Assembly: GCF_900199215.1 (NCBI RefSeq)
Contig: NZ_FZQA01000001.1
Coordinates: 434,001 to 498,000, forward strand
DNA from: Amphiplicatus metriothermophilus
GTDB taxonomy: Bacteria; Pseudomonadota; Alphaproteobacteria; Caulobacterales; Parvularculaceae
Direction: 5' to 3'
DNA: 64,000 nucleotides
Positions 1 to 64,000 of the stretch are shown piece after piece. The notes beneath the pieces were generated by a model, which was not told where the DNA came from, searched no databases, and saw only the letters and a program-made list of their open reading frames with translations. Numbering within the stretch: the first letter of the stretch is position 1; each line of letters opens with the position of its first letter. Position numbers and translations under genes: made by a program.

Positions 1-972
1 GGCGAGCACGTTTTCGAGCATGCGCGCGTTCTGCTCCAGCGCCTCGTCGGAAATGACCCGCCGGCTCGTCTGCGCTTTGGAGAGCAGGCCCAGCGGCGGC
101 AGCTCATAGGTGCCCGGCCTGAAGACGGGAAGCTCGGGCTGGGTCTCGCGCAATTCGCGCCGGCTCGGCGCCGATTTCTGCTGCTTGCGGATGATGCGCC
201 GGCGGGGCCGCGCCGGCGCGACGAGCGGCGGCTCGCCTTCGGCTCCGTCCGCGGATTCGGCCGCGTCCGTCTCTTCCCTTCCGGCCGGGCCGTCGCGGGC
301 CGCCCGCCAGGCTTCGATCCTGTCGAGAACGAAGTCGTACGCCGCCAGACTCGCGCTTTCGAGCGTCTGGACCGCGCTGCGCGCGCGCTGCGTCGTCAGC
401 CCGCAGACGATGGCGTAGGCGGCGAGGGCGACGGCGAGCGCGAGCCCGGAGAGCGCGGGCGCGAAGCCCTCGAGCCCGCCTTGGGCGAGCAACGCCAGCG
501 CCGCGCCGGCCGCCGCATCCCCCAGAAGTCCGCCCGGGCCGACCACATAGGGCCACACGGCCGGCGACGGCAGGCCCGCCGCAAAGCCACAGGCCGCCGC
601 GAGCGCGACCGGGGCGAGCGCGACGCGCAACCAGAACGCCGGCGGCGTCTCCTGCGGCGCGCCGCGGACCAGCGCGATCGCGCCCCAGATCGCCATGGGC
701 GCGATCGGCAAAAGCGCGCCCGCGCCGAAAAGCTGCCAGGCGAGATCGGCGTAGACGGCGCCGAGCCGGCCCATCCAGTTCGTCGCCGGCGCCGCGGTCG
801 CCGTGTTGAGGCTCGGATCGCTGATCGAAAAGCTCAGGAGCGCCAGCGCCTGAAAGACCGCCAGCGCGACGAGCGCGCCGCCGCCCGCGCGCAGGATGAT
901 CGCGCGCAGCCATGCGTTCAGGCGCGCCCGGAAATCGGTCCCTGGTCTTGATCGCGGCCTGCGGCGCGGCAT
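1..972 (-). CDS. ftsK: DNA translocase FtsK, N-terminal part (truncated by window edge)
   Basis: FtsK is the septal DNA pump that clears and resolves chromosome termini at division. The reading frame shows a basic cytoplasmic start (MPRRRPRSRPG), several hydrophobic segments over about residues 25-190 (the 4-TM membrane domain), a charged linker, and then the FtsK linker-to-motor signature near the window edge (TYELPPLGLL, then ALEQNARMLENVL). The motor domain lies outside the window. I chose the ATG at 972. In-frame alternatives are a GTG at 1002 and an ATG at 1026, none with a good ribosome-binding site. The gene lies downstream of amt on the same strand but is separated from it by a strong hairpin. 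Identity is secure from the conserved segment; the start is not. Confidence 0.9.
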   Translation of the reverse strand, partial: MPRRRPRSRPGTDFRARLNAWLRAIILRAGGGALVALAVFQALALLSFSISDPSLNTATAAPATNWMGRLGAVYADLAWQLFGAGALLPIAPMAIWGAIALVRGAPQETPPAFWLRVALAPVALAAACGFAAGLPSPAVWPYVVGPGGLLGDAAAGAALALLAQGGLEGFAPALSGLALAVALAAYAIVCGLTTQRARSAVQTLESASLAAYDFVLDRIEAWRAARDGPAGREETDAAESADGAEGEPPLVAPARPRRRIIRKQQKSAPSRRELRETQPELPVFRPGTYELPPLGLLSKAQTSRRVISDEALEQNARMLENVLA

Positions 973-1029
973 GACGAACGAGCTCGGCGTCTTTCTCGAT
1001 TTCACCCTGACGCCGCATGATGACATGCG

Positions 1030-1069
1030 AAAAGGCGGAAAGGGTTAACGCGCGTTAACCCTTTCCGCC
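1030..1069 (-). terminator. Terminator hairpin after amt (36-bp perfect palindrome)
   Basis: Positions 1034-1069 form an uninterrupted 36-bp perfect palindrome centred at 1051/1052, with GTTAACGCGCGTTAAC at its core. On the minus strand it is followed by TTTT. It begins 18 bp past the amt stop codon, so it fits an intrinsic terminator separating amt from ftsK. Confidence 0.7.
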
Positions 1070-1087
1070 GCCTTCTTGCAGAAACGC

Positions 1088-2410
1088 TCAGCCCCGCGGA
1101 AACTCCGGATAGGCCTCGAGCCCCAGCTCCACCTGATCGAGACCGGCGAGCTCATGATCGGGTTTGACCCGCACGCCGACGGAATATTTCAGCGCGAACC
1201 ATACGAGCAGGCTGAGCCCGAAGACGAACGCGCCGATCATTGCGACGCCGACGAATTGCCCAAGGAAGCTGGCGTCCTTGTTGGACAGCGGCACGACCAG
1301 GGTGCCCCAGATTCCGCACAGCAGATGCGCCGGGATCGCGCCCACCACGTCGTCGATCTTAAGCCGGTCGAGAACCGGCACCGCGACCGTGACAATGACG
1401 CCGCCGCCGAAGCCGATGAGCACGGCCAGCCAGATCGCCGGCGCGAGCGGTTCGGCGGTGATCGACACGAGCCCGCCGATGGCGCCGTTCAGCACGACCG
1501 TGAGGTCGACCTTCTTGTATATGAACTGGGTCAGCGCCATCGCGGTGACTACGCCCGCGCAGGCGGCCATGTTGGTGTTGACGAAGATCTTCGCCACCGA
1601 AATCGCATCGTCGATCGTGCCGAACGCAAGCTGCGAGCCGCCGTTGAAGCCGAACCAGCCGAGCCAGAGAATGAACGTGCCCAAAGTGGCCAGCGGCAGA
1701 TTCGAGCCCGGCATGGCGTTGACCCGCCCGCCTTCATATTTGCCCGTGCGCGAGCCGAGAACGATGGCGCCGGCGAGCGCCGCCCAGCCGCCCGTGGAGT
1801 GAACGAGGGTCGAACCGGCGAAATCGGCGAAGCCGAAACGCGCGTCGAGAAAGCCCCCGCCCCACTCCCAGGACGCCTGAATGGGATAGATGATCCCGGT
1901 CAGCACCGCGACGAAGATCAGGAACGGCCAAAGCTTGATCCGCTCGGCGAGCGTGCCGGACACGATCGAGGCCGCGGTCGCGACGAACACCATCTGGAAA
2001 TACCAGTCCGAGCTTGCGGCGTAGCCCGCCTCCATGGGGTTCGAATCGTCCGCGCCCCAGACCGCGAACCTGCCGAGCAGTCCGCCTTCCTCGACGCCGT
2101 AGATGAGATTGTAGCCCAGCAGCCAGACCATGATGCCGGCCACGGAGTAAATCGCGATGTTCTTCAGGCAGATCGTCGCGGCGTTCTTTGAGCGGACGAG
2201 GCCGGCCTCCAGCATGCAGAAGCCCGCCGCCATGAACATCACGACCATGCCCGCCACCAGAAACAGCAGCGTGTTGAAAGCGAACCGGGCCGTTTCGCTG
2301 GCCGGCTGGATTTCCGGCGCCGCCTCCTGCGCCGCCGCCTGGCCCGCGGCCAGCGCCGCCGCAATCGCCCCCGCAGCCAGCGCCGCCGCCCATCGATTGT
2401 TTTTGATCAT
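1088..2410 (-). CDS. amt: Ammonium transporter Amt
   Basis: Inner-membrane ammonium channel of the Amt/Mep/Rh family, 440 residues. An N-terminal signal-like segment (AALAAGAIAAALAAGQAAAQ) is followed by about 11 membrane helices. Family motifs are visible: FMAAGFCMLEAGLVRSKNA near residue 60, LVHSTGGWAALAG carrying the first pore histidine, and IPAHLLCGIWG carrying the second. It is preceded by glnK on the same strand, the standard pair in which deuridylylated GlnK blocks the channel. The start has GAAAGG just upstream. A hairpin terminator follows. Expected regulation is by nitrogen limitation, but no convincing sigma-54 box was found. Confidence 0.96.
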   Translation of the reverse strand: MIKNNRWAAALAAGAIAAALAAGQAAAQEAAPEIQPASETARFAFNTLLFLVAGMVVMFMAAGFCMLEAGLVRSKNAATICLKNIAIYSVAGIMVWLLGYNLIYGVEEGGLLGRFAVWGADDSNPMEAGYAASSDWYFQMVFVATAASIVSGTLAERIKLWPFLIFVAVLTGIIYPIQASWEWGGGFLDARFGFADFAGSTLVHSTGGWAALAGAIVLGSRTGKYEGGRVNAMPGSNLPLATLGTFILWLGWFGFNGGSQLAFGTIDDAISVAKIFVNTNMAACAGVVTAMALTQFIYKKVDLTVVLNGAIGGLVSITAEPLAPAIWLAVLIGFGGGVIVTVAVPVLDRLKIDDVVGAIPAHLLCGIWGTLVVPLSNKDASFLGQFVGVAMIGAFVFGLSLLVWFALKYSVGVRVKPDHELAGLDQVELGLEAYPEFPRG

Positions 2411-2484
2411 CCTTTCGCCCTTTCAGCTAGCCTTCCGCGCTTTTATCACTCGCGTTACGCGCTCGCCCGCGCGCCGTCTGCGCC

Positions 2485-2823
2485 TTACAACGCGTCCGCG
2501 CCCGATTCGCCTGTGCGCACGCGCACCGCGTCGATGAGATCGAACACGAATATCTTGCCGTCTCCGATCGCGCCCGTACGCGCCGTGTCCCTGATGGCCG
2601 CGACGATCGCCGGCGTCCGGTCGGCCGGCGCGGCGATCTCGATCTTCAGCTTCGGGACGAAATCGACCTGATACTCCGCGCCGCGATAGACCTCCTTGTG
2701 GCCCTTCTGTCTGCCGAAGCCCTTCACTTCCGAAACGGTCATGCCGTTGACGCCGAGCGCGTTGAGCGCGGTTCTGACGTCGTCGAGCTTCTGCGGTTTG
2801 ATCACTGCCATGATGAATTTCAT
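2485..2823 (-). CDS. glnK: Nitrogen regulatory protein P-II (GlnK)
   Basis: P-II signal protein that reports 2-oxoglutarate, ATP/ADP and glutamine status and gates Amt. Starting at the ATG at 2823 gives exactly 112 residues, the usual family length. The frame is open further upstream, but the protein homology begins at MKFIMAVIKP. The T-loop tyrosine that is uridylylated is Tyr51 in YRGAEYQVDF; Tyr46 is also present. The later motif TGAIGDGKIFV matches the P-II B-loop/C-terminal signature. AGCGGAG lies about 7 bases before the start. It is upstream of amt on the same strand, with a 74-bp gap, and is divergent from the outer-membrane protein at 3156. Confidence 0.95.
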   Translation of the reverse strand: MKFIMAVIKPQKLDDVRTALNALGVNGMTVSEVKGFGRQKGHKEVYRGAEYQVDFVPKLKIEIAAPADRTPAIVAAIRDTARTGAIGDGKIFVFDLIDAVRVRTGESGADAL

Positions 2824-2967
2824 GCACGCGCTCCGCTGATTGATCGCGGGCGGAGGATCGCCCGCCATGATCGTTAAAGCGTAAGTCGATGCGCTTGGCG
2901 GCGCAACAGAAATATTGCATCGCAGAAATAGCGGGGCGACCGAAACCGGAGCGGTATCCTGTTTTTG

Positions 2968-2982
2968 TAGCATGTTATGCTA
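2968..2982. promoter_or_regulatory. Perfect dyad in the glnK / TIGR02001 divergent promoter region
   Basis: TAGCAT-GTT-ATGCTA is a perfect 6-3-6 dyad lying 145 bp before glnK and 174 bp before the divergent gene, in the only AT-rich stretch of this area. A second dyad, TTGTG-N10-CACAA, lies at 3006-3025. These look like operator sites. I cannot assign a regulator. Confidence 0.4.
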
Positions 2983-3155
2983 AACTTATCGGTTTTAATC
3001 AGATTTTGTGCCATTTTTGTCACAATTGAGACGGATTGGTTAACGCCCGACGACACTGTAATTGTGCATCGCATCAAAGCTCCGTTAGCGTACCAACAAA
3101 TCGGGAGAAACGCACAAGAACGGCGCGGACAACCACCAGCCGGCAGGAGATGCCC

Positions 3156-3920
3156 ATGCGGATTAAATCACTCGGCCCGTCTCTTTTCATCGCCGTCATG
3201 GCGGGCTCTACGGCCGCGAAAGCCGAAGACCTGTCCATCAGCACAACCGTCGCGTTCGAGTCGCGTTACATGTTCCGCGGCGTGCAATTCGCGGAAACCA
3301 GTTTCCAGCCGGCCGTCAATCTCGGCTATGGCGGCTTTTACCTGAGCGCCTGGCTCAACCTGCCGGTCGGCGACGACGATCTCGTCGTCACGCCCGGCGG
3401 CGAAGAGCTCGATCTGGTTTTCGGCTATTCCGCCGATCTCAACGAGTTCGTGTCCGTCGATGTCGGGGTCACCTATTATACGTTTCCCGACCTGATGAGC
3501 GGCTTTTTCGACACGTTCGACGAGGAAGACGGAACCGGCGCGAACACGGTGGAGCCTTATGTCGGCCTCAGTTTCGCTCTGCCGCTTTCGCCGAGCGTCT
3601 ATCTCTATCGCGATTTCATGTTCGACACTTTCACGGTGCAGGGATCGGCCTCTCATTCGTTTCCGCTTTCCGAGAAGCTGAGCTTCGATCTCGGCGGCGT
3701 TCTGGGATATGTGGTCGATGACGACGACGGGGGCGACTACCTTTACGGCCATGCGACGGCCGATCTGTCCTACGCCGTTTCTGAAAAGAGTTCGATCTAT
3801 CTCGGCGCACGCTATGGCGGGTCTGACATCGACGGCGGCTCCGTCATCGACGACTCCATCGCCGGCACGTTCAAATCGAGCGGCTTCTGGTGGGGCCTGG
3901 GCTTTTCTTCCGACTTCTGA
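3156..3920 (+). CDS. TIGR02001 / TorF-type outer-membrane beta-barrel protein
   Basis: Predicted outer-membrane protein of 254 residues. It has a short signal peptide (SLFIAVMAGSTAAKAED, cleavage near residue 24) and the family signature directly after it (ISTTVAFESRYMFRGVQFAE), followed by alternating amphipathic strands and a C-terminal phenylalanine typical of BAM substrates. The ATG at 3156 is chosen because AGGAGA ends 5 bases before it and it puts the signal peptide at the N terminus. Members of this family are often found beside glnK-amt, as here in divergent orientation, which suggests a role in uptake of small nitrogen compounds. That role is inference; no substrate is known to me. 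Confidence 0.85.
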   Translation: MRIKSLGPSLFIAVMAGSTAAKAEDLSISTTVAFESRYMFRGVQFAETSFQPAVNLGYGGFYLSAWLNLPVGDDDLVVTPGGEELDLVFGYSADLNEFVSVDVGVTYYTFPDLMSGFFDTFDEEDGTGANTVEPYVGLSFALPLSPSVYLYRDFMFDTFTVQGSASHSFPLSEKLSFDLGGVLGYVVDDDDGGDYLYGHATADLSYAVSEKSSIYLGARYGGSDIDGGSVIDDSIAGTFKSSGFWWGLGFSSDF

Positions 3921-4375
3921 CGATTATTCGACCGCTCGTCCCGGCGCGGACGACCTTCCTCCCCGCGCCGTCGTCAGGTCCCGCGCTCCGGCGCGGGGCC
4001 TCGTCAGACGCGGCGCCCGCAGGCGGCCCCGAACGCGTCAGTTGCGAGTCATTCGCTCGCCTTTTCGTGGACAGCGTCCTCAATAATTTCAACGCGTTAG
4101 CTGAAAAGCGGGGATAGTTATCCCCGTCTTTCGGCGCGGGACTATCCTTCGCGGGCCGCTTCGCGCCGTCATGGCGCGGCGCGGCGGAGGCCCGGCGCGC
4201 AAGCGCCGCGTCGCGTTCAAGGCTCGCGCGCCGGCCCTTCCCGCTGTTTGACATCGTGGATCCTGCGCAGGCGTCGGCGAGACGCTGTCGCCTGCGATAA
4301 ACCGCCCGCCGGGCCGATCGCCGCAGGCCGGCGGCGCCTCTGGACAGGCCGCGCCGCCCGCCGCACCCTGCCGGC
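3921..4375. other. 455-bp intergenic region with one hairpin
   Basis: I see no convincing gene here. The only clear structure is a stem at 4109-4126 (CGGGGATA-GT-TATCCCCG) followed by TCTTT on the plus strand. It could be a distant terminator for the preceding gene. The rest is GC-rich without repeats. Confidence 0.5.
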
Positions 4376-5623
4376 ATGAACGAGGCGCAGACCACGGACG
4401 TCATCGTCATCGGCGGCGGCCTGGCCGGCGGGCTCGCCGCGCTCGCCCTCGCCCGGGCGGGCTTTTCCGTCGCCCTCGTCGACGCGCAGGACCCCGCCGC
4501 CATGCGCGCGGCCGCCTTCGACGGACGCACCACCGCCCTTGCCTATGGCTGCGCGCGCGTCTTCAGGCGGCTCGGCCTGTGGCCGGCGATCGCGCCCGAG
4601 GCGGAGCCGATTCTCGACATTCTCGTCACGGACGGGCGGGCGCGATCGCGGCTGTCGGACGGCTCCTCGTCCCCCTTTCATTTGCACTTCGACAGCCGCG
4701 AGCTAGAAGCGGGCGAGCCGCTGGGCTGGATCGTCGAGAACCGCGTCCTGCGCGACGCGCTTTACGACGCCGTCGCCGCCGAGCCCGCCGTCGCGCTTTT
4801 CGCGCCCGCCGCCGTCGCGTCGGCGGAGTTCGGACCGGGCGCGGCGCGCGCGACACTCGAGGACGGGCGCGCGCTCGCCGCGCCGCTCGTCGTCGCCGCC
4901 GACGGCAAGAACTCCGCCCTGCGCCGCCAGGCGGGCCTGCGCGTCAACCGCTGGTCCTATCCGCAGACGGGGATCGTCGTCACGGTCGCCCACGAACGCC
5001 CGCACAAGGGCGTGGCGCAGGAGTTCTTCCTGCCTTCCGGACCGTTCGCAATCTTGCCGATGACGCAGAACCGGTCTTCGCTCGTGTGGACCGAACGCGG
5101 CGACGCCGCGCCCGCCTATCTCGTCCTCGACGACGCGGCCTTCCTGAAAGAGATCGAGAACCGCTTCGGCGATTATCTCGGCCGCCTGAGGCTCGCCGGT
5201 CCGCGCTGGTCCTATCCGTTGAGCTTCCACCTCTCGCAGCGCTTCATCGCGCCGCGGCTGGCGCTGATCGGCGACGCGGCGCGGGCCATCCATCCCATCG
5301 CCGGGCAGGGCTACAATCTCGGCGTGAAGGACGTCGCGGCGCTGGTCGAGACCCTCTGCGACGCGGCGAGTCTCGGGCTCGACATCGGCCACGGCGCGAC
5401 GCTCGCGCGCTATGAGCGCTGGCGGCGTTTCGATTCGACCATGCTCGCTTTGGGCACGGACGTTCTCAATCGCCTGTTTTCGAACGATCTGGCGCCCCTG
5501 CGCCTGGCCCGCGCCGCCGGCATGAGCGCCGTCGGGCGCGTCGGCGCGCTGCGCCGCTTTTTCATGCGTCAGGCGGGCGCGGACCTCGGCGAGCTGCCGG
5601 CCCTCATGCAGCCAGGGCCGTGA
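4376..5623 (+). CDS. FAD-dependent ubiquinone-ring hydroxylase, UbiH/UbiF/COQ6 family
   Basis: Flavoprotein monooxygenase of 415 residues that should hydroxylate a polyprenyl-phenol ring in ubiquinone synthesis. The N-terminal Rossmann motif is VIVIGGGLAGGLAALALARAG. The DG motif is VVAADGKNSALRR near residue 177, and the GD motif LALIGDAARAIHPIAGQGYN near residue 298 is the classic UbiH-family signature that binds the FAD ribityl. The coq7 gene is convergent just 21 bp downstream, so two different hydroxylase types of the same pathway sit together. Which ring position this one acts on (C1, C5 or C6, as for UbiH, UbiI, UbiL or UbiM) cannot be told from sequence. The start lacks a strong ribosome-binding site. 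Confidence 0.88.
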   Translation: MNEAQTTDVIVIGGGLAGGLAALALARAGFSVALVDAQDPAAMRAAAFDGRTTALAYGCARVFRRLGLWPAIAPEAEPILDILVTDGRARSRLSDGSSSPFHLHFDSRELEAGEPLGWIVENRVLRDALYDAVAAEPAVALFAPAAVASAEFGPGAARATLEDGRALAAPLVVAADGKNSALRRQAGLRVNRWSYPQTGIVVTVAHERPHKGVAQEFFLPSGPFAILPMTQNRSSLVWTERGDAAPAYLVLDDAAFLKEIENRFGDYLGRLRLAGPRWSYPLSFHLSQRFIAPRLALIGDAARAIHPIAGQGYNLGVKDVAALVETLCDAASLGLDIGHGATLARYERWRRFDSTMLALGTDVLNRLFSNDLAPLRLARAAGMSAVGRVGALRRFFMRQAGADLGELPALMQPGP

Positions 5624-5644
5624 GTCGAGCCCGGCGATCCGCAT

Positions 5645-6217
5645 TCAGATCTTTTCCGCCAGCCGGATGGCGAGCCGGCAGCCCGCGCCGATCGCCGCGC
5701 GCATGAGCGAAAAGCCGGGCGCGTCGCGCGCGCCGGCCGCTTCGGCCGTCGCCTTGTGGGCGAGCTCGTCTTCGCGAAAGCGGGCGAGCGTCTCGGCCAG
5801 CGCGGGCTCGGCCTCGCCCAGCTCCTCGATCTGGGCCTGGTAGTGCTTCTCGATGACCTCCTCGACGGCCGCGGTGCAGGCCATCGCGGCTTTCTCGCCC
5901 ATCAGCGCCGTCGCCGCCCCGAGGGCGAAACCGGCTGCGTTCCAGACCGGCGCGAGCAGGGTCGGGCGGACGGCGCGCGCGGCGAGCAGCCGGTCGAAGG
6001 CGGCGAGATGCTCGGCCTCGCCCGCCTCCATCTCGGCGAGCCGTTCGGCGGTCTCGCGCTTGTGGGGGAGCGCGTCGAACACCGCCCGCTGGCCGCGATA
6101 GATCTGAACCGCGCCGTATTCGCCGGCGTGATCGACCCGCAGCATCTCGCCGAGGCGGCGCGCGCGCGGGCCGGGACGCTCGCGCGCGGGATCGATCGGC
6201 GCCGAAACGATGCTCAT
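5645..6217 (-). CDS. coq7: Demethoxyubiquinone hydroxylase Coq7
   Basis: Di-iron membrane-associated hydroxylase for the C6 step of ubiquinone synthesis, 190 residues. The ferritin-like iron ligands are visible in order: Glu in RVDHAGEYGAVQIY, EAGEAEH, AAVEEVIEKHY and REDELAHK. The start overlaps the stop of the upstream dsbB-like gene by 4 bp (ATGA), so the two are translationally coupled. Coq7 replaces UbiF in many alphaproteobacteria. Confidence 0.95.
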   Translation of the reverse strand: MSIVSAPIDPARERPGPRARRLGEMLRVDHAGEYGAVQIYRGQRAVFDALPHKRETAERLAEMEAGEAEHLAAFDRLLAARAVRPTLLAPVWNAAGFALGAATALMGEKAAMACTAAVEEVIEKHYQAQIEELGEAEPALAETLARFREDELAHKATAEAAGARDAPGFSLMRAAIGAGCRLAIRLAEKI

Positions 6218-6783
6218 AACGTCTCCGTTTTCACGCCGCGCGCGCCGTCGCGCCGGGCGGCGCGGGCCGCGCGCGAGGCGGCGAGCGCCGCGGCTAGGGT
6301 CAGCGCGAACAGCCCGGCCGAGAAGAGCAGGTTATACCCGGCCATCGAGACGCCGAAGAGCCGCCAGGGCGCCTCGGAGCAACTGACGACCGGCGCGCCG
6401 CCCGCCAGCGCCGCCGCCAGGCCGGCCGCATCCGCGATCGTCCCCGCTCCGCCGGCGCAGCTCGCCGGGCCGGGCCAGTAGCCGAACTCCACGCCCACAT
6501 GGAAAAAGGAAAGCCCGGCGCTCACCGCATAGACGAGCGCGGCCGCGCCGACCGCGGCCGCAGCGGCGAGCGGCGCCCGGAACAGGCGGTGCGCGACGAG
6601 GCCGGCCAGCGCGACGCCGAGCGCCGTCCAGTGCGCTTCGCGCTGATCGAGGCAAAGCGCGCAGGGCGGATAGCCGCCGAGCCGCTCGAACAGGTGCGCG
6701 CCGGCGAGCAGGCCCGCGCTCGTCGCGGCGGCGACCGCGAGCGCCTGCTCGGTGAAGGGTCGTGCGCGAAACGCCTCGATCAT
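6214..6783 (-). CDS. dsbB: Disulfide bond formation protein, DsbB family
   Basis: Inner-membrane quinone-linked oxidase that reoxidises DsbA, 189 residues with four predicted membrane helices. The periplasmic redox pair is in YPPCALCLDQRE (CxxC near residue 41). The second pair is formed by the cysteines in GPASCAGG and VVSCSEAPW. The gene overlaps coq7 by 4 bp. The link is sensible in that DsbB delivers electrons to ubiquinone, but the shared transcription may simply be historical. Confidence 0.9.
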   Translation of the reverse strand: MIEAFRARPFTEQALAVAAATSAGLLAGAHLFERLGGYPPCALCLDQREAHWTALGVALAGLVAHRLFRAPLAAAAAVGAAALVYAVSAGLSFFHVGVEFGYWPGPASCAGGAGTIADAAGLAAALAGGAPVVSCSEAPWRLFGVSMAGYNLLFSAGLFALTLAAALAASRAARAARRDGARGVKTETL

Positions 6784-6838
6784 GCTTTGACCCTAACGCG
6801 GCCTGCCGGCGCGCGCCTCCGGCGGATCGTCGCGGGGG

Positions 6839-7633
6839 CTAAAGTCGCGCGGAAATCCAGCCCATGATCAGCGATGCGGCTTCAACACCAAGGGTCAGCA
6901 GCAGCGCCACCCACAAAAAGCCGATCACAAGCCCGAGAATGACGAGCGCCCCGTCCCGCTCGATGAGGCCGAGCGCCGCGATCGCCACGCCGATGCCCGG
7001 AACGGTGTTCGTGGACGGCAACGGCGTGAGGATCGACAGGCAGGGCGCGATCATCAACGCGCCCACGAGCCGCAGACCGAGCCTGCCGGTGACCGCCGCG
7101 AGCCGCGGGCGGGCGAGCCGCTCCACCCAGCGGGCGTATCCGGCGCTGCGCTCGACGACGGCGCGAAAGGCGGGAATGGAGAAACGCCGCGCGCGCAGCC
7201 GCTTCGGCAGCCAGGGATGCTGACGCCCGGCGGCGAGCTGTCCGGCGAGCGCCAGCATCGGCAACGCCACGATCTGCGGCAGCACATAGACGAACGGCAG
7301 GCAGCAGGGCAGCGCCAGAAGCAGGAGCAGAAATCCGAACGCCCGCTCGTCGAGCCGGTCCATGACGTCGCCGAGGCTCGCCGTCGCCGGCGCCTGATCC
7401 GGCGCGGCCTCGCCCGCAGTCGCGGCGTCCTCAGGCGCGCCGCCGCCGCGCGCGGCCCGGGCCGCGGCGCGCGCGTCGCGTTCAAGCGCGTCGAGCATGT
7501 CCCGCAGGAACCGGGTCGCGCCATGCATGCCGGCGGCGGAATGGGGGGAGGCGGCGTGAGTCATGGACATCGAACGTTGCGGGAATTCGCCGAAGAGCGC
7601 GCCCGCGGGATGCGGCGGCTTCGCGGCGGTCAT
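6839..7633 (-). CDS. ExoD-family membrane protein
   Basis: Member of the exopolysaccharide synthesis ExoD family (PF06055), 264 residues or fewer. The soluble N-terminal part is rich in Ala and Gln. The family region begins near LGDVMDRLDERAFGFLLLLL, then ALPCCLPFVYVLPQIVALPM, with the conserved APCLSILTPLPSTNTVPG segment and a C-terminal hydrophobic hairpin. ExoD affects exopolysaccharide production and alkaline tolerance in rhizobia; the biochemical role is unknown. The start is uncertain: the ATG at 7633 and a downstream Met pair (MSMTHAASP, first ATG at 7570) are both possible, and neither has a strong ribosome-binding site. Confidence 0.82.
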   Translation of the reverse strand: MTAAKPPHPAGALFGEFPQRSMSMTHAASPHSAAGMHGATRFLRDMLDALERDARAAARAARGGGAPEDAATAGEAAPDQAPATASLGDVMDRLDERAFGFLLLLLALPCCLPFVYVLPQIVALPMLALAGQLAAGRQHPWLPKRLRARRFSIPAFRAVVERSAGYARWVERLARPRLAAVTGRLGLRLVGALMIAPCLSILTPLPSTNTVPGIGVAIAALGLIERDGALVILGLVIGFLWVALLLTLGVEAASLIMGWISARL

Positions 7634-7711
7634 AGCCCATCGCGGCGCGCAGGGTGAACGCGCGCGGCTATTTTTTTGTTAACCGCGTCGCGCCGGACGC
7701 ACGCGCGGCGC

Positions 7712-7739
7712 TTGACCGGCGAGGGCGCGCGCCTATCAT
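7712..7739 (+). promoter_or_regulatory. Promoter of tRNA-Leu
   Basis: TTGACC at 7712-7717 and TATCAT at 7734-7739, separated by 16 bp, place transcription start near 7746, six bases before the mature tRNA. This is one of the best sigma-70-like promoters in the window. Confidence 0.65.
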
Positions 7740-7751
7740 GCCGCCTTCCCC

Positions 7752-7836
7752 GCCCCAGTGGTGGAATTGGTAGACACGCGTGACTCAAAATCACGTGCCG
7801 AAAGGCGTGCTGGTTCAAATCCGGCCTGGGGCACCA
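7752..7836 (+). tRNA. tRNA-Leu (anticodon CAA)
   Basis: A complete class II tRNA. The acceptor GCCCCAG pairs with CTGGGGC (7826-7832). The anticodon stem CGTGA/TCACG encloses the loop CTCAAAA, giving anticodon CAA (reads UUG). A long variable arm follows, then the T-loop GGTTCAAATCC. The discriminator A and CCA are encoded. The CCA end merges into an inverted repeat. Confidence 0.96.
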
Positions 7837-7897
7837 GGCTTCGCCCTGGCGAGCTTCGCCTGGCGCAGCCTGGCGCGGGACGTCAGGGCGAAGCCTG
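7835..7897. repeat. Inverted repeat at the 3' end of tRNA-Leu
   Basis: CAGGCTTCGCCCTG (7835-7848) and its exact reverse complement (7884-7897) enclose 35 bases of related GC-rich sequence. The first arm starts inside the tRNA CCA. It may terminate the tRNA transcript and may also mark the edge of the inserted GIY-YIG segment that follows. Confidence 0.55.
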
Positions 7898-7946
7898 TCC
7901 GGCGCAGCCGGAGCGAAGCGAAAGCGGAGACGGACAGGCGCGGCTC

Positions 7947-8188
7947 ATGTGGTATGCGTATATCCTCCAGAGCATTGGTCTCCCGAAGCAGTTATACTTT
8001 GGCGCAACCAGGCATTTGCAACAGCGCCTGACTGCCCATAACCCGGGCAAATCCGCCCACGCTGCAAATATGCTCCTTGGCGATTGGCGTGATATTGCGC
8101 TTTTCCAGCCAAGCATCAGGCGCTTGAGTTCGAAAGGCGCTTGAAATCGCATTACGGCCGCGACGCGCGCTGCAGAAAGGAACGCGCC
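7947..8188 (+). pseudogene. GIY-YIG nuclease, frameshifted
   Basis: The frame from 7947 encodes the N-terminal half of a small stand-alone GIY-YIG endonuclease: WYAYILQS (GIY equivalent), LYFGATRHLQQRL (YIG equivalent plus the conserved Arg), and AHNPGKSAHA. It then drifts and stops at 8144. The missing C-terminal part, ALEFERRLKSHYGR with the metal-binding Glu, is present in another frame starting near 8116. A single-base frameshift near 8110-8118 has therefore separated the catalytic Glu from the rest. The segment is visibly lower in GC than its neighbours, which suggests transfer. The second-half frame runs without a stop into the DUF72 start. A sequencing error is the alternative explanation. 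Confidence 0.75.
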
Positions 8189-8926
8189 ATGACGGGCAGG
8201 ATTTTCGTCGGCGTCGGCGGCTGGTCTTACGCGCCGTGGCGCGGGACGTTCTATCCCAAAGGGCTCGCCCAGCGGCGCGAGCTCGACCATGCGAGCCGCC
8301 GGCTCGGCTCCATCGAAATCAACGCGACCTATTATTCGAGCTTCAAGCCGGCGACCTTCGCCAAATGGCGCGCCGAAACGCCCGACGGCTTCGTTTTCGC
8401 CGTAAAAGCGTCGCGTTACTGCGTCAATCGGCGGAATCTGGGCGAGGCGGCGGACTCCATCGCGAAATTCTTCGCCCAGGGCCTTGAGCAGCTCGGCGAT
8501 CGCCTGGGGCCGATCAACTGGCAATTCCGGGAGACGCAAAAGTTCGACGCGGCGGAGATCGAAGCCTTCCTGAGGCTTCTGCCGCGCGAGACGGGCGGGC
8601 TGCCCTTGCGCCACGCCCTGGAGGTTCGCCACCCGAGCTTCAAGGATCCGGCCTTCTACGATCTGGCGCGCCGTCGCGGCGTCGCCGTCGTCTTCGCCGA
8701 TCACGCGGATTTTCCGTGCATTGACGAAGCGACGGCGGATTTCGCCTATGCGCGCCTGATGCGGACGCGCGAGGACGCGGAAACGGGATACGCGCCCTCG
8801 GCGCTGGCCGGCTGGGCCGAGCGCGCGCGAAAATGGGCCGCGCGCGGCGACGTTTTCATCTACTTCATCGCCGGCGCCAAGGCGCGCAATCCGGCGGCCG
8901 CGCAGGCGCTGATCGAAAGGCTGTAA
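8189..8926 (+). CDS. DUF72 family protein (YecE-like)
   Basis: TIM-barrel-like protein of unknown function, 245 residues. The family hallmarks are FVGVGGWSYAPWRGTFYP at the N terminus, LGSIEINATYYSSFKPATF, the FAVKASRY strand, and YARLMRTRED near the C-terminal third. I chose the ATG at 8189, preceded by AGAAAGG with an 8-base spacer. The frame upstream is the remnant of the GIY-YIG gene, not a true extension. A strong bidirectional hairpin follows. Confidence 0.88.
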   Translation: MTGRIFVGVGGWSYAPWRGTFYPKGLAQRRELDHASRRLGSIEINATYYSSFKPATFAKWRAETPDGFVFAVKASRYCVNRRNLGEAADSIAKFFAQGLEQLGDRLGPINWQFRETQKFDAAEIEAFLRLLPRETGGLPLRHALEVRHPSFKDPAFYDLARRRGVAVVFADHADFPCIDEATADFAYARLMRTREDAETGYAPSALAGWAERARKWAARGDVFIYFIAGAKARNPAAAQALIERL

Positions 8927-8956
8927 CGCGCGCCGGGAGGAAGGCCCGCCAATGCG

Positions 8957-8982
8957 AAAAGCGCCTCCGCGGAGGCGCTTTT
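8957..8982. terminator. Bidirectional terminator between convergent genes
   Basis: A 26-bp perfect palindrome with AAAA on one side and TTTT on the other (core GCGCCTCCGCGGAGGCGC). It sits between the convergent DUF72 and beta-helix genes, ideal for terminating both. Confidence 0.85.
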
Positions 8983-9019
8983 GACGAACCGTTTCAGGCG
9001 GGCCGGCGGCGGAGAGACC

Positions 9020-10054
9020 TTATCGGCTTCTGCGCCCCTTCTTGCCGTCGCCCTTGTTATTCTGAATGAAATTGTTGGTGATTTTCGGCCGCAGTCCTTC
9101 GCGGATGAAGATCGCAAGACCTTCGTTTCCGACGATCTGGTTGTCCTCGATAATGCCGTTGGCGCCGAAAGGCACGGCGACGCCGTCGCCCTCGTTCCTG
9201 ATGATCTCGTTGTACCGCACGAGGGCGAGCTTCGAATACTTGTCGAGGATGACGCCGGCGCCCTTGTTGTTGCGGATCTTGTTGCCGATCAGGCTGGCCC
9301 CGCCGTAGCCGGACGATTTCACGCCCGAGTCGAGATTGTCGAAGATCTCGTTGCCGGCGATAACCACGTCGGAGCGGCTGCCGCTGGCGATGTCTACGCC
9401 GACCTTGTTGCCGCCGATCTTGTTGTCGATAATGAAGCTCTGCGACAGCGTGTGATTCTGGTTGACGAGCACGCCCTCGGAGCCCGAGCTGATGCGGTTC
9501 TTCTCCAGCATCACGGTGCCGCCGGAGATCATGACCGCGGGCGAGACCGTCGAGCCGAGCACGTCGCTTTCCTTCAGCGTGAACACGCCTGAGCCGATGT
9601 CGACGCAAGGCGCGCCGCGCGAGCTCAGCTTGGCGGCGAACTGCACGTTCGCCACCACCGCATGCGCCGTGCCCTGCTTGGGATGAAACCGCAGGCAGGG
9701 CTGGTTCATCGGCGCATTGATCTCGACGCCCGGTCCCGGCCCGCGATCGCCCTGGATGAACACCGATTTGTCAAGCGTGACGCTCTCGTTATAGACCCCG
9801 TGCATCACGTATATGACGCCGCCTTCGGCGATGTCCTCGACCGCCTTGGAGATCGACTTGTAGGGCCCCGGCCCGTTGACGTCGACGATGATCTGGAGGG
9901 GGCCTTTCTGGTCCGGCTTCGCGCCCTGACCGCCGCCGGGCTGCGCATGGGCGCCCGGCTCGCGGATGGGAAAGCCGCCCAGGGTCTGCGCCGCGGCGCC
10001 GGCGAGAAGCCCGAGACCGCCGATCGCAGCGAGGATGCTCAGTACGCGTTTCAT
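9020..10054 (-). CDS. Secreted right-handed parallel beta-helix repeat protein
   Basis: 344 residues with an N-terminal signal peptide (SILAAIGGLGLLAGAAAQT). The body is built of about 22-residue coils with PbH1/NosD-like periodicity: GGVIYVMHGVYNESV, SGGTVMLEKNRISSG, SDVVIAGNEIFDN, GASLIGNKIRNN, IIEDNQIVGNEG, KITNNFIQNNKG. Such folds occur in pectate lyases, alginate epimerases and surface proteins, but I see no catalytic signature. It starts 15 bp after the stop of the SEL1/PG-binding gene, with GAGGAGAGG before the ATG, so the two are co-transcribed and may act together at the cell envelope. Confidence 0.85.
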   Translation of the reverse strand: MKRVLSILAAIGGLGLLAGAAAQTLGGFPIREPGAHAQPGGGQGAKPDQKGPLQIIVDVNGPGPYKSISKAVEDIAEGGVIYVMHGVYNESVTLDKSVFIQGDRGPGPGVEINAPMNQPCLRFHPKQGTAHAVVANVQFAAKLSSRGAPCVDIGSGVFTLKESDVLGSTVSPAVMISGGTVMLEKNRISSGSEGVLVNQNHTLSQSFIIDNKIGGNKVGVDIASGSRSDVVIAGNEIFDNLDSGVKSSGYGGASLIGNKIRNNKGAGVILDKYSKLALVRYNEIIRNEGDGVAVPFGANGIIEDNQIVGNEGLAIFIREGLRPKITNNFIQNNKGDGKKGRRSR

Positions 10055-10069
10055 TGAAACCTCTCCTCG

Positions 10070-11377
10070 TTATTCGACGTTCCGGGGCGCTTCGAACTCA
10101 AGCAGCTTGAGCGCGTCGCCGGCGGGCTTGTAGCCGAGGGCGAAACTGCGCGCGAAATGCCGCGCGGCGAGCGCCTTGTTCGGCTCGACCTCGTTGAGGC
10201 CGGTCGTGCCGTCGCGATAGATGACCCCGAGCGCGTAATGGGCGATGGCGAGATCGGCGCCGGCGGCCTTGTTCAGCCAATCGACCGCCTGCTTGCCGTT
10301 CTGCTCGACGCCGATGCCGCGCACATGCATGACCCCATAGACATATTGCGACATGGGATGATCGGCCTTCGCCGCTTCGGCGAACAGTTCGACGGTCTGA
10401 CGCGCCGAGAGAACGCCGGTGCGCACCGCCTCTTTTTCTTCCTCGCTCATCTGCGTGTCCCTCGCCACGCGCGAGTACTGGAAGCGACGGATGGCGGCGC
10501 GGGTTTGCGGCCCCATCTTGTTGTCGATCGAGCCGTAGTAGAAGCCGAGGGCCCGCAGGGCGCGCTGGATCAGCTCGACGTCGATGTCGGAGACGGCTTC
10601 GAGCGCTTCTTCGAGCTTGAGCTCTTCGAGCTCCTTGCGCAGACGTTCGAGCTCTTCCTGCTGCGGGGTCTTGCCGACATGCTCGGCCGGAAGCGGCGGC
10701 TGCCATTCCGCGGCGGCCTTGGTCGCGTTCTCGACCTCTTTCTTCGTCATCAGCTTTTCAAGCTCTTCATAGGCGATCGAGGCCTCGCCCACGCCGCGCG
10801 CCTTGGCGAGGGCGTACATGGTCAACGCCCGCACGTTGTCTTTCGCGACGCCCGCGCCGCGCTGATACATCTCGCCCAGGCGATAAAGGTCATAGGGGCT
10901 GCCGCGCTCGAACGTTTCGGCGACGAGCTTCTCGGCCTTCCTGACGTCGGCGGTGCTCATCCGTCCCCGAATTTCCGGCAGGCGATGCTCGGCGAGAATG
11001 CGCGCGTTCACCTCCTCCGCCGTCGGGCGCTGATAGGCGGTGAAGTCGTGATAGGCGGCCAGCGTGTACCACTTGAGCGCTTCGACATTGTCGACGGGTA
11101 TCGTCTCGAGCGGCGCGGCGGCGTCCGGCGCGCCTTCGAGCACCTTGCCGGAATAGATTTCGCCCAGGACATGTTTGGAGCGCACGTCCCCGGCGAGCGC
11201 AAAGCGCGTCCAGATGTCGATGGCCTGCTGATACTGGCCGTTCTGATAGGCCTTGAGGCCCGCATCGTAACTCGCCAGCGCCGGGCCCGCCCATGCGAAC
11301 GCCAGCGCCAAGGCCGTCGCCGCGCCCGCCAGCATGCGGCGCGCTCCGCCGATCACCATCACGTCGTGTTTCCTCAT
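10070..11377 (-). CDS. SEL1-repeat protein with peptidoglycan-binding-like domain
   Basis: 435 residues, exported (signal-like segment MLAGAATALALAFAWAGPALA). SEL1/TPR repeats come first (DAGLKAYQNGQYQQAIDIW, YRLGEMYQRGAGVAKDNVRAL). A coiled-coil stretch rich in Glu, Lys and Leu follows (around residues 232-255). Next is a PG_binding_1-like motif (IQRALRALGFYYGSIDNKMGPQTRAAIRRFQ), and then two more SEL1 repeats (YVYGVMHVRGIGVEQN and ALGVIYRDGTTGL). The ATG at 11377 is preferred because GAGGGGGA lies upstream and the signal peptide follows. Likely a periplasmic scaffold on peptidoglycan, co-transcribed with the beta-helix gene. Confidence 0.82.
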   Translation of the reverse strand: MRKHDVMVIGGARRMLAGAATALALAFAWAGPALASYDAGLKAYQNGQYQQAIDIWTRFALAGDVRSKHVLGEIYSGKVLEGAPDAAAPLETIPVDNVEALKWYTLAAYHDFTAYQRPTAEEVNARILAEHRLPEIRGRMSTADVRKAEKLVAETFERGSPYDLYRLGEMYQRGAGVAKDNVRALTMYALAKARGVGEASIAYEELEKLMTKKEVENATKAAAEWQPPLPAEHVGKTPQQEELERLRKELEELKLEEALEAVSDIDVELIQRALRALGFYYGSIDNKMGPQTRAAIRRFQYSRVARDTQMSEEEKEAVRTGVLSARQTVELFAEAAKADHPMSQYVYGVMHVRGIGVEQNGKQAVDWLNKAAGADLAIAHYALGVIYRDGTTGLNEVEPNKALAARHFARSFALGYKPAGDALKLLEFEAPRNVE

Positions 11378-11582
11378 AACCCCAAATCCCCCTCGACGAA
11401 GGCGCCCCGCGCCGCCCGGCCGAACCATCGCGAGGATCGGCGGCCCGCCGGACCCGAATCCCCGAGCCGGCGCGCCGGCCATTTAAGCACGGCCTTTCCC
11501 GCGCCTCCAGATTAACCTTTATCACCTTCCCGGCGAAATTGGCGCCCCCGGCCCGCGCACGGGCGCGATTCGGCCGGCGTTT

Positions 11583-11885
11583 TCAGTCGGCCGGCGCGCC
11601 ATAGGGGCCGCGCGTGACCAGAAAGACGCAGGCCCGCCCCCAAGGCCCCTGCTCGTCGGGCAGGCGGCGAACCGCGTGCCCGCCCTGACGGCAGAAATGC
11701 GGGATGTCCACCGCCGCGACCGGATCGTCCGCGATCACTCTCACCGCGGCCCCGGCCGGCAGGGCGCGCAGGCGCGCCTCGAGCCGGATCACGGGAACCG
11801 GACAGCGATAGCCGCGCAGGTCGATGATTTCCTGAGGTCCGTGCAACGCCCGCCTCAGCCGAATCGGCGCCTGCGCGCTTGTCAC
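11583..11885 (-). CDS. TusA-like sulfurtransferase family protein
   Basis: 100 residues. The TusA/SirA signature is LRGYRCPVPVIRLEARLR, with the CPxP active-site cysteine near residue 28, followed by AGAAVRVIADDPVAAVDIPHFC and a C-terminal strand. TusA proteins carry persulfide sulfur to tRNA 2-thiouridylation, molybdenum cofactor or other acceptors. This one is alone, so its partner is unknown. The start lies directly after the terminator of the TonB-receptor gene. Confidence 0.82.
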   Translation of the reverse strand: MTSAQAPIRLRRALHGPQEIIDLRGYRCPVPVIRLEARLRALPAGAAVRVIADDPVAAVDIPHFCRQGGHAVRRLPDEQGPWGRACVFLVTRGPYGAPAD

Positions 11886-11887
11886 AG

Positions 11888-11918
11888 AAAAAAGGTCGCG
11901 GGGGCAAGCCCCGCGACC
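11888..11918 (-). terminator. Intrinsic terminator of the TonB-receptor gene
   Basis: Stem GGTCGCGGGG/CCCCGCGACC (arms 11894-11903 and 11909-11918, 5-base loop). On the minus strand it is followed by six T (11893-11888), 34 bp after the receptor stop codon. Confidence 0.85.
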
Positions 11919-11951
11919 GATGGAATGGCCGGCCCGGACAGGCCGGCAGCC

Positions 11952-14300
11952 TCAGAACGCGACCTGAACCTCGACGCCGGCGATCCTGCCCTTGTTGAGC
12001 GGCGCGAAGCTGCCGCCGCCCAAGGTCAGCGGAAGCTGCGTTTCGCCGCCGTGAGTCACTTCGTTCAGGAGGTTCTGGCCATAGATCGAGATCGTCGCAC
12101 GATTGTCGAAGGTCGTGAGCGCGATCGAGGCGTCGATCATATCAGCGCCCTGAAGGATGCCCAGATTGTTGTCCGTATAGGCGTTGTCGTCGCGATGCGA
12201 CCAGTTGAACCGCGTGGACAGCGAACCGGTCGCGCCGAGATCAAGCGTGTGAATGAAGCCGGCCCCGTAGGTCCACGGCGCAAGGCGGGGAATTTCGAGC
12301 GTAAGATCGGTGTCGTTCACCACCCCGTCGCTGTTGAGGTCGAACAGCACCGAATCATACTCGCCGTCGAGATGGCCCAGATTGCCGGTGAAGATGAGGT
12401 TGTCGGTCACGAAGATCCGGGACTCCAGCTCGAAGCCGAAAATCGTCGCGTCCGCCGTGTTCCGGATAATCTGCACGACGCCGGCGATCGGATCGGAAAG
12501 ATTGATCTCTCGCTGCATGTCTGAAATGTCGTTGACGAAGAAGGCGGCGTTGATCGTCGCCTTGCCGTCGGCCGGCTGCGCCTTGAAGCCGATTTCGTAG
12601 CTGTCGACCTCCTCTTCGTCGAAGCCTTCGATCGGGAAGACGACCGAGGTGTTGCGGAAGTTATAGCCGCCGGAGCGTATGCCCTCCGTCCAGTGGGCGT
12701 AGACCTGCAGATCGTCGCGGGGCTCCCAGCGGAAACCGACCTTCGGCGTGACGTTCTTCCAGGTCTCTTCGTCCGTAAAGTGAATGGTGCAGGTGCCGGC
12801 GGCGATGCTGCACGGCGCCATGTTCAGCGTGATGTTCGCCAGCTCCACGGATTTCTTCTCGTTCGTATAGCGAACGCCGCCGATGAGCGTGAAGTCGTCC
12901 GTCAGATCGAAATCGATCTGACCGAACACGCCGTAGTTCCGGCTGTCCTGAATGCCGCCGCCGAAAAGATTGCGGAAGCCGCCGAGAATGAAGCGGTTCT
13001 CCTGATACACATGGTCGGCGGTGTAGTAGTAGAAGCCGGCCGTGAAATCCATGCGATCGAAGAACCTGCCCGCATAACGGAACTCGTTGGAGATCTGTTC
13101 GTGCTCATTGCTGGCGAAAGAATGGAAGAGCCAGAAGGGCGTCGCGTCGATATCGCCTTCGCTGGTGCCGAGGCTGTCGCGCCAGCCGAAGATGTTCGTG
13201 ATGCGGCCGTCGCCGAACGGCACGTCGATGTCGAGCTGAACCGTCACGGAGTCCGCCTCGACATCATAATTGCCGGGCTGATCGATCGAAAAGGTGAAAC
13301 TGTCCTTCGGCGCCGAGAACAGGAAGTTCACGGACGGAACCGGGGCCGGCGTCGTCCCCGACACGGGATCGAACGGCGGCTGAATGAAGCCCGGATGATT
13401 CTGCGAGGACGGCCCGTCGCCTTCGCTTTCGAACCGTTCATATTTGATGTTGATCGAAACGGAGTCGGTCGGCTGCCACAGCAGTTGCGGCCGCACGCTC
13501 CAGGTTTCGGCCTTGCCGTGATCCTCGAACGCGTCCGGCTGAACGGCGGCGATCGGGAAGCCGAGCCCCTGCAACGCAGCGAGCGTGCCGCCCGCCGCTG
13601 AAATGACCGCCGGCAGGTTGGGCCCGCCGAGATAGCGCTTATGCCAGCCGTTGTCGTCGTTGTAATAGGCGGTGAGACGGAAGCCGAGCGTGTCCTGCAC
13701 GATCGGGCCGCTCACCGCGCCCATGGCGTAATAATTGAGGCCCGTCCCCCTGAGGCCGCTTTCGACCGCCGCTTTGAAGGACGCTTCGAATTCTTGCAGA
13801 TTCGGGCGCTTGGAATTCAGCAGCACGGCGCCGCCGGTGACGTTGCGGCCGAAAAGAATGCCTTGCGGCCCGCGCAGCACTTCGATCGATTCGAGATCGA
13901 AAATGTCGAACACGACGCCGCCGTTCTGGCCCAGATAGACGCCGTCGACGAATGTGCCGACCGCCGGGTCGATGGACGGAATGGAAGAGTTCGTGGCCAA
14001 GCCGCGAATCGAGAAGTTGGCGACGCCTCTCGTCGTGCCGATATCTTCTAACTGCACGTTCGGCACCGCGTAGCTCAGCGTCTGCAGCTCGCGGACCTTG
14101 AGCGCGTCAAGCTGCTCGGCGCCGTAGGCCGTCACGGCGAGCGGCACGTCCTGCACGTTTTCGGCTTCGGCCTTCTTGGTGCCGGTCACCAGGATTTCGT
14201 CCCGGAACGCCTCGACCGCGCCCTGCGCCAGCGCCTGAGGCGCGGCCAGCGACGCGGCGAGCGCGCAGACGGATGCTTTCGCCAGAAGGCGACTGTTCAT
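11952..14300 (-). CDS. TonB-dependent outer-membrane receptor
   Basis: 782-residue receptor. It has a signal peptide (LAKASVCALAASLAAPQALAQ), then the TonB box (DEILVTGTKK). The plug domain follows (VPLAVTAYGAEQLDAL, NFSIRGLATN, VDGVYLGQNGG, VLRGPQGILFGRN), then a beta-barrel ending in VQVAF. The ATG at 14300 has AGGGAGGAAACC before it. The frame extends upstream to 14474, but that part overlaps the promoter and has no ribosome-binding site. The ligand is unknown; the sequence is of the IPR000531-type receptor common in oligotrophic alphaproteobacteria for siderophores or organic ligands. No transport partner is adjacent. Confidence 0.93.
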   Translation of the reverse strand: MNSRLLAKASVCALAASLAAPQALAQGAVEAFRDEILVTGTKKAEAENVQDVPLAVTAYGAEQLDALKVRELQTLSYAVPNVQLEDIGTTRGVANFSIRGLATNSSIPSIDPAVGTFVDGVYLGQNGGVVFDIFDLESIEVLRGPQGILFGRNVTGGAVLLNSKRPNLQEFEASFKAAVESGLRGTGLNYYAMGAVSGPIVQDTLGFRLTAYYNDDNGWHKRYLGGPNLPAVISAAGGTLAALQGLGFPIAAVQPDAFEDHGKAETWSVRPQLLWQPTDSVSINIKYERFESEGDGPSSQNHPGFIQPPFDPVSGTTPAPVPSVNFLFSAPKDSFTFSIDQPGNYDVEADSVTVQLDIDVPFGDGRITNIFGWRDSLGTSEGDIDATPFWLFHSFASNEHEQISNEFRYAGRFFDRMDFTAGFYYYTADHVYQENRFILGGFRNLFGGGIQDSRNYGVFGQIDFDLTDDFTLIGGVRYTNEKKSVELANITLNMAPCSIAAGTCTIHFTDEETWKNVTPKVGFRWEPRDDLQVYAHWTEGIRSGGYNFRNTSVVFPIEGFDEEEVDSYEIGFKAQPADGKATINAAFFVNDISDMQREINLSDPIAGVVQIIRNTADATIFGFELESRIFVTDNLIFTGNLGHLDGEYDSVLFDLNSDGVVNDTDLTLEIPRLAPWTYGAGFIHTLDLGATGSLSTRFNWSHRDDNAYTDNNLGILQGADMIDASIALTTFDNRATISIYGQNLLNEVTHGGETQLPLTLGGGSFAPLNKGRIAGVEVQVAF

Positions 14301-14364
14301 TGGTTTCCTCCCTCGCCAATATCGGCCCGCGTTGCCCCGCGCGCCTGGATGTTGATCGGCCGGA

Positions 14365-14475
14365 ATTATATGCGCCGCGACGCGGCTTCGCCACGCAGCA
14401 TTGCAGCAACCGACAGGGGATTCGCGCGACGCGCCGCCATGCCCGGCGATTTCTTTGGTCGGATGTTGCTGCAAT
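14365..14475 (-). promoter_or_regulatory. TonB-receptor promoter with two TTGCNGCAA operator-like dyads
   Basis: A perfect TATAAT -10 lies at 14370-14365 on the minus strand, 65 bp before the start codon; the -35 is weak. Upstream are two copies of the dyad TTGC-N-GCAA, at 14401-14409 and 14466-14474. They sit inside an 11-bp perfect inverted repeat (14400-14410 and 14465-14475), 65 bp centre to centre. Positions near -47 and -112 fit an activator or a looping repressor. Confidence 0.55.
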
Positions 14476-14513
14476 TCAACACTTTCCGCCCCACAAGGAA
14501 GCGCGGCGCGGCG

Positions 14514-15269
14514 TCAGCTTTCGCGGCTGAAGCGCCGGGCGAGCTCGGCGAGCGAGACCGGGAAGACGATGGTGTTGGTGCGGTCGCCGGCGATCTCCTG
14601 CAGCGAGTTGAGATAGCGCAGCTCCATCGAGCCGGGCTGCGTGGCGAGAATCTCCGCGGCCTCGGCGAGCTTGGCGGCGGCCTGCTGTTCGCCCTCGGCG
14701 AGGATGACCTTGGCGCGCCGCTCGCGCTCGGCCTCGGCCTGCTTGGCGATGGCCCGGATCATCGACTGGTCCACGTCCACATGCTTGATCTCGACGTTCG
14801 AGACCTTGATGCCCCAGGCCTCGGTCTGTTGGTCGAGGATCTCCTGGATGTCCTTGTTGAGCTTGTCGCGCTCCTGCAGCATCTCGTCGAGATCGTGCTT
14901 GCCGAGCACCGAGCGCAGCGTGGTCTGCGCGAGCTGGCTCGTGGCCGCCATGTAGTTCTCGACCTGAACGACCGCACGCACCGAGTCGACCACGCGATAG
15001 TAGATGACCGCGTTCACCTTAACCGAAACGTTGTCGCGGGAGATGACGTCCTGCGTGGGCACGTCGTGCACGAGCGTGCGCATGTCGACCCGGCGCATCA
15101 CCTGCACGCCGGGGATCAGCAGGACGAGACCCGGCCCCGCGGCGCGCCGGCCGACCCGGCCGAGAGTGAACACGACTCCGCGCTCATACTCGCGCAGGAT
15201 CTTGATGACGTTCGTCAGAATGAAGATCGCCAGAAAGGCGAGAAAGCCTAGAATGCCGATGCCGGGCAT
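14514..15269 (-). CDS. Slipin (SPFH/Band 7 membrane protein)
   Basis: 251 residues. One N-terminal membrane anchor ([18 protein letters not shown]) precedes an SPFH domain ([52 protein letters not shown]). A long Ala/Glu-rich coiled coil follows ([20 protein letters not shown]). Slipins assemble membrane microdomains and are partners of NfeD proteases; both NfeD forms lie directly upstream in the same operon. GGGAGAAC precedes the start. Confidence 0.93.
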
Positions 15270-15321
15270 GTCGTTCTCCCTGATCGCCGCATGCGGAACG
15301 CCCTCGCGCGCGCCCTATCCT

Positions 15322-15645
15322 TCATGATTCGCGATTCGTCTTACGAACCTCTAACACCAGGCCGGCCCTGCGGACCACCTCGACCTCCTCGCCGGGCGCG
15401 AGCGGCGCGGCCGCCCGGGCGCGCCACAATTCCCCGCCGGCGCGCACATAGCCTTCCGCGCCCGACCATTCCGTCACCGTCACGCGCTCGCCGCCCCATT
15501 CGTCGGCGATGCGGTGGTCCCCGCTTTCCCCGCCGAGGGCGGCGCCCCAGCCCAGGACGACGGCGAGAAAAAGGATCGCGCCCGCGCATACGACGCCCGC
15601 CGCCCAGGCGATCGCGGGCAGTGCGGCGACGCCTCCTTCGACCAT
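15322..15645 (-). CDS. Short NfeD-like protein (membrane hairpin plus OB fold)
   Basis: 107 residues from the ATG at 15645. There are two hydrophobic segments (AALPAIAWAAGVVCAGAILFLAVVLGW) and then a C-terminal OB-fold of NfeD type (VTVTEWSGAEGYVRAGGELWRARA, EVEVVRRAGLVLEVRK). It lacks the protease domain. It sits between the full-length NfeD and the slipin, 14 bp after the former. The frame is open further upstream, but that region is inside the long nfeD gene. Confidence 0.82.
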   Translation of the reverse strand: MVEGGVAALPAIAWAAGVVCAGAILFLAVVLGWGAALGGESGDHRIADEWGGERVTVTEWSGAEGYVRAGGELWRARAAAPLAPGEEVEVVRRAGLVLEVRKTNRES

Positions 15646-15659
15646 GAAACGCCCCCGCC

Positions 15660-17165
15660 TTATCCGGCCTCGCCGGCGACGAGCCCGCCAAGAAGCCCCT
15701 GGCCTTTCGCCTGCCTGACGACCAGAACGAGGCCGTCCACCTCGACGACGCGCACCCGGTCGCCTTTCTTCAGCGGCTTGTCGCAGCGCGCGCGCCAACG
15801 CTCGCCTTCGACGATCACATGGCCTTCCTTGCCGTCCCAGTCGTCGACGATTCCCTCGCGGCGGCGGATCGCCTCCGTCCCGATGAGCGGCCCGTGGCTG
15901 CGCGAGCCGACGAAGGCGACGAGAACGGCGGCGAGCAGCGCGCCGACGATGGCGAGCATCGTCCCGATGACCGCAGGCGAGACCTTGAAGCCTTCCGGAA
16001 AGATCACGAACAGGCCGAACCCGAACAGCAACAAGCCCGACAGCCCGGCAAGGCCGAAGGTCGGCGTGTAGGCCTCGATCATCATGAACAGCGCGCCGGC
16101 GCCCATCAGCACGAGGCCGAGCCAGTTATAGGGCAGCACCTGGAAGGAATAGAGCCCGAGAATGAGGCAGGTCAGGCCCAGCAAGCCCGGGAAGATCGAG
16201 CCCGGATTCCACATCTCGATGATGATGCCGGTGGTGCCGAGCGACATCAGGATCACCGCCACGTTCGGATCGGCGATGAAGCCGAGGATCTTCTCGATCA
16301 TGGTCGGCTCGACCCGCTCAAGCAGGAGATCCTTGGTGCGCAGGGTCTTCTCGCCGCTGGCGACCTTGACCGAGCGTCCGTCCATCTGCGCGAGCAGATC
16401 GTCGATATCTTCCGCGATGAGATCGATGACGCCGAGATCGAGCGCCTCCCGGGAGGTCGCCGAGATCCCTTCGCGCACGGCGCGCTCGGCCCAGTCGGCG
16501 TTGCGCCCGCGCTCTTCGGCGAGCGAGCGGATATAAGCCGCCGCATCGTTGATCACCTTGGCGCGCATGGCGCCTTCGTTGGAGAGCGTCCGGCCTCCCG
16601 CCGGAGATTCTTCGGGCGCGGACGATTCCCCGTCGCTCTCCCCCTCGCCTTGCTGATCTTCCGGCGCGCTTTCGCGCGGCGCAGGCTCCTCGAACGGATT
16701 GTCCTCCGACGGCGCGCCGCCGATCTCCACCGGCGTCGCCGCGCCGGTGTTGGTGGACGGCGCCATCGCCGAGACATGGGCGGCGTACATGATGTAAAGC
16801 CCGGCCGAGGCCGAGCGCGCGCCCTGGGGCGAGACATAGGTCGCAACCGGCGTCTCGGAGGCCAGGATCGCCTTGATGATGGTCTTCATCGAATCCATCA
16901 GCCCGCCGGGCGTGTCGATTTCGATGACGACGACTTCCTTGCCGGCCGCGGAGGCCGCGCCGATCTCCCTTGCAAGATATCTGGCGTTGGCGGGCGTGAC
17001 GGGGCCTGTCAGGGAAAGCAGGACGCCCTTTCGGGCGGCCGCATCGGGCCCGGCTTCGCCGACCTCGTTCTGGGCGAGCGCCGACAGGCCCAGAAGACCG
17101 AGCCCGGCGGCGACGAGCGCCGCGAAGAACCCGAGCCGCGCCGCTTTTCCTCGCCCGTGCTTCAT
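15660..17165 (-). CDS. nfeD: Long NfeD: ClpP-class membrane serine protease
   Basis: 501 residues. A signal/anchor segment is followed by a ClpP/S49-like domain (KGVLLSLTGPVTPANARYL, EVVVIEIDTPGGLMDSM, and SPQGARSASAGLYIMYAAH, where ASAG holds the likely nucleophile Ser). MAPSTNTGAATPV follows, then catalytic-domain helices, five membrane helices (residues about 310-430) and the C-terminal OB fold (EGHVIVEGERWRARC). An unusual 38-residue acidic, Pro/Glu/Ser-rich stretch interrupts the protease domain near residues 165-202. Substrates in archaeal homologues are stomatin C-termini, in line with the slipin gene downstream. GAGGGGAAGGGA precedes the ATG at 17165. Confidence 0.92.
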   Translation of the reverse strand: MKHGRGKAARLGFFAALVAAGLGLLGLSALAQNEVGEAGPDAAARKGVLLSLTGPVTPANARYLAREIGAASAAGKEVVVIEIDTPGGLMDSMKTIIKAILASETPVATYVSPQGARSASAGLYIMYAAHVSAMAPSTNTGAATPVEIGGAPSEDNPFEEPAPRESAPEDQQGEGESDGESSAPEESPAGGRTLSNEGAMRAKVINDAAAYIRSLAEERGRNADWAERAVREGISATSREALDLGVIDLIAEDIDDLLAQMDGRSVKVASGEKTLRTKDLLLERVEPTMIEKILGFIADPNVAVILMSLGTTGIIIEMWNPGSIFPGLLGLTCLILGLYSFQVLPYNWLGLVLMGAGALFMMIEAYTPTFGLAGLSGLLLFGFGLFVIFPEGFKVSPAVIGTMLAIVGALLAAVLVAFVGSRSHGPLIGTEAIRRREGIVDDWDGKEGHVIVEGERWRARCDKPLKKGDRVRVVEVDGLVLVVRQAKGQGLLGGLVAGEAG

Positions 17166-17318
17166 TCCCTTCCCCTCGCTCCGGCCCTGATTAACATAAG
17201 ACCGCAAGAAGGCGTTTCAACGACGAAATCGGCCGCGGCGGCGCGCGGCGGCGTTTCCCTTCGGCGCCGACTGATTATGTAATGGCCGTCGCCCCTTGGC
17301 GCCCCCCCCGGAGGCTCG

Positions 17319-18773
17319 ATGCCCGACGCCGGCTACAGGCCCGATCCCGCCTTTCTCGCCCTCGCGCCCTCGCTCGAGGCGGGCGCGCCGTTCTGGGACG
17401 CAGTAGCAGCGGCGGAATTTCCTAAGCACGTCCTGCGCTACCGCAATCAGCGCTGGGCGGAGAAGATCGGGCTCGGCGATCTGTCCGAGGCCGAATGGAT
17501 CGACCATTTCGGCCGCTTCCGTCCGCTCCCCGACAATATCCCGCGCCCGCTCGCCTTGCGCTATCACGGCCACCAGTTCCGGGTCTACAATCCGGACATC
17601 GGCGACGGGCGCGGATTTCTGTTCGCCCAGCTGCGCGACGATCAGGGCCGGCTGCTCGATCTCGGCACGAAGGGGTCCGGACAGACGCCCTATTCGCGGT
17701 TCGGCGACGGCCGGCTGACGCTCAAGGGCGGCGTGCGCGAGCTCCTCGCGACCGAGATGCTCGAGGCGCTCGGCGTTTACACGTCCAAGACCTTCAGCCT
17801 CATCGAGACCGGCGAGGCGCTCGAGCGCCAGGACGAGCCCTCCCCGACGCGATCGAGCGTGCTCGTGCGCCTTTCCCATTCCCATGTGCGCTTCGGGACC
17901 TTTCAGCGCCTCGCCTTCGAGCGCGACGCCGACGCGATCGGCGCGCTCGTCGATTATTGCGTGCGGGCGTTCGATCCCGACCTTTCCGGCCTCGGCGCGA
18001 AAGAGAAGACGGCCGCCTTTTACGGCCGCGTCGTGCGGCGCACGGCGCGTCTCGTCGCGGAGTGGCTGGCGGCCGGATTCGTCCACGGTGTTCTCAACAC
18101 CGACAACATGAACGTCGCCGGCGAAAGCTTCGACTACGGACCGTGGCGCTTCGCGCCGGTCGCCGACCCCGGCTTCACGGCGGCTTACTTCGACCAGACA
18201 GGGCTTTACGCTTTCGGCCGGCAGACGGAGGCCGCCGCGTGGAATCTGTCGCGGTTCGGCGGAACCCTCGCGCCCGTCGCCGATCTCGACGCGCTCAACG
18301 AGGCCCTGAGCGGCTTCACGCAAGCCCACGAAAACGCGCTCGCCGACGCCTTTTTTCGCCGGCTCGGCCTTGAAAGATCGGGTACGGACGATATCGAGCT
18401 CGTCGTCGCGCTGCTGCGATGGATGGAGACGACGCGCGTTCCCTATGAGCGGGTCTTCTTCGACTGGTTCTGCGGGCGCGCGAGCGAAGGCCGGGCGGAG
18501 ACGAGCCCGCTCGCGCCGCGCTATCGCGAAGAGGCGTTCGCCGAGACGCGCGCGCTTCTTCTCGCGGCCGAGCCCGACCGGCCGGAACGGCTCGCCCATC
18601 CCTATTTCGCCCGGCCCGAGCCCTGCACGATGCTGATCGACGAGGTCGAAGCGATCTGGGCGCCCATCGCCGAAAACGACGACTGGTCGGCGCTCCACGC
18701 CAAGCTCGACGCGATCGCCGAGATGCGCCGCGCCTACGGCTTCGACGCCTCAGACTATGCGGGGCGCGTCTGA
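17319..18773 (+). CDS. selO: Protein adenylyltransferase SelO (YdiU)
   Basis: Pseudokinase-fold enzyme that transfers AMP to proteins, involved in redox stress; 484 residues. Conserved blocks are LRYHGHQFRVYNPDIGDGRG, LDLGTKGSGQTPYSRFGDGR, LKGGVRELLATEML, VRLSHSHVRFGTFQ, and the metal-binding segment HGVLNTDNMNVAGE. The C terminus ends without the selenocysteine tail seen in eukaryotes. It is divergent from nfeD. Monocistronic as far as I can see. Confidence 0.95.
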   Translation: MPDAGYRPDPAFLALAPSLEAGAPFWDAVAAAEFPKHVLRYRNQRWAEKIGLGDLSEAEWIDHFGRFRPLPDNIPRPLALRYHGHQFRVYNPDIGDGRGFLFAQLRDDQGRLLDLGTKGSGQTPYSRFGDGRLTLKGGVRELLATEMLEALGVYTSKTFSLIETGEALERQDEPSPTRSSVLVRLSHSHVRFGTFQRLAFERDADAIGALVDYCVRAFDPDLSGLGAKEKTAAFYGRVVRRTARLVAEWLAAGFVHGVLNTDNMNVAGESFDYGPWRFAPVADPGFTAAYFDQTGLYAFGRQTEAAAWNLSRFGGTLAPVADLDALNEALSGFTQAHENALADAFFRRLGLERSGTDDIELVVALLRWMETTRVPYERVFFDWFCGRASEGRAETSPLAPRYREEAFAETRALLLAAEPDRPERLAHPYFARPEPCTMLIDEVEAIWAPIAENDDWSALHAKLDAIAEMRRAYGFDASDYAGRV

Positions 18774-18873
18774 GATCATGCGCGCGCGGAGCGCATTCAC
18801 GCCGTCCCGAGCGACGCGCCGGCATGGCGTTGCTGACCTGAACGGCTTTCTCGGACGACCGCGCGGAACCGAT

Positions 18874-19563
18874 TCACTCTTGCGCCGAATGGCCTGTCAC
18901 GACGAGTCGGTCTATTACGCTGCGGATCGCTTTTTCCTTTTCCGCCGGCGCCAATTCGGCGATGGGCGGCAGGCGCCCCGCCAGCAGCAGATTCGCCAGC
19001 CCATGCACCAGCGACCAGGCCGCCACAGCGTCGGTCATCGCGTCGGCGTCGGCGCGCGGATCGCGCCCGCGCGCTTCTTTCACCGCGTCGAGGAGAATGG
19101 CGAAACTTTCCTCGCCCGCTTGCTGAAGCGCCTCATCGTCCCTGTCCGGATAATCGGAAGCGAACATCAGCCGGAATAGCGCGGGGCTGTCCAGCGCGAA
19201 GTCCAGATAGCCGAGACCTGAAGCGGCGAGCCGCGCCCTGGGATCGCGCCCCGCAGCTTTCATCCGCGTCCGCATGTTCGCGGCGAAGCGCCGGAATCCC
19301 TCCGTCGCCAGCGCCGTCAGCAAGGCGCGCGCGTCCCTGAAATGATGCGCCGGCGCGGCGTGCGAGACGCCCGCCCGACGCGCGCAGCCGCGCAGGGTGA
19401 AGCCTTCGAGCCCCTTCTCGGCGAGCTCCGTCTCGCCCGCGGCCAGAAGCGCGCGCCGCAGATCGCCGTGATGATAGGCGCGCGCGCGCTTTGCGGCGGG
19501 CTCGCGGGCGCGCCGCCCCGGTTTCCGTTTTTTCGCGCCCCTGGTCGCGTTCGCCGTCGGCAT
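18874..19563 (-). CDS. TetR-family transcriptional regulator
   Basis: 229 residues. A basic N-terminal tail precedes the helix-turn-helix domain (YHHGDLRRALLAAGETELAEKG, TLRGCARRAGVSHAAPAHHF). The C-terminal ligand domain is of the WHG type (RLMFASDYPDRDDEAL, AWSLVHGLANLLLAGRLP). It is transcribed away from an ABA4-like membrane operon, with an 8-5-8 operator between them. Autorepression and control of the divergent operon are the natural inference. Its -10 (TAGACT, 19575-19570) lies only 6 bases before the ATG, so the message is probably leaderless. Confidence 0.9.
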   Translation of the reverse strand: MPTANATRGAKKRKPGRRAREPAAKRARAYHHGDLRRALLAAGETELAEKGLEGFTLRGCARRAGVSHAAPAHHFRDARALLTALATEGFRRFAANMRTRMKAAGRDPRARLAASGLGYLDFALDSPALFRLMFASDYPDRDDEALQQAGEESFAILLDAVKEARGRDPRADADAMTDAVAAWSLVHGLANLLLAGRLPPIAELAPAEKEKAIRSVIDRLVVTGHSAQE

Positions 19564-19569
19564 GGAGAC

Positions 19570-19602
19570 AGTCTAGGTTGCAATCTTGACATCATCAAGA
19601 TT
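19570..19602. promoter_or_regulatory. TetR operator overlapping the regulator's own promoter
   Basis: AATCTTGA-catca-TCAAGATT (19582-19602) is a perfect 8-bp-arm dyad. On the minus strand TTGATG (19598-19593), 17 bp, then TAGACT (19575-19570) forms a promoter whose -35 lies inside the dyad. On the plus strand TTGACA also lies inside it. Confidence 0.65.
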
Positions 19603-19676
19603 AGCTGGCAGCCTGTTTGCGAACGACCCGCAACGGGCTTCGCAAGGGTTTCAAGCCCTGACCCAGGGAGGGGTTC

Positions 19677-20117
19677 ATGCCGCTCGATCCCGACGCCGTA
19701 TTCCGCCTCGGCAATATGACGGCGCTTGTCGGCTGGGCGATCCTCGTCTTCCTGCCGCGGCGCTTTCCGCTGCTGCTCGCGGTCCCGAAATTCGCGATCC
19801 CGGCGCTCCTCGCTCTCGCCTATGCCGGGCTCATGTTCGTCCGGTTCTTCGATTCGGGCGGCGGCTACGGCTCGCTCGACGCGGTGCGCGCGCTTTTCGC
19901 CCATGACGAAATCCTTGTCGCCGGCTGGCTGCACTATCTCGCCTTCGACCTTTTCGTGGGCGTCTGGATCGCCGAGCAGGCAGACCGCGCGGGCATCCCG
20001 CGCCTCATCCAGACGGCGTTTCTCCTTGCGACCTTCATGTTCGGCCCTGTCGGCCTTGCGCTTTATCTGTTCACGCGCGCCGCCCTGCCGCGCTGGCGAG
20101 CCGGAGCCGCCGCATGA
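19677..20117 (+). CDS. ABA4-like family membrane protein (DUF4281)
   Basis: 146 residues with four predicted membrane helices. The family signature is in the second half: GWLHYLAFDLFVGVWIAEQA then LLATFMFGPVGLALYLFTRA. Plant ABA4 is needed for neoxanthin formation; bacterial members are uncharacterised. The start has AGGGAGGGG. It overlaps the next gene by 4 bp (ATGA) and is divergent from a TetR regulator that probably controls it. No carotenoid gene is in the window, so a carotenoid role is not supported by context. Confidence 0.82.
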   Translation: MPLDPDAVFRLGNMTALVGWAILVFLPRRFPLLLAVPKFAIPALLALAYAGLMFVRFFDSGGGYGSLDAVRALFAHDEILVAGWLHYLAFDLFVGVWIAEQADRAGIPRLIQTAFLLATFMFGPVGLALYLFTRAALPRWRAGAAA

Positions 20118-20914
20118 ACCGCTCATTCGCTCTCGGTGCGGATCATACGACCCGCGCATGGGCGGCGACGGCCGCCTTCATGCTGGCGCTCGCCGTCGTC
20201 ATTACGCCGGCCGCGCTGGTCGACAAGCGCACGCTGTGGGAGATCAGCGTCTGGGCGAAGCCGCTCAAATTCTGCGTGGCGCTGACGATTCATTTCGCTA
20301 CGCTCGCGCTGCTCGCGCAGCTTCTCGATCCGCGACGGCGCGCCGGCCCGGTCATGCGCGGCGCGGTTTATTTATCCGTGGGCGCGGCGCTTTTCGAAAT
20401 CGTCTACATCGCCGTGCAGGCCGCGCGCGGGCGCCATTCGCATTTCAACACGGAGACGGCGTTCGAAATCGCCATGTATCAGGCGATGGGGATCGGGGCG
20501 CTGATGCTGATGCTCGCGCCTTTCGTCCTTGGACTGGCGCTGGCGCGCGAGCGCGGCGCTGCGCCTTCCGGCTTGCGCCTGGGCGCGATCGCCGGATTGC
20601 TGCTCGCGCCGGCGCTGACCGTTCCGCTCGCCGGCTACATGTCGATTTCGGGAAGCCACTGGGTCGGCGCGGCGGTCTCCGATGCGGGCGGCGTTCCCTT
20701 GTTCGGCTGGTCGCGCGAGGTCGGCGATCTCAGGCCCGCACATTTCGTCGCCACCCATGTCATGCAGGCTCTGCCGCTCGTCGGACTCGCTGCGGACCGG
20801 CTGGCGGCGCGTCATGCACGCGCCGTCGTTCTGACGGCGGCCGCGGCGCTGTCGACGCTGGCGCTCGGCCTGTTCGCGCAGGCGCTTTCCGGCGCGCCGA
20901 TCTGGCCGCGCTAG
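20114..20914 (+). CDS. Multi-pass membrane protein of unknown function
   Basis: 266 residues with about seven membrane helices. Motifs that look conserved rather than random are LWEISVWAKPLKFCVALTIHF, HSHFNTETAFEIAMYQAMG and LRPAHFVATHVMQALPLVG, with several membrane-embedded His residues that could bind a cofactor or metal. I do not recognise a named family. It is translationally coupled to the ABA4-like gene and shares its TetR control. Confidence 0.75.
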   Translation: MNRSFALGADHTTRAWAATAAFMLALAVVITPAALVDKRTLWEISVWAKPLKFCVALTIHFATLALLAQLLDPRRRAGPVMRGAVYLSVGAALFEIVYIAVQAARGRHSHFNTETAFEIAMYQAMGIGALMLMLAPFVLGLALARERGAAPSGLRLGAIAGLLLAPALTVPLAGYMSISGSHWVGAAVSDAGGVPLFGWSREVGDLRPAHFVATHVMQALPLVGLAADRLAARHARAVVLTAAAALSTLALGLFAQALSGAPIWPR

Positions 20915-21027
20915 CCGCGGCGTCCGGGATGGTTCTTCGCGGCCAGGCGGACAAGACAGCTCGCCGCGAGCAGGGCGAGCATCGCCAAAAAGATGATCAG
21001 CGCGACCGAGACGGGCGTAAAGGACAT
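20911..21027 (-). CDS. Small single-pass membrane protein (38 aa)
   Basis: Begins MSFTPVSVALIIFLAMLALL and ends with a basic tail (RLAAKNHPGRRG): one hydrophobic helix with cytoplasmic positive charges. GAAGGG lies about 7 bases before the ATG. Its stop overlaps that of the convergent gene by 3 bp. No homologue is known to me. The composition and the ribosome-binding site argue that it is translated. Confidence 0.45.
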   Translation of the reverse strand: MSFTPVSVALIIFLAMLALLAASCLVRLAAKNHPGRRG

Positions 21028-21105
21028 GGCGGGACCCTTCGCTTCTCCTGCGCTCGATTCCGCCGGATTTTCTGAAAAGATCCTTTAAGTTTTAGCCGCT
21101 TACGG

Positions 21106-21252
21106 TTAACCGCGGGCGGCCTCGCCGCAGGCGTCGCGCCGCGCCCGCGCCGCCCGCCGATACGCCTCGACCGACAGGTAAAGTCCGACGAGGCCCGCCT
21201 GCGCCAGCAGGAAGCCGATGAGAATGAGAGCGGCGGGACCGAGGGAAACCAT
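21106..21252 (-). CDS. Small single-pass membrane protein (48 aa)
   Basis: Begins MVSLGPAALILIGFLLAQAG, then GLYLSVEAYRRAARARRD: a single membrane helix with a basic tail. GGAGG lies 5 bases before the ATG at 21252, the best evidence that it is real. It is tandem with the 38-residue membrane protein 78 bp downstream. Function unknown. Confidence 0.55.
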   Translation of the reverse strand: MVSLGPAALILIGFLLAQAGLVGLYLSVEAYRRAARARRDACGEAARG

Positions 21253-21510
21253 GCCATCCTCCGAGGCTGTACGGCCGCGACGGGCGAGCCGGATTATGGC
21301 GGGATTTAGGCGCCGCGAGTCGGCCCTTCCAGTCAAGCCGGGCTCGCGCGCGCGCACGACTGCGCGAGCCCGGCCGCGGACGCAGCGAAAGGGCGAACAG
21401 GGCGGCGGCGTTTCCAAGCCCCGGATTTGCCGTTAACATCCCTGCCGACGGGGCCACCGGCAAGGAAAAGGGCGGCCGCGGGGGCGTTGGGGTATTTCTC
21501 AGAGGGGCGG

Positions 21511-22794
21511 ATGACCTCCGAAGTCGTATTGATGAACCGCCAGGCGGTGGCGATGGCCGCGGACAGCGCCGTCACCATCTCAGGCCACCAGTACGTCAAG
21601 ACCTATCAGTCGGTGGACAAGCTGTTCCCGCTGGTCGAGGGCCAGCCGGTGGCGGTGATGATCTATAACAACGCCGAGATCATGTCGACGCCGTGGGAGA
21701 CGGTCATCTCGCTCTACCGCGAGCAGGCGCGCGGCCGGCCCCTCGATACGCTCGAAGCCTACGCCGAGGATTTCATGGCGTTCCTGTCGGGCAACCCCGA
21801 TCTTTTTCCGCCAGATCATCAGGATACGGAGTTCTTCAAGCACGTCGCCGTGGTCTTCACCGTCGTCGCGGAAGATTTCGACTATCAGGTCAGAAAATTC
21901 TCCGAGTCGAACGCCGGCCGGCTGCGCGATCATCTCTCCTCGATCTTCGAGTTCGTGGTGAACGAACTCTATGCGGACTACCAGCGCTATCCGGATGACT
22001 CTCCGCGTGCAGATCTTGCCTGTTTTCCTAGCGGCATGGCCGAGCAGGTGCGCCGGCGCTATCGCGGCGAGATCGAGCAGCTCGTCGACAGCCTGATCGC
22101 GACCTTGCGCGGCGACTATCAAGGCCTTTCAGTCTCCGAGGGAACCCGCGAGCGCCTGCGCGAGATCGCGGTGCTGTCGGTCGTCAAGGACGCCTTTTTC
22201 GAGCATTACACCGGCGTCGTCTTCGCCGGCTTCGGCGCGCGCGACAAGTTTCCCGCCATGCGCTCGTACCTCACGTCAAGCGTCGTTCTGGGCATCCTCA
22301 AGCGCAAGCAGGACCGCGCGGCCGACATGACGTCCGACGGCGGGCCGGTGGTGCAGCCCTTCGCGCAGGACCGGATGATCCGCACCTTCCTGACCGGCAT
22401 GGACCAGTATCTGCGCATGTATCTGTTCGGCGAGACGCTGAAGCTGTCGATGCATCTCGTCACCGACGTGATCGGCCGCACGCCGGGCCTGTCCGACGCG
22501 CAGCGTCAGGCGCTGTTCCGCGACTACAGCGAAAACAATCTCGGCTATGCGCTCAGAGAGTTCTTCAAGTCGATCGACCATTATCAGTATGCAGCGCATA
22601 CTCGGCCGATCTATCGCGCCATCGCCTCGCTCCCCAAACGCGAGCTGGGCGAGACCGCGGCCTCGCTCATCAAGCTCAATTCCTTCCAGCAGAAGGTCAT
22701 GCACGCGATCGAAACGGTCGGCGGGCCGATCGACGTCGCCGTCATCACGCGCAACGGCGGGCTGGAGATGAAGCGCGACAAGCCGGACCTTTAG
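21511..22794 (+). CDS. Proteasome/HslV-like Ntn-hydrolase fold protein, large variant
   Basis: 427 residues from the ATG at 21511 (AGAGGGG upstream). The N terminus reads MTSEVVLMNRQAVAMAADSA. Removing Met exposes Thr, and the Asp of AAD is then residue 17, exactly the T1/D17 spacing of proteasome beta and HslV. Lys of VDKLFPL follows at residue 36, against Lys33 in HslV. VAVMIYNNAEIMSTPWETVISLYREQ matches the next strand and helix of HslV. TGVVFAGFGARDKFP (near residue 238) matches the Gly-rich strand, and GGPIDVAVITRNGG near the C terminus resembles the last strand. Two helical insertions (about residues 75-230 and 265-400) make it more than twice HslV size. The fold assignment is my inference from these motifs. 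I do not know a named family. The next gene is 10 bp downstream. Confidence 0.7.
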   Translation: MTSEVVLMNRQAVAMAADSAVTISGHQYVKTYQSVDKLFPLVEGQPVAVMIYNNAEIMSTPWETVISLYREQARGRPLDTLEAYAEDFMAFLSGNPDLFPPDHQDTEFFKHVAVVFTVVAEDFDYQVRKFSESNAGRLRDHLSSIFEFVVNELYADYQRYPDDSPRADLACFPSGMAEQVRRRYRGEIEQLVDSLIATLRGDYQGLSVSEGTRERLREIAVLSVVKDAFFEHYTGVVFAGFGARDKFPAMRSYLTSSVVLGILKRKQDRAADMTSDGGPVVQPFAQDRMIRTFLTGMDQYLRMYLFGETLKLSMHLVTDVIGRTPGLSDAQRQALFRDYSENNLGYALREFFKSIDHYQYAAHTRPIYRAIASLPKRELGETAASLIKLNSFQQKVMHAIETVGGPIDVAVITRNGGLEMKRDKPDL

Positions 22795-22804
22795 GGAGTC
22801 GATC

Positions 22805-23263
22805 ATGGTCGAGCGGCTGAAGCAGATCTGGAGCGGCTTCGAGGCGAAGACGACGCGCCGGCTGACGGGCCGGGGCGTGGACAATATCGTCGTCCCGCAC
22901 CGGCAGGACTGGCGCGCGGAGGAAGCCGCGAAGCTCGCCGAAGGCCTCCGGCCGCCGGCCGAGGCCGCCTTCGCCGCGCTCAAGGCGCGCCTCGCCGCGG
23001 CCGAGCAGCGCGCCGAGCGCAAGCGCCGGCGCAAGGGCCGGCCCGCGCCGGCCGAATTCGCCGCCGCCCCGCCGCCGCCCCTGTCGGCCGAAGCCGCCGA
23101 CGAAGGCGCGCCCGAAGCGGCGCGGGATCTCATCCGGGGCCTGCGCGCCACCGAGGCGCGGCTGCGCCGGCGCGAGTCCGACTATGTGGCGGTGATGTCT
23201 GGCGAGGCCGGGCGCGCGCTTGAGAGCCTTAAAAAGCGGAAGAAGTTCCTGGGGCTGTTCTGA
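22805..23263 (+). CDS. Basic coiled-coil protein, partner of the Ntn-hydrolase-like gene
   Basis: 152 residues, no recognised family. The N-terminal part is MVERLKQIWSGFEAKTTRRL. An Ala/Arg/Glu-rich coiled coil follows (residues about 38-78), then a proline-rich linker (AAAPPPPLS), a second charged helix, and a C terminus of KKRKKFLGLF. GGGAG lies 8 bases before the ATG and the gap to the upstream gene is 10 bp, so the two are one operon. A role as adaptor or regulator of the upstream protein is inference from context only. Confidence 0.7.
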   Translation: MVERLKQIWSGFEAKTTRRLTGRGVDNIVVPHRQDWRAEEAAKLAEGLRPPAEAAFAALKARLAAAEQRAERKRRRKGRPAPAEFAAAPPPPLSAEAADEGAPEAARDLIRGLRATEARLRRRESDYVAVMSGEAGRALESLKKRKKFLGLF

Positions 23264-23272
23264 GCGGTCGTC

Positions 23273-24019
23273 TCACCGGCCGGCGTCCTCCGCCTCCTTC
23301 ATGTGCCGGGCGAAGAAAGGCGCGTGCGCGGCGGCGAAGACGATATTGGCCGCGGTGAAGCCGAACACCTTGAGATTCACCCAGGCCGCCTCGCCGGCGC
23401 ATTTCGCCGCCGCCGGCGCAGCGCAGTCTTTCAGCAGCCAGGCCCAGCTTCCAGCCCCCGCGGCGGCGGCCTCGTCGATCGCGCAGTCGCGGATGAGCCA
23501 GCGCCAGGCGATCTCGTTCGCCGCGGCGAGGACGACGAAGAAAGCCGCATAACGCTTCGTCAGGACGCGCCACGCCCCGTCGTTCATATGGAGCGCGCCG
23601 TCGAACAGCGTCTTGAGAAAGTTGCGGCCCGCCGCAAGCCCGGCCGCGAGCAGCGCCGCGAAGAGGAGATAGACCAGCGTCGGCTTCATGTAGAAGAAGG
23701 TCTTGTCGTGGAGGACGAGCGTCAGCCCGCCGAGAACGCCGATCACGACTGCGCTCAGAATCATCATCGGCGCGGCGCGCCGCTCCTTCCACCAGCTATA
23801 GGCGAAAGCCGCGGCGAAGGCCGGCATGAACAGCGCGACGGCGAGATACATCTCGGCCCCTTCGCGCAGGCACCAGCTTTGCCCTGCGAGACGCCCGGCG
23901 AGCGAAACGATCCGTTCCCCGAGGAAAAAGCCGACGAGAAAGACGAGAAGCGGCCCCATGTCTACGGCGAATTTCGCGCCCGGCGACAGCCGGCGCGCGC
24001 CCCGCTGCGCCTCGCTCAT
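23273..24019 (-). CDS. ispZ: Inner-membrane septation protein IspZ/YciB family
   Basis: 248 residues, six or so membrane helices. Family blocks are VDMGPLLVFLVGFFLG, HDKTFFYMKPTLVYLLFAALL and WRVLTKRYAAFFVVLAAANEIAWR. It is about 50 residues longer than E. coli YciB, mainly because of a Cys-containing loop (CAIDEAAAAGAGSWAWLL) before the last helix. It overlaps ftsY by 4 bp, the usual alphaproteobacterial arrangement. Role: envelope organisation at division. Confidence 0.88.
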   Translation of the reverse strand: MSEAQRGARRLSPGAKFAVDMGPLLVFLVGFFLGERIVSLAGRLAGQSWCLREGAEMYLAVALFMPAFAAAFAYSWWKERRAAPMMILSAVVIGVLGGLTLVLHDKTFFYMKPTLVYLLFAALLAAGLAAGRNFLKTLFDGALHMNDGAWRVLTKRYAAFFVVLAAANEIAWRWLIRDCAIDEAAAAGAGSWAWLLKDCAAPAAAKCAGEAAWVNLKVFGFTAANIVFAAAHAPFFARHMKEAEDAGR

Positions 24020-25077
24020 GCCGCCTCTCCTTTCGTTTCGTCGTCCTGATCGAGTCCGACGAGCGCGCGGGCGAAGGCGCGCGCGCTGAAGGGCTGAAGG
24101 TCGTCGACGCCTTCGCCGACGCCGATGAAATGCACCGGCAGGGCGAATTTGTCGGCGAGCGCGACGAGCACGCCGCCCTTCGCCGTGCCGTCGAGCTTGG
24201 TCATGACGAGGCCGGTCACGCCCGCGACCTCGCGAAAGACCTCGACCTGATTGAGCGCGTTCTGGCCGACTGTGGCGTCGAGCACCAGGAGCGAGTCGTG
24301 CGGCGCGTCCGGGTCGAGTTTGCGCAGTACGCGGACGACCTTGGCGAGCTCGTCCATCAGCTCACGCCGGTTCTGCAGCCGCCCGGCGGTGTCGATGATG
24401 AGAACGTCGGTCCCCTCGGCCTGGGCGCGCTTGAGCGCGTCGAAGGCGAGGCCCGCCGCGTCAGCGCCGACCGCGCGCGCGACCACCGGCGCGCCCGTGC
24501 GCTCGCCCCAGATCTGAAGCTGCTCGATCGCGGCGGCGCGGAAGGTGTCGCCGGCGGCCAGCATCACCGACAGCCCCTCGGCGCGGAATTTCGCCGCGAG
24601 CTTGCCGATGGTCGTCGTCTTGCCCGCGCCGTTGACCCCGGCGACGAGAGTCACATGCGGCCGGCGCGCGCGATCGACGACGAGCGGCTTTTCGAAGGGC
24701 GCGAGGCTCGCCGCGATGACGTCGGCGAGGGCTTCCTTGACTTCCTGCTCGCTCACTTCCTTGTCGAAGCGATCCCTGGCGAGCGCGGCGGTCGTCCGCG
24801 CGGCGGCCGCGACGCCGAGGTCGGCGCTGACGAGCAGGTCTTCCAGCTCTTCGAGCGTTTCATCGTCGAGCCTGCGCCTGGCGAAGATCGACGCGACGCC
24901 CTCGGACAGCTTCTTCGAGCTTTTCGACAGCCCGTCGCGCAGGCGCGCGAAAATTCCACGCTTTTCCGGCGCAGTAGCCGGCGGCGGCGCTTCGGCTTCG
25001 GCCGGCGCCGGTTCGTCCGTGCGCGCCTCTTCCGGTTTCTTTCTGCCGAACAGGCCGGATAGAAATGTCTTCGCCAT
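24016..25077 (-). CDS. ftsY: Signal recognition particle receptor FtsY
   Basis: SRP receptor GTPase that docks translating ribosomes at the inner membrane, 353 residues from the ATG at 25077. An acidic N-terminal A domain precedes the NG domain: [15 protein letters not shown] (G1), [27 protein letters not shown] (G3), [10 protein letters not shown] (G4) and [12 protein letters not shown] at the end. A TTG just upstream is a less likely start. The neighbours mtaB (upstream) and ispZ (downstream) are the usual ones. Confidence 0.97.
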
Positions 25078-25122
25078 CAACCTCTCGCCTTGTCGCGATT
25101 GCGTTTGAACCTGTCCCGCGCC

Positions 25123-26388
25123 TCACGCCGCCGCGCCCAGGAGCGCCTCGCCCGCGCGCGCCAGAAGCCGCAGGCGCGCCAGATCGCCCGGCGCGCCCGC
25201 TGGCGCGGCCAGCTTGACCGGCGCGAAATTGCCGAGCCGCGCGCGCCCGCCGCTTTCCACCACCGCGGTCTCGACGCGACCGACGAGCCCGTCGAGGAAC
25301 CGATGCAGCATGACGCGGCCCTTCTCGCGCAGGCGCTCGGCGCGCGCCTTCACCGTCGCGCGGTCGAGCTGCGGCATGCGCGCGGCCGGCGTTCCCGCGC
25401 GCGGCGAGAAGGGAAAGACGTGCAGATAGCACAGGCCCGCCTCCTCGACCATGCGCAGGGTGTTTTCGAACATCTCCTCCGTCTCCGTCGGAAAGCCGGC
25501 GATGAGATCGGCCCCGAAAGCGACTTCCGGGCGCTTCTCGCGCACGCGCGCGCAGAATTCGATCGCCTGGGAGCGGGCGTGCCGGCGCTTCATCCGTTTG
25601 AGGATCATGTCGTCGCCGGCCTGCAAGGACAGGTGCAGATGCGGCGCGAGGCGCGCGTCGGCGACGATGCGCTCGAACAGCGTCGCGTCGACCTCCGCGC
25701 AGTCGATCGAGGACAGCCGCAGGCGATGGAGCGACGGGACGCCGTCGAGGATCGCGCCGACCAGATCGCCGAGACCGGGCCGCTCCGGCAGATCGGCGCC
25801 GTAGGCGGTCAGATCGACGCCGGTGAGCACGATCTCGCGACGCCCGGCCGCAGCGAGCCGGCGCGCCTCCTCCACGACCGCCGCGAGCGGGACCGAGCGG
25901 GAATTTCCGCGCCCGTAAGGGATGACGCAGAAGGTGCAGCGGTGGTCGCAGCCGTTCTGCACTTCGAGAAAGGCCCGCGCCCGGTCGCCATAGCCGTCGA
26001 CGAGATGGCCCGCGGTCTCGCGCGCCGCCATGATGTCGTCGACCCGCACGGGGCGCTCGCCCGCCGCGAAAGCGCGGGAAAGATCGCGCCAGGCCGCCGG
26101 CTCCAGCTTCTCGCGATTGCCGAGCACCGCGTCGACCTCGCCCATGCGCGCGAAAGCGTCCGGGTCGATCTGCGCGGCGCAACCCGTCACCACGATGCGC
26201 GCGGACGGATCAGCCCGGCGCGCCCGGCGGATCGCCTGGCGGGTCTGGCGCACGGCCTCGTTCGTGACCGCGCAGCTGTTGACCACCACCGCGCCGGCGA
26301 GGCCGGCGTCGCCCGCGAGCCGACGCATCGCCTCGCCCTCATAGGCGTTGAGACGGCAGCCCAGCGATATTACTTCTGGTTGGGACAT
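25123..26388 (-). CDS. mtaB: tRNA t6A37 C2-methylthiotransferase MtaB
   Basis: Radical SAM enzyme that converts t6A37 to ms2t6A in tRNAs reading ANN codons. 421 residues from the ATG at 26388, with CCGGAG just upstream. The N-terminal UPF0004 domain holds three cluster cysteines (SLGCRLN, VVNSCAVTNEA, VTGCAAQ). The radical SAM motif is CDHRCTFCVIPYGRG. A C-terminal TRAM-like domain is short. The frame is open for another 80 residues upstream, but that is the reverse of the cfa gene. Confidence 0.93.
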   Translation of the reverse strand: MSQPEVISLGCRLNAYEGEAMRRLAGDAGLAGAVVVNSCAVTNEAVRQTRQAIRRARRADPSARIVVTGCAAQIDPDAFARMGEVDAVLGNREKLEPAAWRDLSRAFAAGERPVRVDDIMAARETAGHLVDGYGDRARAFLEVQNGCDHRCTFCVIPYGRGNSRSVPLAAVVEEARRLAAAGRREIVLTGVDLTAYGADLPERPGLGDLVGAILDGVPSLHRLRLSSIDCAEVDATLFERIVADARLAPHLHLSLQAGDDMILKRMKRRHARSQAIEFCARVREKRPEVAFGADLIAGFPTETEEMFENTLRMVEEAGLCYLHVFPFSPRAGTPAARMPQLDRATVKARAERLREKGRVMLHRFLDGLVGRVETAVVESGGRARLGNFAPVKLAAPAGAPGDLARLRLLARAGEALLGAAA

Positions 26389-26484
26389 GATGAACTCCGG
26401 GGCCGCTATGTAGGGGGTCCGGGGCCGTTTGTCGAAGGGCGCCGCCGCCGGCCGACGGCTCCGCGCCTCCCGAGGGAGGCTGGG

Positions 26485-27771
26485 ATGAGCATGACGCAAG
26501 GCTTCTGGCGGGCGCTGTTCGGCGCCATGGCGCGCAAGACCGTCGCCGTCGGCTCGCTCGCCGTGATCGACCCTTCCGGCCGGCGCAAGGAATACGGCGA
26601 CGGGGCGAGCCCGCGCGCCGCGATCAGGCTGCACGATCCGGCGCTGTTTCGCCGATTGTTCCTGCGCCCGGAACTGGCGGCGGGCGAAGCCTATATGGAC
26701 GGGACCCTGACCGTGGAGGAAGGGAGCCTCGCCGACCTCCTCGCGCTCTTTCAGCTCAACGCGGCGCGCCTGCGCGACCAGCCCGTGCAGCGTTTCGTTC
26801 AGGATACGCTAAAACGGATCCGGCGCTTCCATCAGAACAACACGCTCGCCCGCGCCCGGCGCAACGCCGCGCATCATTACGATCTGTCGAATGATCTTTA
26901 CCGGCTCTTCCTCGACGAGGACCTCAACTATTCCTGCGCCTATTTCGAAGCGCCCGGCCAGAACCTCGAAGACGCCCAGCGCGCCAAGCTGCGCCATATC
27001 GCGGCGAAGCTCGCCATAGAGCCCGGAATGCGCGTGCTCGACATCGGCTGCGGCTGGGGGGCGATGGCCTTTTATCTCGCCGAGCATTGCGGGGCGCGCG
27101 TGGTCGGCGTCACCCTGTCGCGCGAGCAGCTTTCCCTCGCGCAGGACCGAGCCCGCGCGCGCGGGCTCGCGGACCGCGTGGCGTTCCGTCTCGCCGATTA
27201 TCGCGACGTCCACGAGCGTTTCGACCGCATCGTCTCGGTCGGCATGTTCGAGCATGTGGGCGTTCCCCATTACGGCCCGTTCTTCCGCAAGGTCCGCGAC
27301 CTGATGAGCGAGGACGGCGTCGCGCTTTTGCATTCCATCGGGCGCAAGGGCCCGCCGGGCGCGACCGATCCATGGACGCGCAAATACATATTCCCCGGCG
27401 GCTATGTTCCGTCGCTGTCGGAGACCCTCGCCGCGGTCGAGCGCGCGAGTTTGTGGGTCTGCGACATCGAGATCCTGCGCCTCCACTATGCGGAGACGCT
27501 GAAGGAATGGCGCCGGCGCTTCGAGGCCAATCGCGAGAAAGCCGCAGCAATATTCGACGAACGCTTCTGCCGGATGTGGACGTTCTATCTGACGGCCGCG
27601 GAGCTTTCCTTCCGCTATGGCGGGCACATGGTCTTCCAGATGCAGCTGGCAAGACGCGTCGACGCCCTGCCGATCCGCCGCGACTATATGAGACAGACGG
27701 AGGATTCGCTGCGCGCGCGCGAGACGGCGGGCGAGGCGACGGCGAGAGAGCCGGTCCGGACCGAGGCCTGA
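26485..27771 (+). CDS. cfa: Cyclopropane-fatty-acyl-phospholipid synthase family protein
   Basis: SAM-dependent enzyme that methylenates unsaturated phospholipid acyl chains, 428 residues. GAGGGAGG lies 5 bases before the ATG at 26485. The N-terminal lipid-binding domain (LAAGEAYMDGTLTVEEGSLADLL) is followed by the SAM site (MRVLDIGCGWGAMAFYLAEH), SVGMFEHVGVPHYG and SIGRKGPPGATDPWTRKYIF. It is divergent from mtaB by 96 bp and nearly abuts lptG convergently. Confidence 0.92.
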   Translation: MSMTQGFWRALFGAMARKTVAVGSLAVIDPSGRRKEYGDGASPRAAIRLHDPALFRRLFLRPELAAGEAYMDGTLTVEEGSLADLLALFQLNAARLRDQPVQRFVQDTLKRIRRFHQNNTLARARRNAAHHYDLSNDLYRLFLDEDLNYSCAYFEAPGQNLEDAQRAKLRHIAAKLAIEPGMRVLDIGCGWGAMAFYLAEHCGARVVGVTLSREQLSLAQDRARARGLADRVAFRLADYRDVHERFDRIVSVGMFEHVGVPHYGPFFRKVRDLMSEDGVALLHSIGRKGPPGATDPWTRKYIFPGGYVPSLSETLAAVERASLWVCDIEILRLHYAETLKEWRRRFEANREKAAAIFDERFCRMWTFYLTAAELSFRYGGHMVFQMQLARRVDALPIRRDYMRQTEDSLRARETAGEATAREPVRTEA

Positions 27772-27778
27772 CGCCGCG

Positions 27779-28873
27779 TCAGCTCTCCATCGCCAGCAGG
27801 ATTGCGAATCCCAGCACCATGAACAGCGCGAAGGGAAAGAACGCCCCGAACATCGCCGGCGCGACCCCGAGCTTGCCGAAGGCGAGCATCATGTTCTCGA
27901 CCACGAAATAGCTGAACCCCATCGCCGCGCCGATCGAGGCGCGGGTGAGCTGGTTGCCCTGACGGCGCACGCCGAAGCCGGCGATGGCGCCGAGCAGCGG
28001 CATCACGAGGGTCGCGGCCGGCTTCGAGAACCGGCTGAGGAAGGAGGTCGTCGCCGCGCGCGCGTCCGTTCCGTCGGCGCGCAGCTGGGCGATCTTGGCG
28101 GCGAGTTCGGCGAGCGGCGTGCGGTCCGGATTGAGCGACAGCGCGAAGAGAAGATCGGGGTCGAGCGCCGTCGGCCAGGCCAGGCTGGCTAGCCGGCGCG
28201 CCTCCAGCTCGCCCGCGTCGTAAATCGTCGCATCGAACAGACGCCAGCCGCCGTTCTCATAGCGGGCCGATTCCGCGACGGTCTTGCGCATGATCAACCC
28301 GTCCGGTCCGAAAGCGTCGACGACCACCCCCTTGAGCCTGACGGCGCCTTCGAGGCGCGCAGCGCTTTCCGCGCGGATGAACTCGCCGCCATAGGCGAGC
28401 CGCACGTCGGCGCGCACGCCGCCGTCGAAAGAGGCCTCCGGCGCGTAATCGTTCGCCTCCCAATAATCGAGCTTCGCCGCGGCCGGCACGACGACGGCCT
28501 CGTGAAAGACGAAATGCGCCGCCGCGACGCCCGCGCAGACGAAGCCGATCGGAAACAGCACCCGGTGAACGGACATGCCCGCCGCGCGCATCACCGTGAC
28601 TTCGCTGCGGATGTTCAGCATGGAAAGCGTCGCCACGACTGCGAGCAGCGCCGCGAAAGGCGCGAACTGGCTTGCGATCTGCGGGGCGCGCAGCGAGACG
28701 TAGCGAACCATCGAACCCCACTCCGCGCCCTCGGCGGCCATGATGTCGCTCGACCGGTTCAGAAGGTCGAGCATCTGCAGCACGGTGACGAAAAAGACCA
28801 GCAGCCCCGCGAGACGGATGAGGAACTGCAATCCGACATAGCGGGTGAACACGCCGCTCATCGTCGCTCTCAT
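27779..28873 (-). CDS. lptG: LPS export permease LptG
   Basis: One of the two half-permeases of the LptB2FGC transporter that extracts LPS from the inner membrane, 364 residues. Three N-terminal helices, a periplasmic beta-jellyroll (about residues 130-260) and three C-terminal helices (PAATLVMPLLGAIAGFG, GFSYFVVENMMLAFGKLG) give the YjgP/YjgQ fold. It overlaps lptF by 4 bp (ATGA). A third permease gene, lptE, is in this window at 59.6 kb; lptA, lptB, lptC and lptD are not. Confidence 0.93.
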   Translation of the reverse strand: MRATMSGVFTRYVGLQFLIRLAGLLVFFVTVLQMLDLLNRSSDIMAAEGAEWGSMVRYVSLRAPQIASQFAPFAALLAVVATLSMLNIRSEVTVMRAAGMSVHRVLFPIGFVCAGVAAAHFVFHEAVVVPAAAKLDYWEANDYAPEASFDGGVRADVRLAYGGEFIRAESAARLEGAVRLKGVVVDAFGPDGLIMRKTVAESARYENGGWRLFDATIYDAGELEARRLASLAWPTALDPDLLFALSLNPDRTPLAELAAKIAQLRADGTDARAATTSFLSRFSKPAATLVMPLLGAIAGFGVRRQGNQLTRASIGAAMGFSYFVVENMMLAFGKLGVAPAMFGAFFPFALFMVLGFAILLAMES

Positions 28874-30117
28874 GACGACGCCCTCCCGGTGAGCGCCGGT
28901 TCGGCCATGTCGGCCGGTTCCGCGCCATCCGACGCGCTGTCGGCGTCAAGCCCGCCCTCGACGAGCACGCGCGGCGGCTTCGCCTCCTGCCGGGCGGCGA
29001 CGCGCGCGACGCGCGCCTGATCGACCGATCGGTTGTAGAGAGCGACGCTGAGCGCGGCGAAGGCGGCGAGCAGGCCCCACATCGCGACATAAGGCGAAAG
29101 CGCCCCGTCGCGGACGGCGATCTGGCCCCATTCCTCCAGAAGCTCGTGATAGACGATGAGAATGGCCACGCCCGCCACCGGTTTGAGGGTCGATGCGCGC
29201 CGACGGCCCGTCACGCCCATCGCTACAGCCAGAATCGGCATGACGAGATAGCTCAGCGGGTGAATGACCACCCAGTGCAGCCTAGCGCGATAGGCGTCCC
29301 ATAAGGGATCCGACGCGCGCGAACCTGAACGCACGCTTGCGAGAAGCTCGTCGAAGGTCGCCTCGCGCGCGTCCCCGCCGCGCGAGCGGAACACGGCGCT
29401 CGCCGGCAGCTCGACCTCGAGATCGAACGAGTCGAAACTGAGCGCGTTGACCCTGGCCGCATTCGGGTCGACGAAAAGCTGGCGCCCGTCGCGCAGCTTC
29501 AAAAGCAGGCGCGTGAAGTCCGGATTAGTGGAGATGGCGCCGTAGCGCGCCGTGACCGTCGCCAGGCCGCCGTCGGCGCCGCGCTGTTCGAGAAAGATGT
29601 CTTCCGCCTCGCGGGTCTCGCTGTTCACCCCGCCGAGCCGGATGGTGACGCCATCGGCGATGTCGACGAAGGCGCCCTGCGGGATCTTCACCCCGAAGGC
29701 GCCGGTCGTCACGTCGAAGCGGATCTGCTCATAGCGATAGCGCGCGAGAGGCTCGATGTAGGAGACCAGCGCGAAATCGAACGCCATCAGCACAAGGAAC
29801 AGACCGTAGATCGGCCGCAGCAGACGCCGCATCGAAGCGCCGCTCGAATGCAGCGCGTCGAGCTCGCTCGACATCGACAGGGCGCGAAAGGCGAGCATGA
29901 CGCCCAGAAACGCGCCCAGCGGCAGGGCGAGGCCGAGATAATGCGGAATGAGATTGGCCAGCATCCGCCAGACCACCTCGACCGGCCCCTGTTCGGCCAG
30001 CACGAAATCGAACAGGCGCAGCATCTGCTCGATCAGCAGGAGCATCCCCGCCACGCACAGCGCCAGCCCGAGCGGCGTCGTCACGGCGCGCAGAATGTAG
30101 CGGTCTATCAGGCCCAT
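28870..30117 (-). CDS. lptF: LPS export permease LptF
   Basis: Partner half-permease of LptG, 415 residues from the ATG at 30117 (MGLIDRYILRAVTTPLGLAL). The N-terminal helices, jellyroll and C-terminal helices (HPLSYLVMPILAVAMGVTGRR) are as expected. The open frame extends to 30216, but the homology begins at the chosen start. There is no clear ribosome-binding site. A C-terminal tail of about 50 mostly acidic residues is extra relative to the family core. Confidence 0.92.
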   Translation of the reverse strand: MGLIDRYILRAVTTPLGLALCVAGMLLLIEQMLRLFDFVLAEQGPVEVVWRMLANLIPHYLGLALPLGAFLGVMLAFRALSMSSELDALHSSGASMRRLLRPIYGLFLVLMAFDFALVSYIEPLARYRYEQIRFDVTTGAFGVKIPQGAFVDIADGVTIRLGGVNSETREAEDIFLEQRGADGGLATVTARYGAISTNPDFTRLLLKLRDGRQLFVDPNAARVNALSFDSFDLEVELPASAVFRSRGGDAREATFDELLASVRSGSRASDPLWDAYRARLHWVVIHPLSYLVMPILAVAMGVTGRRRASTLKPVAGVAILIVYHELLEEWGQIAVRDGALSPYVAMWGLLAAFAALSVALYNRSVDQARVARVAARQEAKPPRVLVEGGLDADSASDGAEPADMAEPALTGRASS

Positions 30118-30230
30118 GGAATCAGCGCGGCGCCCGGCGTGTCGGCAGGACGGCGAGCGCCCTGCGAGTATGGAAACCGGGTCTGTAGCGAATTCCGCGC
30201 CGCCGCGAAAGCGCAAGGCTCCGCGCGGCC

Positions 30231-31610
30231 TCAGCGCGCCGCGCGCGCCGGCGTTTCCCCGGATTCGGTTTGCGCCCGCGCGCCCTCGGACGCTTCCCCG
30301 CGCCGCGGACCGAGCGCTTCGTCATACAGCCCCTGCGGCAAAGCGAGCCAGCGCAGCGCCATGTAGCCCGCCAAGGCGAACAGCATCAGGGCAAGACCCG
30401 ATAGCCCGTCTTTGGGGGTCAGCCGCGTCGCGGTGACGACGAAGACCGCGAGCGCGCCGGTCATGGCGAAAAGCGCGTTCAGCACCGCCCCGCCCGCAAG
30501 CGCCCGCGCGCGCCGACCCGGCGGGGCGCGGCGCTGGGCCGCGGCCTGAAGCGGCACGAGATAAAGCCCCATCGAAGCCGAGGACAGCGTGAAGCAGGCG
30601 ATGAGCGCCAGGCCCGGCCAGTGGCCGGCCAGCGCGCCGAGGGTCCGGCTCGCGCCGGTCGCCGCGACCGGACCGGTAAGGAGCGCGGCGGCGAGCAGCG
30701 CCGAGCCCGCGACGACCGCGCCGACGAAGGAAAGGCCGAGACCGCTGCGCCGGCGCGCGACCGACGCCGCCGCGATCGCGCCGGCGCCGGCGCCGATGGC
30801 CACAAGGCCCATCAGGGCGGTGGCGGTCGCGCCCGTCGCCCCCAGCTCCTCGATCGCATAGAGCGGGGTGATGATCGTCGTCACGGTCGAGACGAGGTAG
30901 AAGAACGCCACGCCCGCGAGCGGGCGCCAGACGCCCGCCTCCGCGAAGGCGAAACGCAGGGTGCGGATGGTCTGGCCGAACGGATCCCAGCGGATGCGCA
31001 AGGAAGGGGCGTCGGCCGCCGCTTCCGGCAGCAGCAGCGTCGCCGCCCAGCTCAACAGCGCGGCGAGCACGAGCCCGCCGGCGACGAACGCCGCCCCGCC
31101 CGGCATGGCGATGAGCACGCCGCCGGCGAGCAGGCCGGCGACCACCGCCGCGAACATGCCGGCGCTGCAATAGGCGTTGCCGCGCACCAGTTCGTGCGGG
31201 TGCAGATATTTCGGCATCGCCGCCGCCCGCGCCGGATTGAAGAAAGCCGTCTGCGCGCTCATGGCGACGAACACCGCCATCAGAAACAGGCCCGCCTTGA
31301 GCGCGAAGCCGACGGCGGCGAGGACCATCAGCACGACCTCGACGAGCTTGATGCGGCGCAGCAGCCGCGCCGATTCGAACCGCTCGGCGATCTGGCCGGC
31401 CGCGCTCGCGCAGACGAGCGTCGCGGCGCTGAACGCCGCGCCGACGACCGGAATCGCGTCGGCCGGATCGGAAAAGCCGGCGATGGCGACGCCGCCGTAG
31501 ACGATGCCGATGATAAGCGCCTGACGCAGCATGTTGTCGTTGAACGCGCCCAGGGACACGGCCAGCCACAAGGGAAAATACCGGCGCTGGAAAAGGAGCG
31601 GCGCTCTCAC
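30231..31610 (-). CDS. MFS transporter, LplT-like
   Basis: 459 residues, 12 membrane helices. The N-terminal FPLWLAVSLGAFNDNMLRQAL matches the lysophospholipid transporter branch of the major facilitator superfamily. The segment FFNPARAAAMPKYLHPHELVRGNAY is the cytoplasmic loop typical of that branch. In other bacteria such proteins flip lysophospholipids and can be fused to acyltransferases; no acyltransferase is present here. It is coupled by a 4-bp overlap to the gene upstream. Confidence 0.82.
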   Translation of the reverse strand: MRAPLLFQRRYFPLWLAVSLGAFNDNMLRQALIIGIVYGGVAIAGFSDPADAIPVVGAAFSAATLVCASAAGQIAERFESARLLRRIKLVEVVLMVLAAVGFALKAGLFLMAVFVAMSAQTAFFNPARAAAMPKYLHPHELVRGNAYCSAGMFAAVVAGLLAGGVLIAMPGGAAFVAGGLVLAALLSWAATLLLPEAAADAPSLRIRWDPFGQTIRTLRFAFAEAGVWRPLAGVAFFYLVSTVTTIITPLYAIEELGATGATATALMGLVAIGAGAGAIAAASVARRRSGLGLSFVGAVVAGSALLAAALLTGPVAATGASRTLGALAGHWPGLALIACFTLSSASMGLYLVPLQAAAQRRAPPGRRARALAGGAVLNALFAMTGALAVFVVTATRLTPKDGLSGLALMLFALAGYMALRWLALPQGLYDEALGPRRGEASEGARAQTESGETPARAAR

Positions 31611-32608
31611 TGGGCCTCGGTCTCGTCAGCGTTCATCGCGCGCCGCGACGGGGCGGCGCGCCGGGCGAGACCGGCCGTGGCGAGGAACAGGGCGGCGTTG
31701 ACCATCTGGGAAAGGCCCGCCTCAGCGACCAGCATGCCCGCCACCGCTTCCTGCGGCGCCCCCGCCGCGGATGCAAGCGCCAGGGCGGCGCCGAGATAGA
31801 CGAGCTCCTGATTGGGCAGGAAAGGGATGCGGCTGATGACGAGCTGCAGCGCGATGAACGCGAACCAGGCGCCGTAGGTCGGCGCTGGAACGGCCGCTTC
31901 GTACATTGCCGCATAAAGCGTTATTTGCGCGGCCTGTCGCAGAAAGTGGATCCCAAGAATCGCCCCCGCCTTATCGCCTGCAAGGCTGACGAGCCGGCGG
32001 CGGAAGACCAGCACCGCCAAACACAGTCCGGCGGCGGCGGCGAACGCCGCGCCGAAAAGCAGCGCGCCGCCCGGAATCGCCGTCGCGACCGGGCCGAGCC
32101 GGCCGCTCGCGGCGAGGGCGGCGATCAGGCAGGCCGTCGCGGCGTTCGCCGTGAAGGCGGAGAGAATGTTGTTGTCCTTGACCCCGACGAGCGCCTCGCG
32201 ATCGCTGAGCCCGAGCCGCCGGCGCGCCCACAGAGTCAGGAACGCTTCGCCCGAATAGCCCGCGACCGCGGCGTTGTAGACCCGCTTGCGGATGAAGGCC
32301 GGCAGATGGGCGATGAGCGGGCGGCGCCAGATGATCTGATAGACGACCGTCTCGGCGAGCGGGAGCACCAGAAACTTCATCGCGAAGAAGGCGTAAAACC
32401 ACGGCGACGCCGGCAGGTTCGCCAGCACCTGCCGCCAGCCGATGAGGCTGAGCCGCCAGACGAGCCAGACGACGACGGCGGCGAGAAGCACGACCTTCAC
32501 CGCGGCCAGGACGCGCCGCGCCGCCGGGCGATCGAGCGTTTCTCCGGCGCGCGCCGCAAGCCGGCGCGCCTTACCGATCAGCATGGATATGGTCTGCCCT
32601 TGAAACAT
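31607..32608 (-). CDS. Flippase-like / lysylphosphatidylglycerol-synthase-TM-type membrane protein
   Basis: 333 residues, about eight membrane helices. The distribution of helices and motifs (FYAFFAMKFLVLPLAETVVY, GYSGEAFLTLWARR, IALQLVISRIPFLPNQELVYLG) is like the LPG_synthase_TM/UPF0104 group, without a soluble synthase domain. The ATG at 32584 is an alternative start. It is translationally coupled to the LplT-like transporter and lies in a cluster with an ATP-grasp protein and a glycosyltransferase, so a role in envelope lipid or glycan traffic is likely. The exact function is unknown. Confidence 0.65.
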   Translation of the reverse strand: MFQGQTISMLIGKARRLAARAGETLDRPAARRVLAAVKVVLLAAVVVWLVWRLSLIGWRQVLANLPASPWFYAFFAMKFLVLPLAETVVYQIIWRRPLIAHLPAFIRKRVYNAAVAGYSGEAFLTLWARRRLGLSDREALVGVKDNNILSAFTANAATACLIAALAASGRLGPVATAIPGGALLFGAAFAAAAGLCLAVLVFRRRLVSLAGDKAGAILGIHFLRQAAQITLYAAMYEAAVPAPTYGAWFAFIALQLVISRIPFLPNQELVYLGAALALASAAGAPQEAVAGMLVAEAGLSQMVNAALFLATAGLARRAAPSRRAMNADETEAQ

Positions 32609-32640
32609 GCGGACGCGGGCGCGATTGCAAGGGCGCCGTC

Positions 32641-33618
32641 TTAGGCGGCCGCCGGCTGCGCCGGCGCATGCGCGTCGGCGGACGAATCAGGCGAGACTCC
32701 GAACAGCGTCGGCGTGATCTCCAGATTCGGTTCGTCGAACAGCCGCGCCAAGATCAGGTCGGCCGAGAGCGGCTCGAACGGAACGGTGCAGTTCGTTGGA
32801 AAGCTGGTCAACTCGCCGACCAGCGCGGCTCCGTCGACGACGTAGAAATCCACGCGGATGAAGGTGAAGCCGGCGCTGAGCCTTTCGGCCATCTCGAGAA
32901 TCCGCGACATCATGTCCGGATAGGGAAAGGGCGATCCCGCCGGCGGAACCCGCATCCGGATCGGCAGGGGCGCGCCCGCAATATCGAAATAATCGCGGCG
33001 ATGCTCCGCATACCGCCCGTAATCCACCTGGATGAGCTTGGGGCGGCCGTGGAAGCACAAGACTTTCACATCCTCGATCCGCCCGAACGCGCCGCCGAGC
33101 ACCGGCTCGACGATGAGCTTCTTCTCAAGCCCCTTGTAGTTGGGTTCGCGATTGGCGGCGAAATAATCCTTGCGCAGCCAGTATTTCAGCCGCGCGCGCT
33201 CGGCCCGGCCGGGCTGGACGTCGTCGAGGAACATCACCTCCTGGCTCGAGTGGGTCGGCTTGACGACGCAGGGCAGCGGAAACGCGAAAGCGTCGACCTC
33301 TTCGGGCGCGCGCAGCACCGCGAGCGTCGGCGCGACATGGCCGGGCCCGAACCTCGCCTCGACATGCGCCTTGACATGCTCCTTGTCGGTCAGACGCCTG
33401 CGCAGAGGATCGCGCGCCTCGGCCGAAAGCTTCAGTCGGATGAGCTTCTCATTGAAATGCCGCGGCGTACGGAGATTCGGAAAGCGCCGCCGATTGTAGA
33501 AGAAGTAATAAAGGCGCGCGAGCGCCGCGTTTACGGGCTGCACGTCCGGCGCCGCGCGCAGCAGCGTCGCACCCGCCCATTCGAGCAGCAGCCACCAACG
33601 GCTTCTTGTCGCAGACAT
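32641..33618 (-). CDS. TupA-like ATP-grasp protein
   Basis: 325 residues. The family pattern is YFFYNRRRFPNLRTPRHFNEKL, then CVVKPTHSSQEVMFLDD (ATP-grasp lysine), DVKVLCFHGRPKLIQVDYGRY, and the magnesium-binding end FTFIRVDFYVVDGAALVGELTSFP. In Gram-positives TupA makes teichuronopeptide; in Gram-negatives such genes lie in polysaccharide clusters and probably add amino acids to glycans. Here a GT4 glycosyltransferase lies just upstream. Confidence 0.8.
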   Translation of the reverse strand: MSATRSRWWLLLEWAGATLLRAAPDVQPVNAALARLYYFFYNRRRFPNLRTPRHFNEKLIRLKLSAEARDPLRRRLTDKEHVKAHVEARFGPGHVAPTLAVLRAPEEVDAFAFPLPCVVKPTHSSQEVMFLDDVQPGRAERARLKYWLRKDYFAANREPNYKGLEKKLIVEPVLGGAFGRIEDVKVLCFHGRPKLIQVDYGRYAEHRRDYFDIAGAPLPIRMRVPPAGSPFPYPDMMSRILEMAERLSAGFTFIRVDFYVVDGAALVGELTSFPTNCTVPFEPLSADLILARLFDEPNLEITPTLFGVSPDSSADAHAPAQPAAA

Positions 33619-33711
33619 GGAATGCGCGCGCCCCGCCTTCCCGGCGGAACAGGCCCGCCGCGTCCGCTTATGGCGGCCTTCTTTTACAGCTTCACGACAG
33701 CGCCCGGCGCG

Positions 33712-34965
33712 TCACGCATCGGCGGCGGCGCGCGCGAGGCAGGCGGCGGCCTGCAGGCGGCGCGCCGGCCGGTCGCCCACCGCGTCGCGGTAATGGGCGA
33801 TCAGCCCGTCGAGCACCGCGGGCCAGCTATAGGCCCGCGCCCGTTCGAGCGCCCGCCGCGCGAAGGAGCGGCGCTTTTCCGGATCGTCCGCAAGCGCGAG
33901 CAGCCTTTCGGCGTAGCCTTCGGCACCGGCCTCCGGCGGGCAGAGGAACCCGCATTCGCCGTCGGCGACCAGCGACACGCTGCCCGAGGCGGCCGCGCAC
34001 ACCGCCGGCAGACCCGAGGCCATCGCCTCCAGCGTGACGTTGCCGAAGGTCTCCGTAACCGAAGGATTGAAGAAGATGTCGGCGCTGGCGTAGGCGCGCG
34101 CGAGCGCTTCGCCGTCGAGATAGCCGGCGAACGCCGCGTCGGGCAGGCGCGTCTGGAAGCGGGCCCGCTCCGGTCCGTCGCCGACGACGAGCGCCTTCAC
34201 GGACGGATTTCGCTTTTGCGCCGCAAGAACGGCGTCGGCGAACACGTCGATGCCTTTTTCAAGCACGACCCGGCCGACGAAGGCGACGAGAACGGCCTCG
34301 TCGTCGACGCCCTGCGCGCGCCGCCAGGCCATGTCGCGCCGGTTGGGATTGAACAGCCCATGATCGACGCCGCGCGTCCACAGCCGGATGTCGCGGCCGA
34401 TGCCGTCGCGGGCGAGCTCTTCGGCCATCGACGGCGAGGGCGCGTAGACGTGCCGGCAGCGGCCGTAGAAATTCCGCATATAGCGGGTGAGATATTGTTC
34501 CGCCCAGCGCGCGCCGTAATAGCGCGGATAGGTGTCGAAACGCGTATGGAAGGAGGCGACCGGCGTCACGCCGTTTTTTTCGGCGTAGCGAAGCGCCATG
34601 TACCCGGTGAGGTCCGGCGCGGCGATGTGGATGATGTCCGGCGCGAACGCCTTGAGCCGCTTGCGCGCCGCGCCCCACAGGCCCAATCCCAAACGATATT
34701 CGCGGCGCGAGCCGGGCAGCGCGATCGAAGGAATCGATACGAGTTCGCCCACATGCGCGAAAGCCGGCGCGCGCACCGTCGGGGCGAAGACCAGCGCCTG
34801 ATGCCCGCGTTCGAGAAGATGGCCGACCAGCATGTTGAGCGCCCGCACCGGCCCGTCCATCACGTAATTGTAATTGCCCGAAAAGAGCGCCACGCGCAGC
34901 GGCGGGCCCGGATCGGGAGAGGCCGCGGCGCGCGCGGCGAGGTCGTTCGAAAAAGTCATCGTCAT
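33712..34965 (-). CDS. Glycosyltransferase family 4, diglycosyl/sulfoquinovosyl-lipid type
   Basis: 417 residues, GT-B fold. N-terminal domain: VALFSGNYNYVMDGPVRALN, IIHIAAPDLTGYMALRYA, SFHTRFDTYPRYYGARWAEQYL. C-terminal nucleotide-sugar domain: VAFVGRVVLEKGIDVFADAV, ADIFFNPSVTETFGNVTLEAMASGLP with the E-x7-E motif. The pattern SFHT...YPRYY and VTETFGNVTLEAMASG is close to enzymes that glycosylate diacylglycerol (SQD2 or MgtA-like), so a membrane glycolipid is a likely product. The acceptor is not provable from sequence. The first of the envelope cluster, with three genes downstream on the same strand. Confidence 0.85.
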   Translation of the reverse strand: MTMTFSNDLAARAAASPDPGPPLRVALFSGNYNYVMDGPVRALNMLVGHLLERGHQALVFAPTVRAPAFAHVGELVSIPSIALPGSRREYRLGLGLWGAARKRLKAFAPDIIHIAAPDLTGYMALRYAEKNGVTPVASFHTRFDTYPRYYGARWAEQYLTRYMRNFYGRCRHVYAPSPSMAEELARDGIGRDIRLWTRGVDHGLFNPNRRDMAWRRAQGVDDEAVLVAFVGRVVLEKGIDVFADAVLAAQKRNPSVKALVVGDGPERARFQTRLPDAAFAGYLDGEALARAYASADIFFNPSVTETFGNVTLEAMASGLPAVCAAASGSVSLVADGECGFLCPPEAGAEGYAERLLALADDPEKRRSFARRALERARAYSWPAVLDGLIAHYRDAVGDRPARRLQAAACLARAAADA

Positions 34966-35013
34966 GAAATTGAAGGCGTAACGGCGCGCAGCATACGCCT
35001 ACGGGCATAGGCC

Positions 35014-35041
35014 AAAATAAAGGCGCGACCAAGGCCGCGCC
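35014..35041 (-). terminator. Terminator after gshB
   Basis: Stem GGCGCG/CGCGCC extended by CC/GG around one mismatch (35022-35041), followed on the minus strand by TTTATTTT. It lies 45 bp after the gshB stop, upstream of the glycosyltransferase start. Confidence 0.65.
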
Positions 35042-35085
35042 AATTCAATTTCGCCTGTTATTTTTTAACGCCCTGCGTCAGGCGA

Positions 35086-36042
35086 CTACCCTTCCCGGCG
35101 GCCCTCCACCCAGTCCCAGAAGAGGGCCGAGATGTCGGCCCCGCCGAACCGGCGAATCTCCTGCACGCCCGTGGGCGAGGTCACGTTGATCTCGGTCAGC
35201 CACTCGCCGATGACGTCGACGCCGGCGAGCGTCAGACCGCGGCGCGACAGCTCAGGCCCGATGCGGTCGCAGATCTCCTGATCGCGCGCGGTCATCTCGA
35301 CCGGCTCGGCGCGCCCGCCCGCATGCAGGTTCGAGCGCGTCTCGCCGGCCGCCGGCACGCGGTTGATCGCGCCGACCGCCTCGCCGTCGAGCAGAATTAT
35401 GCGCTTGTCGCCGCCGCGCACCTCGGGCAGATATTTCTGGACGATGAAAGGCTCGGCGAAGGCCTGCTCGAAGAGCTCGATCAGCGCGTTGAAGTTGCCG
35501 TCCTCGGGCGCGACGCGAAAGACGCCCGCACCGCCGTTGCCGTAGAGCGGCTTCAGGATGACGTCGCCATGCTCGGCGCGAAATTCGCGAATGGCGACGA
35601 CGTCGCGGGTGATGAGCGTCGGGGGGGTCAGATCGGGAAACTCGGTCACGAACAGCTTTTCCGGCGCGTCGCGGATCGCGCGCGGGTCGTTTAGCACCAG
35701 AACGTCCGGCTGCAGACGTTCGAGAATTTGCGCGGCCGTGATGTAGGCCATGTCGAAGGGCGGGTCCTGACGAATGAGCGCGACGTCCACGCCGTGAAGG
35801 TCGAGCGTCTCCGGCGCGGCGAGCCGGACATGCTCGCCCTGCGCGCGTTTCAGCGTCTCGACCTTGCGCGCGCGCGTCCATACGCGCCCGTCGCGCAGGG
35901 CGAGCGCCTGCGGCTGATAGATCCACAGCTCATGGCCGCGCCCATGCGCTTCGAGCGCGAGATCGAAGGTCGTGTCCGCATCGACGTTCACTCCCTCGAT
36001 CGGATCCATCTGGATGGCGATTTTGAGACGCATGGGCGACAT
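35086..36042 (-). CDS. gshB: Glutathione synthetase
   Basis: ATP-grasp ligase that joins gamma-glutamylcysteine and glycine, 318 residues from the ATG at 36042. Motifs: KIAIQMDPIEGVNVDADTTF at the N terminus, PTLITRD, ILKPLYGNGGAGVFRV, QKYLPEVRGGDKRIILLDGE and the C-terminal metal/ATP site LAGVDVIGEWLTEINVTSPTG. An ATG three codons later (36033) is an equally good start. The BON-domain lipoprotein is 10 bp upstream on the same strand. Confidence 0.95.
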   Translation of the reverse strand: MSPMRLKIAIQMDPIEGVNVDADTTFDLALEAHGRGHELWIYQPQALALRDGRVWTRARKVETLKRAQGEHVRLAAPETLDLHGVDVALIRQDPPFDMAYITAAQILERLQPDVLVLNDPRAIRDAPEKLFVTEFPDLTPPTLITRDVVAIREFRAEHGDVILKPLYGNGGAGVFRVAPEDGNFNALIELFEQAFAEPFIVQKYLPEVRGGDKRIILLDGEAVGAINRVPAAGETRSNLHAGGRAEPVEMTARDQEICDRIGPELSRRGLTLAGVDVIGEWLTEINVTSPTGVQEIRRFGGADISALFWDWVEGRREG

Positions 36043-36052
36043 CCCGAAACCG

Positions 36053-36604
36053 TCAGCGCACGCGCGCCGTCTGCGCGCGATAGACGGCGTGGCTGACGAC
36101 CTTTTCCACCCCCGCGATCGAGCGCGCATGATTAAGCACGCGATCAAGCTCGACCTCGTCGCGCGCCACGCCCAGAATGTACACCACTCCCTGAGAGACG
36201 GAGAACTTGTAATTCGCGCTCTTCACGCCGCGATCGCTCAGCAGCCTGGCGCGGAGCGCCTGATCGATGCGCGCATCTTCGAGCCCCTGGCCGACGGAGG
36301 TTTTGTCCGCGATCAGAACTTCGTCGATCACCTGCTTCACGCCGTCCGCCTTCCAGGCGTTGGCGAGCAGCTTCCGGCGGCCTTCCTCCGAGCGCATCGT
36401 GCCGGTGAGCATCACCCGGCCCTCATACAGGGTCACGTCCACGTCGGAGTAATCGAACTCCCGATCGGCGACGAGGATGGCGCTGAGCTCGGAGCCGGTC
36501 GCCATGTCGCTGAAGGTTCCGCCGAGCGTCCGGCTCGACGCGCAGGCGCAGGCGGCGAGGGCGAGCGCGGCGGCGAGCAGAGCGCGAAGGGCGTTTGCAG
36601 CCAT
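36053..36604 (-). CDS. BON-domain lipoprotein
   Basis: 183 residues. It has a lipoprotein signal peptide (LLAAALALAACACASS; lipobox LAAC) and two BON domains (SDVDVTLYEGRVMLTGTMRS with VKQVIDEVLIA, then NYKFSVSQGVVYILGVARDE with VEKVVSHAV). Similar to DolP/YraP-type periplasmic proteins that bind phospholipid and protect the outer membrane. It is followed directly by gshB and preceded, 106 bp away, by yraN. E. coli dolP also lies near yraN and rsmI, so this is conserved neighbourhood. Confidence 0.88.
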   Translation of the reverse strand: MAANALRALLAAALALAACACASSRTLGGTFSDMATGSELSAILVADREFDYSDVDVTLYEGRVMLTGTMRSEEGRRKLLANAWKADGVKQVIDEVLIADKTSVGQGLEDARIDQALRARLLSDRGVKSANYKFSVSQGVVYILGVARDEVELDRVLNHARSIAGVEKVVSHAVYRAQTARVR

Positions 36605-36710
36605 GAGGAAGCCTCCTTTCGTCAGGGGCGGACGGCGCGCGGGGCGTCAGGCGTCCGCCCTTTCCTTGCAGCGCTTTGCGGCGAAAAGAAAGCGCGCGAC
36701 GGCGCGCCGT

Positions 36711-37079
36711 CTATTCCCGCCAGGCGTCGGCGAGATGACGCAGGCGCAGGCCCGCGACGGCGACGATGTCGTAGCGCACCGCGCAATCGGCAAGCCCCGG
36801 CGCGCGGGCGACGAAGGCGCGCCCCGCCCGCGCGATGCGCCGGCGCGCGCGCGGCGTGACCGCGAAGACCGCCTCGTCGAGGCTCCTGCGGGCTTTCACC
36901 TCGACCAGGACGAGCAGCCGGCCGCGTTTGGCGACGAGATCGATCTCGCCGCCGGAAGCGCGGAAGCGGCGCGCCAGAATGCGAAAGCCCTTGAGCGTCA
37001 ACAGGCAGGCCGCCAGCAGCTCGGCGCGGCGCCCGCTCCGTTCGGCCGCCGCCCGCGCCTCGGCGTCCGGCCGCCTCAC
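36711..37079 (-). CDS. yraN: YraN/UPF0102 family nuclease-fold protein
   Basis: 122 residues. The PD-(D/E)XK-like core is GFRILARRFRASGGEIDLVAKRGRLLVLVEVKARR (E-I-D ... E-V-K). The biochemical role is unsettled. It overlaps rsmI by 4 bp, the usual gene pair. Confidence 0.9.
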   Translation of the reverse strand: MRRPDAEARAAAERSGRRAELLAACLLTLKGFRILARRFRASGGEIDLVAKRGRLLVLVEVKARRSLDEAVFAVTPRARRRIARAGRAFVARAPGLADCAVRYDIVAVAGLRLRHLADAWRE

Positions 37080-37918
37080 CGCCGGGCGCCTTTCAGCGCG
37101 AGCGCCCGGGCGTAGACCTCCTTGCGCGCGCGGCCGCTCGCCGCGGCCACGCTCGTCGCGGCGTCCTTGAGCGACATGCGCTCCAGCGCTTCGCAGAGCA
37201 GCGCGTCGACGTCGACGGAGTCGTCGCGAAGCTCCGCCTGAGCCGGGGGATGGACGACGACCGCGATCTCGCCTTTCGGCGGCGCTTCGGCGTAATCGGC
37301 CGCGAGCGCGGCGAGGCGCCCCTCGCGCACCTCCTCATGGAGCTTGGTGAGCTCGCGCGCGACCGCCGCGGGACGGTCGCCGAACGCGGCGGCCATCGCG
37401 GCCAGACTTTCGGCAAGCCGCGCCGGCGACTCATAGAAGACGAGGGTGGCGTCGATCGCGGCGAGTCCTTCAAAAAAGCGTCGGCGCGCGGCCGCCTTCG
37501 CCGGGGGGAATCCTGCGAACAGGAAGCGGTCGGTCGGGGCGCCGGCGACCGAAAGCGCCGCAACGGCGGCGGACGGGCCGGGCAGCGGGATCACCGTCAC
37601 GCCGGCGTCGCGCGCCGCGCGAACCAGCCGATAGCCGGGATCGGAAATGAGCGGCGTGCCGGCGTCGGAGACGAGACACACCCGCGCGCCGGCCTTGAGC
37701 TTTTCGATCACGCCCGGCAGCACGCGCGCCGCGTTGTGCTCATGATAGGGCGCGCGCGGGGTTTCGATTCCGTAGGCGGCGCACAGCTTCGCCGTCCGGC
37801 GCGTATCCTCGCAGAGGATGAGATCGGCCGCCTTTAACGCTTCGACAACCCGAAACGTCACATCGGCGAGATTGCCGATGGGGGTCGCCGCCACGTAAAG
37901 GCCAGGATCGAGCGCCAT
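37076..37918 (-). CDS. rsmI: 16S rRNA (cytidine-1402 2'-O)-methyltransferase RsmI
   Basis: SAM enzyme of the tetrapyrrole-methylase fold that methylates C1402 of 16S rRNA, 280 residues from the ATG at 37918. Motifs: LYVAATPIGNLADVTFRVVE, LILCEDTRRTAKLCAAYG, VCLVSDAGTPLISDPGYRLV, VIPLPGPSAAVAALS and FLFAGFPPAK. A TTG at 37954 is an alternative start with less support. Divergent from the LpoA-like gene, with two overlapping inverted repeats between. Confidence 0.95.
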   Translation of the reverse strand: MALDPGLYVAATPIGNLADVTFRVVEALKAADLILCEDTRRTAKLCAAYGIETPRAPYHEHNAARVLPGVIEKLKAGARVCLVSDAGTPLISDPGYRLVRAARDAGVTVIPLPGPSAAVAALSVAGAPTDRFLFAGFPPAKAAARRRFFEGLAAIDATLVFYESPARLAESLAAMAAAFGDRPAAVARELTKLHEEVREGRLAALAADYAEAPPKGEIAVVVHPPAQAELRDDSVDVDALLCEALERMSLKDAATSVAAASGRARKEVYARALALKGARR

Positions 37919-37926
37919 GACGGGAC

Positions 37927-37964
37927 GATTGACCCGCCTTCCGACAGGCGTCAATCGGAAGGCG
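37927..37964. promoter_or_regulatory. Two overlapping, mutually exclusive inverted repeats
   Basis: GATTGAC/GTCAATC (37927-37933 and 37950-37956) and CGCCTTCCGA/TCGGAAGGCG (37935-37944 and 37955-37964) share bases and cannot both form. They lie in the rsmI leader, between divergent genes. Confidence 0.35.
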
Positions 37965-38059
37965 CTCCGGGGGGACCGGAGTCCCCGCCCGGCGCGTTGT
38001 CCGGCGCGGCCGGGACGGATAGGCTCGCGCGAAGCGCCGCAGAAGAGGGAACGGAAAGC

Positions 38060-39409
38060 ATGTCGTCAGCGTTCGCCATCACCGGATCGCGCATCGCGCG
38101 CAGCCTCGCAACCTTCCTCATTCTCGCGGCGGCGGCCTGTTCTTCCGCCCCGCCCGCGCGCGGGCCGGCGATCGCGACGCCGCAGAGGCCGGACGTGGAG
38201 GCCCCGGCGCCGGGCGAGACTCCCGCCGAGGAAGCGACCCACTACGACCCGCGCGGCTTCGTCGAACCGTTCCACATGACCGGCGACGAGCCGGTGCGCG
38301 TCGGCCTGCTTTTGCCCTTCACCGCGCCCAACGAAGCCGCCCGGCGGATCGCCGCGGCGATGTTCGACGCCGCCCAGCTCGCCGCCTTCGACGCCGGCGA
38401 CCGGCGCTTCCTGATCTTGCCGAAAGACACCCGCGGGGATGCGGAAGGCGCGGCCGCCGCGGCGCGCTCGGCGCTCGCCGACGGAGCGGAGATTCTGCTC
38501 GGCCCGCTCTTCTCAGAAGAGGTCCGGGCCGTCGCGGACGTCGCCCGCGCCGCCGAGACGCCCGTGATCGCCTTTTCGTCCGATCTCGCCGTCGGCGGCG
38601 ACGGAGTCTATCTGCTGAGCTTCCCGCCCGAGATCGAAGTCGCGCGCGTCACCGATTATGCGGTCCTTCAGGGACTGACCCGATTCGGCCTGATTGCGCC
38701 GGCTACGGAATATGGCGAGCGCGTCTCCGCCGCCTTCGCCGAAGAGATCTACGTGCGCGGCGGGGTGCTGGTGCATGAAGAGCGCTACGAGCAGGATCCG
38801 GACAAAATGCTCGCGCCCGCGCGGCGCCTCGCGCAATACGCCGGCGAGCTGGTGCCGGCCGAGCTGCGTCACGGCTACGATCCGAACGCGGCGCCGCAGA
38901 ACCCCGCGGCCGACGAGGGTTACGTGCGCGGCTATCAGGCGGTGCTGATGCCGGAGCAGGGCACGCTGCTGCGCGCGCTCGCGCCGCTCCTGCCCTATTT
39001 CAACGTCGACATCACGCAGGTGAAGCTGCTCGGCCTGTCCGGCTGGAACAATGCGCGCCTGACCCGCGAGCCGGCGCTCAGGGGCGGCTGGTTCGCCGCG
39101 CCCGACCCGACGGTGACCGCGGCCTTCGACCAGCGCTTCGAGGCGGCCTTCGGCCAGAAGCCCCCGCGGCTCGCCTCGCTCGCCTACGACGCCACGCTGC
39201 TCGCCGCGCGCCTCGGCCAGGCGCCGCGTCGGCGGGGGCGCTTCGACGCCGCCGCGCTCGCCGACCCCAACGGCTATTTCGGCGCGGACGGACTGTTTCG
39301 TCTCAATCCGGACGGTTCGATCGACCGCGGGCTCGCCATCCTCGAAATCCAGCCCGGCGGCATCCGCGTGATCGACCCCGCCCCCCGCAGCTTCGCCGTC
39401 GGGTTTTAG
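38060..39409 (+). CDS. Penicillin-binding-protein activator (LpoA-like) lipoprotein
   Basis: 449 residues. It has a lipoprotein signal (ATFLILAAAACSS), then a periplasmic-binding-protein type I fold: VRVGLLLPFTAPNEAARRIA, LPKDTRGDAEGAAAAARSAL, AEILLGPLFSEEVRAVADVA, TPVIAFSSDL, LTRFGLIAPATEYG. The C-terminal part contains KLLGLSGWNNARLTREPAL and LASLAYDATLLAARL. LpoA activates PBP1A from the outer membrane. The neighbouring rsmI-yraN-BON genes make the same neighbourhood as E. coli lpoA. GGAAAG lies 2-7 bases before the ATG at 38060. Confidence 0.88.
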   Translation: MSSAFAITGSRIARSLATFLILAAAACSSAPPARGPAIATPQRPDVEAPAPGETPAEEATHYDPRGFVEPFHMTGDEPVRVGLLLPFTAPNEAARRIAAAMFDAAQLAAFDAGDRRFLILPKDTRGDAEGAAAAARSALADGAEILLGPLFSEEVRAVADVARAAETPVIAFSSDLAVGGDGVYLLSFPPEIEVARVTDYAVLQGLTRFGLIAPATEYGERVSAAFAEEIYVRGGVLVHEERYEQDPDKMLAPARRLAQYAGELVPAELRHGYDPNAAPQNPAADEGYVRGYQAVLMPEQGTLLRALAPLLPYFNVDITQVKLLGLSGWNNARLTREPALRGGWFAAPDPTVTAAFDQRFEAAFGQKPPRLASLAYDATLLAARLGQAPRRRGRFDAAALADPNGYFGADGLFRLNPDGSIDRGLAILEIQPGGIRVIDPAPRSFAVGF

Positions 39410-39957
39410 AAGGACAGGAATCAGCCGGATTCGTCGTCCCGGCTGCGGCGCGGCGAGAACCCGTCGCGACGCCGATTCGGGCCTGTCTTCGACGCCCCCG
39501 CCGCCGACGCCCTCGCCTCGGCGCGCCTGGGACGGCGCGTTCGGGACGGCGGACGCGCCCCCTCCCGTCAGCCGGTTTCCGGCGTCGCTCCCGATCATCC
39601 ACCGACGGAACATCCGTAGGCGCGCAGGTTCGAACCGCCGAGCGAAATCGGCGGCGAATCAGCCTTTCCGCCGCATGTTCCGCTCCCGTCCGTTCACCCG
39701 CCCGCCGCGCTGCGACGCTTGCGGAATGTCCGTTCCGGGCGCATTCATCACTGTTTTGCGATTCTGTGTTGCAATTTTGTCGGTGACGGACTATCGGCAA
39801 TACTTTATTAAGGGGTCATGTCCAATTAGTCCGCATTGGGCGCGATCGTGTCAGGACCCTTCCCGGGGTCCGCGGCCGGCTCCGACGGAGGCGCCCTTAA
39901 TGACAGCCGCCCTCAGACGATCTGCACGCGGCGGACCAGCAAGACGGAGACCACCAA
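39410..39957. other. 548-bp intergenic region with a promoter for the MarR gene
   Basis: No gene is convincing here. The first 300 bases are GC-rich without structure. Around 39760-39820 the sequence turns AT-rich, with TTGTCG at 39777-39782, an 18-bp spacer and TACTTT at 39801-39806. This would give a leader of about 145 bases before the MarR start. Confidence 0.45.
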
Positions 39958-40509
39958 ATGGCTAGCTTCTCGCTCAAAAACTCGCCGGGCCACCTTCTGC
40001 GGCGCGCCCAGCAATACGCCCATGACCTTTACGCCAAGGAGGTCGGCCCGAAAGGTCCGACGCCGCGCCAGTTTGAAGTTCTGCACACGGTCGCCCAGAA
40101 CGAGGGCCTGAGCCAGACCGATCTGGTGCGCGCCACCGGCATCGACCGCTCCACGCTCGCCGACATGATCGCCCGCATGATCAAGAAGGGCCTCCTGTCG
40201 CGCCAGCGCACCAAGGCCGACGCGCGCGCCAACGCGGTCTCGATCACCGCGGCCGGCAAGCGCATGCTCCAGAGCGCCATGAGCAGCGTGCAGAAGGCCG
40301 AGAACGCCACCCTCGCCGTTCTGCCGAAGACCCAGCAGACCGCCTTCATGCGGGCGCTGACGGCCTACGCCGAAGCCCTCGACAAGATGGAGGAGGCCCC
40401 GGCGCGTCCGGCCAAGAAGAAAGCCGCGCGCAAGGCCGCAAAGAAAAAGACCGCCAGGAAGAAAGCCGCCCGGAAGGGCGCGAAGAAGCGCGCCAAGAAG
40501 CGCCGCTGA
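39958..40509 (+). CDS. MarR-family regulator with histone-H1-like Lys/Ala tail
   Basis: 183 residues. Residues 1-140 form a MarR winged helix: TPRQFEVLHTVAQNEGLSQT, LVRATGIDRSTLADMIARMI (recognition helix), KKGLLSRQRTKADARANAVS (wing). The last 40 residues are almost only Lys, Ala and Arg in AKKKAARK-type repeats, as in bacterial H1-like proteins. This suggests a nucleoid-associated protein that combines specific and bulk DNA binding. Leader of about 145 bases, then an intrinsic terminator, so it is a single-gene unit. No divergently transcribed target gene is adjacent, unlike a typical MarR. Confidence 0.9.
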   Translation: MASFSLKNSPGHLLRRAQQYAHDLYAKEVGPKGPTPRQFEVLHTVAQNEGLSQTDLVRATGIDRSTLADMIARMIKKGLLSRQRTKADARANAVSITAAGKRMLQSAMSSVQKAENATLAVLPKTQQTAFMRALTAYAEALDKMEEAPARPAKKKAARKAAKKKTARKKAARKGAKKRAKKRR

Positions 40510-40538
40510 TTCGCGCCGTTCGCATTTCGCGACCCTCC

Positions 40539-40577
40539 GCGCCGCCGGAGCGACAATCCGGCGGCGCTGTTATTTTC
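40539..40577 (+). terminator. Intrinsic terminator of the MarR-H1 gene
   Basis: An 11-bp perfect stem GCGCCGCCGGA/TCCGGCGGCGC with a 7-base loop, followed by TGTTATTTT, 30 bp past the stop codon. Confidence 0.85.
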
Positions 40578-40608
40578 CGCTCATGAAAGGCGGCGCGGTC
40601 GGTCTTTT

Positions 40609-41139
40609 TCAGCGCCGGCCGCGACGGGGAAGAGGCGCGCCGGGCGCCGCCGGACCGACAGGCGCGGCTCCGCCCCCCGAGAGCGGGCGCGGCGCGAAGC
40701 CGCCGAAGGACAGCATCCGGTCGTACATGACGAGCGCGGCGGCCACGGAGAGATTGACGCAGAACCGCGTCGGGATCTTCACCAGATGCCTGCAGCGCGC
40801 CTTGGCCGCCGCCGACAGATCGCCTTTCTCCGGCCCCAGAAGATAGGCCGCGCACAGGGGATGACGGAATCGCGGCAGCTCGACCGCATTTTCATCGAGC
40901 TCGACGCCCACGAGAACGCAGCCCTTGGGCAGGACCATCTCGTCGAGGCTCGCCCACTGATAAAGCGGCAGGTGCGAATCGCTCTTCGACGTGTCGGAAA
41001 GAGCGACCTCGCGCGCGCGGTGATGGGCCGCTATGGTGAACGCGAAGCTCGCCCCGAAGGCGTGGGCGGTGCGCAGCACCGCGCCGAGATTCATCGCCTT
41101 CGAGATGCGCTCCGCCCCGATTCCGAAATAGCCGCGCAT
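40609..41139 (-). CDS. TrmH/SpoU family RNA methyltransferase
   Basis: 176 residues, SPOUT knot fold. The three motifs are AMNLGAVLRTAHAFGA (motif 1, with the catalytic Arg), CAAYLLGPEKGDLS (motif 2) and TRFCVNLSVAAALVMYDRML (motif 3). It makes 2'-O-methylations in tRNA or rRNA; the substrate is uncertain. The last 30 residues are a Pro/Gly/Ala-rich tail. Confidence 0.88.
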   Translation of the reverse strand: MRGYFGIGAERISKAMNLGAVLRTAHAFGASFAFTIAAHHRAREVALSDTSKSDSHLPLYQWASLDEMVLPKGCVLVGVELDENAVELPRFRHPLCAAYLLGPEKGDLSAAAKARCRHLVKIPTRFCVNLSVAAALVMYDRMLSFGGFAPRPLSGGGAAPVGPAAPGAPLPRRGRR

Positions 41140-41249
41140 GAAAGCCTCGTTCCGCCGCCAAAAGCGCCCCGCTGCGCGCCGCCCCTTTGGCCCGCCCGCG
41201 CCGCCCCGGTCAAGTAGACGGCGCGCCTCTTTCGAGGCATGTTCGCGCC

Positions 41250-41759
41250 ATGACGGAGGAGAAGGCGGGCGGACCGCCCGAGACTCAAGACGACAGGCTG
41301 AAATTCCTGCTGATCGCGCATGACTGCCCGGAGGCGCGGCTGGCGGCCTATTTCACCGCGCGCCGCGCCAAACGCTCGAACGCGCGGGTGGCGCTTTTGC
41401 ATGTGATCGAGCCGCCGGAGTTCGGCCATTGGGCGACCGTCGCCGACACCATGCGCGAGGAGGCCCTCGAGGCCGCCGAAGCCGTGCTCGCCGAATTCGC
41501 CGCCATCGTCGCGGCCGAATGGGGCGAACAGCCGGAAGCCATCATTCGCGAGGGGCGGATGGTCGACGAAATCCGCAAGCTGATCGAAGAGGACCCGAAG
41601 ATCGCCATCCTGTTCCTCGGCGCCTCGGCCGACCCGGACGGGCCAGGCCCGCTGGTCTCGGCGCTCGCCAAGGGACCGTCCTATCTCGGCGCGCGGCCGA
41701 TACCGGTGACGGTCGTGCCCGGCTCGCTCTCGCGCGAGGATCTGCGGCGGATTTCCTGA
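41250..41759 (+). CDS. Universal stress protein family (UspA) domain
   Basis: 169 residues. KFLLIAHDCPEARLAAYFTA, ALLHVIEPPEFGHWA and ILFLGASADPDGPGPLVSAL follow the Usp alpha/beta order, but the ATP-binding G-x2-G-x9-GS pattern is not intact, so ATP binding is doubtful. Located 36 bp before kynA on the same strand, perhaps co-transcribed. Confidence 0.8.
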   Translation: MTEEKAGGPPETQDDRLKFLLIAHDCPEARLAAYFTARRAKRSNARVALLHVIEPPEFGHWATVADTMREEALEAAEAVLAEFAAIVAAEWGEQPEAIIREGRMVDEIRKLIEEDPKIAILFLGASADPDGPGPLVSALAKGPSYLGARPIPVTVVPGSLSREDLRRIS

Positions 41760-41795
41760 ACGCGCCCCCGCCTTCCTGCAGGACGGAGACAGAGC

Positions 41796-42554
41796 ATGGA
41801 TCGCGCCTATTTCTACGCCATGATGCACGGCGACGGCTCGTTCGACTACGAGAAATATCTGAACACGTCGGCGCTGTTCAAATGCCAGAAGCCGTTCGAC
41901 GCGCTGTGCAACGGCGATGAGCTGCAGTTCCAGATCGTCCATCAGATCGAGGAGCTGTGGATGAAGCTCATCGGCTACACGCTGCTCGATATCGACGATT
42001 ATATGGCCGCGCGCCAGACGCATCGCGTGGTTACGCTGTTCCATCGCGTGCGAATTCTCCAGCGTCTCCTCATCGAGCAGCTTCAGCTTCTTGAGACCAT
42101 GTCGCCCAAGGAGTATCAGGCGATCCGCCTCCAGCTCGGAAACGGGTCAGGCCAGGAATCGCCGGGCTTTCGCGCGCTGCTGAAGATGGCGCCCCTTCTA
42201 TGGGACACGTACAGGAAACATTATCTCGATGCGGAGGGCCTTTCCGTCGACGACGTTTACGACCTCGAATATGATCACGGGCCGGCCTATGTCGTGGCCG
42301 AGCGCCTCGTCGAATTCGACGAGCTGTTCCAGACCTTCCGCTTCCACCACCTCCAACTCATCCGCCGCTCCATCGGCGCGGACGCGAAATCGCTGAAGGG
42401 CCGGCCTGTCGAGCTTCTTGAAGCGGGCGTGCGCCGCGCCTTCTATCCCGAGCTGTGGGCCGTGCGCGGGCGCATGACCGACAAATGGGGCGCGACCTAC
42501 GGCGTGAAGCGCGACAACATCCCGGACGAGGCCGGAGGCGGCGGATTTCACTGA
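41796..42554 (+). CDS. kynA: Tryptophan 2,3-dioxygenase
   Basis: Haem enzyme that opens the indole ring to N-formylkynurenine, 252 residues. Motifs: YEKYLNTSALFKCQKP, DELQFQIVHQIEELWMKL (haem-ligand His in the family), RLQLGNGSGQESPGFR, HLQLIRRSIG and the substrate loop near the end. The stop and the start of the next gene share one base (TGATG), strong translational coupling. Confidence 0.95.
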   Translation: MDRAYFYAMMHGDGSFDYEKYLNTSALFKCQKPFDALCNGDELQFQIVHQIEELWMKLIGYTLLDIDDYMAARQTHRVVTLFHRVRILQRLLIEQLQLLETMSPKEYQAIRLQLGNGSGQESPGFRALLKMAPLLWDTYRKHYLDAEGLSVDDVYDLEYDHGPAYVVAERLVEFDELFQTFRFHHLQLIRRSIGADAKSLKGRPVELLEAGVRRAFYPELWAVRGRMTDKWGATYGVKRDNIPDEAGGGGFH

Positions 42555-43663
42555 TGCGCGCGGACGCCTTTCATCGCCCGGCCGGCCGTTATTTCCTGTC
42601 CCATTCGGTGGGCCTGCGCCCCCTGAGGACCGACGCGGCCGTCGAGGCGGCGTTCGCCGGACCCTGGCGGCGCGGCGACGGGCGGGCGTGGGACGCCTGG
42701 CTCGCCGCCATCGACCGCTTCCGCGCCGCGCTCGCGCCGCTCATCGGCGCGCGCGCCGACGATATCTGTCCGCAGACGAATGTTTCGAGCGCCCTGTCCA
42801 AGATCCTCTTCGCCCTGCCCGAGCGCGCGCGCCGGCGCAAGATCGTGCTCACCGAGGACGATTTCCCGACCGTCGGCTTCGTTCTCGCCCAGGCGCGCCG
42901 GCTCGGCTACGAGCTCGTTTTCCTGCCTGGAGGCCCGCGCCTTGCGGACGTCGACGCCTGGGCGCCGGCCTTTCACGACGACGTGCAGCTCGTCGTCGTC
43001 ATGCATGTTTTCTCCAACAGCGCGGTCAGGGCGCCCGTCGCCGAGATCGCCGCTCGCGCGCGCCGGCGAGGCGTTTTCTGCGTGTTCGACATCGCCCAGT
43101 CCGCCGGCGCGATTCCGGTCGATCTGGCCGCCTGGGGCGCCGATTTCGCCGTCGGAACCTCGGTGAAATATCTTTGCGGCGGGCCCGGCGCAGCCTTTCT
43201 GTGGACGGAGAAAGAGACCGCCGCGCGCTGCACGCCGCTCGACGTCGGCTGGTTTTCCCACGCCGAGCCCTTCGCCTTCGACATCCGGAACTTCCGCTAC
43301 GCCGAGGGCGCGCGCCGCTTCTGGGGCGGCACGCCTTCTATCGCGCCCTTCGCCGCAGCCGCCGCAGGCGCCGAGACCCTCGCCGAGACCGGGATCGAGG
43401 CCGCCTTCGCCCACAATCAGGCGCTGCTCGACCGGCTGCTCGCGGCGCTGCCCGAAGAGGCCGCCCTGTCCCATGCGCGCGCGGGCGAGCGCGGCGGACA
43501 TGTCGTCATCGGCGCGCGGGATGTCGAGGCGGCCTCAACCGCCCTCGACGCGGCCGGATTCGCTCATGACCGGCGCATGGGCGGCCTTCGCTTCTCCGCG
43601 CATCTGTACAACACGGCCGATGACGTCGACGCGCTCGCCGATGCGCTGCGCCCGCATCTATGA
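42554..43663 (+). CDS. Kynureninase-like PLP enzyme (aminotransferase class V)
   Basis: 369 residues, fold type I. The PLP lysine is in TSVKYLCGGPGAAFLW, close to the kynureninase site YKYLNGGPG. ENVFDIAQSAGAIPVDLAAWGADF is replaced here by CVFDIAQSAGAIPVDL, the metal-free PLP Asp. It is translationally coupled to kynA, so it is expected to cleave kynurenine to anthranilate and alanine. Formamidase (KynB) is not adjacent. It is shorter than typical KynU (about 400), so a related class V activity is possible. Confidence 0.78.
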   Translation: MRADAFHRPAGRYFLSHSVGLRPLRTDAAVEAAFAGPWRRGDGRAWDAWLAAIDRFRAALAPLIGARADDICPQTNVSSALSKILFALPERARRRKIVLTEDDFPTVGFVLAQARRLGYELVFLPGGPRLADVDAWAPAFHDDVQLVVVMHVFSNSAVRAPVAEIAARARRRGVFCVFDIAQSAGAIPVDLAAWGADFAVGTSVKYLCGGPGAAFLWTEKETAARCTPLDVGWFSHAEPFAFDIRNFRYAEGARRFWGGTPSIAPFAAAAAGAETLAETGIEAAFAHNQALLDRLLAALPEEAALSHARAGERGGHVVIGARDVEAASTALDAAGFAHDRRMGGLRFSAHLYNTADDVDALADALRPHL

Positions 43664-43670
43664 CGCCGCC

Positions 43671-44480
43671 TCAGAGATCGAGCGTCAGCGTCACCGGAAC
43701 GTGGTCCGACGGCCTCTCCCAGTCCCGGCAATGGTCATGGATGGCGAAGGCGGCGCGCCCGCCCGAAAGCGCAGCTTTTCTTAGCGGCGGACTCGTCCAG
43801 ATATGATCGAGCCGCCGGCCGCGATTCGACGCGCGCCAGTCGCGCGCCCGGTAAGACCACCAAGTGTAAAGTTTCTCCGGCTCCGGAATAAGCTCGCGCG
43901 CGACGTCGGTCCATTTTCCCTTCTCCAGCGCGGCGTTCATCAGCTCGACCTCGACCGGCGTGTGCGAGACCACGTTGAGAAGCTGCCGGTGCGACCACAC
44001 GTCGTGCTCGCGCGGGGCGATGTTAAGATCGCCGACGAGCACGGCCTTCTTACTGTGGGTCTGCGCTTCGCCTACGGACCATTCGGCGAGCTCTTTCATG
44101 AAATCGAGCTTGTGGGCGAACTTGTCGTTGACGGCGGGATCAGGCTCGTCGCCGCCTGAAGGCACGTAGAAATTATGAAGCCGCACGCCGCCCGGCAAAG
44201 TCGCCGCGATATGGCGGCAATCGTCCTTGCCGCAGAACTTGCGCGTCTCGACGTCTTTCAGCGGCGCGCGCGCGATGATGGCCACGCCATGATACCCCGC
44301 CTGGCCCGACACGGCGATATGCTCGTAGCCGGCCGAGCGAAGGGGCCGGGCGGGAAACTGCTCGTCGCGGCATTTGATCTCCTGCAGGCACAGAACGTCG
44401 GGCGCTTCCTCTTTCAGGAAGCGGAGCACGGAATCGATGCGCAAGCGGACGGAGTTGATGTTCCAGGTGGCGATTTTCAT
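43671..44480 (-). CDS. xth: Exodeoxyribonuclease III
   Basis: AP endonuclease / 3'-5' exonuclease of base excision repair, 269 residues. Motifs: MKIATWNINSVRLR, DVLCLQEIKCRDEQFP, YHGVAIIAR, VGDLNIAPREHDVW, and C-terminal RLDHIWTS with SDHVPVTLTL. Convergent with the kynureninase-like gene (7-bp gap). Its start codon lies at the edge of a large inverted repeat. Confidence 0.95.
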   Translation of the reverse strand: MKIATWNINSVRLRIDSVLRFLKEEAPDVLCLQEIKCRDEQFPARPLRSAGYEHIAVSGQAGYHGVAIIARAPLKDVETRKFCGKDDCRHIAATLPGGVRLHNFYVPSGGDEPDPAVNDKFAHKLDFMKELAEWSVGEAQTHSKKAVLVGDLNIAPREHDVWSHRQLLNVVSHTPVEVELMNAALEKGKWTDVARELIPEPEKLYTWWSYRARDWRASNRGRRLDHIWTSPPLRKAALSGGRAAFAIHDHCRDWERPSDHVPVTLTLDL

Positions 44481-44643
44481 GGGGGAGCGGCTGGCGGCTG
44501 GCGGTTAGCGGCTGGTGGCTGGTGATTAAGGCAGACGGCATGGCGAGTCACCCGGTTTTCCCGCCGCACGGCGGCGCCTGTCGGGTGACAAACCGCCCGC
44601 CGCCCGCTAGCCACTAACCGCCAGCCGCCAATCGCCCCCATGG
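44478..44643. repeat. Long inverted repeat filling the xth / TauE gap
   Basis: The arms 44492-44508 and 44614-44630 are a 17-bp perfect inverted repeat (TGGCGGCTGGCGGTTAG). The similarity continues outward to a CATGGGGG at the two start codons. Nested inside is GTCACCCG/CGGGTGAC (44547-44554 and 44582-44589). The left arm also contains tandem GGCTGGCG units. Confidence 0.7.
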
Positions 44644-45413
44644 ACTTCCTCGCCTCGCTCGCGCCCGATGACGTCTCGCCGCTCGCCGCCGTTCTTGTCG
44701 TCGCGGCGAGTTTCTTCACCGCCGCGCTGACGGCGGCGTTCGGCCTCGGCGGCGGGCTCGCGCTGCTCGCCGTGATGGGCGCGCTGTTTCCGCCCGCCGC
44801 CGTGGTGCCGGTGCACGGCGCGGCCCAGCTGGGCGCCAATCTCAGCCGCTTCGGGCTTCAGCGCCGCGACGTGGTCTGGCCGATCGTCCTGTGGTTCGCG
44901 CTCGGCGGCGTTCTGGGCGCGGCGCTCGGCGGGCGGATCTATGTCGCCCTGCCGGAAGAGGCGCTGCGCGCCGCGGTCGGTCTTTTCATCCTGATCGCGG
45001 TCTGGGGACCGAAGCCGAAAGCCTTCGAGCCCGGCCCGCGAACCTTTTTCCTTACCGGCGCGGTCGGCTCTTTTCTCACCATGTTCTTCGGCGCGACGGG
45101 ACCGATCGCGGCGACCATGCTGTCGGCGACGCGCCTCGATCGGCTGAAGACCGTCGCGACCCACGCCGCCTGCATGGTCGCCCAGCACGGGCTCAAGACC
45201 CTCGCTTTCGGCGTCATCGGCTTCGCTTTCGCCGAATGGGCGCTCTTGATTGCGGCGATCCTGACGGCGGGCTTTCTGGGAAGCTGGGCGGGCGTGCGGT
45301 TTCTGCGCGCCATGCCGGAGGCGCGGTTTCGGACGGGCTTTCGGCTGATGCTGACCTTTTTCGGCTTTTACCTGCTCGCCGCAGCGGGGCTTTCCGTCCT
45401 CAGAACAGGTTGA
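44640..45413 (+). CDS. TauE/SafE-family permease
   Basis: 257 residues, about eight membrane helices, two TauE repeats: AALTAAFGLGGGLALLAVMG with HGAAQLGANLSRFGLQRRDV in the first half, and VGSFLTMFFGATGPIAATML with VATHAACMVAQHGLKTLAF in the second. Family members export sulfite or organosulfonates. The start has no ribosome-binding site because the repeat covers that region. The last 14 bp overlap the convergent gene. Confidence 0.88.
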   Translation: MDFLASLAPDDVSPLAAVLVVAASFFTAALTAAFGLGGGLALLAVMGALFPPAAVVPVHGAAQLGANLSRFGLQRRDVVWPIVLWFALGGVLGAALGGRIYVALPEEALRAAVGLFILIAVWGPKPKAFEPGPRTFFLTGAVGSFLTMFFGATGPIAATMLSATRLDRLKTVATHAACMVAQHGLKTLAFGVIGFAFAEWALLIAAILTAGFLGSWAGVRFLRAMPEARFRTGFRLMLTFFGFYLLAAAGLSVLRTG

Positions 45414-45996
45414 ACGAGCTTCCCGTCACCCCCACCGGCCAACGGCCGAACTCGAACAGCTGGAACTTCGCCGCAAAGGGATGGGCTTCGGCGTCGAAGG
45501 CGGCGTCACTGGCCGCGACCAGCGTGAGCGCCGCCTGATGGGCGGCCTGCACCGCGGCCCCGACGGCGAGCTGGCGGGACGCCTCGTCTTCGACGTCCCA
45601 GATGAAGCTCGCCTGCTCCATCGCCTCGCGCGCCGGGCCGGAGACCTTTTCCCCGACGACTGCAAGGGCGAGGGACAGCGCCTCTTCCGAGAGCAGGTCG
45701 AGGGCGCGGGCGGTGAGATCGGCGCGCAACAGCTCCTCGGCCTCCCAGGCGGGGCTGTTCCAGTCGAGACTTTCGGCCGCGGCCGCCGCGTCCTCCCAGT
45801 CGATCACGACCGCGATCTCGGCGTCTGGAAAGCCGAGCCCGTCGAGATAGGCCGCCGCCGCGGCGCGCGCGCCGGGCGTGAGCGGCTCGCCCAGATTGGC
45901 GAACCAGGGAATGTTCGCGAGCCCCTCGGCGAAGCGCCGCAGCCGCGTCAGCGCCGGCAGCTCGCGTTCCAGTCGGAGAAGTTCATCTTCAGTCAT
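45400..45996 (-). CDS. Conserved hypothetical protein
   Basis: 198 residues, soluble, mostly helical and acidic. It begins MTEDELLRLERELPALTRLR, then PWFANLGEPLTPGARAAA, DAEIAVVIDWEDAAAAAESL and a C-terminal helical bundle (VQAAHQAALTLVAASDAAF). I recognise no family. Ends within the TauE gene by 14 bp. Codon use matches the neighbours. Confidence 0.65.
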   Translation of the reverse strand: MTEDELLRLERELPALTRLRRFAEGLANIPWFANLGEPLTPGARAAAAAYLDGLGFPDAEIAVVIDWEDAAAAAESLDWNSPAWEAEELLRADLTARALDLLSEEALSLALAVVGEKVSGPAREAMEQASFIWDVEDEASRQLAVGAAVQAAHQAALTLVAASDAAFDAEAHPFAAKFQLFEFGRWPVGVTGSSFNLF

Positions 45997-46026
45997 GCCG
46001 GCCCTATGTGGCCTATCGCGCTGCGC

Positions 46027-46169
46027 AAAAAAAGGCGCCCGATCCGGTATGAATCGGGCGCCAAGCTGCGCTGTTGCGCCTACGCCGGGAGGGGATAATC
46101 CGGCGACGCGACCAGCGACGGACCTGCTAGCGGGGGGGCAACGCTGGTCCGGCTGCGTGCCGATCGCGT
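46027..46169 (-). ncRNA. Candidate small RNA with C-rich loops
   Basis: A ~143-base transcript is defined by a good promoter (-35 TTGAAA, 18 bp, -10 TAATGT) and an intrinsic terminator (GGCGCCCGAT/ATCGGGCGCC, then seven T on the minus strand). Between them are two more hairpins. The first has arms GACCAGCG/CGCTGGTC at 46149-46142 and 46117-46110; its 24-base loop contains seven consecutive C. The second, CGCCGG/CCGGCG (46105-46100 and 46088-46083), has an 11-base loop AUUAUCCCCUC. Both loops can pair with Shine-Dalgarno sequences. No open frame fits. It does not match 6S, SRP RNA, tmRNA or RNase P by eye. Confidence 0.6.
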
Positions 46170-46175
46170 ACTGTT

Positions 46176-46205
46176 ACATTAACGCATCAGGTGGGAGAAT
46201 TTCAA
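46176..46205 (-). promoter_or_regulatory. Promoter of the candidate small RNA
   Basis: TTGAAA at 46205-46200 and TAATGT at 46181-46176, 18-bp spacer, on the minus strand. Predicted start at about 46169. Confidence 0.6.
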
Positions 46206-46264
46206 TAGGCTGCGGTTAAAAATTGCTTGCCTGTGGCGAGTTGGCACAGCGCAGGCGGCGGCGG

Positions 46265-47026
46265 CTAATCCTTCAAAAACGCCGATCCCGCTTCGGGAAT
46301 CTGGAACAGCCGATTGGCCAGTCGCACCCCTTCGGTCACATTTTCGAGATCGACCACAGTCACGCCGTTCTGGGGGTCGCGCACCACCCACTGGCGAAGG
46401 GCGAGATCGGGCGCAGCGAGGATCAGCGACAGCTCGCCTTCGGTTTCCTCGTCCGATGACGCGAAGGTCACGGCCACCGTGTCGACGCCGCGATCGACGC
46501 TCCGGATCTCGAGGTCCTCGAACTCGACCTTCCGCCGCAGGAGGAATTTCAGGGGCGTCCGGTTGACGGGATAGGAATCGGTCGTCTCCAGCGCCTCGTC
46601 GCGCACGAACACCATGCCGCCATTGGCGACGATCAGAAGCGGCGTCGGCGGGTCATACTCGAAGCGCAGCAGCCCCGGCCGGCGCAGATAGAACCGGCCC
46701 GCGGAGACCGCGCCCGAGGGCGCGACCTGCACGAAATCGGCCTGAAGGGTGTCGATGGATTCGAGATAATCGACGACGCGCGCGACGATCTGTTCATCGG
46801 TTTCCTGGGCGAAGACCAGCGTGGCCAAGGGCTCTTCCGGCTGTGAAACGATCGCCTCGCCGGGGCGGGGAGCGGCTTCGACGGTTTCTTCGGGTTGAAG
46901 CGCCGGCGCTTGCCCGACGGGCCCGGTCCGGACCTCGGCCGCTGTCGCGACAGGCGCGTTCGCGCCCAAGGCGAGGCCGGCGTCGGCGCAGAGGAAAACG
47001 GCCGCGGACACGATGGCGAGGTTCAT
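46265..47026 (-). CDS. lolA: Outer-membrane lipoprotein carrier LolA
   Basis: Periplasmic chaperone that ferries lipoproteins to the outer membrane, 253 residues. A signal-like N terminus is followed by a 60-residue Pro/Ala/Glu-rich linker not found in E. coli LolA, and then the LolA core: ARVVDYLESIDTLQADFVQV, GRFYLRRPGLLRFEYDPPTP, LLIVANGGMVFVRD, QWVVRDPQNGVTVVDLENV. AAGGAG precedes the start. Confidence 0.92.
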   Translation of the reverse strand: MNLAIVSAAVFLCADAGLALGANAPVATAAEVRTGPVGQAPALQPEETVEAAPRPGEAIVSQPEEPLATLVFAQETDEQIVARVVDYLESIDTLQADFVQVAPSGAVSAGRFYLRRPGLLRFEYDPPTPLLIVANGGMVFVRDEALETTDSYPVNRTPLKFLLRRKVEFEDLEIRSVDRGVDTVAVTFASSDEETEGELSLILAAPDLALRQWVVRDPQNGVTVVDLENVTEGVRLANRLFQIPEAGSAFLKD

Positions 47027-47115
47027 GGCGCTCCTTTCGCTCTCCTGGGCTATCTAGGCGCCGCGCGCGGCGAAAACGAGGCCGAGGGATGGCGGCCTGC
47101 CGGCGGTTTGCGAGA

Positions 47116-47325
47116 TTAAAGTTTCGCAAGCTCGTCATCGGCGAGCGGGCGCGCCTCCTCCGGCAGCATGATCGGCACGCCGTCGCGGATCGGATAGGCC
47201 AGGCGCGCGCCCTTGCTTACAAGCTCGCCCTTTTCGCGGTCATAAACGAGCGGCCCGCGCGTCTGCGGACAGACGAGCATTTCAAGAAGCTTGGGATCGA
47301 CTTCGCCGGTTTGCGCGTCGGACAT
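47116..47325 (-). CDS. Trm112 family protein
   Basis: 69 residues. [23 protein letters not shown] with [16 protein letters not shown] is the bacterial Trm112/YcaR form, a small zinc-ribbon-derived fold that in eukaryotes activates methyltransferases. Only one of the Cys residues remains. Downstream of the LON-domain gene by 18 bp. Confidence 0.9.
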
Positions 47326-47343
47326 GGCTTGCGCCCTTTCGGT

Positions 47344-48009
47344 CTACTGCAAAAACGAATCCTCGCCGCCGTTCTCCCCGGCGTTCGACATCTCCATCAG
47401 CGCGATCAGGCAGTCCGCGCGCGCGAGCATGGTTTTCGCCTCCAGCAAAGCCTGCTTTTCGTTCGGCGCGAAAGGACAGCCCATGGCGAGCGACGCGACA
47501 AGCGCTTCGGTCGGCGCGTCATGCACCACGTCCCAGTCGGTCTTGAGCCCCTCCGCATCGAGATAGGCGCGCATGGCGCGGATAAGCCTATCGCGGTCGA
47601 CGAATTCCGCAGACGGATCGGGCCGGCCGTCGTCGGGAAAGGCGCTCCAGTCGACCCGCGCCTGACGGTAGGGCGTATCGACATCGAGCTCCTCGACGAG
47701 GCGGAACCGGCGCCGGCCGGCGAGCGTGACGAGATAGCGCCCGTCGTCGGTTTCGGCGAAGGCGGCGATGCGCCCCGCGCAGCCGACCGCGTAAAGCGGC
47801 GGCGCGTCGGCGCCCGCCGCGTCGCGCGGCTGGATCATGCCGATGATCCGGGCGCCGCCCAACGCGTCGTCCACCATGCGCAGATAGCGCGGCTCGAATA
47901 TGTTGAGCGGCAGCTGGCCGCCGGGCAGCAGCAGCGCGCCGGCCAGCGGAAACAGCGGGATCTCCGTCGGCAGACCTCGCCCGCGGCGCCAGCCTTCATG
48001 CTCGCTCAT
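47344..48009 (-). CDS. LON N-terminal (substrate-binding) domain protein
   Basis: 221 residues, no ATPase or protease domain. EIPLFPLAGALLLPGGQLPLNIFEPRYLRMVDDAL is the family hallmark, then RIIGMIQPR, GCAGRIAAFAETDDGRYLVTL and GRRRFRLVEEL. GGAGG lies 12 bases before the start. In many alphaproteobacteria it lies with thioredoxin and Trm112 genes, as here. Confidence 0.92.
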   Translation of the reverse strand: MSEHEGWRRGRGLPTEIPLFPLAGALLLPGGQLPLNIFEPRYLRMVDDALGGARIIGMIQPRDAAGADAPPLYAVGCAGRIAAFAETDDGRYLVTLAGRRRFRLVEELDVDTPYRQARVDWSAFPDDGRPDPSAEFVDRDRLIRAMRAYLDAEGLKTDWDVVHDAPTEALVASLAMGCPFAPNEKQALLEAKTMLARADCLIALMEMSNAGENGGEDSFLQ

Positions 48010-48042
48010 CGGCGCATCGCCTCCTTTCGCGCCGGACGCGGC

Positions 48043-48957
48043 TCAGGAAAACAGGATCGAGGACAGCCGGCGCCGGCCGCGCACGCTCGCCGGATGCGCA
48101 AAGCCGAGCGCGTCGAAAATGGTCAGCAGCTTCTTGCGCGCCGCCTCGTCGTTCCACGTCCGGTCGCGCGCCACGATCTCGAGAAGCTCGTCGATCGCGG
48201 CCTCCATGTTTCCGGCGGCCGCATGGGCGCCGGCGAGCTCGAACCGCGCGGCGAGATCGCCCGGATTCTGTTCGACCTTGCGCGCGAGCGCCGAAACGTC
48301 CGCATCCGGCGCTTCGGCTTCGGCGAGATCGAGCGCGGCGCGCACGCTGGAGACGGCCGCGTCGTTCCTCTTCTCCTCCGGGATCATGTCGAGAATCGTC
48401 CGGGCCCGGTCGAAGTCCTTCATGGCGACATGGCAGCGCGCAAGACCCGCAAGCGCGCGCGCATCGCCGCTGTCGGCCTCGGCGATGCGCCCGTACATCT
48501 CGGCCGCGCCGGCGACATCGCCCCTGTTGAAGGCCGCATCGGCCGCGTCCAGCAGCTCCGCCGCGTCGCCGAGGCCGTCGCCCTCGACCAGCGCGGCGAG
48601 ACGGCCGACGAAAGCCTTGATCTCGCTGTCGGGCAGCGCGCCCTGGAAGCCGTCCACCGGCCTGCCCTGAAAAAAGGCGTAGACCGTCGGGACGGACTGG
48701 ATGCGCATTTGCGCGGCCAGCATCTGGTTCTTGTCGATGTCGATCTTGACGAGGCGCACCCGCCCCTTCGCCCCGGCCACCGCCTTTTCGAGGCGCGGGG
48801 TCAGCTGCTTGCACGGCCCGCACCAGGTCGCCCAGAAGTCGACGATGACGGGCGCCTCCATCGACGCCCGCAGGACATCCGCCTCGAAGGTCTCGATGGT
48901 CCCGTCCTTGATGAGGTCGCCGGCGGGCTGTTTGGCTGCGCCCAGCAGTTCGCTCAT
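48043..48957 (-). CDS. Thioredoxin-TPR protein (CnoX/YbbN type)
   Basis: 304 residues. The N-terminal thioredoxin domain has an intact WCGPCK site (VIVDFWATWCGPCKQLTPRL) and the cis-Pro segment QSVPTVYAFFQGRPV; TPR-like repeats follow. E. coli CnoX has lost the second active-site Cys, but this one keeps both, so it can act as an oxidoreductase as well as a chaperone. GGGAGA lies 7 bases before the ATG at 48957. Confidence 0.9.
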   Translation of the reverse strand: MSELLGAAKQPAGDLIKDGTIETFEADVLRASMEAPVIVDFWATWCGPCKQLTPRLEKAVAGAKGRVRLVKIDIDKNQMLAAQMRIQSVPTVYAFFQGRPVDGFQGALPDSEIKAFVGRLAALVEGDGLGDAAELLDAADAAFNRGDVAGAAEMYGRIAEADSGDARALAGLARCHVAMKDFDRARTILDMIPEEKRNDAAVSSVRAALDLAEAEAPDADVSALARKVEQNPGDLAARFELAGAHAAAGNMEAAIDELLEIVARDRTWNDEAARKKLLTIFDALGFAHPASVRGRRRLSSILFS

Positions 48958-49032
48958 GAGGGATCTCCCGTTTTCTCGCCCCATAAATGAGGCGGCGAGC
49001 GGGCGAAAGCAACCGGGGCGCGGCCGGCGCGT

Positions 49033-49557
49033 TCAGCCCGCCAGCGGCCGGGCGAGATCGAGCCGCAGCGGCGCGACGCCGCAGGCGGCGAGGAATTTTC
49101 CGAAGTCCGCCGGCGAGATCGCCGTGGAGGCGTTGTTCTCCAGCGGATGGAACCACATCGGATCATGCGCGAGCAGGGCCTCGTCGAGGACCACCGCGGC
49201 GAGCGCCCGCGCGCTTTCATTCATCAGCGCGAACGGCGTGACCGCGCCGGGAATGACGCCGAGGGTCGCGGTCATCAGCGCGGGCGCGCCGAAAGACAGT
49301 CGGCCTTTCGCCCCGAGCCGCTTGCCGAGTCCGACCAGATCGACCCGCGTGTCGGCGTGGGCGACGGCGAGATAAAGCGCGCCGCGCTTGTCCTTGAGAA
49401 ACAGGTTCTTCGAATGCCCGCCCGGCATCGCGGCTTTGAGGTCGCGGCCCTCCTCGACGGTGAAGACAGGGCGGTGGTCCATCGTGCGGCAGGCGATTCC
49501 CAGCCGGTCGAGAAAGGCGAACAGATCGGCGCGGATCGCAGGAGCGGCGTCAGGCAT
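49033..49557 (-). CDS. Prolyl-tRNA-deacylase-like protein (ProX/YbaK family)
   Basis: 174 residues. YbaK fold: CRTMDHRPVFTVEEGRDLKAAM, GGHSKNLFLKDKRGALYLAVA, SFGAPALMTATLGVIPGAVTPFAL, and HPLENNASTAISPADFGKFL. This is the PrdX/ProXp-ala group that clears Ala from mischarged tRNA-Pro. Stand-alone gene. Confidence 0.88.
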   Translation of the reverse strand: MPDAAPAIRADLFAFLDRLGIACRTMDHRPVFTVEEGRDLKAAMPGGHSKNLFLKDKRGALYLAVAHADTRVDLVGLGKRLGAKGRLSFGAPALMTATLGVIPGAVTPFALMNESARALAAVVLDEALLAHDPMWFHPLENNASTAISPADFGKFLAACGVAPLRLDLARPLAG

Positions 49558-49814
49558 GGCGCGGGATGCGAGGTTGAACGGACGGAACGCCTTGGTAGCA
49601 GGCGCGGCGGGAGAGGCAATGGCGAGAGAGGCCAGGGATTAGGAATGGTAGAGAAGCGCATGCGGCGTCCCGGGTATGCGCCGGGCCCGGATCGCAGGCC
49701 CTCTCGCTCTCGCGGCGGCCCGGCCGCGCCCGATTGACGCTTGCCAAGCCGGCGAGCCTTGTGCATAAACCGAGGCCCGTCGCGGGCGCCTTCAGCGCCC
49801 GCGAGCGCCGGAGA

Positions 49815-49889
49815 GCGGGCGTAGCTCAGGGGTAGAGCACAACCTTGCCAAGGTTGGGGTCGTGAGTTCGAATCTCATCGCCCGCTCCA
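49815..49889 (+). tRNA. tRNA-Gly (anticodon GCC)
   Basis: Acceptor GCGGGCG/CGCCCGC, D-arm GCTCAGGGGTAGAGC, anticodon stem CAACC/GGTTG with loop TTGCCAA (GCC), and T-arm GTGAG-TTCGAAT-CTCAT. Discriminator T, typical of tRNA-Gly. CCA is encoded. Six T follow shortly after. Confidence 0.97.
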
Positions 49890-49905
49890 TTTTTTACCGA
49901 TTTCG

Positions 49906-50346
49906 TCAGCGCGCGCCTTCAAGCGTCTCTGCGGGGACAGGCGAGTAGTCCGTGAGCCGCAGGACGCGATCCTCGATCGCGCCGACGAGGCGGCCGTAAA
50001 CGGCGCCGGTCTCGCGCTTGATCGCGGCCCATTCCGCGTCCGCCATGAAGGCCGTCCAGCGCGCGCGCATCGTCTCTTCGTCCGGCCAGGCGAGCAGATA
50101 GACGAACTCGGTCCCGTCTTCGCCCTTGGCCTCCCACATGGCGACGATGTCGAAGCCGTGACGCTTCATGATGCGCGCCGCGTGATCGCGGAAGCGCTCG
50201 TGAAAAGCCTGCTTGTTCTCCTCGAATATCTCGTAGATGCGAAGCTGATGGACGGGACTGCCTTCGGCGCGCGCCGCGCCGGCGGCGAGAACAGCCGCGG
50301 CGGCGAGACCGAAAGCGAGAAAAACTCTGCGTGCGAATGAAAGCAT
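49906..50346 (-). CDS. Secreted NIPSNAP-family protein
   Basis: 146 residues with a signal peptide (FLAFGLAAAAVLAAGAARAEG). NIPSNAP fold: VHQLRIYEIFEENKQAFHERFRDHA, FDIVAMWEAKGEDGTEFVYLLAWPDEETMRARW. A ferredoxin-like dimeric alpha-beta barrel of unknown role, here exported. AAAGGA upstream. Confidence 0.88.
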   Translation of the reverse strand: MLSFARRVFLAFGLAAAAVLAAGAARAEGSPVHQLRIYEIFEENKQAFHERFRDHAARIMKRHGFDIVAMWEAKGEDGTEFVYLLAWPDEETMRARWTAFMADAEWAAIKRETGAVYGRLVGAIEDRVLRLTDYSPVPAETLEGAR

Positions 50347-50484
50347 GGGCGTGTCCTTTCGCTGCCGGAAAGGACCCCAGTCAACCGCCGCCGACGCGCG
50401 AAAGAAACCGCAAGCGCCGCGCGCCTGCGACGAGCCGCCCTCGCGGCGCGACGAACCGCGCCGGCCTTTTCCGTCGCCGACCGC

Positions 50485-51471
50485 TCACGCCGGCCGGGAG
50501 GCGTCGATGAGCGCGCGCGCGCCTTTCTCGATAAGGGCGAGGCCGACGGCGCGCCCCAGCGCGCGCGGGCGTGCGGCGGGGCCGTCGGCTTCAGCCTCGA
50601 TCAGCGCCGCGCCGTCCTCGGACAGGACAGCGGCCTTGAGATGAAGCGTTTCGCCTTCAAGGCGCGCGTGCCCTGCAATGGGCGCGTTGCAATGGCCGTT
50701 CAGCACCCAGAGGACTTCGCGTTCGGCTTCGATGGCGGCGCGCGTCGGCGCGTCGTCGATCCGCGCCAGCTTTTCGCGCACGGCGAAGGCGTCGGCGCGG
50801 CATTCGAGCGCCACGACGCCCTGCCCGATCGCCGGCAGCATGGCCGAATACGGAAAATCATAGGCCGCGCGGTCGGACGCGCCGATGCGGTCAAGCCCGG
50901 CCCGCGCCATGACCAGCGCGTCGGCGGGCGGCGTCTCGCCGCCGTCGGGGAGCTTTTGCGGGACGCCTTCGTCGAGCTTTCGCAATCGCGTGTCGGCCGC
51001 GCCTCGATAATGGACGACGCGCGCGCCCGGCCACAGCCGGCGCAAGTAAGCCGTCCGGCGCACCGAACCGGCGCCGATGACGAAGCCTTCGCCGCGCCGG
51101 GCCAGAAAATCGTCGAGAGCGAGGCCCGGCCGCAGCGCCAGCGCGTCGCCGGGCGCCTCGCGCGGCAAGACCGCGCCGATGACGAGGCCCGGCGCTTCTT
51201 CGTCGCCCGGCATGTCCTTCAGCGAATGCATGGCCGCCGCGATGCGCCCGTCGCGCAGGGCCGCCCTGATCTCCTCGACGAAGGCGCCGCCCTTGCCGCC
51301 ATGGCGCTCGAGCCGCGAGACCTGGTCGCGATCGCCGCGGGTGGACAAGGGCGCGGGCGCCGCGCCGAGGCCCGGAAACGCCGCGTTGAGCCGGTCCGCC
51401 GCCGCCCGGGTCTGGGCGAGCGCCATGGTCGAGGCGCGCGTGCCGATGGGGAAGGAAGGCTTCGGGTCCAT
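50485..51471 (-). CDS. hemC: Porphobilinogen deaminase (hydroxymethylbilane synthase)
   Basis: Makes the linear tetrapyrrole for haem, 328 residues. Motifs: PIGTRASTMALAQT, STRGDRDQVSRL, GGKGGAFVEEIRAALRDGRIAAAMHSLKDMP, RRTAYLRRL, AIGQGVVALECR, and NGHCNAPIAGHA with the Cys that holds the dipyrromethane cofactor. hemD and other haem genes are not adjacent. Confidence 0.95.
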   Translation of the reverse strand: MDPKPSFPIGTRASTMALAQTRAAADRLNAAFPGLGAAPAPLSTRGDRDQVSRLERHGGKGGAFVEEIRAALRDGRIAAAMHSLKDMPGDEEAPGLVIGAVLPREAPGDALALRPGLALDDFLARRGEGFVIGAGSVRRTAYLRRLWPGARVVHYRGAADTRLRKLDEGVPQKLPDGGETPPADALVMARAGLDRIGASDRAAYDFPYSAMLPAIGQGVVALECRADAFAVREKLARIDDAPTRAAIEAEREVLWVLNGHCNAPIAGHARLEGETLHLKAAVLSEDGAALIEAEADGPAARPRALGRAVGLALIEKGARALIDASRPA

Positions 51472-51533
51472 CGCCGCTTCATCGGCTTTCGCGCCGCCCG
51501 CGTAAAGAGGGGCGCGGCGGAAGGGCGCGGACG

Positions 51534-51878
51534 TTAAAGGATCGCCAGCACGGCCTCCGGCGGGCGGCCGAGCGCGGCGCGATCGCCGTTGAGGACCACG
51601 GGCCGCTCGATGAGGATCGGGTTCTCGACCATCGCCTTGACGAGCGCCGCGTCGGACAGGGCGGGGTCGTCGAGGCCGAGCGCCGCATACGCCGCCTCGC
51701 CCTTGCGGATGAGATCGCGCGGGCCCTTGCCCATGACGGCGAGGACCTTCTTCAGCGTCGCGGCCGAGGGCGGGTCTTTCAGATAGTCGACGACGCGCGG
51801 CGACAGCCCGCGCTCTTGCAGAAGCGCCAGCGTCGCGCGCGATTTCGAACAGCGCGGATTGTGCCAGATCGTCAGCAT
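51534..51878 (-). CDS. arsC: ArsC-family arsenate reductase (glutaredoxin type)
   Basis: 114 residues from the ATG at 51878. The active site is HNPRCSKSRATLALLQERG (Cys near residue 10), then VVDYLKDPPS, and the substrate arginine in ENPILIERPVVLNGDRA. GAAGG lies before the ATG. A TTG at 51887 would overlap the upstream stop and is less likely. Downstream of the response-regulator gene. Confidence 0.9.
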   Translation of the reverse strand: MLTIWHNPRCSKSRATLALLQERGLSPRVVDYLKDPPSAATLKKVLAVMGKGPRDLIRKGEAAYAALGLDDPALSDAALVKAMVENPILIERPVVLNGDRAALGRPPEAVLAIL

Positions 51879-51883
51879 GTCCT

Positions 51884-52573
51884 TCAAAGCGCCAGCCGGT
51901 AGCCGCCGCCTTCGGTGACGAGAATCGCCGCGTTCGACGGATCGGGCTCTATCTTCTGTCGCAGGCGGTAGACGTGAGTCTCCAGCGTGTGCGTGGTCAC
52001 GCCGGAATTATACCCCCATACCTCGTCGAGCAGGACGTCGCGGGTGACCGGCTTGCCGCCCGCGCGATAGAGATATTTGAGTATGGAGGTCTCTTTCTCC
52101 GTAAGCCGAATTTTCCTGTCGGTCTCGGTGACGAGCATCTTCACCGCGGGCCGGAACTCGTAAGGGCCGATCTTGAAGACCGCGTCCTCGCTCTGCTCGT
52201 GGCTGCGCAGATGCGCGCGCACGCGCGCCAGGAGCACCGCGAACTTGAACGGCTTGGTGACGTAATCGTTGGCGCCCGAATTGAGCCCCAGCACCTCGTC
52301 GGCGTCGGTGTCGGCGCCGGTCAGGATGATGATCGGCGACTTGAAACCGTTCTTGCGCATGATGCGGCAGGCCTCGCGCCCGTCCATGTCGGGCAGGCCG
52401 ATATCGAGAAGCACGAGGTCGATATGCGCTTCTTCCCTGACCTTCTCGATGGCGCTTTGCGCGTCGGCGAGCGCCTCGACGGCGAACTCCTCATGCAGAT
52501 CGAACTGGTCGATCAGCGTGTCGCGCAGAAGCGCGTCGTCGTCGACAAGAAGGATGCGTTTGGCTCTCGTCAT
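51884..52573 (-). CDS. OmpR-family response regulator, CenR-like
   Basis: 229 residues. The receiver domain shows LLVDDDALLRD, the phospho-acceptor Asp in LLDIGLPDMDGRE, LTGAD and YVTKPFKFAVLLARVRAHLR. The winged-helix domain is LTEKETSILKYLYRAGGKPVTRDVLLDEVWGY and THTLETHVYRLRQKIEPDPSN. This pattern is close to Caulobacter CenR, an essential envelope regulator. No histidine kinase is adjacent. Identity as CenR is inferred from my memory of that family. Confidence 0.88.
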   Translation of the reverse strand: MTRAKRILLVDDDALLRDTLIDQFDLHEEFAVEALADAQSAIEKVREEAHIDLVLLDIGLPDMDGREACRIMRKNGFKSPIIILTGADTDADEVLGLNSGANDYVTKPFKFAVLLARVRAHLRSHEQSEDAVFKIGPYEFRPAVKMLVTETDRKIRLTEKETSILKYLYRAGGKPVTRDVLLDEVWGYNSGVTTHTLETHVYRLRQKIEPDPSNAAILVTEGGGYRLAL

Positions 52574-52702
52574 ATGCGTCCCATGACGGCGGACTGGGGA
52601 CGGGTCTTATCCCCCATTCCCGTCCTGAGGAAAACAACAGGCCGGTCACGTTGTCGTTAGCATGCGCCGCGGGCATGACGCCCGCAAGCGCGCCGGGCCC
52701 CC

Positions 52703-53383
52703 TCACGCCTGGCGCGGGCCGAAGATCTCCGAGCCGACGCGCGTCTGGGTCGCGCCGAGCTGGGCGGCGATCTCATAGTCCGCGCTCATGCCCATGCTGA
52801 GAATCTTGAGGCCGTTGCGCTCGGCGATCTTGGCGAGCAGCGCGAAATGCGGGGCCGGCGGATCGCCCAAAGGCGGGATGCACATCAGCCCCTCGACGAC
52901 GAGCCCCCACTCCTCGCGGCACTGCGCCAGGAAGGCGTCGGCCTCCTGCGGGGGGACCCCGGCCTTCTGCGGCTCTTCGCCGGTGTTGACCTGGACGAGC
53001 AGACGCGGCGCGCGGCCCTGCTTTTCGATCGCCGCGGCGAGGGCTTTGGCGATTTTCGGCCGGTCCACCGTCTCGATGACGTCGAAGAGGACGACGGCCT
53101 CCTTCGCCTTGTTCGACTGCAGCGGCCCGATGAGATGGAGTTCGATGTCGGGAAAGCGCGCGCGCAGGGCGGGCCATTTCGCGGCGGCCTCCTGCACGCG
53201 GTTTTCGCCGAACCGGCGATGGCCGGCCTCAAGGAGCGGCAGAATGCGGTCGGGGCCGCGTGTCTTCGTCACCGCGACGATGTAGATCGCGTCGCCGTCG
53301 CGGCCGGCCTCGGCGGCGGCCTGCTTGAGGCGCGCACGGACCCGCGCGAGATTGGCGACGGGATCGACGGAAAGATCGGCCAT
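52703..53383 (-). CDS. yggS: YggS/PLPBP family pyridoxal-phosphate homeostasis protein
   Basis: 226 residues from the ATG at 53383. The PLP lysine is in IYIVAVTKTRGPDRIL, then HRRFGENRVQEAAAKWPAL, LHLIGPLQSNKAKEAV, LLVQVNTGEEPQKAG, and SMGMSADYEIAAQLGATQTR with VGSEIFG at the end. Its start codon overlaps the start codon of the divergent ThiE/TenI gene by 2 bp. Confidence 0.94.
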   Translation of the reverse strand: MADLSVDPVANLARVRARLKQAAAEAGRDGDAIYIVAVTKTRGPDRILPLLEAGHRRFGENRVQEAAAKWPALRARFPDIELHLIGPLQSNKAKEAVVLFDVIETVDRPKIAKALAAAIEKQGRAPRLLVQVNTGEEPQKAGVPPQEADAFLAQCREEWGLVVEGLMCIPPLGDPPAPHFALLAKIAERNGLKILSMGMSADYEIAAQLGATQTRVGSEIFGPRQA

Positions 53384-54029
53384 GACGGATCCGATGCGGG
53401 AAGGCTTGAGAACGCAGGCGGCGACGCTAGCAGCCGCCGCGCGCGCCCTCAACATGAAGGGCGGGCCGGCGGCGGCGCGCGCGCCCTTCGCCCTCGCCTT
53501 CCTGTCGGACGCGGCGCGCGGGCCCGACCCGATGCTGGTCGCGCGCGCGCTGCCCGGGGGCGCGGCGCTCGTCCTGCGCGACTATAACGAGCCGCGGCGC
53601 GCGGCGCGGGCGCGGGCGCTGGCGTCCGTCTGCGCGGCGCGCGGGTCGCTGTTGCTGGTCGGCGGGGACGCGGCGCTCGCTGCGGCGGTCGGGGCGGCCG
53701 GGGTTCATCTGCGCTCGGATCAGCTCGCGCACGCGCCGGCGCGCGCCGGCCTTCTCCTGACCGCGTCGTGCCACAGCGCCGAGGAGCTCGAACGCGCCGC
53801 GGCGATCGGCGCGGATCTCGCCTTTCTCGGGCCGGTCTTTCCGACGCGAAGCCATCCGGGCGCGGAAGGCCTGGGCGCCGGCCGGTTCAGGGCGCTGGCC
53901 GAGGCCGCGCCGCTGCCCGTGCTCGCCCTCGGCGGCGTCGACGAAACCAACGCGCGGCTCCTCGCCGGCCCCAATGTCGCAGGCTTCGGCGCGATCGGCG
54001 CGTTTACCGTGAAGGCGGCAGGCGAATAG
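53382..54029 (+). CDS. Thiamine-phosphate-synthase-like protein (ThiE/TenI)
   Basis: 215 residues if starting at 53382; ATGs at 53394 and 53454 are possible too. TIM barrel: LVLRDYNEPRRAARARALAS, AAGVHLRSDQL, LLTASCHSAEELERAAAIGADLAFLGPVFPTRSHPG, LPVLALGGVDETNARLL and GAIGAFTV. Several ThiE substrate-pyrophosphate residues differ (the usual QVRDK is absent), so it may be TenI-like. Overlaps divergently with yggS. Confidence 0.78.
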   Translation: MTDPMREGLRTQAATLAAAARALNMKGGPAAARAPFALAFLSDAARGPDPMLVARALPGGAALVLRDYNEPRRAARARALASVCAARGSLLLVGGDAALAAAVGAAGVHLRSDQLAHAPARAGLLLTASCHSAEELERAAAIGADLAFLGPVFPTRSHPGAEGLGAGRFRALAEAAPLPVLALGGVDETNARLLAGPNVAGFGAIGAFTVKAAGE

Positions 54030-54072
54030 AGGGTGGAAAATCTTCCGCCTGCTCCCTGGCGCCCACGGCCGC

Positions 54073-54103
54073 AAAAAACGAGGCGGGCCCCGAAGGACCC
54101 GCC
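54073..54103 (-). terminator. Terminator after the porin gene
   Basis: GGCGGGCCC (54082-54090) pairs with GGACCCGCC (54095-54103) with one wobble. Six A follow on the plus side (54073-54078), which read as T on the minus strand. 32 bp after the porin stop codon. Confidence 0.7.
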
Positions 54104-54134
54104 CCGTGCGCGTCATCCCCTCTAAGCGCGGCGC

Positions 54135-55358
54135 CTAGAACCTGATGGAGCTTTCGATGACGACCGTCGTCGCCTGTTCCGGCCCGCCCTGCTCGACGGG
54201 CTTTTTCGATTCGACGAACTGCGCGGCGGCGCCGATGGTGATGCCGCGGCCGATGAAATAGGTCACGCCGGCCTGCGCGGTCTGGGTGTCGCGGAAGAAC
54301 ACCGGATCGACCGGATTGGGGCCGATCACGGTCGCTTCCGACTGGCCGTAGCCGAGCATGAAGCCCCAGTCGCCGCGATCCTCGCCGGTGCGGAAGGTCA
54401 CGCCCGCGTCGAAGGCGAGATAGCCGTCCTCGTCGAGCGGGGCGGCGAGACCGGCGTTGGTCGACTTCACCGAGCCGCCGACCGTGAAGCCGCGATAGCC
54501 GAAATTAAGGCCGACCGAATAGGCCTCGTAATCGCCGAACGCCGGCGACAGGGAGCGCGCGTCTTCGTCCGCCGCGACATAGCTCGCGCCGACGCCGATG
54601 ATCGGCCCCAGCGGATCGTCGCTGAGCGCCTTCTGGTAATAGAGCGCGCCCTCGACCACGTTCTCCCAGCGGGCGGTCTCGTTGAGCAAAGTGCCGTCGG
54701 GCGCGATGATGAACCCGTCCTCCGGCGCGCACAGCCGCTCGCCGCAATTCCTGAGCGAGGGCGCGTAGGACACGCCGAGCCGGATCTGGCCGAGCGCGCC
54801 GCCGAACGCGTTCGCCGGCGCCATATAGGTGATCTTCGTGGCGTAGCCGGAGAAATCGTTGACGGTGTGAACGTCGTTGAGACCGGAAAGGTCCGTGCGC
54901 CAATCGTTGACGTTGATGGCGCGGAAGATGGTCGGCGAGGTCACCGCGAGCGTACGCGCCACGCCTTCTTCGCGGCCGATGATGAGCGTGCCGAACCCGC
55001 CCCGGGCGTAGGCGTAGGCGCCTTCGAGATAGACGTCGCCGGAAAGGGGCGCGACGCCGCGCGGCCCGCCGATGAGCAGGCTCGAATAACGCCCGCCGGC
55101 GTAAAGCTGCGCCGGCTGCTGGCCGTCGAGGCGGCCCTTGAGCGCGGCGCCCAGCTCGACCCCGTTGTCGAGGATGGTCGAGCCCTTGACCCGAACGCGC
55201 GCGTCGGCGTCGGCCCGCGGCTCGCCGTCGCTGACGCCGGCGACCGCGCTCGCCTCGCCCTCGACCTCGATCTCGATCGGGTCGGCCGCAAAAGCGGCGC
55301 CGAGCGCGGCCGCGGCCGCGACGGTCGAGAACAGGAGGGATTTCGAAAGGCGTTTCAT
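54135..55358 (-). CDS. Gram-negative general porin (Porin_4 type)
   Basis: 407 residues. A signal peptide (LLFSTVAAAAALGAAFAAD) is followed by a 16-strand-like barrel with loop motifs GRLDGQQPAQLYAGGRYSSLLIG, EGAYAYARGGFGTLIIGREEGVAR (loop 3 region), ATKITYMAPANAFGGALG, and the C-terminal aromatic residue (VIESSIRF). A 534-bp gap upstream may hold its control region. Specificity unknown. Confidence 0.88.
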   Translation of the reverse strand: MKRLSKSLLFSTVAAAAALGAAFAADPIEIEVEGEASAVAGVSDGEPRADADARVRVKGSTILDNGVELGAALKGRLDGQQPAQLYAGGRYSSLLIGGPRGVAPLSGDVYLEGAYAYARGGFGTLIIGREEGVARTLAVTSPTIFRAINVNDWRTDLSGLNDVHTVNDFSGYATKITYMAPANAFGGALGQIRLGVSYAPSLRNCGERLCAPEDGFIIAPDGTLLNETARWENVVEGALYYQKALSDDPLGPIIGVGASYVAADEDARSLSPAFGDYEAYSVGLNFGYRGFTVGGSVKSTNAGLAAPLDEDGYLAFDAGVTFRTGEDRGDWGFMLGYGQSEATVIGPNPVDPVFFRDTQTAQAGVTYFIGRGITIGAAAQFVESKKPVEQGGPEQATTVVIESSIRF

Positions 55359-55892
55359 CGGGCGGTCAGCGCGTTTTCTGGACGGTTCCTCGTTCGGTCT
55401 GCGGCGGCGTTTCTCATCTTATCGTGACGGTACGATGACCATGCGGGCGACCGTTCCGTCCTGTCGATCCGCCTTCCGGCGGGCGGCGATTCCGTTTCGT
55501 CTCCTTCGGCCCCAAACGCGAACGCCGGCCGATATCGTTCCGTTAACGCAACCTCTTCCGCCCCACCCGTGCGGCGCGCCGCACGCCCCGAACGAACCCC
55601 CGATGCGCGCTCCCCGATGCGCGCCTTCGCCACGCTGACGCGCCGTTCCCCTCGGCCTTGCAGCGATCGGGCCAGCGTCTCGCCGCCCAATCCCGCCGCT
55701 TTCGCGGACCGGCGCATGCGCCCGCCGGCGCCGCCCCCACGCGGCGCGCAGCTTGCGCTTTCATCTTAATAGGGGTCGGGCGGCGGCGCGGTCAAGGAAC
55801 GGCGCGGGGTCCCGGTTGTGTAATCGCCGGTTTGTGGTAGGAAAGCCACGTTTGCGGCGCGGGCCGCTCGCGAGGATGAGGCGGCTGTCGGT
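55359..55892. other. 534-bp intergenic region
   Basis: I see no gene here. Near the porin start is a weak 5-bp dyad (ATCGT-N6-ACGAT, around 55420-55436). No terminator or clear promoter for either flanking gene was found. Short open frames are Arg/Pro-rich and look like noncoding GC-rich sequence. Confidence 0.5.
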
Positions 55893-56366
55893 ATGACGTC
55901 GGAAAAGATCCGCTTTTTCAAGGTTGTGTTGCTCGCAAGCGCGGCCGCCGCGCTGGCCGCCTGCGGCGGTTCGGGGAACAAGCGCGCCGCGCGCGACGCG
56001 GGCCTGCCGGCCTATGTTTTCGGCGAGAAGGGCGGCCAGGCGACGACGGTGAACCGCTATCTGTGGGCGGCCTCGCTGGAGACCCTCGATTTCCTGCCGA
56101 TCCGCTCCGCCGATCCGATCGCCGGGCTCATCATCACCGACTGGTATCAGAACCCGGAAGCCCCGGACGAGCAGTTCAAGATCACCGTCTACATTCTCGA
56201 CACGGCGCTCAGGGCCGACGCGCTGCGGGTGTCGGTGTTCCGCCAGGAGCGCGACGTCGACGGATCGTGGCGCGACGCGGCGATCAATCCCGCCACCAGC
56301 CGCGAGATCGAGAACGCCATCCTCACCCGCGCCCGCCAGCTTCGCCTCAACCAGGTCGACGACTAG
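55893..56366 (+). CDS. DUF3576 lipoprotein
   Basis: 157 residues. The lipobox is in LLASAAAALAACGG. Then NRYLWAASLETLDFLPIRSADPIAGLIITDWY and ITVYILDTALRADALRVSVFRQER. Function unknown. In alphaproteobacteria it commonly precedes leuS-lptE-holA, as here. Downstream 146 bp to leuS carry a repeat. Confidence 0.9.
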   Translation: MTSEKIRFFKVVLLASAAAALAACGGSGNKRAARDAGLPAYVFGEKGGQATTVNRYLWAASLETLDFLPIRSADPIAGLIITDWYQNPEAPDEQFKITVYILDTALRADALRVSVFRQERDVDGSWRDAAINPATSREIENAILTRARQLRLNQVDD

Positions 56367-56500
56367 AGGGCTTAGGGGGTTAGGGATTTAGAGGCTCGCA
56401 TCCCGACGGTTCGTCTCTCGCGTCCGGATCGCCGGCGCCCGCTCCCGATAGCATTCCGGCGCCAACCCTTATAATCCCTAATCCCTGGTCCCTAATCCCT
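56367..56500. repeat. Degenerate TTAGGGA/TAATCCC inverted repeat before leuS
   Basis: The right arm (56472-56499) is four tandem 7-mers: TAATCCC, TAATCCC, TGGTCCC, TAATCCC. The left arm (56367-56390) has the same unit inverted (AGGGCTTAGGGGGTTAGGGA). Together they flank 80 bp. The repeat ends just before the leuS ribosome-binding site CTGGAG. Confidence 0.65.
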
Positions 56501-56512
56501 CATTCTGGAGCC

Positions 56513-59350
56513 ATGAGCCGATACAACCCGAAAGAAGTCGAACCGAAATGGCGCGCGGCGTGGGAGAAGGCCGACGCCTTCCGCACGCGCGACGATCCGA
56601 GCCGGCCGAAATACTACGTGCTCGAAATGTTTCCCTATCCGTCGGGGAAGATCCACATCGGGCATGTGCGCAACTACGCCATGGGCGACGTGGTCGCCCG
56701 CTACAAGCGCGCGCGCGGCTATAACGTGCTCCACCCGATGGGCTGGGACGCCTTCGGCCTGCCGGCGGAGAACGCGGCCATGCAGACCGGCCGGCATCCG
56801 CGCGACTGGACCCTCGCCAACATCGAGGCGATGCGCACGCAGCTCAAGCAGATGGGGCTGTCCATCGACTGGAGCCGCGAGTTCGCCACCTGCGAGCCCG
56901 GCTACTACCGCCATCAGCAGAAGCTGTTCCTCGACTTCTGGAAGGCCGGGTTCGTCGAGCGCCGCGAAAGCTACGTCAACTGGGACCCGGTCGACATGAC
57001 CGTGCTCGCCAACGAGCAGGTCATCGACGGGCGCGGCTGGCGCTCCGGCGCGCCCGTGGAGCGCCGGAAGCTCGCCCAATGGTTCTTCAGGATCACCGAC
57101 AAGGCCGAGGACCTGCTCGCGGCGCTCGACGACGGGCGCCTCGACGGCTGGCCGGAGAATGTCCGGACCATGCAGCGCAACTGGATCGGCAAGTCGAAGG
57201 GCTTGCGGATGACGTTTCCTTTCGCGCCTGAAACGACGGCCCCGGAAGGATTCGACGGCGTCGAAGTCTACACGACCCGGCCCGACACGCTGTTCGGCGC
57301 AAGCTTCGTCGCGGTCGCCCCCGATCATCCGCTGGCGGCCCGTTTCGCCGCTTCAGACCCCGCCCTCGCCGACTTCGTCGCCGAATGCCAGCGCACGGGC
57401 ACGTCCGAAGAGGCCATCGAGAAGGCCGAAAAGAAAGGCAAGGCGCTGCCCGTCCGGGTCGCCCATCCTCTCATGGAGGGCAGGACGCTTCCCGTCTTCG
57501 TCGCCAACTTCATCCTGATGGGCTACGGCGCCGGCGCGATTTTCGGCTGCCCGGCGCACGACCAGCGCGACCTCGACTTCGCGCGCAAATACGGCCTTGA
57601 GGTCACGCCGGTCGTGCTGCCGCCCGGCGAGGACCCGAAGACCTTCCGCATCGAGACGGAGGCCTATACGGGGCCGGGGACGATCTTCAATTCGGATTTC
57701 CTGAACGGGCTTTCCGTCGAGGATGCGATCGAGGCGGCCGTCGCGAAGATCGAGAAGATGGGCCTCGGCGAGGGCGCGACGGTCTGGCGCCTGCGCGACT
57801 GGGGCGTGTCGCGCCAGCGCTACTGGGGCTGTCCGATCCCGGCGATCCACTGCGAAAAATGCGGCGTCGTGCCGGTTCCCGAAAAGGATCTGCCGGTGGA
57901 GCTGCCGGAGGTCGACGCGAAGGAGTTCGAAACGCCCGGCAATCCGCTGGAGCGCGCCGCGGACTGGCTGAACGTTCCGTGTCCCGACTGCGGCGGGCCC
58001 GCGCGGCGCGAGACCGACACCATGGACACCTTCGTCGATTCGGCCTGGTACTTCGCGCGCTTCGCCGCGGCGCGCGAGGACGCGCCGGTCGACAAGGCGA
58101 AGGCCGATTACTGGCTGCCCGTCGATCAGTATATCGGCGGCGTCGAGCACGCGATTTTGCACCTGCTCTACGCGCGCTGGTTCACGCGCGCGATGAAGGA
58201 GACGGGGCATCTGTCGAAGGTCGAGGAGCCCTTCGCCCGGCTGTTCACCCAGGGCATGGTGACGCATGCGGCGTATAAGGATCTGCATGGGCAATGGGTT
58301 GCGCAAGAAGATGTACGAGAGCCAACCCCTGACGAGAAGGCGAGGTTTGAGAGGGAAATTGTTCCGCTGTGGAAAGCAGGACGGTACGTCGATTTTCCAG
58401 GCCTCTTTCAACTTCCTGCGGAAAACGAAGAATTACGCGCCACGCTGAAAACGAAGTTCGGCGTTGATGGATTCATTGGGGCCGCTAGCGGGCCTTTTCA
58501 TGCAGAGCCTGAGAATTGGTTGTGCACGGAAGTAAACAGAGTGATTGGCCAACTCCCCTCTGGAGTAATTCCGGTTGCCGTTTTTCCCAACGAGAAGATG
58601 TCCAAGTCGAAGAAGAACGTGGTCTCGCCGGAATCCATCGCCGAGACCTACGGGGCCGACGCGGCGCGCTGGTTCATGCTCTCCGACTCTCCGCCCGAGC
58701 GCGACGTCGAGTGGACCGACGCCGGCGTCGCCGGCGCGTGGCGTCTGGTCAACCGCATCTGGGACATCGTCGAGCCGGCCGCCGGCGCGCTGAAAGCCCA
58801 CGACTTCTCGAAGCCGCCGCAGACGGACGATTCCATCGAGCTGCGCCGGCTCACGCATCGCGCCATCGCCGGGGTGACCGAGGACATCGAGCATTTCCGC
58901 TTCAACAAGGCCATCGCGCGCATCTATGAGTTCCTCAACGGCCTCAAGAAGGCGCCGCCCGCAAAGCGCGCGGACGGCGCGCCCGCGAACGGCCCGCGCG
59001 CGGAGGCCTACGCCCAGGCCGAGGCGCTGTCGGTTCTGGCGCGGCTCATCGCGCCGTTCACGCCGCATCTCGCCGAGGAGTGCTGGGCGCATCTCGGCGG
59101 CGAGGGTTTCGTCTGCGACGCGCCCTGGCCCGAAGCCGACCCGGCGCTTCTCGCGCAGGAGACCGTCGCCCTCGGCGTGCAGGTCAACGGCAAGCGCCGC
59201 GCCGAGATCGTCGTTCCGGCGGACGCCGACAGGCAGGCGGTGGAGGCCGCCGCCCTCGCCGACGAGGCGGTGCGCCGGCATGTGGAAGGCAAGACCGTGC
59301 GCAAGATCGTCGTCGTCCCCGGCCGGGTGGTGAACATCGTCGCCAATTGA
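56513..59350 (+). CDS. leuS: Leucyl-tRNA synthetase
   Basis: 945 residues; alphaproteobacterial LeuRS usually has about 860. Class I motifs: [17 protein letters not shown] (HIGH at residues 48-51) and [13 protein letters not shown] (KMSKS at 695-699). The editing domain contains [22 protein letters not shown] and [11 protein letters not shown]. The extra length falls between [10 protein letters not shown] (near residue 585) and KMSKS: a segment of about 100 residues encoded by DNA of roughly 52% GC. The frame is open through it. This is the leucine-specific domain position. ATG at 56513 with CTGGAG upstream. Confidence 0.95.
58270..58594 (+). other. Low-GC in-frame segment within leuS
   Basis: From 58261 to 58620, I count 188 G or C in 360 bases (52%), against 42 of 60 (70%) in the line at 58741. 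Edges are abrupt. Codons ending in A or T are common, unlike the surrounding gene. It encodes leuS residues about 587-693, ending two residues before KMSKS. Confidence 0.8.
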
Positions 59351-59361
59351 GGCCTGACGTC

Positions 59362-59408
59362 GTCCCGGATGCAGCGCAGCATGAAATGCTGCGCCGCTGG
59401 TCCGGGAC
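59362..59408. repeat. Palindromic intergenic repeat, copy 1
   Basis: GTCCCGGA (59362-59369) / TCCGGGAC (59401-59408) enclose a second stem GCGCAGCAT/ATGCTGCGC with loop GAA. Resembles the palindromic intergenic elements of alphaproteobacteria. Confidence 0.7.
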
Positions 59409-59443
59409 CGCTGTCCGCCCGCTCCCGAGCCCGGCCGAACCCG

Positions 59444-59490
59444 ATCCCGGGGCTGCATCGCATCGCTGCGCGCTGCAATGCGCCCGGGAT
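59444..59490. repeat. Palindromic intergenic repeat, copy 2
   Basis: ATCCCGGG (59444-59451) / CCCGGGAT (59483-59490), with inner GCAT/ATGC. Same 47-bp length and same CCCGG-type ends as copy 1, which lies 35 bp upstream. Confidence 0.65.
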
Positions 59491-59569
59491 GACGATTGGA
59501 TCTTCGCGCCATGCCCTATCGCCGGCGGCGCGAACCGCGCTAAAAGGAAGCCTCGCCGAAGAGACCGTC

Positions 59570-60112
59570 ATGCGCGCCAGACTCGCCCTTCTCGCCCTCG
59601 TCCTTCTCGCCGCGCCGGCGCTGTCGGGCTGCGGCTTCACCCCGCTCTACGCCGTCGCCGACACGGGCGGGGAAGGCGTTTTGCGCCGGGCGAAGCTCGC
59701 CTCGATCGCGGCCGGCGACGCGGTCGAGCCCGTGCTCGCCCGCGCTTTCGAAGCGCGCACCGCACTCGACGACGCGCAGGCGGAATACGAGCTGCGCGTC
59801 GCCGCGCGCGAGAAGGCCGAGCGCCTCGCCGTGCAGATCGACGCCTCGGTCACGCGCTACAACTATCTTCTGGAGGCGGACTACACGCTGACCCGTTACG
59901 CCGACGGCAAGACGGTCCGGGGGCGGGCGAAGTCCGTCGCCTCGTTCAACATCGTCGCCTCGCAATATTCGACCCTGTTCGCCGAAAAGGCCGCGCGCGA
60001 GAAGGCCGCCCGCGCCCTCGTCGAGGACATCGAGCGCTCCATCCTGATGCGCCTGGCCCAGGAGGCCGAAGCGGAGAAGGCCGCCAGGGCCGCCGCCGCG
60101 GCGACGCGCTAG
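59570..60112 (+). CDS. lptE: LPS-assembly lipoprotein LptE
   Basis: 180 residues from the ATG at 59570. The lipobox is in LLALVLLAAPALSGCGFTPLYA, the usual alphaproteobacterial LptE start. The rest is a two-layer alpha/beta fold with VQIDASVTRYNYLLEADYTL and a long C-terminal Ala/Glu helix. LptE plugs the LptD barrel. Between leuS and holA, the conserved position. Confidence 0.9.
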   Translation: MRARLALLALVLLAAPALSGCGFTPLYAVADTGGEGVLRRAKLASIAAGDAVEPVLARAFEARTALDDAQAEYELRVAAREKAERLAVQIDASVTRYNYLLEADYTLTRYADGKTVRGRAKSVASFNIVASQYSTLFAEKAAREKAARALVEDIERSILMRLAQEAEAEKAARAAAAATR

Positions 60113-60234
60113 ACTTTCGCGATGACGACGGCCCGTTTCGGTTTTCGTCCGCTTCCGTCCTATATGAGCGCTCTTCCGATTCAACCGGCTCCCCCTCCCG
60201 CCCCGCCCGTGCAAGAGGGGAAAGGAAGCCGCCG

Positions 60235-61290
60235 GTGACCGCGCTCAAGGGACGGCAGATCGAGGCCTTCATGAAGCGGCGCGATCCGTCCGTGTCCGCC
60301 GTTCTCGTCTACGGGCCCGACGCCGGCCTGGTGCGCGAGCGCGCCGAGGCTCTCGCCCGCGCCGTCGTTCCCGACCTGCAGGACCCGTTCAACGCCGTCG
60401 CGCTGTCGGAGGGCGACCTCAAGGCCGAGCCGGCGCGGCTCGCCGACGAGGCCGCCGCGCTGTCCTTCGCCGGCGGCGAGCGCGTCGTGCGCCTGCGCGC
60501 CGGCGGCGAGGCGAGCGCGAAGGCGGCGAAGATCCTGCTCGACGGGCTCGAGGCGGGCCATCTGAAGGCGAACGCGCTCGTCATCGTCGAAGCCGGCGAC
60601 CTGCCTCCCGCCTCGGCGCTGCGCAAAATGTTCGAGAAAGCAAGGCGCGCCGCCGCCCTGCCCTGCTATGTCGACGGGCCTGCGGACGTGCGCGCGCTCG
60701 CCGTCGATGCGGCGCGGGCGGAGGATTTGCGCTTCGACGAGGATGCGCTCGAACTCGTCGTCGCGTTGCTCGGCGAGGACCGGGGCGCTTCGCGCGCCGA
60801 GCTTGAAAAGCTCGTCCTCTACAAGGGGCCGAAAGCGCTTCGCTCCGGGCCCGGAACGATAACGCTTGAAGACGTGCGCGCGGTGCTGGCGGACGGGGTC
60901 GGCGACGCCCTCGACGAGGCGGCGGCCGCCGCCGCAGACGGCCAGGCGGCGGCGCTGTCGCGGGCGCTCTACCGGTCGGCCTCGGCGGGCGCGAACCCGA
61001 TCACGCTTCTGCGCGCGCTCGGGCGGGCCTTCTCCCGCCTTCGCGCCGCGCAGGCGCTGATCGCCGACGGCCTTTCCGCCGACATGGCGATGAAGCGCCT
61101 GCGCCCGCCGGTCTTTTTCATGGAGCAGCGCGCCTTCGCCGCGCGCCTGCGACGCTGGCCGCAAGCCAAGCTCGACGAAGCGCTCGATCTTCTGCTCGAA
61201 GCCGAGCTCGCCGCCAAGAGCGCCGGCGCGCCGCAGCGCGAGATCGCCGAGCGCGCCGCCTTCCGCCTCGCGATGATGGCGGGACGATGA
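60235..61290 (+). CDS. holA: DNA polymerase III delta subunit
   Basis: Clamp-loader wrench subunit, 351 residues. The start is GTG at 60235, with AAAGGAAG 6 bases before it. Motifs: GRQIEAFMKRRDPSVSAVLVYGPDAGLVRERAEAL, VRLRAGGEASAKAAKILL, LVIVEAGDLPPASALRKMFE, and the C-terminal collar domain (NPITLLRALGRAFSRLRAAQ). Convergent with parB, with only 9 bp between. Confidence 0.92.
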   Translation: MTALKGRQIEAFMKRRDPSVSAVLVYGPDAGLVRERAEALARAVVPDLQDPFNAVALSEGDLKAEPARLADEAAALSFAGGERVVRLRAGGEASAKAAKILLDGLEAGHLKANALVIVEAGDLPPASALRKMFEKARRAAALPCYVDGPADVRALAVDAARAEDLRFDEDALELVVALLGEDRGASRAELEKLVLYKGPKALRSGPGTITLEDVRAVLADGVGDALDEAAAAAADGQAAALSRALYRSASAGANPITLLRALGRAFSRLRAAQALIADGLSADMAMKRLRPPVFFMEQRAFAARLRRWPQAKLDEALDLLLEAELAAKSAGAPQREIAERAAFRLAMMAGR

Positions 61291-61299
61291 GTCGGTCGA

Positions 61300-62259
61300 T
61301 CACGCTCCCGCGCCCATGAGGCGGCGGCAGATTTCGTCGAGCTGGTCGAGGTCGAGATAGCGCAGGCTCACTGTTCCCGAGCCTTTCGCCGAGTGCTCGA
61401 TGGAGACTTCGAGGCCGAGCGCGGCGGCGAGATCGGCCTCAAGCGCGCGGGTGTCGGCGTCCTTCTTTCCGCTTACGGAACGTCCCTGTGCGGATTTTCC
61501 GTTGTCGGATGAATGATCATCCCTTCCGCGGGACGCCGGCGCGCTGCGCCGTTCGGCCTCGATCGCCTGAAGTTCGGCCACGAAGCGCTCGGTCTCGCGC
61601 ACGCTGAGGCCCTCGCGGCGCACCGCGGCCGCGGCGAGATCCGGGTTCGGCGCGGCGAGGATCGCGCGCGCATGGCCCATCGTGATGTCGCCGCGCGCGA
61701 GCAGGTCGAGCGACAGCTCCGGCAGGTCGAGCAGGCGCATCATGTTGGCGACGTGGCTGCGCGACTTGCCGACCGCCTTGGCGATCGCCTCCTGCGTGCG
61801 GCCGTGGACCTCGGCGAGGCGGCGATAGGCGCGCGCCTCCTCCACCGGGTTGAGATCGACGCGCTGCACGTTCTCGATGAGCGCGATCTCGGCGGCCTCC
61901 TCGTCCGTCAGCTCCCGGATGACGACGGGAACGTCGTGGATCTTCGCCTTCTGCGCCGCGCGCCAGCGCCGCTCGCCGGCGACGATCTCGTATTCGTCCG
62001 GGCCCTTCGGGCGCACGAGGATCGGCTGGAGAAGCCCGCGCGCGCGGATCGACTCGGCGAGTTCCTCGATCGCGTCCTCGTTGAAATGCCGGCGCGGCTG
62101 GTCGGGATTGGGCCTGAGGAACGCGACCGGCAGCGTGCTCTTGCCCCGCGCCGCGGCGGGCGGGGCCTCTGCGCGCGCCGGCGCTTCGGCCTCGCGCGAC
62201 GGCGCGTCGGCGAGCAGCGCGTCGAGCCCGCGCCCCAATCCTTTCTTCAGCGCCGCCAT
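61300..62259 (-). CDS. parB: Chromosome partitioning protein ParB
   Basis: CTP-dependent clamp that loads at parS, 319 residues from the ATG at 62259 (GGAAGGAGG upstream). Motifs: KKGLGRGLDALLADA, PNPDQPRRHFNEDAIEELAES, VAGERRWRAAQKA (CTP-binding), ALIENVQRVDLNPVEEARAY, and the helix-turn-helix SRSHVANMMRLL. A charged linker precedes the C-terminal dimer domain. Confidence 0.96.
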   Translation of the reverse strand: MAALKKGLGRGLDALLADAPSREAEAPARAEAPPAAARGKSTLPVAFLRPNPDQPRRHFNEDAIEELAESIRARGLLQPILVRPKGPDEYEIVAGERRWRAAQKAKIHDVPVVIRELTDEEAAEIALIENVQRVDLNPVEEARAYRRLAEVHGRTQEAIAKAVGKSRSHVANMMRLLDLPELSLDLLARGDITMGHARAILAAPNPDLAAAAVRREGLSVRETERFVAELQAIEAERRSAPASRGRDDHSSDNGKSAQGRSVSGKKDADTRALEADLAAALGLEVSIEHSAKGSGTVSLRYLDLDQLDEICRRLMGAGA

Positions 62260-62305
62260 GGGCCGCCTCCTTCCGCCGCGCGCGCGGGCTTGTCCGGCCG
62301 CCTCG

Positions 62306-63139
62306 TCACGCCGCCTCCTTGCGCGCGCGCTCGCGCTGGATGACCTCGCTCGCCAGCGCCACATAGGCCTGGCTGCCGGCGCATTTGAGATCGTAGAGCA
62401 GCGCCGGCTTGCCGTGGCTCGGCGCCTCGGAAATGCGCACGTTGCGGGGGATGACCGTGCGGTAGACCTTGTCCTTGAGATGAGCGCGCACGTCGGCCTC
62501 CACCTGGTTCGACAGGTTGTTGCGCCGGTCGTGCATGGTCAGCACCACGCCCTGCAGCTCGAGCCGGGGGTTGATCCGCGCCCGGACGGTCTCGATGGTG
62601 CGCATGATCTGCGACAGCCCTTCGAGGGCGAAGAACTCGCATTGCAGCGGGATGAGCACCGCGTCCGCCGCCGCCAGCGCGTTGAGGGTGAGCAGCGACA
62701 GCGAGGGCGGGCAGTCTATGACGACATAGGAGGCCGCGTCTTCGAGCTGCGCGTAGTCGGCAAGGGCGTCGGCGAGGCGATGATGGCGGCGCTCGGCGTC
62801 GATCAGCTCGACCTCGGCGCCGGCGAGATCGACGCCGGCCGGCGCGAGCGAAAGGCCGGGAATGCCGGCGTCGGCCACGGCCGCCTCCAGCCGGTACTCG
62901 CCCATCAGCACCTCGTAAGTGGTGATCCGGCGCGCGGCCGCGGGCAGCCCCAGCCCCGTCGAGGCGTTGCCCTGCGGGTCGAGATCGACGAGCAGCACGC
63001 GCTCGCCCACCGCGGCGAGCGCGGTCGCCAGATTGATCGCGGTCGTCGTCTTGCCGACGCCGCCCTTCTGGTTGGCGATCGCCAGGATTCGCGGGGCCGT
63101 TCGCGGGGTCGGTGTGCTGGAGCGCGGCGAATCGGTCAC
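62306..63139 (-). CDS. parA: Chromosome partitioning ATPase ParA
   Basis: Walker-type ATPase that positions ParB-parS complexes, 277 residues. The deviant Walker A is KGGVGKTTTAINLA, with VDLDPQGNASTGLG and VIDCPPSLSLLTLNAL. The chosen start is GTG at 63139, which overlaps the rsmG stop by 4 bp (GTGA) and has GAAGAG upstream. The open frame continues to 63232 inside rsmG. Confidence 0.95.
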   Translation of the reverse strand: MTDSPRSSTPTPRTAPRILAIANQKGGVGKTTTAINLATALAAVGERVLLVDLDPQGNASTGLGLPAAARRITTYEVLMGEYRLEAAVADAGIPGLSLAPAGVDLAGAEVELIDAERRHHRLADALADYAQLEDAASYVVIDCPPSLSLLTLNALAAADAVLIPLQCEFFALEGLSQIMRTIETVRARINPRLELQGVVLTMHDRRNNLSNQVEADVRAHLKDKVYRTVIPRNVRISEAPSHGKPALLYDLKCAGSQAYVALASEVIQRERARKEAA

Positions 63140-63897
63140 GGGCGGGCTCTTCGGGGGGCGACGGCGCGGATCGCGAGAACGGTAGAACCGGGATTCGTGA
63201 CGCTCGCCGTCCGCGTCGCTTCCATATGCCAAGATTTAGCGGCTTCGGTCAATTCATCCTCAACATCTTGTCCTTTTAAAAAAAGGCACAGAGTCGATTT
63301 TCCCGCGATTTCATGGGCGTAGCCGAGGAGCTTATCAAGCCGCGCGAGGGCTCGGGCCGTGATCACGTCCGGCGGGGAAATGGTAATATTTTCAATGCGT
63401 TGCGGTATGACCGCCACATTGTCGAGGCCCATCGCCGCGGTCGCTTCGCGCAGAAATGCGGCCTTTTTGCCGGTCGATTCGACGAGGGCGACCCGAAGTC
63501 CCCGCTCCGCCCCCATCGCGGCGAGCACGAGGCCGGGAAAGCCCGCCCCCGAGCCGAGATCGACGAGCGTGCGCGCCGTCTCGGGGATCAGCGGGAAAAG
63601 CTGCGCGGAATCGAGGAAATGCCGCCGCCAGCGGTCCGGCAGGGTCGAGCGCGCCACGAGATTATGCCGTCCGGCCCGGTCGAGAAGGATCGCGTCATAG
63701 GCCTTCAGGCGGTCCAGCGTTTCACGTGAAACATTCGCCGCCGCGGCGAATTCTTCGGGCGCAAGGGGCGCTCCGTCCGGCGCCGCCCTGGCGGCTTCTC
63801 CGGTCGCGGCGAGATCCTGAGGCAGACGCCGCGTCCGCGCCCGGCGGACCGTTTCACGTGAAACGCCGAAGCGGGACTCGCGGCGGGCGTCGCTCAT
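63136..63897 (-). CDS. rsmG: 16S rRNA (guanine-527 N7)-methyltransferase RsmG
   Basis: 253 residues; the usual family length is about 210. The core starts near EEFAAAANVSRETLDRLKAYDAILL, then LVARSTLPDRWRRHFLDSAQLFPL, LVDLGSGAGFPGLVLAAMGAERG and VIPQRIENITI. The 45-residue N-terminal extension and the core both include VSRET, encoded by parS sites. Between parA and, outside the window, the expected mnmG. Confidence 0.94.
   Translation of the reverse strand: MSDARRESRFGVSRETVRRARTRRLPQDLAATGEAARAAPDGAPLAPEEFAAAANVSRETLDRLKAYDAILLDRAGRHNLVARSTLPDRWRRHFLDSAQLFPLIPETARTLVDLGSGAGFPGLVLAAMGAERGLRVALVESTGKKAAFLREATAAMGLDNVAVIPQRIENITISPPDVITARALARLDKLLGYAHEIAGKSTLCLFLKGQDVEDELTEAAKSWHMEATRTASVTNPGSTVLAIRAVAPRRARP
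63718..63733. promoter_or_regulatory. parS site 1 (ParB binding)
   Basis: CGTTTCACGTGAAACA matches the universal parS consensus TGTTTCACGTGAAACA in 15 of 16 positions, with the perfect 14-bp palindrome GTTTCACGTGAAAC at 63719-63732. In the rsmG coding region. Confidence 0.95.
63850..63865. promoter_or_regulatory. parS site 2 (ParB binding)
   Basis: The same 14-bp palindrome at 63851-63864 (16-mer CGTTTCACGTGAAACG, 14 of 16). 132 bp from site 1. Confidence 0.93.
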
Positions 63898-64000
63898 GGG
63901 CGGCCTCCGCGCAGAGGGCGGGCGACGTCTGGGCTTTTCAGCGATCGTCCCCGCCGGGGAGGGGTCCCGCCGCGCGCCGTCATGCGCGCGGTCTCAGCCG
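63894..64000 (-). CDS. Possible C-terminus of the upstream gene (mnmG by context)
   Basis: A frame open from the window edge ends in TGA at 63896-63894, overlapping the rsmG ATG (ATGA), and encodes a basic tail ending ARPLRGGRP. A second frame ends at 63982-63980. The usual upstream neighbour is mnmG, but too little sequence is present to say which frame is real. Confidence 0.3.
   Translation of the reverse strand, partial: AETARMTARGGTPPRRGRSLKSPDVARPLRGGRP

Follow-up and report, generated by a model that had tools for sequence, protein, structure and literature searches.

Fuchs, Alva and Lupas described 22 new proteasome-like families in 2021 (PMC8665760), among them PMI ("Proteasome homolog with Multiple Insertions"), which is without known function. 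In that description, only PMI-3 and PMI-4 have an insertion after H1/H2 as well as one between H3/H4, and PMI-4 is a large, broadly distributed group that includes phages (PMC8665760). The presence of insertions at both inter-subunit sites was taken as an argument against a canonical ring in PMI, and the same work states that no genomic context or co-occurrence hinted at function (PMC8665760). Our literature search found no functional study of PMI. The papers found to cite that work dealt with a connectase application, with ESCRT and, in a review, with the proteasome; in the review, the matches were confined to the reference list.

In this study, we analysed a 64,000-nt stretch of the Amphiplicatus metriothermophilus genome (hereafter the window), which carries a hydrolase gene very likely of this kind followed by a partner gene, with the following features.

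21511..22794, + strand: predicted proteasome-like threonine Ntn hydrolase, very likely PMI-type, 427 aa (ORF, alignment, predicted structure and fold search)
21514..21516, + strand: codon of Thr2, the predicted N-terminal nucleophile once Met is removed
21562..21564, + strand: codon of Asp18, counterpart of proteasome Asp17
21619..21621, + strand: codon of Lys37, counterpart of proteasome Lys33
21799..22200, + strand: helical insertion 1, about residues 97–230, between H1/H2 and S5 at the 'pore loop' site (predicted structure)
22405..22629, + strand: helical insertion 2, about residues 299–373, between H3 and H4 (predicted structure)
22717..22734, + strand: VGGPID motif ahead of the penultimate strand, like Anbu SVGxPID (hhalign to Anbu, low significance)
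22805..23263, + strand: gene of the 152-aa partner, which is predicted to be helical, starting 10 bp past the hydrolase stop (conserved, under purifying selection)
23231..23260, + strand: basic-hydrophobic tail KKRKKFLGLF of the partner (C-terminal pattern shared by 53 partners)

The N-terminus of the hydrolase reads MTSEVVLMNRQAVAMAADSAVT. Thr2, Asp18 and Lys37 were each invariant in all 40 divergent homologues aligned, and the homologues start at exactly this point, which bears out the M-T start with T1/D17/Lys spacing pointed out in the preliminary description. After Met removal these residues are T1, D17 and K36; the lysine lies three residues beyond proteasome Lys33 because the loop between is longer. 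All 47 close homologues (69–86% identity), as well as the divergent ones (about 25–35%), start at the same residue with M-T or V/L-T, some of them with GTG or TTG, and the second codon is therefore always Thr. An in-frame TTG 84 bp upstream was ruled out as the hydrolase start, since close and divergent homologues all begin exactly at this residue. The other invariant positions among the 40 sequences were M1, N9, A16, L41, M50, G235, V237, G240–G242, A285, G296, V403–G405 and A410. Chance does not explain this invariance, as the insertions vary freely across the very same sequences. At the candidate counterpart of the oxyanion residue Gly47 of the proteasome, likely position 53, the homologues have N, G, D, S or Q, residues that favour a turn, without an invariant Gly. 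The auxiliary proteasome residues Ser129, Asp166 and Ser169 are presumably not kept, A285 and V403 lying near those places. At the level of sequence, catalysis by the predicted hydrolase is well supported, with an N-terminal Thr nucleophile that predicted Met removal would free, as in proteasome-like Ntn hydrolases.

An AlphaFold2 model built from the 40-sequence alignment (mean pLDDT 88.2, pTM 0.83) points to a proteasome-beta-like alpha-beta-beta-alpha fold. It agrees with the Ntn fold and the two large helical insertions that had been proposed from the sequence. When the model was searched against the PDB, the top matches were proteasome beta subunits and Anbu, and the 50 matches listed were all proteasome subunits or Anbu (probability 0.97–1.00). 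The best match had an E value of 1.9e-4 (probability 1.00) and the Anbu structure 5nyg one of 7.8e-4. Global TM-scores were low (0.2–0.3 by query, about 0.5 by target) because the insertions make up half of the protein. The modelled secondary structure follows the order of proteasome beta with two helical insertions added (residues ~96–232 and ~299–373): S1–S2, further strands, H1 (62–73), H2 (81–94), the first inserted helices (101–133, 138–158, 176–202 and 210–225), S5 (234–240), two long strands, a short strand, H3 (288–295), the second inserted helices (299–322 and 329–373), H4 (376–397) and two last strands, the final one at 417–423. Insertion 1 is poorly conserved among the homologues. 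A BFVD fold search was topped by a weak match (E 2e-3) to a 'Proteasome beta type-2 subunit' from a phage. Comparison by hhalign with HslV or Anbu profiles, which were thin, was not significant (E 0.02–0.06, probability 1–2%); its register placed AADSAVT on HslV GDGQVS, which is correct for HslV, and TVGGPID on Anbu SVGLPID.

The preliminary description had recognised no name for this family, and in this it was mistaken. The modelled architecture, with insertions after H1/H2 and between H3/H4 and none between S3/S4, fits PMI-4 or PMI-3 (PMC8665760), and the phage family phrog_5990 also matches. The homologues are spread over Proteobacteria, Streptococcus and Enterococcus elements and a Porphyromonas phage, a PMI-4-like distribution. 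Since the dual insertions are described only for PMI-3 and PMI-4, of which PMI-4 is the broad group with phages, the hydrolase very likely belongs to PMI-4, as judged against the published architecture and distribution.

The 152-aa ORF downstream, ending KKRKKFLGLF, is conserved, and the two-gene operon proposed earlier therefore stands, as does the observation that no AAA+ unfoldase is adjacent: no AAA+ or HslU gene was found among the surrounding genes. In Parvularculaceae, 57 of the 60 genomes have the hydrolase in single copy, though G119, which is counted among these, has a distant copy only. The partner ORF lies directly downstream in all 47 close loci, one of them clipped by a contig end, so that the expected co-occurrence of the two genes was borne out. 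One of these partners (L069, genome G050) was overlooked by the search and recognised by eye. Across 150 genomes of the order, the partner was found only with the close enzyme, apart from one fragmented genome in which it lies at the end of a contig; the near-complete genomes G109 and G119, which lack the close enzyme, lack the partner too. Over 14 pairs, pairwise dN/dS stood near 0.03 in the enzyme and near 0.08 in the partner, indicating that both genes are expressed and under constraint. In Parvularculaceae, the pair belongs to the core genome as a single-copy operon under strong purifying selection. Upstream in the same orientation lies SelO, a predicted protein AMPylase (window 17319–18773), which is kept in 33 of 48 loci. 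Mobile-clade-like homologues occur at other sites in two Parvularculaceae genomes (G104:C15:28285-29523 and G119:C1:390437-391618), the second of which has this copy only and no core operon.

Counted over 51 non-redundant loci, a downstream ORF was present in 44, against about 52% expected from Markov-resampled sequence; this rough test took in ORFs 40 aa or longer whose start lay between −20 and +60 nt of the enzyme's stop. The sequence searches made revealed no homology of partner bodies between lineages: the body is wholly different, while its position is constant and a basic-hydrophobic tail persists in the chromosomal clade. Because the body changes while position and tail persist, the pattern fits an adaptor, tether or accessory subunit, but does not establish a gate. 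A single-sequence model of the partner, made with no alignment, was helical and gave no confident global fold (pLDDT 68, pTM 0.28); a coiled coil is plausible on this model.

In 53 partners from two bacterial families, otherwise unlike, the C-terminal tail follows [KR][KR][KR]-[FRIL]-[LF]-G-[ILV]-F, save for single deviations within the basic stretch. Across the 21 genomes searched, a 24-nt pattern encoding [KR][KR]FLGxF-stop matched no more than once per genome. Of its seven matches, four were partner genes already found by protein search, one (L116) was read as a partner, one (G144) lies at a contig end in a partner reading frame and one is an unrelated transglycosylase-like ORF. More distant chromosomal lineages end in RKKGFLRRLFGAR, KRRRGLFRRMLGLR, KKKRRGFFGLFRRK or SWLKRLFSRK, and the short mobile-clade partners lack the tail, the kind of which thus varies between lineages. 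We take these tails to be similar to basic-hydrophobic segments that target proteins to membranes, the MinD C-terminus for example. Their helical hydrophobic moment was not unusual against controls (20th to 93rd percentile, with a MinD-like reference peptide at the 47th), and for this reason the idea of a membrane tether draws on composition and resemblance. From its sequence, the tail may be a membrane tether or a docking segment.

Taking these results together, we consider it probable that the first gene encodes an active PMI-type threonine Ntn amidohydrolase that needs no unfoldase, and the second an accessory protein dedicated to it, which either places the enzyme in the cell or brings substrate to it. 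As predicted from sequence and fold, the enzyme would be synthesised without a propeptide, Met removal would expose Thr1, the catalytic centre would comprise Thr1, Asp17 and the conserved Lys on a proteasome-beta-like sandwich, and the two helical insertions would project from this core. The insertions may prevent assembly into a canonical double-ring barrel and screen or mould the entrance to the active site, and would thereby favour specific ATP-independent cleavage, or transfer, over bulk degradation. The helical partner, presumably co-translated, would act as adaptor or tether, and its tail (KKRKKFLGLF, or variants such as RKKGFLRRLFGAR) may attach it to the inner membrane or dock on the enzyme. 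We infer the role of the partner, the substrate, the oligomeric state and any membrane attachment, as we do the proposal that the insertions or the partner replace the ATPase as gate or adaptor of a stand-alone system. In Parvularculaceae the pair would serve a housekeeping function; a sister clade travels on phages, satellites and plasmids with shorter partners.

That sister clade raises another reading, in which the family is primarily a mobile-element 'moron', for example an anti-phage or superinfection-exclusion protease with the partner as inhibitor or sensor, and the Parvularculaceae operon has been domesticated. Homologues were found on Streptococcus satellites, on Providencia, Stenotrophomonas and Porphyromonas phages, on 40 IMG/VR contigs and on plasmids, and these elements carry close to half of the non-redundant homologues. 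Such copies neighbour holin/lysozyme genes, run counter to the late genes around them, or occupy the 3′ end of Streptococcus satellites, and two plasmid lineages in rhizobia adjoin multi-ubiquitin/ThiF gene sets. Mobile-clade enzymes carry a C-terminal ...IKRKHYF...N extension that is missing in the window protein, and their downstream ORF is small (mostly 45–80 aa) and divergent in sequence. On Streptococcus satellite phages (L070:9001-10380) the homologue and a 55-aa ORF are the element's last genes, the usual place of accessory cargo. Two plasmid copies, from Rhizobium leguminosarum (L134:9001-10187) and a member of Hyphomicrobiales (L133:9001-10270), are split into two reading frames each and may be broken.

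In an unrooted maximum-likelihood tree, the phage and plasmid sequences form one group with scattered chromosomal copies (SH-aLRT 98), and the long-partner chromosomal forms need 2 changes against 14.1 when shuffled. As the tree is unrooted, it fits domestication and mobilisation equally, and the transfer that the 'moron' reading assumes has no direction on it. Elsewhere, copies are sporadic, with 16 among 385 alphaproteobacterial genomes and 8 among 299 from the phylum. No clear enrichment of defence islands was seen near these chromosomal copies, only scattered single matches among many housekeeping genes, and neither hydrolase nor partner matched the PADLOC 2.0.0 models. The Parvularculaceae copy, moreover, is core, syntenic and slow-evolving, unlike defence genes. 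We therefore regard the 'moron' reading as possible, though on the unlikely side.

On four rhizobial plasmids, a mobile-clade gene lies 1.2–1.6 kb from a multi-ubiquitin gene with an adjoining ThiF-family E1.

L127:5733-10437, rhizobial plasmid: homologue locus beside a multi-ubiquitin gene
L128:5267-11423, rhizobial plasmid: homologue locus beside a multi-ubiquitin gene
L132:9001-15210, rhizobial plasmid: homologue locus beside a multi-ubiquitin gene
L134:9001-15203, rhizobial plasmid: homologue locus beside a multi-ubiquitin gene

These neighbourhoods include DUF6527 and, in Rhizobium, a Clp-type protease; they belong to two tree lineages with different gene orders. Multi_ubiq was found in 11 of 372 genomes of the class. 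The plasmid association could reflect function, or merely common accessory islands. In Parvularculaceae, a link between hydrolase and multi-ubiquitin was unsupported (hydrolase in 57/60 genomes, Multi_ubiq in 5/60, no correlation). A. metriothermophilus itself encodes a multi-ubiquitin protein with three Multi_ubiq repeats on another contig, outside the window (G000:C6:2814-3383). A 2006 survey of prokaryotic ubiquitin reports E1/E2/Ub clusters of this kind (PMC1779556), and the part of its text available holds no mention of a proteasome-like peptidase in them. In the broadest version of our proposal, PMI hydrolases would provide the catalysis in a widespread proteolytic system of two components that needs no unfoldase, and their fast-evolving partner would set location or target. 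The system would be tethered to the membrane with a housekeeping role in Parvularculaceae, carried by mobile elements in phages and satellites, and coupled to multi-ubiquitin/E1 on rhizobial plasmids, where it would amount to a bacterial ubiquitin-plus-proteasome-like pathway. We advance this only as a speculation, and a doubtful one.

It is also unlikely, if slightly less so, that the tail is an activator-like C-terminal docking motif, as in HslU or PAN/Rpt HbYX, that binds between hydrolase subunits and opens a gate, the enzyme forming a ring. The exact ending of 53 partners from two families at G-x-F speaks for it, but close relatives end KKLFWIF, KKGFRLF, KLFGIL or GGIFGKLFGSKK and some partners carry residues beyond the motif, so that an exact carboxy-terminus is not required, and a strict HslU/HbYX-type motif was accordingly down-weighted. 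The insertions at both inter-subunit sites speak against a canonical ring, by the argument made for PMI (PMC8665760), and no ATPase is encoded nearby.

Connectase offers a further model: like it, the enzyme would be a protein ligase or transpeptidase specific for a certain sequence, and would recognise, or act on, the conserved segment of the partner. Connectase is proteasome-like and ATPase-free, with helical insertions that control specificity (PMC8665760), and here too a short conserved segment sits on an otherwise variable partner body. However, the insertion of connectase lies between S3 and S4 and those of the hydrolase after H2 and between H3 and H4, and the tail differs in kind among lineages and is missing from short mobile partners; we judge this reading improbable. 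That the protein is no Ntn hydrolase at all, but a helical one in which the likeness of the first strands to HslV is accidental, would agree with the lack of any match in Pfam and NCBIfam (PF00227 included) and of anything related in a sequence-only PDB search, but is very improbable in view of the proteasome/Anbu fold match and the invariant catalytic residues.

The enzyme family itself was already catalogued in 2021, as PMI, without function or partner; what looks new here is that it has a partner gene with a conserved tail, that it divides into a core chromosomal operon and a mobile clade, and that it occurs in these plasmid contexts. Context and function were lacking for the 22 families listed (PMC8665760), among the largest of which is PMI-4, and a conserved partner, together with a core version in the culturable Marinicaulis flavus and Aquisalinus flavus and a mobile version, provides a first handle on function. 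The pair bears on how proteasome-type enzymes work without an ATPase, and the plasmid neighbourhoods with multi-ubiquitin and E1, if functional, would be relevant to the origin of ubiquitin-dependent proteolysis.

Among known systems, phrog_5990 is the same family as the hydrolase by HMM (E 5.4e-73 over residues 1–418), but is annotated merely as 'unknown function' in phages. HslV (ClpQ) shares the M-T start, the T1/D17/Lys spacing and the proteasome beta fold; however, it is about 175 aa long, is detected by PF00227 and has the HslU ATPase as its partner, whereas the hydrolase has 427 aa and is missed by PF00227. The HslV of A. metriothermophilus is encoded at a separate locus of the same contig. 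Anbu is alike in the fold match, the similar (S/T)VGxPID segment by the last strands and the lack of an obvious ATPase, but it has no large internal insertions, of which the hydrolase has two, and the hydrolase lacks its C-terminal H5 coiled coil, the model ending at strand 417–423. Connectase, likewise proteasome-like and ATPase-free with a helical insertion, differs in being a monomeric archaeal ligase whose two-helix insertion sits between S3 and S4 and in which H1/H2 are absent, whereas the modelled hydrolase keeps H1 and H2 and has no S3/S4 insertion. The closest likeness is to PMI: a proteasome-like core, a Thr/Asp/Lys triad, no propeptide, insertions after H1/H2 and between H3/H4, a broad distribution in bacteria including phages, and no AAA+ partner. 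Where PMI was described without context (PMC8665760), the present locus has a downstream partner gene and belongs to a core chromosomal clade set beside a mobile one.
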